Of a stretch of DNA of 44,994 bases, positions 1 through 44,994 are shown one piece after another. A program made the translations under genes and the position numbers. The notes below the pieces were generated by a model, which was not told where the DNA came from, searched no databases, and saw only the letters and a program-made list of their open reading frames with translations. Every line of letters begins with the position of its first letter. Position 1 is the first letter of the stretch. The DNA is from Candidatus Melainabacteria bacterium (GTDB lineage Bacteria; Cyanobacteriota; Vampirovibrionia; Obscuribacterales; Obscuribacteraceae). Where the stretch lies: positions 1 to 44,994 of the forward strand of contig JAHFBI010000004.1 of assembly GCA_023250095.1 (NCBI GenBank), given 5' to 3'.

Positions 1-305
1 AAGCTGAACGGCTTTCCTGCATCGAGCGAGCTGTCGAACTTTGTCCCATTTGTCAGCCAGCCGGTATAGTGGACGACCACAGTCTGCCCGGGACGGGGTG
101 AAGGACCGTTGCCGGCAATCGTGTCTTTGTATTGAAGCCCGGAAGGGGATTTGATCATCCGGGCGCTATCCGGGCGCTGAGCAAGCAACATGGGCTCAGT
201 GCCGGAGGAAAGCCGTGTCTCGGGCGCAGACAGAGCCTCCTGCGCTGTGAAACTCAAAAGAGCCGAAGACAGAAGAAGCAGAGCTTGACCTGGAATATAT
301 CTCAT
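1..305 (-). CDS. FKBP-type peptidyl-prolyl cis-trans isomerase, N-terminal part, truncated by window edge
   Basis: Reverse-complement translation from ATG at 305: [31 protein letters not shown]...[47 protein letters not shown]; signal-peptide-like start followed by FKBP core motif [18 protein letters not shown]. Absent from ORF track because it is open at the edge. Confidence 0.93.
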
Positions 306-415
306 CGACTTGCGCTCACTTAAGGAACCGACCGGTCAATTATATCCAGTTGAGCCCGGCAACGGCGACGGCCTGATATTCTGTTGGGATAGAGGAAACG
401 AGAAAGTCTTATTAA

Positions 416-1006
416 ATGATCCGACTGCTTATCGTTGACGACCATATTCCAACTCGGGAAGCAGCAGTGAAAGACCTGGCTGCCGATGGCGTTATCCAGG
501 TTGTCGGGCAGGCCGAAACTTCAGATGAGGCGCTCAAGACAGCGCAACAGCTGCTGCCGGATCTTGTCTTGCTGGATCTGCACTTACCTGGCTTGCTGAA
601 TACTTATGACTTGATCAAGAGGCTCAATGCCCTGAAGAATGTCAAGATCGTCATTTATGCCAGCCAGAGCAAGGCTTCCGAAGTGCAAGATCTTCTCGAT
701 GCCGGCGCTGCTGCTTACGTCTTGAAAAGCGACCCTTCTGCTCTCATCCGCATGTCCATTTTGATGGTGTCGCGGGGCTCGCGCAATATTATTTCGCCGG
801 CTTTGCCGCGCAATCTCACCCGGCTGAGTGCTCAGGAGCGCAATATACTTCGCCAGATTACCAAGCGGGGCGGGCTGCCAAAGGCTGCTGAGCGCATGGG
901 CATTTCAGAATTTGATCTCAACCAGATCCTCGAACATCTCACCGAAAAGCTGGAGCTTGAGACTCCGACACATCTGGTGCGATGGGCGAAGAAGCACGGT
1001 TTCTAA
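416..1006 (+). CDS. Response regulator (receiver domain plus HTH-like C-terminus)
   Basis: MIRLLIVDDH...LVLLDLHLPG...VIYAS...YVLKSD receiver motifs; C-terminal LSAQERNILRQITKRGGLPKAAERMGISEFDLNQILEHL resembles a LuxR-type HTH. Confidence 0.88.
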   Translation: MIRLLIVDDHIPTREAAVKDLAADGVIQVVGQAETSDEALKTAQQLLPDLVLLDLHLPGLLNTYDLIKRLNALKNVKIVIYASQSKASEVQDLLDAGAAAYVLKSDPSALIRMSILMVSRGSRNIISPALPRNLTRLSAQERNILRQITKRGGLPKAAERMGISEFDLNQILEHLTEKLELETPTHLVRWAKKHGF

Positions 1007-1124
1007 TAAAGTCTTCCTATTATTTGAGAAACTGAATTTTTGGCAGGTGCCAATCTTAATCTTGCCAGGCTGCAAATGACGGATAATTTCTTTAGACGTT
1101 TGCAGATTGCGTGAGGGAAAAGCC

Positions 1125-1481
1125 ATGGTGAATGTGGTGATGCTTGTCGGTCGCACTGGCAAGGATCCGGAAATGCGTTATTTCGAGTCCGGCCGCGTCA
1201 AGACCACTTTCAGCCTGGCTGTGAACAGACCGACCAAAGAAAAAGAGACGGACTGGTTTGATGTGGAACTCTGGGGACGGCAGGCGGAAGTGGCTGGTGA
1301 ATATGTGCGCAAAGGCAGTTTGATTGGCGTGGAAGGACGCCTGGACTTCAGCCGCTGGACAGATGATGGCGGTGTGCGCCACGTTCGACCATACATACAC
1401 GGCACGAATTTGCGCCTGCTTGGCAGCAAGAAGGATGCCGGCGCCGGCGGCGACTTGTCCCAGCCGGACGATTTCGCTTAA
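1125..1481 (+). CDS. ssb: Single-stranded DNA-binding protein
   Basis: MVNVVMLVGRTGKDPEMRYFESGRVKTTFSLAVNRPTKEKETDWFDVELWGRQAEVAGEYVRKGSLIGVEGRL, classic SSB OB fold; internal ATG at 1125 preferred over the TTG at 1107. Confidence 0.95.
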   Translation: MVNVVMLVGRTGKDPEMRYFESGRVKTTFSLAVNRPTKEKETDWFDVELWGRQAEVAGEYVRKGSLIGVEGRLDFSRWTDDGGVRHVRPYIHGTNLRLLGSKKDAGAGGDLSQPDDFA

Positions 1482-1540
1482 TTTTCGCTGGCTCTTTGCG
1501 TCTTTGCCAGGCAGCAGGACGTCTTTTGTGTTTGAGGCTA

Positions 1541-1577
1541 CGGGAGTCCCGAGTTGGGGCTGAGATCGGAACTCCCG
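1541..1577. other. Intergenic hairpin, 12-bp stem with one mismatch
   Basis: CGGGAGTCCCGA (1541-1552) pairs with TCGGAACTCCCG (1566-1577), loop 13 nt. Confidence 0.5.
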
Positions 1578-1919
1578 CCACGCCACTTTTGTTGAACTGA
1601 GGGCAATCTGGGGCAAGTGCTTGTTTGCGGCTCTCTTTTCTGTAACGACTTGGAAGGGCAAAAAGTTCGACGGTTATTATTAATTGAAGCTCATATACTG
1701 GCTGCCGGTTCTGCCCTTGTCCGGACAAATTTTTGAACTGTTGCTGCTGCCCCTTTCATGACAAGACCTGAGATTGTAGAATTCTTCCTTATTGTGCTGA
1801 AACAAGCGCAGATGCTGGCAATTGTCTTCTTTCCGACGCTGCATAAAGAGCAGTCGACCGGAAAGCAAGCGTCTGGATGACCCTGCGACCGAGAAAAACA
1901 GTATCCGGAGAAGGTTTCA

Positions 1920-3548
1920 ATGGCTGCACGCGACGAATCCCTGAAAAGAGGCAGCGGCGTTTTCGGGCAAGGTGCAGTCGAGCACGCCCAGAACTTTGTC
2001 TTGAAGAGTTTGCCGGGGGCAGCCGGCTGCCAATTGTTTAGTGGCGGCGCAAAGCGCTGGCAGTCCATGTTCGAATCGTTTCCGCTGGGGATATTTGTCA
2101 CTGACCAGCAAGGCCATCTCATCTACGTTAATCCTGCTGCAAAAAAAATGGCCGGATTGCCAGAGGGGCTAGACGCTGAGTTCAACTTCGATGAAATGGT
2201 TTTTTCGCAAGATCTGTCTCAGTTGACCTTGCACTATTTGCGGTGTGTCGCACAGGAGCTGGATTTCTCCACTCAGTTGCCGCTGGTGGGCGCAGGCGGG
2301 AATGTCGTCTGGCTGTCAGTGCACGCATCGCCGCTTAAGGAAGACGGCTGCTTCATCGGTCACATCGGGTCGGTGGAGAACATCACCGACCGTAAACTGG
2401 CTGAAGCGGCGCTTGTGGAGTCCAAGCAGAAAGCGCGCCTGGACGAGCAAAGATTGCAGATGGCTCTGCAGGCTTCCGGTATAGGCATATGGGCGCTGAA
2501 CGTCCAGTCCGGGCAGGTTATCTGGGACGAGCGCATGTACGAGTTGTACGGGGTCAAGAAGGAATCTTATGTCCCTTCGCACGAGAAATTTCTGGAGCTC
2601 CTTCATCCAGATGACCGGGCTCGGGTAGCGTTGGGTGTGGAAACTGCCCTGAGCCAGCTGACTGAGTTTGAGGGCGAATACAGAATTGTTTATGCCGATG
2701 GAAGCATCCATCATTTCGTCACCCGGGGGAAGGTCATACGTGATGCTGCTTTTGAGCCTCAGATAATGACAGGGGCTTGCATTGACATCACCGAGCACAA
2801 GCGGCTCGAAGAGGCCGCCGGACAGGTCCTGATCATGCAAGAGCGGGAAGATTTCATGGCTACGCTTACTCACGACCTGAAGACGCCCTTGCTCAGCGCA
2901 AATCGCTTGCTGGAGATGCTTGCCTCCGGGCAGTCTGGGCTGCTGCTTGAAGAGCAGGCGGATGCGCTGCTCAGGCTGAGAGACAGCAATGACTCCTTGC
3001 TCGTCATGATTCAGGATTTGCTCGAGGTATATCGCTACGAGAAGGGCGCCTATGCCTTGACTTTCCAGAAGACCGATATTCGTGCTCTGCTCGGCTCGGT
3101 GATTCAGGAGTTGACTCCGCTTGCAAAGAGCCGGAGCATCGGGTTCGTGACAGAGATTGCCGGGGACGTCGGTGAGATTTGGCTTGATGTTTCAGCAATC
3201 AAGCGCGTCTTGCTCAACCTTCTGGACAATGCTTTGAAATTCTCTCCTGCCTCTGCGGTGGTCCAGGTGAAAGCGGGCAGCTGCGGAGACCAAATTGTCA
3301 TTCAGGTTGAAGATAGCGGTCCTGGAATTGCCGATGCAGAGAAAATGCGCCTCTTCCAGCGTTTCTCGCAAGGCCCCGAATCCAACCGCTATCGCCCTGG
3401 CGTCGGGCTCGGGCTTTATTTGTGCAAACAAATTGTCGAGGCTCATGGTGGCTCCATCACTTGCAGCAGCAAGCCAGGGGCTGGAGCTGTTTTTGCAGTC
3501 AGGTTCCTGCGGGATTGCGGTCGCCGGGGAGCCGGGGCACAGGATTGA
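1920..3548 (+). CDS. PAS-domain sensor histidine kinase
   Basis: Two PAS-like regions (FPLGIFVTDQQGHLIYVNPAAKKMAG; YELYGVKKESYVPSHEKFLELLHPDDR), HisKA motif FMATLTHDLKTPLLSANRLLEML, HATPase motifs LLNLLDNALKFSP, VEDSGPGI, GVGLGLYLCKQIVEAHGG. Confidence 0.95.
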   Translation: MAARDESLKRGSGVFGQGAVEHAQNFVLKSLPGAAGCQLFSGGAKRWQSMFESFPLGIFVTDQQGHLIYVNPAAKKMAGLPEGLDAEFNFDEMVFSQDLSQLTLHYLRCVAQELDFSTQLPLVGAGGNVVWLSVHASPLKEDGCFIGHIGSVENITDRKLAEAALVESKQKARLDEQRLQMALQASGIGIWALNVQSGQVIWDERMYELYGVKKESYVPSHEKFLELLHPDDRARVALGVETALSQLTEFEGEYRIVYADGSIHHFVTRGKVIRDAAFEPQIMTGACIDITEHKRLEEAAGQVLIMQEREDFMATLTHDLKTPLLSANRLLEMLASGQSGLLLEEQADALLRLRDSNDSLLVMIQDLLEVYRYEKGAYALTFQKTDIRALLGSVIQELTPLAKSRSIGFVTEIAGDVGEIWLDVSAIKRVLLNLLDNALKFSPASAVVQVKAGSCGDQIVIQVEDSGPGIADAEKMRLFQRFSQGPESNRYRPGVGLGLYLCKQIVEAHGGSITCSSKPGAGAVFAVRFLRDCGRRGAGAQD

Positions 3549-3588
3549 CAGTGATTGCTCCTGTCTCTAAGCTTGCCTGTCAGGAGGG

Positions 3589-5211
3589 GTGCACTTGGAT
3601 AACTGGCAGGTCGGCTTTGTCGATTATCTGATAATCCTCCTTTACTTCGGCTTTGTTCTGGGCATCGGCTTTGCTCTGAAAAAGCAGATGGTAAGCAGCG
3701 AAGACTTCTTCCTCTCCGGCAGATCTATTCCCAGCTGGATTACCGGGCTGGCATTTATCTCGGCCAATCTGGGCGCCATCGAGGTGATGGGGATGGCGGC
3801 AAATGGTGCCGAATACGGTGCTATGACTGCCCATTTCTACTGGATTGGTGCTATTCCGGCCATGCTTTTCCTGGCGTTGTTCATGATGCCTTTCTACTAC
3901 GGCTCCAAAATACGCAGCGTGCCCGAATATTTGAAGAGACGCTTCAACGAGCCCACGCGCGCTTTCAATGCGCTTTCCTTTGCGGTCATGACCATTTTGA
4001 TGTCCGGCATTAACATGTATGCCATGGCGCTTGTCTTCAAGCTGCTCCTCAACTGGGACATGTCCGCCTCGATTCTGGTGTCGGCTTCCGTGGTTCTGGC
4101 ATACACGGCTCTGGGCGGGCTTACATCATCCATATATAATGAGGTCTTGCAGTTTTTTTTGATTGTTGCCGGTTTCTTGCCGCTCACCGTGCTCGGGCTA
4201 ACGCACGTGGGTGGCTGGCAGGCTCTCTCCCTCCGGCTGCCTGAAGGCTTCTGCCATCTCTGGGCGCAAACGGCCGGAACAGCCAATCCCATGGGTATCG
4301 ACTGGCTCGGTATTGTTTCCGGGTTGGGCTTCGTGCTCTCTTTCGGGTACTGGTGCACGGACTTTCTGGTTATCCAGAGAGCGCTTGCGGCAGAGAATCT
4401 GGCTGCCGCGCAACGGACGCCTCTGATTGCCGCATTCCCGAAAGTTCTGTTCCCGGCTATCACCATTTTGCCTGGTATGCTGGCCCTTGCTCTCATTCCT
4501 GAACTGGGCAGCAATTCCGACAATTATTCCTACAACCAGGCACTGCCTTTGATGCTCGTCAAATTCTATCCACCTGGCATGCTGGGAGTGGGACTGACTG
4601 CTATGCTCGCCAGCTTCATGTCCGGCATGGCCGGCAATATCACCGCCTTCAATACTGTCTGGACTTACGATATTTATCAAAGCTATATTGCAAAAGGCAA
4701 GAGCGACCGGCACTATCTATGGATAGGCAGGCTTGCCACTGCTTTTGGTATCATAATCAGCATCGCCACCGCTTACCTGGTTATGAGCTTTCAGAGCATC
4801 ATGGACTACATGCAGACGATTTTCTCTTTCTTCAATGCGCCTCTTTTCGCCACTTTCCTTCTGGGCATGTTTTGGAGGAGGACCACGCCATGGGGGGCCT
4901 TCTGGGGACTCGTGTGCGGTACGACCTCAGCTGGGGTTCAGTTCATCCTGATGAACCAGGGCGTCATAAGCTATTGCTCGCCCATGGCGGGAAATTTCTG
5001 GCGCTCCACGATTGCCTGGTGTGTTTGTTTCTTTACGACAATTGCCATTTCTTTTATAACCAGACCCAAGCCTGAATCCGAATTGCAAGGGCTGGTTTGG
5101 GGAACCGGACCGAAAGGCGATACATCTGGCCTGCCCTGGTACAAGCAGCCGACCGTGCTTGCCTGTTTGATCATTGTTGCGACCCTTGCTTGCAATCTGT
5201 TTTTCTGGTGA
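3589..5211 (+). CDS. Sodium:solute symporter (SSS) family transporter
   Basis: ~540 aa polytopic protein; SEDFFLSGRSIPSWITGLAFISANLGAIEVMGMAANGAEYG...is SSS-like; GTG start. Confidence 0.9.
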   Translation: MHLDNWQVGFVDYLIILLYFGFVLGIGFALKKQMVSSEDFFLSGRSIPSWITGLAFISANLGAIEVMGMAANGAEYGAMTAHFYWIGAIPAMLFLALFMMPFYYGSKIRSVPEYLKRRFNEPTRAFNALSFAVMTILMSGINMYAMALVFKLLLNWDMSASILVSASVVLAYTALGGLTSSIYNEVLQFFLIVAGFLPLTVLGLTHVGGWQALSLRLPEGFCHLWAQTAGTANPMGIDWLGIVSGLGFVLSFGYWCTDFLVIQRALAAENLAAAQRTPLIAAFPKVLFPAITILPGMLALALIPELGSNSDNYSYNQALPLMLVKFYPPGMLGVGLTAMLASFMSGMAGNITAFNTVWTYDIYQSYIAKGKSDRHYLWIGRLATAFGIIISIATAYLVMSFQSIMDYMQTIFSFFNAPLFATFLLGMFWRRTTPWGAFWGLVCGTTSAGVQFILMNQGVISYCSPMAGNFWRSTIAWCVCFFTTIAISFITRPKPESELQGLVWGTGPKGDTSGLPWYKQPTVLACLIIVATLACNLFFW

Positions 5212-5214
5212 AAG

Positions 5215-5430
5215 ATGTTCGATCTTCGATTGCCTATTGGATATTTCTTTTTGACAGTGTCCCTGATTCTGGTGGCTTATGGCTTGATATGTCCTGTGGA
5301 AACCCAGTTTGCCGGAGGGAAAATAAATCTCAATCTGGACTGGGGACTGGTAATGGGGCTTTTCGGGCTTTGCATGGCAGCCCTTGCTCACCGGGACAAG
5401 TCCTGCTCCCAAGATAGATTTGATGACTGA
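5215..5430 (+). CDS. Small membrane protein (71 aa)
   Basis: MFDLRLPIGYFFLTVSLILVAYGLICPVE..., two hydrophobic segments; starts 3 bp after the SSS stop. Confidence 0.6.
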   Translation: MFDLRLPIGYFFLTVSLILVAYGLICPVETQFAGGKINLNLDWGLVMGLFGLCMAALAHRDKSCSQDRFDD

Positions 5431-5860
5431 ATATTATGTCTTCCGATTTCTGCCGATTCTTCTGGCTGAGACCATTGTTCTCTGGCGCATGAAATGGGCA
5501 TCGCTTCCGGTGTCGGCTCTGGATGCGCTGCTTATGAATTTTGCTTCTTTCCTCGGACTCATGCTCGGGCTGGGTCCTTACATTACTTCCAATGGACCCT
5601 GGGGACTGACCCTCTTCTGCACATATTCGATTCTCGTGGAAGGTGTCGTGCTTCTGGCTCTGGAGAGACATCCGGCCAGGAAAGTCTGGCTGACTTCAGC
5701 GGCGGCCAATCTGGTGAGCACAGCCATTATCGCTGCCGAAGTTATCTTCTCCGGTGGGCTGAGAGTCCTGCCGGACAATCATGCCTCTGGTCCTGCGTCC
5801 TGGTTGGAAGCAGTGGGCTACCTGGCAAGCCTATTGTTTTGGCTTCAGGCTCTCGTGTGA
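5423..5860 (+). CDS. Small integral membrane protein (~145 aa)
   Basis: ATG at 5423 (MTEYYVFRFLPILLAETIVLW...) overlaps end of preceding ORF; several hydrophobic segments. Confidence 0.6.
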   Translation: MTEYYVFRFLPILLAETIVLWRMKWASLPVSALDALLMNFASFLGLMLGLGPYITSNGPWGLTLFCTYSILVEGVVLLALERHPARKVWLTSAAANLVSTAIIAAEVIFSGGLRVLPDNHASGPASWLEAVGYLASLLFWLQALV

Positions 5861-7111
5861 ATTGAGACAGCTGTCGATGGACTGGCGTACCTCTTTGCCG
5901 AAGGGATCGCTGCGTCTCCATTTCGGGCGGCAATTGAAAAGGCAACACCATGTCAGACCGTTGGCACGTTGTTCGACGAAAGCCCGGCTGCCAGGCAGGC
6001 TGCCGTCCTTGAACAATACTTTGCCTGAGCCTGGTATCTCCTCCACATCAAAGCCCATGGCGAAATAGTTTCGCTTCCCTGCCCAGACAGGCAGTGTAGG
6101 ACGAGCGGACAGAATCTGGCGCAAGTCCTCATTGAGCGGGCTCCTCTTGGGCGATACCAGAGCGTCCACAAAACGCGCGATGTCTGAAGCGCAGGCAATC
6201 CAGCCGAACATGGCAGTGTCGGCCTCAAGATAGGCCCTGCCGTAAGGAGCGCTCACCCGCTTTTCTTCGTCTGGAAAAATGTTGCTGACTTTGCCTTCCC
6301 CGGGATAGCCGTAATAAGTCACTTCTCCCGGCAAGAGGTCAAAGCGGCTCGTAAAGCCTTTAGCAAATCCTCTTATGCCCAGAGGCTCGAGCAGAGCGCA
6401 ACGAGCATATTGATCGTAGTCTTGCCCGCTCAGTTGCTCGATGATTCTGCCGAGAAGCCCATAGCCGAAGTTGCAATAAGAAAAACTCTCGCCTGGCTGG
6501 AAATCCAGGCGACGTCCGAGCACGAACCGAGCCGTTGCCTGAAAGTCTGCCGGCGGAGAAAGTCCTAGACGGCGCGCTGCTGTGTTGATGACTGGCTTGA
6601 GCACCGGGTCGCCGCTGCGGCGCTTGTCCCACCCTGCAGACATATCGAGCAGTTGCTGGACGGTGATGTTGTCAATGCGCTGGTCTTTGCTTTCCTGAGA
6701 AAGAACCGGCCAGTCCTTGAGGAGGTCTTTGAGCCTGTCATTAAGCGCCAGCTTTTTTTCTTGAACGAGCATGAGGACACAAGCAGCAGTGACTGGCTTA
6801 GAGAGGCTGGCAATGCGAAAAAGGCTTTCCGGCTGGACCCTGGACAGTGTTTCCACATCGGCATAACCATAGCCTCGGCTCAGGAGCAGTTGCCCATCCT
6901 TGACGAGTGCCAGTGACGCGCCGGGGATCTGCCATTTGCTCAGGAGCTGCTTCATGGCAGTGTCCAGGCGGGCAAACTCCTCAACATACATGCCGCTTTC
7001 CGGGATATCGGCGGGCTCGATGATCTGCCGACGCGCCATTGCCTGATTGGCCAGAAGCATGGCTCCGACCAGTCCGCCGACCATGGAGATAATTGCTGTC
7101 TTCAGGCGCAT
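5831..7111 (-). CDS. Serine hydrolase, beta-lactamase/penicillin-binding-protein-like family
   Basis: Signal-like N-terminus; SLSK (SxxK) in RIASLSKPVTAACVLMLV, YCN (YxN) in FSYCNFGYGLLGRIIE, IPGASLALVKDGQLLLSRGYGYAD. Confidence 0.9.
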   Translation of the reverse strand: MRLKTAIISMVGGLVGAMLLANQAMARRQIIEPADIPESGMYVEEFARLDTAMKQLLSKWQIPGASLALVKDGQLLLSRGYGYADVETLSRVQPESLFRIASLSKPVTAACVLMLVQEKKLALNDRLKDLLKDWPVLSQESKDQRIDNITVQQLLDMSAGWDKRRSGDPVLKPVINTAARRLGLSPPADFQATARFVLGRRLDFQPGESFSYCNFGYGLLGRIIEQLSGQDYDQYARCALLEPLGIRGFAKGFTSRFDLLPGEVTYYGYPGEGKVSNIFPDEEKRVSAPYGRAYLEADTAMFGWIACASDIARFVDALVSPKRSPLNEDLRQILSARPTLPVWAGKRNYFAMGFDVEEIPGSGKVLFKDGSLPGSRAFVEQRANGLTWCCLFNCRPKWRRSDPFGKEVRQSIDSCLNSHESLKPKQ

Positions 7112-7155
7112 CAGTTGATAGTTCCAGAGGCAGCGCCCTGTGACGGCACGATACC

Positions 7156-7782
7156 TTATCTAGTGCTTGATCTAGTGTTTACGATGTCGAGGTAATAATT
7201 TCGCACTTCCACTGTCTTTGGGTGAATGGGGCGCCCGCTTTCGATAAGATGCTTCAGTCCGCAATTGGTGGCTACGTATATGGCCGCTTCCATGTCGAAT
7301 TTACCATCGAGGTCGAGGGCATCCCATATAGGATCAGTATAATGTCGGGGGCGGCTGTCTTCGAGGCAATCCGCCAGATAAAGGACCTGGGAGAGGGGCG
7401 CCATCGGCACAGCTCCCAGCGTATGTTCGGCAATGGCACTAAGAACTTCTTGATTGCTTATGCCAAGCTCTGCTTTGACAGTGGCAGAGGCTACCGGACC
7501 GTGCAAGAGATGTCCTTGCTTTATCAAGATGTCGTCCAGGGGTATCTGGAATTTTCTGGCGAGATCGACGAGGTCCCTGTCTTTAATCTCCTTGCTGGCG
7601 TCATGCAACCAGCCGGACAGCTCGGCCAGGAAAGTGCTGACGCCGGCTTTGTGGGACAAAGTGCGCGCTGTCGCCACCACGCCTGCCACGTGCTTGAAAC
7701 GTTTTTCCGAAAGGCGCGGGAGCACCCATTGCCGGGCAAAATCCAGGTTTATTTCCTCGGGGACACCGTTTTCTCCAGGCAT
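7156..7782 (-). CDS. yqeK: HD-domain hydrolase, YqeK-like
   Basis: RFKHVAGVVATARTLSHKAG...LSGWLHDASKEIKDRDL...LLHGPVASATVKAELG...AIAEHTLGAVPMAPLSQVLYLADCLEDSR; adjacent to nadD as is common. ATG at 7782 preferred over the long ORF start at 8028, which lies inside nadD. Confidence 0.88.
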   Translation of the reverse strand: MPGENGVPEEINLDFARQWVLPRLSEKRFKHVAGVVATARTLSHKAGVSTFLAELSGWLHDASKEIKDRDLVDLARKFQIPLDDILIKQGHLLHGPVASATVKAELGISNQEVLSAIAEHTLGAVPMAPLSQVLYLADCLEDSRPRHYTDPIWDALDLDGKFDMEAAIYVATNCGLKHLIESGRPIHPKTVEVRNYYLDIVNTRSSTR

Positions 7783-7915
7783 TGTCACTTTCTTCCTATT
7801 TGTCCGGGCGAAGCCTATTTGAGAAAGTTCAGCCCGGCTTCCGGCTCTGATTCTCTCTGGATCTGTTGGCTCGCCGCTGGCTTTTCTGTCAGGGGGACAG
7901 GAGAGCCCTTTCTGC

Positions 7916-8521
7916 CTATAAATAATAACGGTTCGAGAGAAGCACTTGGTTGACCACTGCCGGGACATGGTAGAGCACCGAGGCGCCTGAGCGCAGCCTC
8001 TGGCGGATGACTGAACTTGAGATGTCAACGTGCGGGCAGCGGATCATCTCCAGGTGCGCAATGTCGCTCAGCAGGGATTTAGCGCTGGACGATCCGCTCC
8101 CGGGTGGCTCGGGACGGGATTCTCTCGGAGCTACGAGAATGCGGCAGAGCTGGAAGAGTTCATCTGATTCGTGCCACTGGCAAAGATACTGCACATTGTC
8201 TTCCCCGATGATCAAATTCAGGCGCACTGTCTCCCCGTAAAGCTTGGTTAAATGGCGCAATGTGTCGACAGTGTAAGAAGGGCCCTGGCGATCCAGCTCC
8301 AGGCGTGAGGGTTCGAAAAAAGGGTTCTCGGAGGCAGCGGACTCGACCAGGTGGTGGCGCAGCTCGCCGTCGAGAAGATCCGTGTGCCTGTGCGGCGGGT
8401 TTTTGCTGGTTACAAGAAGGATTTTCTCAAGGTTGAACTGATCGCGGGCGGATTCAGCCATAAGCAGATGTCCCCAGTGAATGGGGTTGAAAGTTCCACA
8501 GAAAACGCCAAGGTCTTTCAA
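7916..8521 (-). CDS. nadD: Nicotinate-nucleotide adenylyltransferase
   Basis: LGVFCGTFNPIHWGHLLMAESARDQFNLEKILLVTSKNPPHR and VDISSSVIRQRLRSG, characteristic NadD motifs. Confidence 0.95.
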   Translation of the reverse strand: MKDLGVFCGTFNPIHWGHLLMAESARDQFNLEKILLVTSKNPPHRHTDLLDGELRHHLVESAASENPFFEPSRLELDRQGPSYTVDTLRHLTKLYGETVRLNLIIGEDNVQYLCQWHESDELFQLCRILVAPRESRPEPPGSGSSSAKSLLSDIAHLEMIRCPHVDISSSVIRQRLRSGASVLYHVPAVVNQVLLSNRYYL

Positions 8522-9747
8522 AGCTTTCCTTCACCTGGTTCTGAATCCCACTGCCTTAGATCGGAGGGGGTGATGTGGCGAGTGTAAATGCGAGGCATGC
8601 GGGCTCTCAGGCGGCAACAAAGTTCATATGTCACGGTATCGAGCAAGTTGGCCCAGGTAGAAAGATAAAGTGTCGTCTCGGCCGTCCATCTGCGATCAAT
8701 GTTTCCCGGGTGACAACCGGTGTCGGCACCGATTAAAGTTACCACGTCGCCTTCCTGTGCCTCCTCAACGTCGGTGATGTCGAAGAGCATCTGGTCCATG
8801 CTGATGAGTCCAATCTGCTGGACTTTCATGCCGTGCAAGAGTCCGGAGATACGGTTGGAAAGACCGCGGTCTATGCCGTCGCCGTAGCCTATGGGGATGG
8901 AGGCGATGCGGCTTCGGCGTTGAGCCGTCCATGTCTGGCTGTAGCCTACCGATTCGCCCGCTTCGATGTCCTGCATGTGGTTGATGCGCCCGCGCACGGA
9001 CATGGCTGGCTTCACCACCGGCGATACCTGGCGTGGCTCGAGCCCATAGAGGATCAGCCCAGGGCGCACCATATCATGGTGTGTCTCCGGGAACAATCTG
9101 GTGGCATCTCCCGAGGACAGGTGGGCCAGGTCGACGACTGCCCCGAGTTCCCTTACTTTTGCCAGAATCTCCTGAAAACAGTCGTTCTGCCTGGCGGTCA
9201 TTGCTGCCTCGTCGGCTTTGGCTAGATGGCTGAAGACTCCGGCAAGCCTGATCATTGGACGGTCGAGCAGGTTAGCCAGTGTTTCCGGGACTCTGGAGGG
9301 CGCAACGCCCAGCCTGTGCATGCCGGTGTCGACCTTCAAATGAACGCTTGCGACCTTTTGAGTTTGCAGGGCAGCTTCTTCGATGTCCTTTATCTGCGAG
9401 GCGGACGTAACGGTTAACTGGAGGTCGGACTCGATGGCGGTTGCCAGCGCCCAGGATGGGCACGGGCTCAGCAACAAGATTGGTTCCTTGACACTGGCGC
9501 CTCGCAGCTGGCAGCCCTCGTCGACGGAAGCGACGCCGAACCAGTTGGCTCCGGAGGCAGCCAGCACTTCGGCTGTGCCAACCGCCCCGTGGCCGTATGC
9601 ATCGCTCTTCACAACCGCCATGATTTTTGTGCCAGGCTTCAGCCAGGAAGCAATCAAGGCGATGTTGTGCTCGATGGCTCCCAGATCAACTTCTACCCAG
9701 GCATCTCGGCGGACCGAAGCGATAATCGGTTGGCGGGATGCAAGCAT
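8518..9747 (-). CDS. alr: Alanine racemase
   Basis: WVEVDLGAIEHNIALIASWLKPGTKIMAVVKSDAYGHGAVGTAEVL (PLP lysine motif), SIPIGYGDGIDRGLSN; 4-bp overlap with nadD. Confidence 0.96.
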   Translation of the reverse strand: MLASRQPIIASVRRDAWVEVDLGAIEHNIALIASWLKPGTKIMAVVKSDAYGHGAVGTAEVLAASGANWFGVASVDEGCQLRGASVKEPILLLSPCPSWALATAIESDLQLTVTSASQIKDIEEAALQTQKVASVHLKVDTGMHRLGVAPSRVPETLANLLDRPMIRLAGVFSHLAKADEAAMTARQNDCFQEILAKVRELGAVVDLAHLSSGDATRLFPETHHDMVRPGLILYGLEPRQVSPVVKPAMSVRGRINHMQDIEAGESVGYSQTWTAQRRSRIASIPIGYGDGIDRGLSNRISGLLHGMKVQQIGLISMDQMLFDITDVEEAQEGDVVTLIGADTGCHPGNIDRRWTAETTLYLSTWANLLDTVTYELCCRLRARMPRIYTRHITPSDLRQWDSEPGEGKL

Positions 9748-10000
9748 TAGTAATTTCTCGAAATCTGAGCTGGTTGAAAAGCTTGATAGGCTAGAACTTT
9801 ATGCTAGCATGGGCACATTCGTAGTCATCAGGTAGTCGTGGAAGTCCTTTCAATCAGGACTGGAAGCACTCGGATGCATCTCTTTAGCATATCAATGCAA
9901 GGCTTTGCGCCGAACCGGTCGCTCCAGATGGTTCCATGGCTAAATGCTTCATTACGGTGGAGTCTCTGGTCATTCCGGTGAATCTGGGAGTTGAAGCACT

Positions 10001-10282
10001 TTGAATAAAGCTGAATTGGTAGATGTAGTAGCAAAAGATGCCGGCACCACCAAAAAGGATGCTGAGCAAGTCATCAACGCCATGATGGACGCCATCGTCA
10101 AGCGCGTCGCCGCAGGCGAAAGAGTAACACTGGTTGGCTTTGGCACTTTCGAAGCTCGCCAGCGCAAAGCCCGTACGGGAAGGAATCCCAAAACCAACGA
10201 GCCGTTGCAAATTCCGGCCAAGAGAGTGCCCGGATTCAGGGTTGGTAAAGAGTTCAGCGAAGCGGTCAACAAAAAACGCTAG
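10001..10282 (+). CDS. hup: HU-family DNA-binding protein
   Basis: MNKAELVDVVAKDAGTTKKDAEQVINAMMDAIVKRVAAGERVTLVGFGTFEARQRKARTGRNPKTNEPLQIPAKRVPGFRVGKEF; TTG start. Confidence 0.97.
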   Translation: MNKAELVDVVAKDAGTTKKDAEQVINAMMDAIVKRVAAGERVTLVGFGTFEARQRKARTGRNPKTNEPLQIPAKRVPGFRVGKEFSEAVNKKR

Positions 10283-10304
10283 TTGCCGTTTCTAAGGGGT
10301 CTAA

Positions 10305-11288
10305 TTGGAGTCAGCGAAAGTAGCCGTAATCGGTATCGGGAACTGGGGCAAAAACCTGGTCCGCAATTTTGCTCATCTGGGGGCCTTGCGGCTTGTTTGC
10401 GACGTCGATGAGAAGCGGCTGGAGAATGTGCGGCGCGAACATCCCTCTATTTTGACTACTGACTGCCTCGAGAAGGTGCTGGGCGACCCGGAAGTGAAAG
10501 CCGTGGTGATAGCCACGCCCAGCGACAGCCATTTCGAGGTGGCCAAGCGTGCCTTGCTTGCTGGCAAGCATGTCTATGTCGAAAAGCCTCTCGCTCGTTC
10601 AGTCGAACATGCCGAAGAACTGGATCAGCTGGCTACCGAGCGCAATTTGATCCTGATGGTCGGGCACCTGTTGCTCTATCACCCTGCCGTCAACTGTTTG
10701 AAAGATCTGATTGCCTCGGGAGAGCTTGGCGAGTTGAGATTCATTCGCTCCGATCGCATGAATTTCAACACTTCCAGGCGCGACTGGAGTGTGCTCTGGG
10801 ATCTGGCTCCACATGATATCTCCATGATGAGTTACCTGCTCGATTGCGATGCTGCCGAAGTGGACAGGGTCGGAGGCTGGGACACTCATGGCGATGCTTT
10901 GATCGATGTGGCTTACCTGGACCTGATGTTTCGCGGAGCCGGGCGCGCCGTGCCCGGCCAAATAAGAAACAGCTGGATCGATCCGCAGAAGCTCGTGCGT
11001 CTGACAGTGAATGGCAGCTTGAAAACAGCCGTCCTCAATGATACACAGGTGGAAAACAAGCTGGCTCTCCACAGCCTGACGCGCTCCGGGCGCATGGTTG
11101 TTGAATATCCGTCCTATCCGGATCTCGAGCCCCTTCATCTTGAGTGCGAGCACTTCCTTGACTGCGTGAACACAGGTGAACGCCCGCGCACCGACGCCAA
11201 CAATGCCTATCAGGTGGTGCGCGTTCTCTCGGAAGTGGAAGAAAGATTGTCCAGGCGTCCTGCTTTGAAAGCGGCAGCGTCTCGATAA
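10305..11288 (+). CDS. Gfo/Idh/MocA family oxidoreductase
   Basis: KVAVIGIGNWGKNLVRNFAHLG (Rossmann), VVIATPSDSHFEVAKRALLAGKHVYVEKPLARSVEHAEEL. Confidence 0.94.
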   Translation: MESAKVAVIGIGNWGKNLVRNFAHLGALRLVCDVDEKRLENVRREHPSILTTDCLEKVLGDPEVKAVVIATPSDSHFEVAKRALLAGKHVYVEKPLARSVEHAEELDQLATERNLILMVGHLLLYHPAVNCLKDLIASGELGELRFIRSDRMNFNTSRRDWSVLWDLAPHDISMMSYLLDCDAAEVDRVGGWDTHGDALIDVAYLDLMFRGAGRAVPGQIRNSWIDPQKLVRLTVNGSLKTAVLNDTQVENKLALHSLTRSGRMVVEYPSYPDLEPLHLECEHFLDCVNTGERPRTDANNAYQVVRVLSEVEERLSRRPALKAAASR

Positions 11289-11321
11289 GTTAAATGTTTG
11301 TCGATAGGGTATGATCAATTT

Positions 11322-11349
11322 TGATCGCTGCGGACTGCAGCGCTATAAT
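11322..11349 (+). promoter_or_regulatory. Sigma70-like promoter for tRNA-Gly
   Basis: TTGATC (11322-11327), 16-bp spacer, TATAAT (11344-11349), ~16 bp before the tRNA. Confidence 0.65.
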
Positions 11350-11365
11350 TAGTGTTTCGTGTGGT

Positions 11366-11440
11366 GCGGGAGTAATTCAGTGGTAGAATGCCTCCTTGCC
11401 AAGGAGGATGTCGCGAGTTCGAGCCTCGTCTCCCGCTCCA
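11366..11440 (+). tRNA. tRNA-Gly (anticodon GCC), CCA encoded
   Basis: Acceptor GCGGGAG/CTCCCGC, anticodon arm CCTCC-TTGCCAA-GGAGG, T-arm loop GTTCGAGCC, 3' TCCA. Confidence 0.96.
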
Positions 11441-11464
11441 TTTTTTTCAGGCTTCTATAGTTGG

Positions 11465-11492
11465 AAAAAGCCACCAGACAGGTGGCTTTTTT
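11465..11492 (+). terminator. Rho-independent terminator after tRNA-Gly
   Basis: AAAAAGCCACC-agaca-GGTGGCTTTTTT. Confidence 0.9.
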
Positions 11493-11774
11493 GTTGGACT
11501 GTTTTTTGTTTCTTGTCCAGTGTTTCTTGATTTGGCTGGCATAGAGCTAAACGTTTGTCCGCCCTATAACAGTTCCTTGGCACAAGGCTCTGTCTGCGAA
11601 TCTGTTGAATATATACTTCTGTCGAGGTAACTCTTTTTAGGGAGTGCCGGCAAACCCGGGCGGGATTTGAGTGTCTGCCTTGCGTTGACTCTGATATATT
11701 ACCGACAGTGCTATTCTTTAAAATTATTTTGGCTATACTTCGGTAAGACAAGCTATGGGGAGGCTTAATCACAA

Positions 11775-12278
11775 ATGGCTGAGGAAGGACAAGCAGCAAA
11801 TCAAGCTTCCGAGCAGGAAAATGGAGCTGTAAGCTCCCCTTCGGGCTCCGACGCCGATGCGCTGAAGATGGCGGCAGATTCGGTAATCAACAGACGTTCG
11901 CGCTGGTTGAGCAGTCTGGCTGCTCTTCGCTATGTCGGTAGCGTCTCCAAAGACCAGGAGATAAAAGTTCGTGACAGCGACCGCGCCACGGCAGTGGCCC
12001 TTCTTGTATGTTGCTTTGCTGCTTTGATCTGTCTGTTGATACCGCAACTGGAAGCGCATCGCATCAACTTCATCCTGGCAGCCGATGCCCTGGTCGGCGT
12101 CGCTCTCATGATGTACGTAGCCAATCGTTTCGGAATCGTTACTACCTTTCTTCCCCGGCAAGCGATGCTTACCTGGCAATTGATGCTCGGCTCCAGTCTC
12201 CTTGGAATCTTTCTCACCATCAATCTGGCGCTTTTCCTGGCTGCCATCATCGCCAACAGGATCATCATCCCCCGCTGA
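11775..12278 (+). CDS. Hypothetical membrane protein, about three TM segments
   Basis: Polar N-terminus then hydrophobic AVALLVCCFAALICLLIP, INFILAADALVGVALMMYVA, MLGSSLLGIFLTINLALFLAAIIA. Confidence 0.65.
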   Translation: MAEEGQAANQASEQENGAVSSPSGSDADALKMAADSVINRRSRWLSSLAALRYVGSVSKDQEIKVRDSDRATAVALLVCCFAALICLLIPQLEAHRINFILAADALVGVALMMYVANRFGIVTTFLPRQAMLTWQLMLGSSLLGIFLTINLALFLAAIIANRIIIPR

Positions 12279-12498
12279 TCGCTGCTCCCTGACAGCCGTC
12301 AACAGATAAGGAACACCTCGCCTATATTTTGCAAAGTAGATGAAGCTCGCACACGGCGTCCTTACCTGTGTTCATCCTTGATCAGCAGCTTCCCGGCTTC
12401 GTGATACAATCGCCTCTGTCCTTTATCAGCGCCCGTCTTGCAGCCGGTTTCCCGTCCGAAAGCACGTTGGCAAAGGCTGTCAGGATGGAATGTCCCCA

Positions 12499-12534
12499 AG
12501 CTACCGAAGCGCCGGAGACGAGGGAAAGAAGGTA
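12499..12534 (+). repeat. Degenerate 3' part of an upstream unit of the 103-bp repeat family
   Basis: AGCTACCGAAGCGCCGGAG resembles AGCTGCCGGAGCGTCTAAG; distance from GCTACC (12500) to next hairpin arm (12588) is 88 bp versus 87 bp at the other loci. Confidence 0.5.
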
Positions 12535-12620
12535 GCTAGCGAGTGAGAGCGGCGAGGAGCCGGTCAAGCGAGCGGGTAAACAGCGGAGGCGGCAAGGGAC
12601 GAAGCCGCCGGAGCGATTAA
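12535..12620 (+). repeat. 103-bp repeat family, copy 1 (variant GGCGGC/GCCGCC)
   Basis: GCTAGCGAGTGAGAGCGGCGAGGAGCCGGTCAAGCGAGCGGGTAAACAGCGGAGGCGGCAAGGGACGAAGCCGCCGGAGCGATTAA; hairpin 12588-12593/12604-12609. Confidence 0.9.
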
Positions 12621-12653
12621 TAAAGAAACAAAGGAAAAAACGAGGGAACGAAG

Positions 12654-14000
12654 ATGAAGGTCAGCCTGGAGAAGGAAGGCACTAATGTGGTCAAGCTGGG
12701 AGTCGAGATAGATTCCGACAAGGCAAAGAAAGCCTATGAAGTGGCCTGCCGCCAGCTCAGCCAGCGTGTGAAGATTCCCGGCTTCCGTCCCGGGAAAGTC
12801 CCGCGCAACATGATCGAGAAGACCTTTGGTGTGGATTACATCAAGCGTGAGGCGCTCGAACAGCTCGTCCCTGAGGTACTCGGGCGCGTAATTATGGATG
12901 AGAAACTGGATGTGATTACCGAGCCCCAGATAGATTCCTGGGTTTTCGAGCTGGGTCAGCCTTTGCAGCTGAACGCCCGCTTTGAAGTGCGTCCGGAAGT
13001 CGCTCTTGGGGATTACAGGGGGCTTGCTGTCAAAGTCCCCGCGGCGAAACTGCCGGAAGATGCCATGGACAAAGCTCTCAAGAGTCTGGCTGAAGCCAGG
13101 GTCTCCTGGCAGGCGGTGAGTGGGCGAGCTGTGGCTGCCGGCGATACGATTTTGATGGATTTCGAGTGTCATGTTGAAGGAAAGCTCGTAGAGGGTGGCA
13201 AAGCCGAAGGACTTTTGCTCGAAATCAAGGAAGGCAATTTCCTGGAAGGATTCTGCGAGCAGCTCGTCGGACAGGAGCCGGGGGGTGCCTGCGAGGTTAA
13301 GGCCAGCTTCCCGGATAATTACCGCAACCCAGAATTGGCGGGCAAGGATGCAGTTTTTCAGGTCCAGATCAAAGAATTGCGCGAGCGCAATGTTCCTGAG
13401 TGCAATGATGAGCTGGCGAAAGCCCTCGGGCAGGAGTCGCTCGATGCTCTCAAAGAAACCTTGAGTCAGCGCCTGGAAGAAGAAGTGAAGCAGGAGAATG
13501 AGACCCGGGTGCAGCGCATAGTAGTGGACGCTGCCGTAGCCATTGCCCAGGTCGACATCCCCCAGACCATGATTGACCGGGAGCGTGACCTGCTCATGGC
13601 TCATCTGGAGAGATATTTCGAGCAAAACGGGCAGAGCTGGGAAGCTTTCAAGCAATCCCCCGATTTCGAAAAGGTCCAGGAGGAAAAGCGGGAAGAAGCT
13701 CGGCAGCGAGTTTTAACGTCACTGGTTTTGGGCGCCGTTGTGCGTTCTGAGAGCATGTCCATTTCGGAGGAGGAAACCGCTCCCTATCTGGCAGAACTGG
13801 TTGCCAGGTATAATGTACCGATAGACCAGGTTGCCCGTGACGAAAAATTGCGCAGGGCATTTGATGAGCTCAGACGTCAGGCTATGGAGGAAGCTTTAAC
13901 CCGTAAGGTCGTGGAATACCTTACCGGGCAGGCAACTATTGAATTTGTGCCGGAAGAACCGGCTGGCGAGCCGGTAGCGGCGGAAGCCAGCGCTTCCTGA
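12654..14000 (+). CDS. tig: Trigger factor
   Basis: MKVSLEKEGTNVVKLGVEIDSDKAKKAYEVACRQLSQRVKIPGFRPGKVPRNMIEKTFG...; trigger factor N-domain, gene order tig-clpP-clpX. Confidence 0.96.
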   Translation: MKVSLEKEGTNVVKLGVEIDSDKAKKAYEVACRQLSQRVKIPGFRPGKVPRNMIEKTFGVDYIKREALEQLVPEVLGRVIMDEKLDVITEPQIDSWVFELGQPLQLNARFEVRPEVALGDYRGLAVKVPAAKLPEDAMDKALKSLAEARVSWQAVSGRAVAAGDTILMDFECHVEGKLVEGGKAEGLLLEIKEGNFLEGFCEQLVGQEPGGACEVKASFPDNYRNPELAGKDAVFQVQIKELRERNVPECNDELAKALGQESLDALKETLSQRLEEEVKQENETRVQRIVVDAAVAIAQVDIPQTMIDRERDLLMAHLERYFEQNGQSWEAFKQSPDFEKVQEEKREEARQRVLTSLVLGAVVRSESMSISEEETAPYLAELVARYNVPIDQVARDEKLRRAFDELRRQAMEEALTRKVVEYLTGQATIEFVPEEPAGEPVAAEASAS

Positions 14001-14092
14001 CTGGGGGACCTTGCGTCCTTGACAGAGAACGATAACCAGGTATCTTTGCCTTAAGTTATTTTTGCCAAAGTGACAGGAGAGAAACGAAAGTA

Positions 14093-14761
14093 ATGACAAT
14101 TCCCAGAATCCCTTCTTACCAGGATGTATATGACCTTTGGAGCATAACTCCCGGTGCTTATTACCCGCCTACGGTTATTGAAACCACGGCAAGGGGCGAG
14201 AGGGCATTCGATATATTCTCGCGTCTTTTGAGAGAGCGCATCGTTTTTCTGGGGATGCCGATTGACGACACTGTGGCTAATCTTGTTGTTGCTCAGCTCT
14301 TACTTCTCGAGGGCGAAGATCCGGAAAAAGACATCCGACTGTACATCAACAGTCCAGGCGGGTCCGTGACCGCGGGTATGGCCATCTATGACACTATTCA
14401 ACACATCCGTTCGGAAGTGTCGACTATCTGCCTGGGACAGGCCGCCAGCATGGGTGCTTTCTTGCTTGCAGCTGGAGCAAAGGGCAAGAGACTGGCTCTG
14501 CCGCATTCGCGTATCCTCATTCACCAGCCGCTCGGCGGGGCGCAGGGACAGGCAACGGATATCGAAATCGCCGCCCGGGAAATCATCCGTATGAAGCGCG
14601 AACTAAATGAGCTGCTGGCTAATCACACGGGGCAGTCAGTCAAGCAAATTGAAAAGGACACTGACCGCGACAATATCATGACTGCCCAGGAGGCAAAAGA
14701 ATACGGGATTGTAGATGAGGTAATCGTGCGTCTGGAGCAAGCTCCGCTTGCTGCTGTCTAG
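14093..14761 (+). CDS. clpP: ATP-dependent Clp protease proteolytic subunit
   Basis: [21 protein letters not shown]-type motif ([23 protein letters not shown]), [43 protein letters not shown]. Confidence 0.98.
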
Positions 14762-14791
14762 TGAATTGCCGTTACTCCACAGGTAAACCCT

Positions 14792-16084
14792 ATGCCCAAG
14801 CAATCAGACAACCGACTCAAATGTTCGTTCTGCGGCAAGAGCCAGGACCAGGTCAAGAAATTGATTGCCGGGCCGGGTGTCTACATATGCGACGAATGTG
14901 TTGATCTTTGCAATGAGATTCTCGACGAGGAACTCTTCGAGGGCGGTCCGAGCGCCACTCCGACTGAATCGGGTGTGCCGCAATTGCTCGATGTGCCAAA
15001 GCCAAAGGAAATCAAGAACTTCCTCGATCAGCACATCATAGGACAGACGGACCCCAAAAAGATTCTTTCAGTGGCCGTATACAATCATTACAAGCGCATC
15101 AACCACAATTCCGAGCTATCCGATCAAGTCGAGATTCAGAAATCCAATATTCTGCTTATCGGTCCGACCGGCTGTGGCAAGACGCTTCTGGCCCAGACTC
15201 TGGCCAAGTTTCTCGATGTTCCCTTTGCTGTGGCCGATGCCACCACTCTGACTGAAGCCGGCTATGTCGGCGAGGATGTCGAGAATATTCTGCTCAGGCT
15301 TTACCAGGCGGCGGATTACGACATCAAGAAGGCTGAGCGCGGCATCATCTACATCGACGAGATTGACAAGATCTCGCGCAAGTCGGAAAACACGAGCATC
15401 ACCCGGGATGTGAGTGGTGAAGGCGTACAGCAAGCCCTTCTCAAGATGATTGAGGGGACTGTGGCCAATGTTCCTCCCCAGGGAGGGCGCAAGCACCCGC
15501 ACCAGGAATTTATTCAAATCAATACCCAGAACATCCTTTTCATTTGCGGTGGGGCTTTTGTCGGTCTGGAGAAAATTGTCGAGTCGCGCATTTCCTCCAA
15601 TCGCAGTATCGGTTTCGGCTCGCAGGCGCCGCTCACGGCCTGGGAGCGCGAGCAAAGGGCCAGCAAGATTCTCAAGGAAGTCAGCCCTGACGATCTTCTC
15701 AAATTCGGGCTGATACCGGAATTTGTCGGACGGATGCCGGTGCTCGCCGTGCTTGAAGCTCTCGATGTGGAAGCGCTGGTACGTATCCTTATCGAGCCGA
15801 AGAATGCCATCGTCAAACAGTATCAGCAACTTTTGTCTCTCGATGGTGTGGATCTGCGCTTCGAGCCCGACGCCGTCCATGCGATAGCCGAAGAGGCAAT
15901 CAAGCGCAAGACCGGTGCCCGGGCTCTGAGGGCCATAGTCGAGGAAATCATGCTCGACATCATGTACGAAGTGCCTTCCCGCTCTGATATCAAGGTCTGC
16001 CATATAAGTAAGGAACTTGTCGAAAAGCGCTCTTCGGCAGAGTTGCTTGAATTACCCACCAAGCTCAAAGGCGAAATTGCTTGA
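14792..16084 (+). CDS. clpX: Clp protease ATP-binding subunit ClpX
   Basis: N-terminal zinc finger [10 protein letters not shown]...ICDECVDLC; Walker [18 protein letters not shown] loop. Confidence 0.98.
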
Positions 16085-16122
16085 GGCTCGCCTCGACAAT
16101 ACCTTGAGCTGAGAGAGTCTGC

Positions 16123-18555
16123 GTGTCCTCTTCATCCAAAATCGACAATACAATGGCGGACTTAAGTACCACCGTTTTTCCACTCATCCCGTTGAGGGAT
16201 GTTGTTGTCTTTCCGCAAATGGTGACGCCGCTGTTCGTGAGCCGCCCTAAGTCCATTGCCGCTCTCGAGCAGTCCCTTCTGCGTGACGACCGGCTTGTGG
16301 TGCTGGTGGCTCAAAAGGATGCCGATTGCGAAGAGCCTCTGCAGGATGATGTTTATGACATCGGCACGCTGGCCGAGGTCATGCAAATGCTCAAATTGCC
16401 TGACGGCACGGTGAAAGTTCTGGTTGAAGGGTCGTGTCGTGTCTCGCTCACCAATTTCTTTGAGGATGCCAGCCATTTTTCAGCCACTGTGGAGGAGCAC
16501 AAGGAGCTCGTTCGTGACGATCTGCACACAAAGACGCTGATCCGCCTTTCTGTGGAGAAGTTCGAGCAGTACGTGAAGTCCACCAAGAAGATAAACCCAG
16601 AGTCTCTGCTGGCGGTCTCCGGTATCGGACAGCCAGGAAGGCTTGCTGACATAATTGCTACTTATCTCGGGCTCGATGTCGCCGAACGCCAGAAATGTCT
16701 GGAAATGATCGATAGTACCGAACGCCTGGAGTATGTCGGTCAACTGCTGTCACGCGAACTCGAGCTGGCTTATCTGGAGCAGCAGATTCACGATCGCGTC
16801 CGTTTCAATCTGGAGAAAACCCAGCGTGAATATTACTTGCGCGAAAAAATGCGCATTATTCAAGAAGAGCTGAATGCAGATGGCGAGCAGGTCGGAGAAA
16901 TCGCCGAATACAGGCAGAAAATTCACAAGGCTAAAATTACCGGCATTGCTCTCGAGCGAGCCGTCAAGGAGCTGCAACGCCTGGAAAAGATGATGCCGCA
17001 GACAGCAGAGGCTGCCGTCATCAGGACGTATCTGGATACGCTCGTCAGTTTGCCCTGGGCGAAACGTTCGCGCGATGTACTGGATCTCGCTCACGCAGAG
17101 GAGATTCTCACCGAAGACCATTACGGGTTGGAGAAAATCAAAGAGCGCATCCTGGAATATCTCGCTGTCAAGCAACTTTCCAAGCATCCCATGGGCACTA
17201 TTTTGTGCCTGGTCGGGCCGCCCGGTGTAGGCAAGACAAGTCTGGCAAAGTCTATTGCTCGCTCCATGAATCGCAAATTTGCCCGTATCTCACTCGGTGG
17301 CATCAACGACGAGGCGGAAATCCGCGGGCACCGCAGAACCTATATCGGCGCCATGCCTGGACGGATCATTCAGGCCATCAAGCAAGCGGGAACGAAGAAC
17401 CCGGTCTTGCTGCTCGATGAGATCGAGAAGATGACGCGCAGTTACATGGGCGATCCGACAGCCGCCATGCTCGAGGTGCTGGACCCGGATCAAAATGACA
17501 ATTTCACTGATCATTATCTGGACGCGCCTTTCAGTTTGAAGGAAGTCTTCTTCGTCGCCACGGCCAATGCTCTTGATTATGTGCCCAGACCCCTGCTCGA
17601 CCGGCTGGAAGTAATCCAGTTGTCCGGCTATACCGAGGAGGACAAGGTATCCATAGCCGAGCACCACATCATTCCCAAGACACTGGAGCGGCACGGGCTG
17701 ACTGCCAAGCAGCTCAAGCTTCCCGCTCCTGTTATCCGCAAAGTTATTCAGGAATACACGCGTGAGGCGGGAGTGCGCAATTTGGAGCGCTCGATAGCCA
17801 CAATCTGCCGCAAAGTGGCCACGCAGATTGTCAAAAAAGAAGAGACATCCGTCAGAGTGACACCGCAAATGATCCCGCGATTTCTGGGCCCGGCTCGCAT
17901 TTTGCGCGAGGCGGAAGCCCACGGGCCGCAGGTTGGCATTGTCACTGGACTGGCCTGGACTGAAACAGGCGGCGAGACGCTGTCGATCGAAGTGAATACG
18001 ATGCCGGGCAAGGGCAAGCTGCAGTTGACTGGACAGCTCGGTGATGTGATGAAGGAATCGGCCCAGGCCGGGTTCAGCTATATTCGCAGTAATGCCGAGA
18101 GACTCGGTCTCAAAGACAACAGCTTCATGGACAACCTGGACATCCATATACATATTCCAGAAGGAGCCATACCCAAAGATGGGCCCTCGGCCGGTGTGGC
18201 TATGACAGTTGCCCTTTTTTCAGCCATTTCCCGGCGGCCTGTCAAAGCCAGCCTGGCTATGACAGGGGAAGTGACATTGCGCGGGCGGGTTCTTTCGATC
18301 GGGGGATTGAAGGAAAAGGTGCTGGCTGCCTTGCGCGCCGGCATCAAGACTGTCATCTTCCCAAGAGGCAACGTAAAGGATCTTCAGGATGTTCCCGATT
18401 ACGTAAGCGAGAAGCTGGAACTAATCCCGGTGGCACATCTTGACGAGGTCTTCGCCATTGCCTTCAAGAATTCCCAGAAGACCGCCAAACCTGAGAAATC
18501 ACGCAATGGTGTGCGCCCCGGCTCCAAACGCAGCGCGCTCGGGCGCGTCAAGTAG
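16123..18555 (+). CDS. lon: ATP-dependent protease Lon
   Basis: GPPGVGKTSLAKSIA Walker A, GGINDEAEIRGHRRTYIGAMPGRIIQ, catalytic PKDGPSAGVAMT. Confidence 0.98.
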   Translation: MSSSSKIDNTMADLSTTVFPLIPLRDVVVFPQMVTPLFVSRPKSIAALEQSLLRDDRLVVLVAQKDADCEEPLQDDVYDIGTLAEVMQMLKLPDGTVKVLVEGSCRVSLTNFFEDASHFSATVEEHKELVRDDLHTKTLIRLSVEKFEQYVKSTKKINPESLLAVSGIGQPGRLADIIATYLGLDVAERQKCLEMIDSTERLEYVGQLLSRELELAYLEQQIHDRVRFNLEKTQREYYLREKMRIIQEELNADGEQVGEIAEYRQKIHKAKITGIALERAVKELQRLEKMMPQTAEAAVIRTYLDTLVSLPWAKRSRDVLDLAHAEEILTEDHYGLEKIKERILEYLAVKQLSKHPMGTILCLVGPPGVGKTSLAKSIARSMNRKFARISLGGINDEAEIRGHRRTYIGAMPGRIIQAIKQAGTKNPVLLLDEIEKMTRSYMGDPTAAMLEVLDPDQNDNFTDHYLDAPFSLKEVFFVATANALDYVPRPLLDRLEVIQLSGYTEEDKVSIAEHHIIPKTLERHGLTAKQLKLPAPVIRKVIQEYTREAGVRNLERSIATICRKVATQIVKKEETSVRVTPQMIPRFLGPARILREAEAHGPQVGIVTGLAWTETGGETLSIEVNTMPGKGKLQLTGQLGDVMKESAQAGFSYIRSNAERLGLKDNSFMDNLDIHIHIPEGAIPKDGPSAGVAMTVALFSAISRRPVKASLAMTGEVTLRGRVLSIGGLKEKVLAALRAGIKTVIFPRGNVKDLQDVPDYVSEKLELIPVAHLDEVFAIAFKNSQKTAKPEKSRNGVRPGSKRSALGRVK

Positions 18556-18782
18556 TCCTTTATCGGACGGACAGCTTCGACACGTCGGTGCTTTATCTGC
18601 TTTACTTAACGGGGCATCTTGCCGGGCGGATAGGCTGGCTCTGGCAAAGATGAAGCTACCGGATGGGGCAAACAGATCACCTCTTCAAAAGTCCTTGGCG
18701 GCGGAAGATGAAAAATACCCTGACGGTGGCATAACGGAAATGGTCGCCGCAGTTGTCTCGGTTCGGAGAAGCCAAGAGTTAT

Positions 18783-20198
18783 ATGTCGTCACGAGCACCA
18801 CAATCAGCAGAAAATTTTGATTCGACCGCCAAGTTGATGCTCGAGGCACTGGCCAAAGCCAGCGCTGAACTTGAAAAATCGGTTACTAACTTCACCGAGC
18901 AGCTCACATCTTTCAACGAGTCCGTTCAGAAATCGCTGGACGAAGAATTGAAGGCTGTCAATAAGCGCCTGGAGTGGACGATCAAGTCCAACCTGGAAGA
19001 GCTCGGTCACAACAAGAATCTCATCGTCAAGCGCTTGATGGATGCAGAGAGAGCCGAGCTAGAAACGATACAGTCCGCCGGGCGCAAGGTGCGCTCTGCG
19101 CTCAACTCTCATGCCATGCAGACGGAACGCCGCATTGAGAGCTTTATCGACGGGCAGATGACCGAGCTCAAATCTTATTTGCGGCAGCCAGAGGAGCAAG
19201 TGCGCAGCGCAAGTCAGACCTCCGTGGCCCGGCTAGAGGAATTGCTGCGCCAGGGTAATGAAAGTATCTCAGGCGCCGAGTCCTCTGCCAGACACGCTCT
19301 TTCTGATAAAGTGCGGCAGCTCGAAGAATTGTTGCTCGATGAGATGCACAAGGCCAGAGGGTCCATAGCGGGGCAACTTGATGAGTATGACGGTAAGCTC
19401 AAGAGCAAATCCGAAGGAGCAAGCAGCGATATCGACGAGCTTTCGTCCCGGGCTGCAGCCCAGATAGAACAGAAAGCGGAAGATTGTCAGCGCATGCTGG
19501 AGACCTCCGCCTCAGACGGACGGGAAAAGATCCAGGGTGTGAGCGAACAATGGAAGGCGCAGGTGTCCGAACTGTGTGAATCTCTGGACTCTTCTCTTTC
19601 CAGCTTGAGCTGCGTCCTGAAAGAAGCTTATGAAAGCAAACTGTCGGCAGTGGGCACTCAGGCAAGAAATGAGATTGGCGGGCTATCGAGACAAGCTCAC
19701 GAAAGAATCGAAGCCACGCGCGGCGAGCTGGAAGCAGCAATGAAAGATCTCGAAAGAGAGTATCTGGATCAATTTCAGTCCATCATAAAGCGCCTGGAAA
19801 CAGTTGTATCGGAGCACTCCAATGACAGGCGCAACAGCAATGTCGCCAGGCAGCACAAGGCGCAAAAGATGCGCGATCAGATGCAGTCTCATTTGAGACG
19901 CTGGGGTGCCAGTCTTATTGATTCCGTCAAACATGCCGCCGAGCAGCTGGAGTCGGAATTCTTGAGATCGACTGATGGTTTCCATCAGCGAGTGGAAAGC
20001 GCGCGTTCTGCGGCCATTGAATTGTTGGAGCGTGAAAGCCGCCTGATGCAGAAAGATATAGAGCGAACAATGAGAGAATTTCAAAAGGAAATGCTGGAAC
20101 TCGAAAACCAGCTCAGCCATATCGAGAAAGCCGGGCAGGACGCAGCGCTGACAGTGATTGCTTACCGCAAGGCCATGCTTTCTTTCGGGGGCGATTGA
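18783..20198 (+). CDS. Long coiled-coil protein A (~471 aa), unknown family
   Basis: ATG at 18783 (MSSRAPQSAENFDSTAKLMLEALAKASAELEKSV...); almost entirely charged amphipathic helical sequence rich in E/K/R/Q/S/A/L, no catalytic motif. Confidence 0.85.
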   Translation: MSSRAPQSAENFDSTAKLMLEALAKASAELEKSVTNFTEQLTSFNESVQKSLDEELKAVNKRLEWTIKSNLEELGHNKNLIVKRLMDAERAELETIQSAGRKVRSALNSHAMQTERRIESFIDGQMTELKSYLRQPEEQVRSASQTSVARLEELLRQGNESISGAESSARHALSDKVRQLEELLLDEMHKARGSIAGQLDEYDGKLKSKSEGASSDIDELSSRAAAQIEQKAEDCQRMLETSASDGREKIQGVSEQWKAQVSELCESLDSSLSSLSCVLKEAYESKLSAVGTQARNEIGGLSRQAHERIEATRGELEAAMKDLEREYLDQFQSIIKRLETVVSEHSNDRRNSNVARQHKAQKMRDQMQSHLRRWGASLIDSVKHAAEQLESEFLRSTDGFHQRVESARSAAIELLERESRLMQKDIERTMREFQKEMLELENQLSHIEKAGQDAALTVIAYRKAMLSFGGD

Positions 20199-20226
20199 GA
20201 AACACGGTGAAACGGAGAGCAATCAG

Positions 20227-21999
20227 ATGAACGTGTCGGGCAAGAGTCTGCAGGATATATATGATGCCGGCTCGGCGCGGCTCGAGGATCTGGAGAAGTC
20301 TCAGAAATCCAGCCTGTCCGCCACCTGCGACGCGCATTTTGAAGAGAAATCCAGCAGTGAGCCCGAGTCGCTCAAAGATCTCGAAGAGTCCTCGCAACAA
20401 CTGGAGGCAGAGATACGCTCCTGCCTGAGCCAGGGGCTGGAGCGGGTGGAAAAGACCGTACGCCTGGAAATTGAGGATAACCAGCAGTACATCGGGCGTC
20501 TTGTCGAGAGCCTGGGTCTTCTTGCTAAAAAGTTCAGCGAGTCGATCAAGCAATTAAAGGATTCGACTGAGTTCGGAATCAAGGATCTCTCTTTCGATTG
20601 CGAGGAGCAGTTCAGGCGCCATAACGAGCGTGTCAAGAGCGATTTGCACAAGCAGGGGCTTTTCGCCCTTGAGCAACTCAAGACCGAAGGCATGTCTTCA
20701 GTTCAGGGTGTGTCTGAAAAGGTGGAGGAATCTCTGCAACAGGAAGAGGAGCAAGAAAATGAGATTAAGAATCGTCTGTTCAGTGCTTTCGTCAGTTATA
20801 TCGGCTCGGTGAAGACCAGCCTTTCTGATAGCCTCTCACGACTCACAGATGTGTTTTCAGAGAAAGGTGCCCAAACGGCTGCGCGAGCAGGGTATCTCGA
20901 GCAGGAAGCCAATGAATATGCCGATCGGCTTCTGGAGTCCGCCGAAAGTCATGCGGCCGACTCGCAGACAAGGCTGAAAGAGGCTTTTCTAGGGCTTCTG
21001 CAGCAGTGCAATTTGGATTCCGAGCAGTCTGCCTCCGAGGTGATTTCTCAGCTGCGCAGTCAACATGATGCTGGCATGGCAGAGCTGAACGACAGGACCA
21101 GGCAACTCCACCGTGATATGGATGAGCTATCCGAAAGTGTTTCTCAGGCAGTTGCCTTTAGAGATCAAGAAATCCGAAGTCAGGCCGAGTCGGCGATGGG
21201 GTCTTTCGGAGCTGAGTTGCGAGAGCGAGTGGAATCCGGGGAGAATTTCAGACGAGAGCTTGAAGAAGAAAGAGCGAAAGTGGTTGAAGGGATCTGGGAC
21301 GAGTTGAGTGCCGTTCAGTCCCGCTTTGAAGAAAAAATGGCTGCGCTTGCCCGATCGACTCTCGAGCAGCTACAGAACATTTGCAGCGAAGCTGAAACGG
21401 CTATCTCCTCAGCGCAGGAGCTGTGCGTTTCCGAATCGAGATCTAATGCTTCATCGAGACAGGATGTCATTGAAGCGGCTGCTCGGGACTTCCTCGATTG
21501 TGTTTCTCAGCGCCGTGCCTCTGCGCTCGATGGCATAGCTGCCGCCGCCGGAGCCGGCGGCGCCACTGAAGACGCGCCTGATGAGGAGCAGGGGACGGCA
21601 AAAGAAGAGAAGAAAGACGAAGGCATCTCTGCGCGGGCAGACAGGGAAAAGGAAGGCAAATCAGCCAGCAAGGAGCAAGAGAGTTTGCAAGCTTCTTCGG
21701 GTCCTGATGAGCGAAAGGCCAGGATTGCCCGGGCAATTGAAGAACTGGACGAGACACTCTTGGCGCCCGGCAAGTCCGCCGAGGATAGAGCTGACACTCA
21801 GGCAGTTGGCGGCGATCCGCCTGGTGACTTAGATGTGGACGAAGACGAGTCTTCCGAGCCTTCTCTGGAGCCGGAGCCGGGCGCCAACCCTCGTCCTGGA
21901 GATTCCTCGGAGCAGTCGCCGCGCAAGCGTCCAGGCAGAAGGAATTCTCCCAATAAGTCAAATTCTGATAAGCGATCCGGAGGGGATTCGAAGAGATGA
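20227..21999 (+). CDS. Long coiled-coil protein B (~590 aa) with charged low-complexity C-terminus
   Basis: ATG at 20227 (MNVSGKSLQDIYDAGSARLEDLEKSQKSS...); coiled-coil body, then acidic linker and basic tail RKRPGRRNSPNKSNSDKRSGGDSKR; stop overlaps next start. Confidence 0.85.
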   Translation: MNVSGKSLQDIYDAGSARLEDLEKSQKSSLSATCDAHFEEKSSSEPESLKDLEESSQQLEAEIRSCLSQGLERVEKTVRLEIEDNQQYIGRLVESLGLLAKKFSESIKQLKDSTEFGIKDLSFDCEEQFRRHNERVKSDLHKQGLFALEQLKTEGMSSVQGVSEKVEESLQQEEEQENEIKNRLFSAFVSYIGSVKTSLSDSLSRLTDVFSEKGAQTAARAGYLEQEANEYADRLLESAESHAADSQTRLKEAFLGLLQQCNLDSEQSASEVISQLRSQHDAGMAELNDRTRQLHRDMDELSESVSQAVAFRDQEIRSQAESAMGSFGAELRERVESGENFRRELEEERAKVVEGIWDELSAVQSRFEEKMAALARSTLEQLQNICSEAETAISSAQELCVSESRSNASSRQDVIEAAARDFLDCVSQRRASALDGIAAAAGAGGATEDAPDEEQGTAKEEKKDEGISARADREKEGKSASKEQESLQASSGPDERKARIARAIEELDETLLAPGKSAEDRADTQAVGGDPPGDLDVDEDESSEPSLEPEPGANPRPGDSSEQSPRKRPGRRNSPNKSNSDKRSGGDSKR

Positions 22000-24900
22000 G
22001 CTTTCTGCTGTTCCAACAGAATCTTCCATTTCAGGCGGTCATCAACTACTTGAGGTTGTATGAGCCGTCCTGTACGACACCGCCTCAAGAGTGGGCAGAC
22101 CAGCATGCTGGCGATGTCACCGTCGGTGACATCGTCTTTGCTCTGGATCCTATCTATTCACCGTGGGGAGACTCGTCGACTGGCATTGGCGTCGCCGATG
22201 GTGATTCTTTTAAAGTATCGCAGGCTTGCTTCATCTACAAGCGAGAGGGCAAATCGCTTGTGGCTTTCGCCCTTACAGCTGATGTGTACGAATATCACTT
22301 GTTGCCCGATTTGCTGGCACACAATGTGCAGGCTGCGCGCTCCGCCTCTGGCGGATTCTACTATGCCATAGTCCGGCCGGCGGATCCTCTTCTTGCCGAC
22401 AAAATGCGTGCTCTCACAATGCTTGACTCTTATGGAACCTCCGGATGGCGAACAAGTGATGCTGGCGTTATCGATATACCGGTGGCATTTCTGGGTGCTT
22501 GCGGCATTGCCGTTGATCCGGCACTGAACGATCAAGTAATTGATGTCGGACAGCTGGCTTACATGATATTCAGTGATAAGGAACCCCCAGCCGGTAGCAG
22601 ATATCCTGATCTGCGCAGGCGTTTCTTGCCTGTGGGACGCAACGTTCACCTGCCTGTGGCGGAACTTTCCGCTGAGCCTGGTTCCCACCTTGGCGGGCTG
22701 TGCGATGCGTCGCCAGCCTCTCCTGCAGCAGTCGAGGCGCAGGGGAAATTTTCGACAAGGCGTATTATCCCGACCAAGCCGCAGTCGATAACACCTATGC
22801 CTACGGCATCCTCTCCGCTGAGATCTGTCAGTGTTCCACAGCAAGGGCTTCCAGGCGTCCAAGACGACGCATCGCCGGATTTCCCGCAGGAGTCGGAGAC
22901 TTCTTTTGTCGGTGAGCCTGGAACTTCTCCCCCACCTCTTCGACCGGCGGAAGGACAGGTCCAGATTCCGGTGGCACCGCCTTTGCCTTCTGGCGGTCCG
23001 CCGCCTTTGCCCCAGGCTTCTTCCCGGCCTGTGCCGCCGCCTTTGCCTCAGGCTCCTGCCGGACCCGTGCCGCCGCCTTTGCCGTCTCATTTTCCAGGGG
23101 CTCCCTCTCGACTTTTGAGAGATGCTGGCTCGCCTGAAGCTCCCCTGCCGGATTCTGAGAACTCATCGCCTTTCTTGCCCCGACTTCAGAGTTCTCTTGG
23201 TTCAATCATCCCGGGCTTGCGAAAAGCTCCTTCCGGCCCAGTGCCCCCAATGCCCTCATCGCCGGAAGGGGGTTCTCGCCAGGCTGAGGCTGCGGCGCAA
23301 GAGAGCAGCTGTTCGGAGCCAGCTGAATCTTTGCCGGCGGACCTGTCCGCATCTTTTTCCGGGAGTCTTCCCGAGGAGATTGTTTCAGACCTTTCTCAGA
23401 CGGAGGTAAAGGGCGGAGCTTTCGGGCTGGAAGATGTGTCCGGGGTAACAAATTCTGAACATGTAAGCTCATCTGTCCTGGCTGACGGCGAATCAGTCGC
23501 TGTGCCTATCCACAAGGAGATAGACACGGTAGAGCCTCAGTCCGAGGTGTCTGGCGCAAATCCCTTTGCGTCGGGGCAGGTGGAATCTGTGCAGATTGAG
23601 ATGGTATCCAAGGTAGTTGAGGAAGAACTGCCGGCAGCCCCGGCATCGCCCGACGGGGAACCGGCAGCTGCTGTTCGGATGCCTGGGACCGGTCCTTTGG
23701 TGGCAGGGAAGCCAGTCGAGGGGATTTTGAATTCTCTTGCGACCGCTCCGCCTATTGCTGGCATGCCACCGCGCAAGAAAAAAATGGAAGCGCGCGAGGC
23801 ATCTTCTCAAGCCGAACTGCCCAGCCGCGCACATCTCAAGGAGCCTGCTCCCGTTAAAAGCGGCGTGGCCGGACTTGTGTCCAAGCTTGAGCAGCAGGCC
23901 AGCAAGGCGTCGTCGAGACTGGAGTCGCAGGTCGAGGAGATTCAGGGGCGGTTGTCCGCCGAACTTACCTCCTTGCTGGATAAAGTGGGTGCAAGCGAAA
24001 GACGCAGCGTTAGAAGTGCTGAAGGACTGCGAAAGAACTTGCTCTCTAAGATGGAGGCTGCCGCTGCCGAAGTCAAACAGGATATTCGCGATGCAGCGCT
24101 CACAGGCGGCGAGTCCATCAATGAGTTTGTGGAGAGCGGGCGCACTGCTATCGATGAGAAGCACGAGCAGCTGAAAGTGGCTTTGAGACAGTCTTTCGAA
24201 GGGGTGCGCGAGAAAGCCGAAGATCTGGCCAGATCCTTTGAGGAGGGCTCCAATAGTCACTGCGAGCAAAGCCTTGGCGATCTCAGAGCGCTGATGGAAT
24301 CGCTCGAGGGCCAGTTGAATGAAGCCGGTGAATTTTATTGTTCTGCGCTGCAAGAGGCCCTTGAGCGGTTCAAGGGGCGCATCCTTGATGGCGGGACGTA
24401 CATGTCTGATTCGCTGTCGGGATACTATAACAATCTGGATCGTGAGATTGAGGACTTGCATGAGCGCGCCCGGAAGAAGATCGAGTTTGTCCAGGCAGAA
24501 CTCAAGCAGAAGCTGGATCGGATGGCTCAGTCTTCTCAGCTCGATTCGATGCGGGTTCAGGCTGCCTCCGTTGCCGATGCCATCGTACCGAGACTGAAAG
24601 AGCATCGCGAGATTCTGAGAGTGATGATTCTGGAATTTCAGCAAAAACTGGCAAGCGACCTCGAGGAAAGGGGGGGCGAGAGAATCGCGCAGATAGAGCC
24701 GCTTCTTGAAGAAAAGAAACAAGAACTCTCAGTGTTGCTCGCCGATACCGCCAAGATTAAAGAGGCTCTGGAGGACAGGCAACGCGAGCACCTCGAGCGT
24801 ATTTGCCACGAATTGATAGCTGCCGTCGACGGTAGTATAGAAGAGGCAAACGTCATTTTCCAGGAAAGCGAAGAACAGGTCGGCCAAATTGACAGAGCTG

Positions 24901-25208
24901 TGCGCATACTGGCCGATCCCTCCAGCATCGAAGGTGATCTCGACCTGCTCAGTCAGCGGGCCGATGTGCTGGAAAAGCTGGCTCAGTGCGCTGATCAGAC
25001 GACCCAGGAAGTGCATGCTGCTTTGAAAGAGAAAGTTGCCGCCCTCGAGGAGAGGGGCAAGGCTCTTCAGGAAGATCTCATCTCTTCTATGGAAGAAGAT
25101 GCCTACCTGGTACGCCGCACTTCCGAGCAGGTTCTCAACCGTCTGCGTGAAAACATTCAGGAGACTTTTGCTGCCATTCAGGCAGCTCAGGATGAGCGCA
25201 TGGAATGA
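21996..25208 (+). CDS. Long protein C (1070 aa): N-terminal globular domain, PPPLP-rich linker, coiled-coil C-terminus
   Basis: ATGA overlap with gene B; N-term MSFLLFQQNLPFQAVINYLRLYEPSCTTPPQEW...; linker PPLPSGGPPPLPQASSRPVPPPLPQAPAGPVPPPLPSH; C-terminal ~450 aa helical coiled coil. Confidence 0.88.
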   Translation: MSFLLFQQNLPFQAVINYLRLYEPSCTTPPQEWADQHAGDVTVGDIVFALDPIYSPWGDSSTGIGVADGDSFKVSQACFIYKREGKSLVAFALTADVYEYHLLPDLLAHNVQAARSASGGFYYAIVRPADPLLADKMRALTMLDSYGTSGWRTSDAGVIDIPVAFLGACGIAVDPALNDQVIDVGQLAYMIFSDKEPPAGSRYPDLRRRFLPVGRNVHLPVAELSAEPGSHLGGLCDASPASPAAVEAQGKFSTRRIIPTKPQSITPMPTASSPLRSVSVPQQGLPGVQDDASPDFPQESETSFVGEPGTSPPPLRPAEGQVQIPVAPPLPSGGPPPLPQASSRPVPPPLPQAPAGPVPPPLPSHFPGAPSRLLRDAGSPEAPLPDSENSSPFLPRLQSSLGSIIPGLRKAPSGPVPPMPSSPEGGSRQAEAAAQESSCSEPAESLPADLSASFSGSLPEEIVSDLSQTEVKGGAFGLEDVSGVTNSEHVSSSVLADGESVAVPIHKEIDTVEPQSEVSGANPFASGQVESVQIEMVSKVVEEELPAAPASPDGEPAAAVRMPGTGPLVAGKPVEGILNSLATAPPIAGMPPRKKKMEAREASSQAELPSRAHLKEPAPVKSGVAGLVSKLEQQASKASSRLESQVEEIQGRLSAELTSLLDKVGASERRSVRSAEGLRKNLLSKMEAAAAEVKQDIRDAALTGGESINEFVESGRTAIDEKHEQLKVALRQSFEGVREKAEDLARSFEEGSNSHCEQSLGDLRALMESLEGQLNEAGEFYCSALQEALERFKGRILDGGTYMSDSLSGYYNNLDREIEDLHERARKKIEFVQAELKQKLDRMAQSSQLDSMRVQAASVADAIVPRLKEHREILRVMILEFQQKLASDLEERGGERIAQIEPLLEEKKQELSVLLADTAKIKEALEDRQREHLERICHELIAAVDGSIEEANVIFQESEEQVGQIDRAVRILADPSSIEGDLDLLSQRADVLEKLAQCADQTTQEVHAALKEKVAALEERGKALQEDLISSMEEDAYLVRRTSEQVLNRLRENIQETFAAIQAAQDERME
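22974..23090 (+). repeat. In-frame proline-rich repeat coding for PPLP units
   Basis: Four copies of CCGCCTTTGCC encoding (P)PPLP separated by short linkers. Confidence 0.85.
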
Positions 25209-25215
25209 GAAAAAC

Positions 25216-26517
25216 TCACATGCCTACAGGCGGTGGCGTGGCTCCGTCTGGCTGGATGGAGAAGTCGAGCTGGCAGAAGGTGCAGCAGATGGCGTATCTA
25301 TAGAGCTTGTGCTCGCAGCGCGGGCAGCGTCTGAAGTCGGAATTGAAGTCGTCAATCTCTGCCATTTCGCCGGACTCAGTCATGGCTTCGGGATCTAAGA
25401 GCAGGGCATCTGAAGCAGCTTCGGCAAGCCTGTCGATCAGTCGTCTTTCATCATGTACTGTCTTCACCCCCATGTTTTCAGGATGGGTGGCGGGACTTGC
25501 TTGCGGCAGGCACGGCGGAAGCGACACTTGCAGGGGCAAGTCGTGCGCCGGATACAAAAGCGGTGGTTCAAGGTGTCTGTCGTTGTTCCGGCAATTACAG
25601 GACAACCCGCCTTGACTTGTGGCTTTCGAACAAAAAACGCATCGCCTCAGATTCACCCGCGCAATAGCCGGCTGTTGTCTGGCAGGGTCCATGGAGGGCC
25701 GCTTTCTGCTGGGTGACAGGGCAACACCTGGGGCAGCTGAGCGTAAAGTCACGGCTTCTGGACTGCCTGGCAGCGGGGGAACTGCAGCTGTGCCTTCCTC
25801 TGAGTTTGCCACAGAGACAGAGTCTGTCTTCGTGCTAGTGCTGTCTTTCAGTCCGGTCAAATCATTGGCTGGGAATATGTTGTCCTGCCAGGGAAAGTCG
25901 TCTTTTACCGGTGAGGTCTCCATGCTGTCAGGCATGGGAAGGGCTTCTGAGCTGGCTGAATCGTCTATTTGGACGGCGCCGGTGGTAAGCTCGCCAGCGG
26001 TCGGATCGCCGAAAGAGGACTCCTGGGCGCTATTTTCCCTGCAATGTCCCTGGCCGACGGACGAGGACGGCAACGGCTCTCTGGAAGGAGAGTCTTCAGC
26101 AGCAGGCAGGCAGCAGCCAGTTGTTTGCAAGGGATGCTCTGAGTCGGAACCCTCTTTTACTCCCAGGCTCAAGCCTGCAGAGTCCGTGGCAAGCGCCCGT
26201 CTGATTGACACTGCCAGCTCGACTTCTGCTTCGGATATGCCATGAATGCGCATTGGCCCTGCCCAAATCCGCTGCCAGGGAGCATCGGCAAGCGCCCGCT
26301 CGATAATCATGTCCAGCACCATCGCCCGCAAAGCCTGTTTTAAGTGCACGGCCGGAGCAATTTCCGGGGGCTGCCGGTCAGGGCGGCGGCGAGCTGGTCT
26401 ATCCGGCTTTGAAGAGCCGCAATTGGCAGGAGAAGGATTGGCAGGACTGGCGCTCAATTTCCAGCCTCCAGAGCGGGCCGGGTCAGGACACCATTTGTTA
26501 GTAACGACCGGACTCAC
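25216..26517 (-). CDS. Hypothetical protein with two zinc-ribbon-like cysteine clusters
   Basis: HLKQALRAMVLDMIIERALADAPWQRIWAGPMRIHGISEAEVELAVSIRRAL; RRCVFCSKATSQGGLSCNC; C-terminal CPRCEHKLYRYAICCTFC. Start codon uncertain. Confidence 0.65.
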   Translation of the reverse strand: MSPVVTNKWCPDPARSGGWKLSASPANPSPANCGSSKPDRPARRRPDRQPPEIAPAVHLKQALRAMVLDMIIERALADAPWQRIWAGPMRIHGISEAEVELAVSIRRALATDSAGLSLGVKEGSDSEHPLQTTGCCLPAAEDSPSREPLPSSSVGQGHCRENSAQESSFGDPTAGELTTGAVQIDDSASSEALPMPDSMETSPVKDDFPWQDNIFPANDLTGLKDSTSTKTDSVSVANSEEGTAAVPPLPGSPEAVTLRSAAPGVALSPSRKRPSMDPARQQPAIARVNLRRCVFCSKATSQGGLSCNCRNNDRHLEPPLLYPAHDLPLQVSLPPCLPQASPATHPENMGVKTVHDERRLIDRLAEAASDALLLDPEAMTESGEMAEIDDFNSDFRRCPRCEHKLYRYAICCTFCQLDFSIQPDGATPPPVGM

Positions 26518-26620
26518 TGAGAATAAGCAAACTCTCTGGCAGATTTGTGGAATGCTAGAGGTTGCCAGCTTGTTGCCTTAGTGTACAGGAAAGTTTAGAC
26601 TTTGTTAATAGGTGGGCTGG

Positions 26621-27424
26621 ATGAAACGAGAAGTTCCACATTTCCGCATTGGTTTGCTCCTGACAGAAGCTGGGATTCTCGATCCCCAGCAGCTCAACGC
26701 GGCCATCATGGCCGGGGAAAAAACCGGGGTTCCGTTTCTGAGAGTTCTGGTCTCATCGGGCTTCCTTTCGCAAGAGGAGCTGCAAGCAGTTGTCCGGGCT
26801 CAATCTCTCATATGGAAAGGTTTCCTGGAAGTGGAACCTGCTGTGAAGGCGCTAAACCTTGTACATACGCGCCACCTGACGATCGAAGAGAGTCTCAAGA
26901 GCGTGGGCTGGGTGCGACCGGAGGTAGCTGCCGCGCAGGAATCGCACATTCTGCCGGTGTCCGTTCAGGAGCGGCCCGACTCGGTCGTGCGCCAGCGCCC
27001 GGCTGAAGGTGGAAATGGCGGTCAGAAATGTCAGTACTGTGCCGCCCCGCTTGATTCGGGAGCCTTGCGCTGCCAGTTCTGCACTGGCGAAGTGCCGAAG
27101 ATAGTTCCGTCTGTTTCCAGAGTTGAGACTGTCCGAAATGTTGATATTAAGCCTTTCGATGACAGAAGCATCAAGGCGGTGAATCCGCCTCGGGATCCTG
27201 TGATCATGTCCTTTTTCAGTGGTTGTTGTGTTCCAGGTGTCGGTCAGGTGCTCATGGGACAGACGGCAAAAGGGATAACCCTGGTTCTTAGCGCTGTCGT
27301 ACTTGCCTTTCTCACGGGAGGGATGGTCAATCTCTTGCTGTCGCCGCTTGCGGCGCTGGATGCTTATTTGCTGGCTGAGAAATTGAAAAACGGGAAATAC
27401 ATCGGGCCATGGGAATGTTTCTAA
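26621..27424 (+). CDS. MshEN/GspE-N-like domain, zinc ribbon and TM2-like membrane segment
   Basis: RIGLLLTEAGILDPQQLNAAI...FLRVLVSSGFLSQEELQAVVRAQ; CQYCAAPLDSGALRCQFC; SGCCVPGVGQVLMGQTAKGITLVLSAVVLAFLTGGMVNLLLSPLAALDAYLLA. Confidence 0.75.
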   Translation: MKREVPHFRIGLLLTEAGILDPQQLNAAIMAGEKTGVPFLRVLVSSGFLSQEELQAVVRAQSLIWKGFLEVEPAVKALNLVHTRHLTIEESLKSVGWVRPEVAAAQESHILPVSVQERPDSVVRQRPAEGGNGGQKCQYCAAPLDSGALRCQFCTGEVPKIVPSVSRVETVRNVDIKPFDDRSIKAVNPPRDPVIMSFFSGCCVPGVGQVLMGQTAKGITLVLSAVVLAFLTGGMVNLLLSPLAALDAYLLAEKLKNGKYIGPWECF

Positions 27425-28734
27425 GAGCTTTCGGCTTTCTGCTGCTGCTGGCAATCGTGCCGCCGCCGGCGGTGGCAGATCGCCCTTGTGGAGTTCTGCT
27501 TGCTTACAAGTCCGGTGGCGGACTCAAGAAGTATGAGGCTGCCATTGCTTGCAACAACAGAGGCGTGGACCTCTATAGCGCCGGCAAGTATCAGGCGGCT
27601 ATTAGACAATATGACTCAGCCCTGCGCTTGAATCCCTCTTATACGGAGGCTTACAGCAATCGCGGCGTGGCTTATGATGCCTTGAACGACCATCAAAAGG
27701 CTGTTGGCGACTACAGTCAGGCTATACGGCTGAATCCCCGGCTTGTGGCTGCTTATTCCAACCGGGCAGCTGCTTATAAAGACCTCGGACAGATGGAGCT
27801 GGCTCTTGCTGACCTGGATAGCATTATCAAGTTGACCCCGCGCAGTGCTCAGGCATACAACAAGCGAGGACAGTCCTATCAGTCTCTGGGGCGGCTGGAA
27901 TTCGCCCTCAAAGATTTTGAGAAAGCCCTGAGTCTTAACCGGCATCTGTCCGAGGCTAAGGCCAATCGCGACAGCCTGCGCCGGTCTCTGAATCAGGCTC
28001 AGACGGGCTTAGCTCAAACAGCGGCGGTCCAGCCTGGACCCTCTCAGACCAAGAGGGCTGGACAGACTGCCTCGGGTCAAATTCTGGCATCTCAAAGGCC
28101 AGCGTCGCGCCCGTCCCCTGCGCAGACAGAAACGACAAAAATTGCTTCTTCCCTTCCGGTGTTGCCGGACGCCAGCTCTCTAAAGCCATCATCCCGGGAG
28201 GCGGGCGTGGCTCCGGCGCGGGGAGCCGCAACTGTTCCGGGCAATCTTCCGCCGGGGCGGAGCCAGCGGACAGCTCCGTCCGGTCAATCCGGGCCGATAT
28301 CGCTGGAGTCCGTGCCGCCCCCGCCTGGCACCAGATGCGGTGGCCCATCTGGCGCGCAAGGGATTAACCTGATCCAGGAACCAGGCAGATATGCAGCTAA
28401 TCTCACCTATCACATCCTCGGCAATCTCTGCTATGCCTTCGGGCAATATCAGGCTGCTGCGAAGAACTACGAGGCGGCGGTTGCGGCTAATCCTATCGAC
28501 AAGTTCGCCTACTTCCGGCGCGGCAACGCTTACCAGGCGGCCGGCCATTATTCGCGCGCCATTGCCGATTATGACAGGGTATTAGCTTTGAGCCCGCGCT
28601 TCAAGCCAGCCATCACGAAGCGCTTGCGCGCCCAATCGGCGTTGAACAAGCTTTATGAGGGTAACGTCCAGGACACGAGCCGCTCGCCCGATAATCCAGC
28701 TGCGACTCCAGCAGGGAGCTCGATCGCACCATGA
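27409..28734 (+). CDS. TPR-repeat protein with signal peptide
   Basis: Consecutive TPRs: AACNNRGVDLYSAGKYQAAIRQYDSALRLNPSYTEAYSNRGVAYDALNDHQKAVGDYSQAIRLNP...; low-complexity P/S/Q linker then further TPRs. Confidence 0.9.
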   Translation: MGMFLRAFGFLLLLAIVPPPAVADRPCGVLLAYKSGGGLKKYEAAIACNNRGVDLYSAGKYQAAIRQYDSALRLNPSYTEAYSNRGVAYDALNDHQKAVGDYSQAIRLNPRLVAAYSNRAAAYKDLGQMELALADLDSIIKLTPRSAQAYNKRGQSYQSLGRLEFALKDFEKALSLNRHLSEAKANRDSLRRSLNQAQTGLAQTAAVQPGPSQTKRAGQTASGQILASQRPASRPSPAQTETTKIASSLPVLPDASSLKPSSREAGVAPARGAATVPGNLPPGRSQRTAPSGQSGPISLESVPPPPGTRCGGPSGAQGINLIQEPGRYAANLTYHILGNLCYAFGQYQAAAKNYEAAVAANPIDKFAYFRRGNAYQAAGHYSRAIADYDRVLALSPRFKPAITKRLRAQSALNKLYEGNVQDTSRSPDNPAATPAGSSIAP

Positions 28735-29405
28735 CTCAGTCTCCTTTCTCAGCTTCAGCCGCTATCCACGCAGGGTTCGATACTTTCAAAGAGAACTCTT
28801 CCTACTGCCTGATTTTTCTCTTGTCTGTCGAGATTGTGAGCCTGGTGGCGGCCGGCTGCCTGTCCATGAACACATGCCTGGCGATTGAATTGCTGACCCA
28901 ACTGGATAGTTTGCCTCCGGAGACGTTCGTCTGTCTGTTTGTTGCATACTTTCTCTTCTTGCGCTGCCTGATGAATGTGATTGTCTGCAAGGTCTTTTTG
29001 CTTCTGGCGGAAGGCAAGAAGGTGACAGTGGACGATGTGCTTGGGTTTGATGTGCCATACCATTTGCCGCTTCTATTGAGGTATCTTGCCGGCTCGCTCG
29101 TTTTTCTTGGCTGGGGTCTGCTGGGCACGCTGTGCTTTGTCCTACCGGGTATCTTTCTTACCGCCGAGCTGCGTTTCTACAAATTCCTTGTTACAGATCG
29201 TGATGCTGACTCGATTCAAAGCTTGAAAGAAAGCTGGGAGCTTTGCGGAAGTAGCAAAGGTGAGCTTGTCACGTTCAACATCCTGACCGGCTTGCTCAAG
29301 CTTGCCGGGCTGGCCTGCCTAGTTATCGGGGTTGTGCCGGCGACTGCCGTATGTGTTCTGTCCGAGGTGCACGCTTACCGCACCCTTACCAGAACGACGC
29401 CATGA
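28731..29405 (+). CDS. Integral membrane protein
   Basis: Multiple hydrophobic segments; 4-bp overlap with the TPR gene. Confidence 0.7.
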   Translation: MTQSPFSASAAIHAGFDTFKENSSYCLIFLLSVEIVSLVAAGCLSMNTCLAIELLTQLDSLPPETFVCLFVAYFLFLRCLMNVIVCKVFLLLAEGKKVTVDDVLGFDVPYHLPLLLRYLAGSLVFLGWGLLGTLCFVLPGIFLTAELRFYKFLVTDRDADSIQSLKESWELCGSSKGELVTFNILTGLLKLAGLACLVIGVVPATAVCVLSEVHAYRTLTRTTP

Positions 29406-29466
29406 GTGCGCGTGCTGGGACATTCTAGTCTTCAAAGGATTTTTGAAATGAATTTTGAGGTTGCTG

Positions 29467-29913
29467 CTAGCGCTGATTCAGCGTTTGCTCTTGCGGCATC
29501 TTGAGCACGACGACAGTGCACGGCGCAGCGTCGACAATCTCATCGGCCATGCTGCCAAACCAGAGGCGGCTGAATCCATGGCGGGCATGACTGGGGACGA
29601 GAGCTTCATCGGCGTTCAGGTGTTTGCATGCCTGAGCAATTACTTCGGCCGTCTCGCCTGTGACAATGTCAGTTGTGGCATCTATGTTGAGCGACTCTTT
29701 GAGCATGCGCTGAATGTGAGCGAGCACGGAGGCTTCCTCATTTTTCTCCTCAGCGACGACATCGGGAATGCCTTCCACCGGGGAGTCAGCGAATCCTGGC
29801 ACAATTACGTGCACCAGATGGATCTGCGTATCGCTTGCATAATTCTGTTTCAAGATGTATGCCAGAGCGGTTTTAGCACATTGTTCTCCGTCGATTGCCA
29901 CAACGAGTTTCAT
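29467..29913 (-). CDS. Universal stress protein family
   Basis: MKLVVAIDGEQCAKTALAYILKQ...IHLVHVIVPG...DEALVPSHARHGFSRLWFGSMADEIVDAAPCTVVVLK, UspA fold with a GSMADEIV variant of the nucleotide loop. Confidence 0.92.
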   Translation of the reverse strand: MKLVVAIDGEQCAKTALAYILKQNYASDTQIHLVHVIVPGFADSPVEGIPDVVAEEKNEEASVLAHIQRMLKESLNIDATTDIVTGETAEVIAQACKHLNADEALVPSHARHGFSRLWFGSMADEIVDAAPCTVVVLKMPQEQTLNQR

Positions 29914-30400
29914 GACACTTCCCTCGATAATCTGAATTATCTGCTTATTGTGTCAAACTTTCGTGCTCAAAACATCGATCGTGCAGCTGATCTCCCTGGC
30001 GCCTGACATCAGCCTTTCAAAGTGAGACTTGGCGGAGTGCTCGCCGGTCTTGCTATCCTCTTATCAACCGTCGGCAGCTTTTCTCGTCCGGTGAAAAACC
30101 AGAACGTTTGTCGAGGGAATTCAGGGTGGTAAGTAGTACGAAATTGAATGGATATCTTTAGAGTCGAGAGTGCCGGGACATAAGATCGGCTTAATGGCGC
30201 ACTTTGTGGCTTCACTGGATATGCCTTGGTGATACGCAGGAGCCCTGAATAGGCTAAGATCTAAGGTCTTCAGATCTGATCTGCGCCGGTGGAATGAGGC
30301 TTTTCAAGCAGTATTCGCCTCAGGATCATCCACGCTAACGTATGGATTGGATAACGGGAGTCAGGGTTAGTGCCCTCCAGCGCGAACAAGGAGTTCTTCT

Positions 30401-31705
30401 ATGGTTATGGTTGAAACCGACAAAAATCAGTCCTACCTGCAAATTGACGATGCACACGTGAATCCGGTTCTTTCCCGGTCCGCGCGCATAGTGGCGGAAA
30501 GGGCGCAGGGATCCTTCATCTGGGACATGAATGGAGACGCATACCTGGATTTCGCTACGGGAATCGCCGTCAATAATATCGGGCACTGTCACCCCAAAGT
30601 AGTTGCGGCGGTGCAGAAGCAGGCAGCGGAGCTGATGCATACTTCAGTTACCACTCACCATAAGAGATACATCGAACTTGCACAGAAACTGGCTGAATTG
30701 AGCCCCGGGCGGCTCGATTCGGTTTTTCTGGCTAACAGCGGCGCCGAGGCCGTCGAAGGGGCGTTGAAGCTGGCGCGCTATATTACCGGGCGTCCCGGCA
30801 TCATCAATTTCAAGGGCTCTTTCCACGGACGCACCCTTCTGACCACTGCTCTGACAACTTCGAAACTTTATTACCGGGAGAAGTATGAGCCGCTGCCTTC
30901 CTCGATTTTCACAGTGCCTTACCCGTACCTTTATCGCTCCAACTTCCGCGACAACCCGGAAGCGCTGGTTGACGAATGTCTGAAGCAGTTTGATGTCCTG
31001 TTCAATCAGTTCATTCATCCCGAGCAAGTTGCAGCCATCCTGGTGGAGCCGGTGCAGGGTGAAGGCGGCTACATTGTGCCGCCCTTGAGTTTCTTGAGAA
31101 GACTGCGCGAGCTGGCCGACAAGAAGAATATTCTTTTGATTATCGATGAAGTGCAGTCTGGTTTCGGGCGCACCGGTAAAATGTTTGCCTGCGAGCATTC
31201 AGGTATCGAGCCTGACATCATGCTGATGGCCAAGGGTATCGCAGGCGGCATGCCGCTTTCAGCTTTCATCTCGCGTCGGGAGCTCACATCTAAATGGCCC
31301 GCCGGCCGCCACGGCTCCACTTTCGGCGGCAACCCCGTGTCCTGCGCGGCTGCTCTGGCAACTATCGAAGTTCTGCAAAGCGAGAAACTGCCCGAGCGCG
31401 CTGCCAAACTCGGCAAAGAAATACTCGAGCGCCTGCGCAAGTCCACTGCTGGCAACAAGCACGTCGGGGAAGTGCGAGGTCTGGGCTTGATGATAGCCGT
31501 CGAGTTCAACGAGAAGGATGGCGAGCCCAGCCACGATATCGCCGAAAAGGTTGCCAGCAAATGCTTCGAGAACAAGCTCATCGTTCTGACTTGCGGAACG
31601 CACGGGCACGTTATTCGTCTGATTCCACCGCTAAATATGTCCGATGCGGAAATGAATCAAGGCCTCGAAATCCTCGAAAAAGCCATCGAAAGCGCCACCA
31701 AATAG
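30401..31705 (+). CDS. Class III aminotransferase (acetylornithine/GABA aminotransferase-like)
   Basis: FLDFATGIAVNNIGHCHPKVVAAV-type motif, FLANSGAEAVEGALKLAR, FKGSFHGRT, LLIIDEVQSGFGRTGKMFA, LMAKGIAGGMPLSAFI. Confidence 0.94.
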   Translation: MVMVETDKNQSYLQIDDAHVNPVLSRSARIVAERAQGSFIWDMNGDAYLDFATGIAVNNIGHCHPKVVAAVQKQAAELMHTSVTTHHKRYIELAQKLAELSPGRLDSVFLANSGAEAVEGALKLARYITGRPGIINFKGSFHGRTLLTTALTTSKLYYREKYEPLPSSIFTVPYPYLYRSNFRDNPEALVDECLKQFDVLFNQFIHPEQVAAILVEPVQGEGGYIVPPLSFLRRLRELADKKNILLIIDEVQSGFGRTGKMFACEHSGIEPDIMLMAKGIAGGMPLSAFISRRELTSKWPAGRHGSTFGGNPVSCAAALATIEVLQSEKLPERAAKLGKEILERLRKSTAGNKHVGEVRGLGLMIAVEFNEKDGEPSHDIAEKVASKCFENKLIVLTCGTHGHVIRLIPPLNMSDAEMNQGLEILEKAIESATK

Positions 31706-31754
31706 CCGGGTAACAAGCGGAGGCAGCAAGGGACGAAGCTGCCGGAGCGTCTAA
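31706..31754 (+). repeat. 103-bp repeat family, copy 2 (3' half; variant GGCAGC/GCTGCC)
   Basis: GGGTAACAAGCGGAGGCAGCAAGGGACGAAGCTGCCGGAGCGTCTAA; abuts aminotransferase stop; identical 47 bp recurs exactly 103 bp downstream. Confidence 0.92.
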
Positions 31755-31770
31755 GAAAGGAACGGAAGAG

Positions 31771-31857
31771 GCCAGCGAGCGAGAGCGGCGAGGAGCCGGT
31801 CGAAGCGAGCGGGTAACAAGCGGAGGCAGCAAGGGACGAAGCTGCCGGAGCGTCTAA
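31771..31857 (+). repeat. 103-bp repeat family, copy 3 (full unit; variant GGCAGC/GCTGCC)
   Basis: GCCAGCGAGCGAGAGCGGCGAGGAGCCGGTCGAAGCGAGCGGGTAACAAGCGGAGGCAGCAAGGGACGAAGCTGCCGGAGCGTCTAA; hairpin 31825-31830/31841-31846. Confidence 0.95.
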
Positions 31858-31874
31858 AACAAGGAACTAACAAA

Positions 31875-33434
31875 ATGACAACAAAAACAGAAAGTCGTGA
31901 ACACGCTCACGGGAAGACGGGAATGGCTCAGACTCACATGAACTATATAGATGGGCGCTGGGTCAAAGCTAAGAGCGGCGAGACTTTCGCCAGCTACAAC
32001 CCGGCCAATTTGAAAGATGTGATCGGGCATTTTGCACTGTCAGGACCGGAAGATGTCAAGGCCGCTGTCGATGCAGCGGAAAAGGCTCTTCCTGCCTGGC
32101 GGCGGACTCCGGCGCCGTTTCGCGCCGAATTGCTTTCCAAGGCCGGGCATCTGCTCGAGACAAGGAAGGAAGAGATTGCCCGGACCATGGTCCGCGAAAT
32201 GGGCAAGGTAATCAAAGAGGCCCGCGGAGATGTTCAAGAAGCTATCGACATGGCTTACTTCATGGCTGGTGAGGGACGTCGCTTGATGGGACAGACGGTT
32301 CCCTCGGAGCTTCCCAATAAATTCGCCATGGCTATCCGCCAACCCATCGGTGTCGTCGGCGTGATTACGCCCTGGAACTTTCCGATTGCCATTCCTAGCT
32401 GGAAAATATTTCCGGCACTGGTAGCCGGCAACACGGTCGTGTTCAAGCCGGCCACGGATACGGCGATGTGCGCACTCTTGCTGGTCGAGGTGTTGGTCGA
32501 AGCCGGCTTCCCGCCGGGTGTGGTAAACTTTGTCACCGGCGGTGGTGGCAAATGCGGCATGGCGATCGTGGAAGATCCGCGCGTGAGAGCTATCTCTATT
32601 ACCGGCTCCACCGAAGTCGGCCGCCAGGTCGCCGGACGCTGCGGCGAGCTCATGAAGCGCGTCTCCTGCGAACTCGGCGGCAAGAATGCCATATGCGTTA
32701 TGGAAGACGCCGAAATTGACCTGGCAGTCGACGGTGCCCTATGGGGTGCTTTCGGTACAGCCGGACAGAGATGCACCGCAGCCAGCCGCGTGATTATTCA
32801 CAAGGATCGCTACAAGGAATTTTCCGACAAGCTCGTGGCTCGCACCAGGGCTCTCAAGTTAGGCAATGGACTTGATGCTGACGTCGATGTCGGTCCTGTG
32901 GTCAACAAATCGCAACTGGAAAGCATTAATGGTTATGTGGAAATAGGCAAGAAAGAAGGCGCCAAGCTGCTTTGCGGTGGCAACATCCTCACCGACGGCG
33001 ACTTCGCCCACGGTTGCTTCCATGAGCCGACAATATTCGGTGACGTAAAACCGAATATGCGTATTGCCCAGGAAGAGATCTTCGGTCCTGTGACCGTGCT
33101 CATACAGGTGAGCAGCTTCGAGGAAGCTATCGAAGTGGCAAATGGCACTCAGTATGGATTGTCCCTGTCGATGTACACGCAGGACGTTAACCGTGCCTTC
33201 ATGGCAATGCAAGAACTGGAGTCCGGCATCGTCTATATCAACGCTCCCACTATCGGAGCGGAGATCCAGTTGCCGTTCGGCGGCGTCAAGCAGACCGGTA
33301 ACGGGCACAGAGAAGCTGGCACCACTGCCATCGATCAATTCACGGAATGGAAGGCAATTTATGTCGATTATTCCGGACGCCTGCAAAAGGCTCAGATCGA
33401 TACACATGGTGTCAGCCCTGCCGAGAAGGAATAA
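31875..33434 (+). CDS. NAD(P)-dependent aldehyde dehydrogenase
   Basis: GVVGVITPWNFPIAIPSWKIFPALVAGNTVVFKPA, ITGSTEVGRQVA, CELGGKNAICVMEDAEIDLAV, GQRCTAASRVIIH, EEIFGPV. Confidence 0.96.
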   Translation: MTTKTESREHAHGKTGMAQTHMNYIDGRWVKAKSGETFASYNPANLKDVIGHFALSGPEDVKAAVDAAEKALPAWRRTPAPFRAELLSKAGHLLETRKEEIARTMVREMGKVIKEARGDVQEAIDMAYFMAGEGRRLMGQTVPSELPNKFAMAIRQPIGVVGVITPWNFPIAIPSWKIFPALVAGNTVVFKPATDTAMCALLLVEVLVEAGFPPGVVNFVTGGGGKCGMAIVEDPRVRAISITGSTEVGRQVAGRCGELMKRVSCELGGKNAICVMEDAEIDLAVDGALWGAFGTAGQRCTAASRVIIHKDRYKEFSDKLVARTRALKLGNGLDADVDVGPVVNKSQLESINGYVEIGKKEGAKLLCGGNILTDGDFAHGCFHEPTIFGDVKPNMRIAQEEIFGPVTVLIQVSSFEEAIEVANGTQYGLSLSMYTQDVNRAFMAMQELESGIVYINAPTIGAEIQLPFGGVKQTGNGHREAGTTAIDQFTEWKAIYVDYSGRLQKAQIDTHGVSPAEKE

Positions 33435-33443
33435 GGAAGGCAT

Positions 33444-33477
33444 GGCGCCGGCAAATACCAAGATATTTGCCGGCGCC
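33444..33477. other. Perfect 14-bp intergenic hairpin
   Basis: GGCGCCGGCAAATA-ccaaga-TATTTGCCGGCGCC; no T-tract on the + strand. Confidence 0.8.
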
Positions 33478-33528
33478 GGTCTCAATGAGTAGAGGATTGT
33501 TTAACTTAAGAGTTTGGAGATAAGTCAT

Positions 33529-34728
33529 ATGGATTTCGAATTCACCTCGGAGCAAATGGCAATTCGCAAGCACATGCGTGAATTTGCCGAACGCAACATC
33601 GCCCCGGTTGCCGCGAAAAACGATCGCGATTGCAAATTCGACTGGGATGTGGCGAAGAAGATCTTTGCCGAAGGTTTTCTCGGTTGCCCGATCCCGGAAA
33701 AATACGGCGGTCTGGGGATGGACTATGTTGCTTACGGATTGATGACTGAGGAGATTAACCGGGTCTGTTCCTCGACGCGGACTCTCTTTTCCGTGCAAAC
33801 GTCTCTTGTGGCGCTGACCATTTTGCGCTGGGGAACAGAAGAGCAGAAGCAGTATTACCTGCCGAAACTCTGCAATGGAGAATTTATCGGTTGCTTTGGA
33901 CTGACCGAACCCGAGGCCGGCTCTGACGCTGCCAACCAGCAAACGCGCGCGGTCAAGGATGGCAATGATTATCTTCTCTCCGGCTCGAAGATCTGGATCT
34001 CCTGCGGCGACATCGCAACTCATGCTTTGATTTTCGCCACTGTCGATTCCAAGCTCGGGCATAAGGGAATTACTTGCTTTGTCGTCGACACTAAATCCAA
34101 AGGCTTTACAGCTCAAGAGATCAAAGGCAAGCTCGGACTGCGCGCATCCGATACTGCGTCGCTCTTCCTCGATGAAGTGCGCGTTCCGGCAAGCAATATG
34201 CTCGGCAAAGTCGGCGAGGGCTTCAAAGTTGCCATGTCGGCTCTGGACAACGGGCGCTTCTCGGTGGCTGCCGGGGCTGTCGGGCTGGTGCAAGGCTGTA
34301 TCGATGCCTGCACGCAGTATGCCATGCAACGCAAGACTTTCGGTGTGCCCATTGGCGAGCACCAGCAAGTGCAGGCCATGATTGCCGACATGGTCGCCGA
34401 CTGCGAAGCCGGGCGCCTTCTTTACTTGCGCGCCGCTCACCTGAAGAACAAGGGAGTGCGCAACACGCTCGAGACTTCGATAGCCAAGCTCTTCTGCGGC
34501 GAAGCTGCCAACCGAGCCGGTCACAATGCCGTGCAAATTTTTGGTGGCTACGGCTTCTCAGATGAATACCCGGTCGAGCGCTATTTCCGCGATGCTAAAG
34601 TGCTGAACATATACGAAGGCACCAGAGAAGTTCAGCGCATTATCATTGCTCAAGATGCGCTCGGAATTCGTTACGCCAACGGAGCGCCTACTGGACGCCC
34701 GACAGCCTTGGCTGGAGTCGCCGGCTAG
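33529..34728 (+). CDS. Acyl-CoA dehydrogenase
   Basis: CFGLTEPEAGSDAANQQTRAVKDGNDYLLSGSKIWIS, FGVPIGEHQQVQAMIADM, AVQIFGGYGFSDEYPVERYFRDAKVLNIYEGTREVQRIIIA. Confidence 0.96.
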   Translation: MDFEFTSEQMAIRKHMREFAERNIAPVAAKNDRDCKFDWDVAKKIFAEGFLGCPIPEKYGGLGMDYVAYGLMTEEINRVCSSTRTLFSVQTSLVALTILRWGTEEQKQYYLPKLCNGEFIGCFGLTEPEAGSDAANQQTRAVKDGNDYLLSGSKIWISCGDIATHALIFATVDSKLGHKGITCFVVDTKSKGFTAQEIKGKLGLRASDTASLFLDEVRVPASNMLGKVGEGFKVAMSALDNGRFSVAAGAVGLVQGCIDACTQYAMQRKTFGVPIGEHQQVQAMIADMVADCEAGRLLYLRAAHLKNKGVRNTLETSIAKLFCGEAANRAGHNAVQIFGGYGFSDEYPVERYFRDAKVLNIYEGTREVQRIIIAQDALGIRYANGAPTGRPTALAGVAG

Positions 34729-34742
34729 AATAAGTAGGTTCT

Positions 34743-36083
34743 GTGAGACAACAAATTCTGCCGGAAAGGACAGTCCGGTATCTCAGGGCGGCTGCTTCGG
34801 CAGGGCTGGCTTGCTGGCTACTTGCCGGATGCAGCCTGCTGGCCCCTTTTGAAGTGGAGCGCCACGAAAAGGCGCTTTGCGACTTACGCAATCAAGGTTT
34901 TCTATCCTTCAAGCAGGCAAAGTTGGCTGACGCCGAGCGGCTGTATCGTCAGGCCGGCTTGGAGGCGCAAACTCTGGGAGATGTCCGGACGAAAGCTACT
35001 GTCGCCAAGGAGCTGGGGGATATCTATTCAGCCGAAGGGAAATTGAAGGAAGCTGAAACTTGCTACAGAGACTTTTTGGCACTGGTGCCCCATCCTGGAA
35101 ATGACGATGCTACAGATTATGCCGGGACTCTTTCAGCGCTGGCAGCAGTCCTGGAGAAACAAGGGCGACTTGCCCAATCGGAGGCGTTCTATAAGGCTGC
35201 TTTTCAATACGCCGACAATCTTGAATCCGGCGGATATCGCATCAGGCATGACCTGCGAAGGCAGTATGCGCGGTTTCTCAAGAAAGTCGGCAAGATTTCC
35301 GAGGCTAAAAAACTTGAGTCTTTGGAGGGGCAGATGCTGTTGGAGCACGCCTATGAATTCGATCCCGACGCGGACGAGGCAACAGCTACCCGCAAGAACG
35401 CTACTTGGAACGGGCTTTGCGATCAGGCTCTCAAGGAGCAGTACAGAGGTAATACAGCCGGAGCGGAACGTCTTCTCAAGCAGGCCCTGGCAGTTGTCGA
35501 AAGTTCCGGCAAGCGTGACCGGAGGGTTCCTAGAACCTATGAGCATCTCGGGAATCTTTATTTGAGCTCCAATCAATTGCCTGCTGCCCAGGCAAGCTAC
35601 AAGAAAGAAATTGCCTTGCTGGAGGCGGTGTTGAGATCCGACGACATCATGCTAGCTACCCCCCTTGAGTCTCTCGGGCTCACGTACTTGAGGCAGAAGA
35701 AATATTCAGCTGCGGAAGCCGCCTTAAAACGGGCTCTGGCTATTCAGAGAACTACTTGTGGCGATGAGGACAAACACACAGTCTTGTTCGGACTGGCTCT
35801 TGCCGATTACTTTGCCAATCAGAAGAGATTTTCCGATGCAGCGCCGCTATACAAGAAAGTTCTCGAGAGCTCGCTGCGCCTTCCCCAGCTGGCAACTCCG
35901 TCTCTGGCGATGTCGCTGGAGCGCCTTGGCGATGCCCTGTGCAAGAGCGGGCAATATGCTCAAGCCAGGCTCTTCTATAAGCGCAGTTTGACCATTCGCC
36001 AGGGGCTTGCCGCAGGCGATGCCGTTCTTGCGGGGCTGGTGGCGAAAATCCACTGTGCTGAAAGCAAGATTCAGTGCCCGTGA
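34743..36083 (+). CDS. TPR-repeat lipoprotein
   Basis: GTG start, lipobox LLAGC; repeated TPR-like helices (AEAALKRALAIQR..., LYKKVLESSLRLPQ...). Confidence 0.85.
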   Translation: MRQQILPERTVRYLRAAASAGLACWLLAGCSLLAPFEVERHEKALCDLRNQGFLSFKQAKLADAERLYRQAGLEAQTLGDVRTKATVAKELGDIYSAEGKLKEAETCYRDFLALVPHPGNDDATDYAGTLSALAAVLEKQGRLAQSEAFYKAAFQYADNLESGGYRIRHDLRRQYARFLKKVGKISEAKKLESLEGQMLLEHAYEFDPDADEATATRKNATWNGLCDQALKEQYRGNTAGAERLLKQALAVVESSGKRDRRVPRTYEHLGNLYLSSNQLPAAQASYKKEIALLEAVLRSDDIMLATPLESLGLTYLRQKKYSAAEAALKRALAIQRTTCGDEDKHTVLFGLALADYFANQKRFSDAAPLYKKVLESSLRLPQLATPSLAMSLERLGDALCKSGQYAQARLFYKRSLTIRQGLAAGDAVLAGLVAKIHCAESKIQCP

Positions 36084-36207
36084 GGAGAACCGTGAACTTA
36101 TTTAACGACGTTAATTTATAGCACTTGGAACCTGGATTCCAAGCGTATTAGATGAGTGGAGGTTCAATTTCATTTCCCTTGTCATCATTGAGTGCAGAGG
36201 AGCAATT

Positions 36208-36414
36208 ATGGGCGGCGTTTACAAATACACAGAAATTGTCGGTACCTCCACCAAGAGCTTTGCTGATGCTGTTCAGGAAGGCGTGAAAAGAGCGGCCAAG
36301 ACCTTGAGAAATCTTGGATGGTTCGAAGTTGTCGAGCAACGCGGACAGATCAAAGAAGGACAGGTTGCCGAATTCCAGGTAACCATCAAAGTCGGCTTCA
36401 AACTCGACGACTAG
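36208..36414 (+). CDS. Dodecin (flavin-binding)
   Basis: MGGVYKYTEIVGTSTKSFADAVQEGVKRAAKTLRNLGWFEVVEQRGQIKEGQVAEFQVTIKVGFKLDD, canonical dodecin. Confidence 0.95.
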   Translation: MGGVYKYTEIVGTSTKSFADAVQEGVKRAAKTLRNLGWFEVVEQRGQIKEGQVAEFQVTIKVGFKLDD

Positions 36415-36460
36415 GTTCTCGCTTCGATGATTCAAAGGCGGTGCTTGCACCGTCGCAAAA

Positions 36461-36491
36461 GGGAGCGGCAGGTGTGAAACCTGCCGCTCCC
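36461..36491 (-). terminator. Hairpin, likely terminator for the minus-strand dxr-upp operon
   Basis: GGGAGCGGCAGGT-gtgaa-ACCTGCCGCTCCC (13-bp perfect stem); on the minus strand followed by TTTT. Confidence 0.6.
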
Positions 36492-36494
36492 TGG

Positions 36495-36597
36495 CCGTCA
36501 GGGGCCAGCGAGCAAAAGCGGCGATGAGCCGGTTGCAGTAAGCGGGTTATGAGCGGAGGCAACGACGGAGGAAGTTGCCGGAGCGGCTAAATTAAGT
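36495..36597 (+). repeat. 103-bp repeat family, copy 4 (variant GGCAAC/GTTGCC)
   Basis: First of two identical 103-bp tandem units; hairpin 36558-36563/36574-36579. Confidence 0.97.
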
Positions 36598-36700
36598 CCG
36601 TCAGGGGCCAGCGAGCAAAAGCGGCGATGAGCCGGTTGCAGTAAGCGGGTTATGAGCGGAGGCAACGACGGAGGAAGTTGCCGGAGCGGCTAAATTAAGT
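36598..36700 (+). repeat. 103-bp repeat family, copy 5 (variant GGCAAC/GTTGCC)
   Basis: Second identical 103-bp unit; tail overlaps the upp stop codon (36695-36697). Confidence 0.97.
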
Positions 36701-37339
36701 CCCGAAGATGCGGTCGCCCGCGTCGCCAAGGCCAGGAACGATGTAACCATTCTCGTTGAGGTGGTCGTCGATGGCTGCCGTCGTTATCTTGAGGTCGGGG
36801 AATTTTTCCAGCACCGCTTTGATGCCCTCCGGAGCCGCCAGGAAAGAGACCAGATGAATCGTCTTTACTTCCAGCCTGGCGAACATGGCGATGGCTGCCG
36901 CTGCCGAGCCGCCTGTGGCCAGCATCGGATCGAGGACATAGACGTGGCTTTCGGACGGGAGCTTGTCTGGCAACTTTGTGTAATAAGTAATGGCTTGCAG
37001 CGTCTCTTCATCTCGTTTCAAGCCAATGTGATAAACGCGAGCCGTGGACGGCATTATGTCCTGGGCGGCTTCCGCCAGGATAAGACCGGCCCGCAAGATG
37101 GGCGCTATCACCACGTAGTCGCTGAGAACGACTCCCTTTGCCGGTCCCAGTGGAGTCTCAACCCCTGACTCGCGCATGTTCAGGTCGCGCATGGCTTCGT
37201 AAGCCAGAAAGTGACTCAACTGGGCTGCGCGGCGCCTGAATTCGCTGGTTGGAGTCTGATAGTCCCTGAGCCTGGTCAAAATCTGCTGGCTGAGCGGGTG
37301 GTCGACTACGTGAACATTGGTCATGGTGGAAGATTTCAT
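36695..37339 (-). CDS. upp: Uracil phosphoribosyltransferase
   Basis: VHVVDHPLSQQILTRLRDYQTPTSEFRRRAAQLSHFLAYEAMRDL, VVIAPILRAGLILAEA, VYVLDPMLATGGSAAAAIAMF. Start at 37339 (ATGA overlap with dxr) or 37324. Confidence 0.96.
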   Translation of the reverse strand: MKSSTMTNVHVVDHPLSQQILTRLRDYQTPTSEFRRRAAQLSHFLAYEAMRDLNMRESGVETPLGPAKGVVLSDYVVIAPILRAGLILAEAAQDIMPSTARVYHIGLKRDEETLQAITYYTKLPDKLPSESHVYVLDPMLATGGSAAAAIAMFARLEVKTIHLVSFLAAPEGIKAVLEKFPDLKITTAAIDDHLNENGYIVPGLGDAGDRIFGT

Positions 37340-38535
37340 TTGGCGAGTGCTCCGAGAAGTTCGTTGGCCGCTTGCCTGGCCCAACGATCAGCCTCAAGTA
37401 TATCGTCAAGTGATGGCTTGGAAACAGTCTGATGAAGGTCGAGTACTCTTTGAATGTAATCAGCTATCTCGGCAAACCTTATCTGGCGGCGCAAGACGGC
37501 GTTCACTGCTACTTCATTGGCGGCGTTAAGCACGCAGGGCACAGTATCGTCTGATTCTGCGGCGGACTGTGCAAGGGGAAGGCAAGGAAAACGTTCCGGG
37601 TCCGGCTCTTCGAATGTCAACGCCCCGACCTTGACCAGGTCGAGCAGGGGCACTTCCCTGGAGGCATGACGCTCGGGCCAGTGAAGGGCGTAATGAATGG
37701 GCAGGTGCATGTCCGGCACTCCCATCTGTCCCACCACGGAGCCGTCGGCGAATTCCACAGCTGAGTGCAGGATCGACTGCGGGTGAATGATGACGCGAAT
37801 GTTCTTTGCCGACACACCGAACAGCCAGCGAGCTTCGATGACTTCCAGTCCTTTGTTCATGAGCGTTGCCGAATCGATAGTTATCTTGGGACCCATCGAC
37901 CAGTTTGGATGCTTCAAAGCATCATCAACAGTGGCAGCGGCTATCTGCTCCTTTGACCAGGTTCGAAAAGGCCCGCCTGAGCCCGTCAGTAAAATCTCTT
38001 TGATGTCGGTGTTGCGCCAGCCGCAAAGAGACTGATGTATAGCCGAGTGTTCGCTGTCCACAGGTATTATCGTCGCCCCATACTGCCTGGCCATGGGCAT
38101 GATTGCGCAGCCGGCAGCAACGAGCGTCTCCTTATTGGCCAGGGCGATGGTCTTTCCTGCCCGGATAGCGGCAGCTGTTGGGCGCACGCCCAGGAAGCCC
38201 ACGACGCCCGAGACTATTGTGTCTGCCCCCGGATGGGAGGCGACAGCTTCCAGCCCCGGCCCTTCAAAGACTATCTCAGGCAAAGATCGAGACTTTCCCG
38301 GGCGTGCAGCCGGGCTGATTTCGGCTAAGAGATCCCTCAGTTGTTTTGCTGCATCTTCGTCAGGAACCGACACTAACTCCGGGTTGAAGCGGATTACCTG
38401 CTGGCACAACAATGCCATATTGTTCTTGCCGGCAGCCAGGGCAATTACCTGGAAATCTTCCCTGTGCGCAAGGACGATATCCAGAGTCTGGCGTCCAATC
38501 GAGCCAGTCGAACCGAGTACGGCAATTGATTTCAA
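37336..38535 (-). CDS. dxr: 1-deoxy-D-xylulose 5-phosphate reductoisomerase
   Basis: KSIAVLGSTGSIGRQTLDIV, ALANKETLVAAG, IIPVDSEHSAIHQSL, LLTGSGGPFR, MGPKITIDSATLMNKGLEVIEA. TTG start at 38535 inferred; upstream ATG at 38622 also in frame. Confidence 0.96.
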   Translation of the reverse strand: MKSIAVLGSTGSIGRQTLDIVLAHREDFQVIALAAGKNNMALLCQQVIRFNPELVSVPDEDAAKQLRDLLAEISPAARPGKSRSLPEIVFEGPGLEAVASHPGADTIVSGVVGFLGVRPTAAAIRAGKTIALANKETLVAAGCAIMPMARQYGATIIPVDSEHSAIHQSLCGWRNTDIKEILLTGSGGPFRTWSKEQIAAATVDDALKHPNWSMGPKITIDSATLMNKGLEVIEARWLFGVSAKNIRVIIHPQSILHSAVEFADGSVVGQMGVPDMHLPIHYALHWPERHASREVPLLDLVKVGALTFEEPDPERFPCLPLAQSAAESDDTVPCVLNAANEVAVNAVLRRQIRFAEIADYIQRVLDLHQTVSKPSLDDILEADRWARQAANELLGALAK

Positions 38536-38590
38536 GGGGGGTTCCTGAGGTTGAATGTAGCAGTTCGGCGGACACTGGCATGATTTTACT

Positions 38591-39805
38591 CTACCTGCCC
38601 GGAAGCGCCGGCGGAAGTTCAATTTTAAGCATGCCGCTCTTGATCCAGGCTTTCATCATCGTCAGCCCGACCTCGCGTTGATAAGCTTGATAAAGCGCTC
38701 CCCCCCAGTACATATCCGGATTGTAATAATATGGATTGAGGGCGAAGGGGCTGAGCATGGGCATCATCTCAGTGTTCGGCCCGTAAAGATTGCCCTGCTG
38801 CCTGGCGACACCTTCGGCTTTCTTGAGCTCTGAGAGCGCCTGGTCTACTTTTGCCAGGGTATATGGATTGTCAAAATTGACCGGCTGGTTGGGATTGTTT
38901 GAAATTCCTTCGATAACCGGCTTGAATGCGCTGGCCAGTATCGTGTCAGCCAGATAAATGCGGAAATAAGGATTGTTGGGCGAGGCGTCGGCTGCCTGGC
39001 GCAAGGTCCTTTCTTGCAGGTCGAGGGCTTGTTGGGAGACGGCAGCCATGCGTCTGGCATATTCATAAGGGTGCGCCTTGGCGTCGAGGCTGGCAAAGCC
39101 ATTCTTTATGCCGTCTTGCTCGGACATATAAGCCTGGCTGGCCTGTATGCGCAGCTCGTCCATGTTCTGCCTTACGCCGTTGACTTCGATATTTTTGACA
39201 CCAGCAGGGATATAGTGATGAGCCCTGTTGTCGCTGCCGCTCTTGAACCAGAAGAAATAACCCTTGTTGTCGACCCAGGGAGACACAGCTTCACCTTGTG
39301 GAAGCCCGGTAATTTTCAAAGTCTCATAGTTGCCTGCCGATAGTTTGCGGTCAAAGTTCGGATCGCCATAAGCCAGCTGTAAAACTCCGTTGACGGGCTG
39401 GTCGGAGGGGCGGGCTGGAACTTGGTCGGAAGGGCGTCCGCCGCGAGGGTCTACAGGAGCCCAGTTAGATTCGACGCCGCGCCAGCCGATATACTGGGAG
39501 CCCAGTTGACCTGCCGGGGCAATCGTATAGCTGCCGGGTGTCTCAGCCGTACCCGGACGCAAAGAATTCTGGCTGAAACCAGCCCGTGAGAGGACCGAGG
39601 ACAAAAGCGAGCCTGTGCCGGCAACTACTTGAATTGGGGCTGTGGTGTCGCCCCTTTCCGGCTCCTTGATGATTGTTTTGACAGGGGCTGGACGCTCTGT
39701 TTGCGACCCTGTGCGGACAAGCGTGGCCGATTCGGACAGAAGCCCGCTGGCGCTTGTTGGAGCGTCTTCGTAGATGTTGTCTTTCAGGTTAATATCGCCG
39801 CCCAT
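38591..39805 (-). CDS. Hypothetical protein
   Basis: MGGDINLKDNIYEDAPTSASGLLSESATLV...; helical C-terminus, KLEL PPALPGR end; no recognised family. Ends just upstream of dxr. Confidence 0.7.
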   Translation of the reverse strand: MGGDINLKDNIYEDAPTSASGLLSESATLVRTGSQTERPAPVKTIIKEPERGDTTAPIQVVAGTGSLLSSVLSRAGFSQNSLRPGTAETPGSYTIAPAGQLGSQYIGWRGVESNWAPVDPRGGRPSDQVPARPSDQPVNGVLQLAYGDPNFDRKLSAGNYETLKITGLPQGEAVSPWVDNKGYFFWFKSGSDNRAHHYIPAGVKNIEVNGVRQNMDELRIQASQAYMSEQDGIKNGFASLDAKAHPYEYARRMAAVSQQALDLQERTLRQAADASPNNPYFRIYLADTILASAFKPVIEGISNNPNQPVNFDNPYTLAKVDQALSELKKAEGVARQQGNLYGPNTEMMPMLSPFALNPYYYNPDMYWGGALYQAYQREVGLTMMKAWIKSGMLKIELPPALPGR

Positions 39806-40082
39806 CTAACCGTGTCCTGCTGCTGTCAATACAAGTCTAATATCAATAAGATCAAAGGCAGTGTCAATGTGAGATCTACGTATTGAGCCGGGACTGGGAC
39901 GGCGTGTGGCATACTGGGGCTTATTGTTATGTTAAGGGCTGAACTAAGTAAGGGCTTTTGTCTGTCGTGCCCAAGGACGCTTCAGTTGTTTGTGCTTATC
40001 CGGGCAGGACAACTGGACTCTGGCGTGGTAAAAGACTGAAACAAACAGGTTTGCGTCAATTGCCTCTAATGAAAGGGAAAGC

Positions 40083-40769
40083 ATGAGATCTGGTAATTTC
40101 TTGTCCGCCTTAATGTGTATCCTCTCGGTGGCAGCGATTGCTGGCGGATGTGCTCAAAATGAGTCTGATCAGAAGGCTCAGACTGTGGCAAGCGGTGAAA
40201 AGTCCGGTGATAATGCCGGGTCTGCCGAGGCAGGAAAACCTTTGCCTGTCTGGGCGCCAGAGGCAGCGCAGCTGAAAACCCTCACCGTGGCAGTTGAGCC
40301 GTCCGGCGCTCAGCCGAAATTTCAAGCGAAAGTGCCTTCTGACTGGCAGTCCAACCAGCATTTTGGCAAAGGCGGACAGGTATTCATGTGGCGAGGCAAG
40401 GCTCGGGCGGACGATACTTGCTCCGTCTTTATGATTTCTACCGCCACGCAGACGCCTTATCAAAAACAGCCCCTGAGCGCCGAAGAAGGCATGAAAGTGC
40501 TTCTCGATTCCATTCGCTTCGGGCGCCAGGCTGGCTGGAGCCAGACACCAGTGGAAAAGGGTTCAGTCGAGGGGCGCCCTTTTTTGCGGGCTTATTGGAG
40601 CGGCGTTGAGCCCAACAAAAAGAAAATGATGCATGGTTTTTGCTACACGACAGTGGAGGGCAAAGATCTGGTCATGATTTCCGGTCAGGATTATGAGCCG
40701 TTTTGTAAAGAGACGGTGGCTCAGTCTGAGGCTGCTGCCCTCACTTACCGGATTGTTCCCAGGGGATGA
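40083..40769 (+). CDS. Hypothetical lipoprotein
   Basis: MRSGNFLSALMCILSVAAIAGGCAQNESDQ: signal peptide with lipobox IAGGC. Confidence 0.8.
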   Translation: MRSGNFLSALMCILSVAAIAGGCAQNESDQKAQTVASGEKSGDNAGSAEAGKPLPVWAPEAAQLKTLTVAVEPSGAQPKFQAKVPSDWQSNQHFGKGGQVFMWRGKARADDTCSVFMISTATQTPYQKQPLSAEEGMKVLLDSIRFGRQAGWSQTPVEKGSVEGRPFLRAYWSGVEPNKKKMMHGFCYTTVEGKDLVMISGQDYEPFCKETVAQSEAAALTYRIVPRG

Positions 40770-40824
40770 AAAAGTGTTAAGAATGTTGTCAAGAATTAGC
40801 CCTGCGGGTTAGCCTGCCGATATT

Positions 40825-41475
40825 TTGCACTTGAGCTGTGGAATAAGAGCCTCAGGTCGCATGTTCCTGCGTTGCAGTGGAGCTATTGCCGTGCATACCA
40901 GTCTTGTTCATGTTCGCTCAATCTCTTGTCGCAGGCACCGCCAGGTTAGATCGCAGGAAGGGAGCTTTCTTGTTGAGGCTCTCATTTCAGTTCTTATAGC
41001 CAGCATCCTGGCTACATCTCTTGTACAGATGTATGCACAGACGAAGAGGACGGCTACTGGCTCTCAGACGCAAATTACTGCCATCGCCCTGGCCCAGAGC
41101 TGTGTCGACGCTCTCAGAGCCAAACCTTACAACACCGTTGCTGCAGCTGCCGACGGCACCTTCCATTATCCGCGCGTGACAAGCAACACGGCAGGCACGC
41201 CCGATCCTCTTTACCTTTATCCGCTGATGGGAGACGCCGTAGCGCTTCAATACCAGGATCCGATGAATCCGACTCAGACCATGGCTGGCGCGCCGAATCA
41301 ATTCCGGGCACAGACCGATGATGGAGTCGACAATGCCGTCAAAGTGCGTATCTCCCAGAACCCGGCACTTACCGGCAGCACCATGGTGCAGGTCTGGGTG
41401 CGCTGGGCTGATGGTAATGGCTGGCATACTTATTACACGTCTTCAATTCTTTCTTCACTTGGTCTCAATGGTTGA
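40825..41475 (+). CDS. Type IV prepilin-like protein (PilV/minor pseudopilin-like)
   Basis: Prepilin cleavage motif QEGSFLVEALISVLIASILATSLVQMYAQTKR with Glu at +5; start codon uncertain. Confidence 0.75.
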   Translation: MHLSCGIRASGRMFLRCSGAIAVHTSLVHVRSISCRRHRQVRSQEGSFLVEALISVLIASILATSLVQMYAQTKRTATGSQTQITAIALAQSCVDALRAKPYNTVAAAADGTFHYPRVTSNTAGTPDPLYLYPLMGDAVALQYQDPMNPTQTMAGAPNQFRAQTDDGVDNAVKVRISQNPALTGSTMVQVWVRWADGNGWHTYYTSSILSSLGLNG

Positions 41476-41486
41476 GGAGCTCTTGC

Positions 41487-42518
41487 ATGACTTCTAAAGT
41501 TTTCGATTCTCGGATGCAGGAAAGGCGGAGTGACCGTGGTGAGACCATGGTTTCACTTCTTGTCGCCACCTTGATCATGGCTTTTGTCGCTGCGGCAATC
41601 ATGGGGCTGGCCAGTCTTAACACTGTCGAAGGAAACAAAATTTGGAACAAAGTCGACAGCATAGCAGCAGCCCGGGATGCCCTGGACAGAGTGGGGCGGG
41701 CTGTGCGCATGGCTCGGTCCGTGGGCGACATGTATGGCGTCGTGCCGGCTGCTCTCAGTCCTTCGGTCGATTCGCGGATTGGCACAGGACCGTCTACTAA
41801 TACCACAGCAGTTACTTCCGACCCGGCTTTTGTCACCCAGTTAGAACAGGGCAATGTCTCTCTGGCATCGCCAAGCTTTCCTTCAATTGGAGATCCCTGC
41901 TGGGGACCGTATGCCTCCGTGCCGGCGACACCGCCCACTGGAAGAAGCCTGTCGGATATGGCCAACAATCCGTACACTCTTTCATCGGAAACTCTTGTTT
42001 TGCAAGTCCCTACTTTCGATCCGACAGGCTATCCTAATTGCATCCCGGATCCTACGGCAATCACGCCTATTCAAGCTGTGGACACATACGTCTACGAGAT
42101 GGTGCCTGACCTCAACAATCCCGGACCACCACAGCAATTCAAGCTTCAGGTAACGGCATTCCCTGCGCCCGGGTTTGTTACACCGCCTCCAGTTGGTTAT
42201 GTCGGGCAGTGCCCGATCACCAATGTCCCGGTCAACTTGCGCAATATGCAGCCTGTGACCTTGGCTGCCGGAATAATCGGGCCTCGTGACCCTGCTACCG
42301 GCAGGCTGGGTGTCTTCCAGTATGTCGACAGAAGCACAAATGTGATAACGACCACTCCCGATCCTGCCAAGCTGCAGGAATACAACGGAATTGTCGTCAA
42401 TATGGAAATTCTCAAGCGCGAGAATAATCAGAAAGCCTCCGTCATGTCTTTGCGAAATGAAACTTTCATGAGAAATAACACTTCTGCCACTGTTATAGGA
42501 CTTCCGCCCGGCTCGTAG
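41487..42518 (+). CDS. Prepilin-like minor pilin (PilW-like)
   Basis: DRGETMVSLLVATLIMAFVAAAIMGLASLNTVEGNKIWN N-terminal hydrophobic helix; overlaps upstream prepilin locus. Confidence 0.7.
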   Translation: MTSKVFDSRMQERRSDRGETMVSLLVATLIMAFVAAAIMGLASLNTVEGNKIWNKVDSIAAARDALDRVGRAVRMARSVGDMYGVVPAALSPSVDSRIGTGPSTNTTAVTSDPAFVTQLEQGNVSLASPSFPSIGDPCWGPYASVPATPPTGRSLSDMANNPYTLSSETLVLQVPTFDPTGYPNCIPDPTAITPIQAVDTYVYEMVPDLNNPGPPQQFKLQVTAFPAPGFVTPPPVGYVGQCPITNVPVNLRNMQPVTLAAGIIGPRDPATGRLGVFQYVDRSTNVITTTPDPAKLQEYNGIVVNMEILKRENNQKASVMSLRNETFMRNNTSATVIGLPPGS

Positions 42519-42565
42519 GCAGACGAGCACAGATGCCGGTCCCCTGAAATTCTGGAGTTAATGGA

Positions 42566-44476
42566 ATGAAAATACTTAGGACTTCCAACTTATCAAAATA
42601 TGTTCGGGCGGTTGAAGCCAGCAGGGCCGAGGGCGGTTTTTCCTTGCCGACCGTGCTGGCCATGGGTGTCGTCACAACTTTGTTTGTGTCGGCCCTCTTC
42701 AGTGCCCTTATGCCGGTTTACCAGAAAGTGGCTAACCTGAGATCCGGCACGACTGTGCGTGCAGCAGCAGAAGGTGGGTTGGATTATGTGCTCGGGCAAC
42801 TGAACACTTTTTACAGCGATCCCACGCATGCCAGCAGCACATCTGCCATGGAGACAACGGCAATTCCTTGTATTACCGACCCTAACATCACAGGTGACCC
42901 CAGCGGACGGATAAGCGTTGATGTGGCCATTGCGCAGCTGAACAACCCGCCGCACTCTTCTATGCTCTGGGATCAGACTCTTGCTACAACCACCGATCCC
43001 CGCACACTGGCCATGTTCTCCAATCGTTATAAACAGGTAACTTCCACTGCACGTTTTGGCGCTGTCCAGAAGACTATACGCGTTATGCTGGCTCCAGTAC
43101 CGGTAGTGCCGTCGGATACCGGTACCGGTGGCACTCCGGGCACGCAAGACAACGACAACTCGTTCGATGATTACACGCAGGTCCTGTTCCCTTATTCGGC
43201 CTTTGGTACAAGCCGGGTAGAGCTTGTCGGACAGGCCGGTATCAACAGCTACAATACCAATGACCCCCGACTCTATTGCGATATCGGCACTTTCGGCGCC
43301 GGCAACCAGGTCGGGACAGGCAGCACGATGAGGGGTATCGCTCAGGGCGGGTCGCAGCTGGAATTCCCTAACCCTCTCTCGTTCCAGACGACACAGATTC
43401 AGCAGACAGCCCAGACTTACAACGCCACTCCTGTCTCGCAGGCTCCCTGGTGCCATATCCTTGGCGATGTCTTCTCGAATGGCGATACTACCGGCTACTG
43501 GCCAAGAGGGAGCAATACAGCCACTTCTCATCCCTGGAACAATGTGTTTGGCTCGGCCAATGGTGTGGTAAATGGTGCTCCGGATGGTGCAGGCGGAACA
43601 GTTCCTGTCAACGCCAGTCCCAGCTGGAGCGGCGGGCTTGTCACATCTTATTCTTCTTACCCGAAACCCAGTGTTCCGGCTGCTCCGCAAGCCCCTCCCG
43701 GAACTCCTAACCTTGGATCTATCAGTCTTTCCAATAATGCGACTTTGAGTATCGATCCTTCTGCCAGCCTGCCTTCCGGCACAATCGGCTCGATTACTTC
43801 CGGGACTGTCAGAATACCGCCCGGGGATTATATTGTTAACAGCATTTCCATGACCGGCTCATCGCAGATAGTCATAGACTCAAGCGCTGGCCCGACCAGA
43901 CTCTTCTTGCAGGGTGCCAGCTCCGGCTCACAGGCTGTATCCACCGGTAACAGCACTCAGATAAATATGAGTGGGCTAAACGGGGCGACCGGCTTCGATA
44001 TGGGAGGACAGAACGGACAGGGATTCCCAAATACAACTCCCGGCAGCCAGCTTGGTATCAATAGAAACACTGTCATCAATGAGAATGCAGGCACCTCCAG
44101 GCAATTGCAGATGTATTATTCTGGAACCCAAAATATATATCTCACCGGCAACGAGCGCATGACTGTATATGCTCCCAATGCCACAATCAATATCGGAGCC
44201 CAGCCGGTCACGCACGATGCCAATTTCTATGGCGCGGCAGTCGGTGCTGTAACGCGGGTCATCTCCAGCTTCAACAGCGGTGGTGGGGCGTTCCTGCACT
44301 ATGATGGCAACCTGAGACCGCCCGGTCAGAATTTCATCGATCCGACCAATCCGCCAAACGTCTTTAATGTCCCCAGGATCAGACGCAGCCAGGGTGGTAT
44401 TCCTGGAGTTGGCGGCAGCCACGGACAGTCGGTGATATTTGGAGGATACAGGGCAGTCACCTGGCAGGAAATATAA
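42566..44476 (+). CDS. Large PilX-like pilus assembly/pseudopilin protein (636 aa)
   Basis: EGGFSLPTVLAMGVVTTLFVSALFSALMPVYQKV N-terminal helix; long S/T/G/N-rich beta-type C-terminus (TLSIDPSASLPSGTIGSITSGTVRIPPGDYIVNSISMTGSSQIVIDSS). Confidence 0.75.
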   Translation: MKILRTSNLSKYVRAVEASRAEGGFSLPTVLAMGVVTTLFVSALFSALMPVYQKVANLRSGTTVRAAAEGGLDYVLGQLNTFYSDPTHASSTSAMETTAIPCITDPNITGDPSGRISVDVAIAQLNNPPHSSMLWDQTLATTTDPRTLAMFSNRYKQVTSTARFGAVQKTIRVMLAPVPVVPSDTGTGGTPGTQDNDNSFDDYTQVLFPYSAFGTSRVELVGQAGINSYNTNDPRLYCDIGTFGAGNQVGTGSTMRGIAQGGSQLEFPNPLSFQTTQIQQTAQTYNATPVSQAPWCHILGDVFSNGDTTGYWPRGSNTATSHPWNNVFGSANGVVNGAPDGAGGTVPVNASPSWSGGLVTSYSSYPKPSVPAAPQAPPGTPNLGSISLSNNATLSIDPSASLPSGTIGSITSGTVRIPPGDYIVNSISMTGSSQIVIDSSAGPTRLFLQGASSGSQAVSTGNSTQINMSGLNGATGFDMGGQNGQGFPNTTPGSQLGINRNTVINENAGTSRQLQMYYSGTQNIYLTGNERMTVYAPNATINIGAQPVTHDANFYGAAVGAVTRVISSFNSGGGAFLHYDGNLRPPGQNFIDPTNPPNVFNVPRIRRSQGGIPGVGGSHGQSVIFGGYRAVTWQEI

Positions 44477-44521
44477 AGTGGTGCCCGCAGAAGGGGCTCT
44501 CTTGCAGCCCTTCTGAGCAAG

Positions 44522-44552
44522 ATGCCCGCGTGCTTGTGTAGCGCGCGGGCAT
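44522..44552 (+). terminator. Hairpin downstream of the pilin operon, possible terminator or attenuator
   Basis: ATGCCCGCG (44522-44530)/CGCGGGCAT (44544-44552), no T-tract; preceded by AGAAGGGGCT/AGCCCTTCT hairpin at 44489-44514. Confidence 0.4.
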
Positions 44553-44706
44553 TGCGCTGGCAGGCGGGTGTTTGTAATATTTTATCTGGTGAACGTCTGA
44601 AGGCTCATCCTAAGAGGAACATAGTTTGTAAGCCAGACCTGACTTTGACTGGCAATGCGTGTGCGTCTTGGGAAGTCGCATTTATTCTTTGACAAAGGAG
44701 AAGGAG

Positions 44707-44994
44707 ATGGACTCTCTCTTCAAGGGAAACAAACCACCAGCAAAAAAGGGCGCCGGGGCTGCTGCCGCTCGTGCGACCAAGGGGGCGACGCCTGCTGAGA
44801 AAGGTAAGAAGGGCTCCGACCCCATTGAGGAGTTCATGTCCCGTTTTGAGAAAGTCAAGCTCAAGGACATGGTCGTCTTTTCACGGCAGTTCTCAGCCAT
44901 GATTGGCTCTGGTGTTGCCATGTTGCGCACGCTTACAATCATTTCGGATCAGTGCGAGAACAAGAAGCTCAAAGAAGTGCTTGTCAGTGTCAGA
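44707..44994 (+). CDS. pilC: PilC/GspF-type inner membrane platform protein, N-terminal fragment truncated by window edge
   Basis: Translation from ATG 44707: MDSLFKGNKPPAKKGAG...DPIEEFMSRFEKVKLKDMVVFSRQFSAMIGSGVAMLRTLTIISDQCENKKLKEVLVSVR; FSRQFSAMIGSGV is a hallmark of PilC/GspF. Confidence 0.9.
   Translation, partial: MDSLFKGNKPPAKKGAGAAAARATKGATPAEKGKKGSDPIEEFMSRFEKVKLKDMVVFSRQFSAMIGSGVAMLRTLTIISDQCENKKLKEVLVSVR

Follow-up and report, generated by a model that had tools for sequence, protein, structure and literature searches.

A conserved module of three long hendecad coiled-coil genes in Candidatus Obscuribacterales: a candidate internal scaffold

Background

Three consecutive genes for long helical proteins, located directly downstream of lon in a Candidatus Melainabacteria bacterium, raise the question of whether their products are parts of one structure, and whether the neighboring protease gene has anything to do with it. 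The genes, here called A, B and C, lie in a stretch of 44,994 nucleotides (the window), which is part of a 5-Mb draft genome. An initial annotation, made from the window alone, interpreted them as a Lon-adjacent, multi-component structural assembly of heptad-like coiled coils.

Results

All three genes are on the forward strand. Gene A (18783..20198, ATG at 18783) encodes 471 aa, nearly the whole length of which is a hendecad rod. Gene B (20227..21999, ATG at 20227) encodes 590 aa and combines a hendecad rod of ~440 aa with an acidic linker and a short basic tail. Gene C (21996..25208, ATG at 21996) encodes 1070 aa, comprising an N-terminal domain or head of ~215 aa (21996..22640), a presumably disordered linker of 408 aa with 17% Pro (22641..23864), and a C-terminal hendecad rod of 447 aa (23865..25205). 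A and B are separated by 28 bp, whereas B and C overlap by ATGA. On all of these points, including the accessory regions of B and C, the initial annotation was correct; its description of the proteins as almost entirely long helices holds for A and most of B and fails for C, where the rod accounts for ~447 of 1070 residues. The start codons are consistent with the conserved N-termini of homologues in relatives, and on this comparative evidence A, B and C are real genes: detailed examination of 20 other genomes of the order showed homologues in the same gene order. Promoter and terminator scans over positions 18400–20400 gave signals not above chance.

Two further features follow C in the window. 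A 433-aa open frame on the minus strand (25216–26517), convergent with C, contains several CxxC pairs and low-complexity stretches; it has no Pfam match and may or may not be a gene. A 270-aa protein (26612–27424) has a CxxC...CxxC stretch resembling a zinc ribbon and, towards its C-terminus, hydrophobic segments, but no confident Pfam family, and a relative with 52% identity adjoins C in another locus (L021).

The rods are not heptad-like, as was first thought, but hendecad. The best alignment periods are 3.665 for A, 3.670 for B and 3.680 for the C rod, with power of 76.7, 74.8 and 62.5, respectively, compared to a shuffle maximum of 7.9–8.8, while the power at the heptad value of 3.5 is only 1.1, 0.03 and 1.1. 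The hydrophobic period falls between 3.64 and 3.70 in 21 of 21 A, 21 of 21 B and 17 of 17 C rods. The phase stays constant within ~60 degrees throughout A and throughout B, and the C rod has a single phase break near its middle. An AlphaFold2 model of A (mean pLDDT 76.6, pTM 0.22) places helices at residues 11–346 and 356–469, on either side of a flexible break at residues 347–355; given the low pTM, the helices are likely and the global geometry is of low confidence. At least 90% of the A sequences share a proline at residue 136 (window 19188–19190); it falls midway along a helix predicted to be continuous and may introduce a kink. Neither A nor B contains a membrane segment. Comparison of the A, B and C rod profiles with hhalign yielded several off-diagonal alignments of similar score, which does not establish them as colinear homologues derived from a single ancestral rod.

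The hydrophobic arc covers about ±60 degrees, and the core centers of the A, B and C rods consist of 78–84% ILVMFYWC and 4–6% Ala. Hendecad coiled coils are nearly straight, and those with cores lacking Ala need higher oligomeric states (PMC9858780). By this criterion, we infer from the bulky, Ala-poor cores that the rods associate as more than dimers. Each of the three rods carries a net charge of about −20, an acidity that does not by itself favor association and counts against a joint assembly.

The lengths of the rods are almost fixed while their sequences drift. Residues 12–340 of A amount to exactly 329 residues in 20 of 21 relatives at a mean pairwise identity of 26%, residues 5–430 of B to 426 residues in 20 of 21 (25% identity), and the C rod to 447 residues in 13 of 17 (26% identity). 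Gap events per pair number 0.10, 0.47 and 0.71 in the A, B and C rods compared to 3.7 in the C head, despite 36% identity in the latter. In the divergent B proteins of two loci (L023 and L030) the alignment contains compensating gaps with the total length kept, which may be an alignment effect. At the level of sequence comparison, this pattern appears to be an unusually clean sign of selection on length itself. Conservation peaks in the N-terminal ~40 and C-terminal ~110 residues of A, at the N-terminus of B (motif GKxLQDIYDxG) and in a patch near its residues 160–200, and at both ends of the C rod. The acidic linker and basic tail of B are found in some relatives and missing in others; as the tail varies between clades and many relatives have none, a central role for it is unlikely.

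A period of 11/3 is also compatible with helices that rest on lipid. The rods could be amphipathic helices that coat storage granules or lipid surfaces, in the manner of apolipoproteins, perilipins or phasins. We keep this reading as an alternative because the best distant profile match of the rods is PF01442 (Apolipoprotein A1/A4/E), which has the same 11-residue periodicity, the closest similarities being to apolipoproteins A-IV and A-I. A also matches phasins weakly, and an acetyl-CoA-producing operon adjoins the usual site of the module (see below). The scores are nevertheless below the Pfam cut-offs, at 51.5, 14.3 and 36.3 for A, B and C versus a gathering cut-off of 90 bits for PF01442, and at 25 for A versus 28.8 bits for phasin. 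In class A lipid helices, Lys and Arg line the borders of a wide hydrophobic face, whereas in the rods they are spread over the polar side with no gathering at such a border. A coat should also tolerate gain or loss of whole 11-mers, but across 21 genomes the length hardly varies. A phasin-like coat of PHA granules in particular was rejected, as the PHA synthase family PF07167 (PhaC_N), which may miss class III synthases, was detected in only 1 of 27 Obscuribacterales genomes searched. The similarity between the rods and apolipoproteins is likely convergent, and we regard the coat explanation as quite improbable.

The structure model of the C head (228 residues) has a pLDDT of 86.8 and a pTM of 0.85. 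No PDB or viral fold matched it at E ≤ 0.001, and sequence searches found no Pfam family common to its members and no convincing PDB sequence relative; relative to the PDB and viral structures compared, the modeled head is possibly a new fold. A papain-like fold was considered and rejected: the top PDB match, AvrPphB, has a probability of 0.69 but an E of 0.21 and a TM of 0.27, calpains and Josephins rank lower, and the alignment contains no invariant Cys or His. The linker behind the head has 10–19% Pro and 218–1200 aa in relatives.

Homologues were matched in 22 of 40 relatives searched for A, 18 of 30 for B and 20 of 30 for C, every one of them a member of the same family or order. A profile search with A gave full-length matches in 30 of 39 genomes of the order and, beyond it, only a 59-residue scrap in a single genome (G030). 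The C head had no match in 293 further genomes sampled from the phylum, and profile searches did not find the module elsewhere in the phylum, beyond Ca. Obscuribacterales. A scan of genome contigs with the C head yielded 28 named loci, while an earlier contig scan with A alone as the query had produced no match. Altogether, Ca. Obscuribacterales yielded about 40 orthologous A-B-C loci, plus 7 modules that are paralogous. This tally of merged records may count near-identical species twice, and it leaves out the surroundings of A in six additional genomes where A matched at full length. The trio is conserved across these loci: the genes run A-B-C on a single strand throughout, wherever contig ends do not cut them off, with A-B gaps mostly of 12–70 bp and B-C spacings from −4 to 79 bp in orthologous and paralogous loci alike. 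As open frames, A has 464–488 aa and B 436–448 aa in the paralogous modules. Profile searches of draft assemblies detected no module in three nearly complete genomes (G008, G018 and G021), which indicates that it is not essential to Obscuribacterales.

The genomic setting of the module is different in the window from that in most relatives. In 30 of the ~40 orthologous loci the module lies on the same strand behind LipA and the pyruvate dehydrogenase (PDH) genes E1a-E1b-E2-Lpd, and usually precedes an uncharacterized gene of ~200–230 aa, here called gene5. In contrast, tig-clpP-clpX-lon is located upstream in six orthologous loci, including the window (lon at 16123..18555, forward strand). The remaining orthologous loci are one with neither context (G005) and three cut by contig ends. 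The PDH arrangement is also found in f2, the other family of the order, and is therefore likely ancestral; the PDH-operon/gene5 site is probably the original place of the module. Genomes with the lon context keep the PDH operon, without the module or gene5 there (in G000 and G015 the evidence is partly at contig edges).

Trees of A, B and the C head, built by the quick maximum-likelihood method FastTree, unite the lon-context and paralogous copies with support of 1.0, 0.997 and 1.0, respectively, although the order in which some paralogues branch has little support and is discordant between the three trees. This monophyly points to a single relocation followed by whole-module duplications. It appears that the module moved once, as a block, from the PDH site to lon in the clade of the window. 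Whole-module duplications are present in G042, G050 and G011, with up to four modules per genome, and comparison of the loci suggests that elsewhere in the order, too, the trio was duplicated or lost as one block. The extra modules (L095–L102 in G042 and G050, L103 in G011) lie in other neighborhoods.

These comparisons bear on two explanations that rest on the neighbors. The position of the module directly downstream of tig-clpP-clpX-lon in the window would suit coiled-coil proteins tied to Lon quality control, for example as substrates or adaptors. The arrangement is confined to one clade and derives from the single relocation, however, and in L021 and L095 other open frames separate lon from A. 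On this synteny we rejected a Lon partnership, which we hold to be extremely improbable, and we place lon outside the module; the adjacency emphasized initially is not meaningful. Alternatively, the proteins could be a scaffold organizing the PDH complex, as the prevalent location behind the PDH operon would suggest. However, the module lies elsewhere in genomes that have the operon (those with the lon context and G005), and G021, G008 and G018 have the operon and no module. In G021 gene5 begins 49 bp after Lpd, so that the site is empty; in G008 a single gene in reverse orientation stands between Lpd and gene5; and in G018 gene5 is absent as well. The Lpd-A gap, usually 86–430 bp and up to ~1.2 kb, is also looser than the gaps between A and B or between B and C. 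We consider a PDH scaffold very unlikely.

Gene5 itself (for example L027:15833–16441 and L038:14994–15626) follows C in most PDH-context loci and stays at the PDH site even without A-B-C in G021 and G008. It has an N-terminal YHGT-like motif, was found in 21 of 40 relatives, all of this order, and has no confident Pfam or PHROGs match. In G011 its place directly behind C is taken by an aminoacyl-tRNA editing domain protein (PF04073; L023:3081–3581, minus strand).

None of the three proteins reaches a Pfam or NCBIfam cut-off, and the A-B-C neighborhood is conserved; neither of the two outcomes named initially as refuting the proposal, assignment of all three to a known characterized family or a lack of neighborhood conservation, came about. 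A, B and C have no match to DivIVA in Pfam up to E 0.1 and lack a DivIVA-like N-terminal motif. No Pfam match to an ABC ATPase head domain of the SMC/MukB type and no Pfam or NCBIfam match to a bactofilin or crescentin filament family was found. All three rods match profiles of ZorA tails weakly, in the helical tail only. The tail of this Zorya defense protein is reported to be a long bundle of the C-terminal parts of five subunits (PMC11890865), which makes it an analogy for the proposed scaffold. Membership is not supported: the ZorA score was 18.8 compared to an NCBIfam cut-off of 190 bits, the PADLOC matches begin behind the N-terminal membrane part, and neither a MotA/ExbB/TolQ membrane domain nor Zorya neighbors were seen for A-B-C.

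The closest likeness is to FilP and Scy of Streptomyces, in the DivIVA superfamily, which are also cytoplasmic, form extended hendecad rods (PMC9858780), and involve several coiled-coil partners together; FilP assembles into striated filaments (PMC6599971). In contrast to these proteins, A, B and C have bulky cores rather than the Ala-rich cores that allow dimers (PMC9858780), are encoded as a three-gene module, and occur in Cyanobacteriota, not in Actinomycetota. We view A-B-C as possibly analogous to FilP/Scy in working, and not as a member of that family. Within the same phylum, Fm7001 and Slr7083 are coiled-coil-rich cytoplasmic proteins that can form filaments (PMC7002697) and resemble A-B-C by description only; the survey's main text has nothing on Melainabacteria.

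Discussion

The genes A, B and C travel, duplicate and disappear together, and it is on this linkage that the claim of co-assembly rests. Together with the fixed rod length, the conserved ends and the tethered head, it fits a cytoplasmic strut or filament scaffold made of all three. We lean towards the interpretation that the three proteins are subunits of a single structural assembly in the cytoplasm, confined to Obscuribacterales, in which the rods would be bundled and the C head would act in recruitment. The multi-component assembly proposed initially is thus retained as far as the joint behavior of the trio and its lack of a known family are concerned, without the link to Lon or a central role for the B tail. 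Each rod has its own conserved ends, and the proteins could instead form separate homo-oligomeric filaments or spacers, intermediate-filament-like as FilP or Scy, and merely be co-expressed in the service of a common pathway, for example one for polarity or cell shape. A single complex accounts better for the similar lengths of the rods and for the strict retention and duplication of the three genes together, and we find separate filaments rather unlikely.

In the proposed common assembly, each protein would supply one straight, nearly uninterrupted hendecad helix of 440–470 residues, corresponding to ~65–70 nm at 1.5 Å per residue. Side-by-side bundling of these helices, probably in a higher-order hetero-oligomer with matched ends, could produce a stiff strut or protofilament whose length is defined. 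The conserved ends may serve as contacts that join struts or dock partners, and the globular head of C, on its long flexible linker, may recruit cargo or anchor the strut. We also entertain a bolder and more doubtful possibility, that the trio forms a hendecad strut that needs all three subunits and is constrained in length, a molecular ruler of ~65–70 nm with a tethered new-fold head. It would then be a new bacterial cytoskeletal class that arose in Obscuribacterales and, in one genus, multiplied to give several systems in parallel.

From its sequences, the module points to an undescribed internal scaffold found only in Obscuribacterales, an order of non-photosynthetic cyanobacterial relatives. 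A text search of a collection of papers found none on coiled-coil proteins in Obscuribacterales. Long hendecad coiled coils are little explored (PMC9858780), and A-B-C provides a test case for them. For a little-studied order, it also offers a concrete handle on cell architecture.
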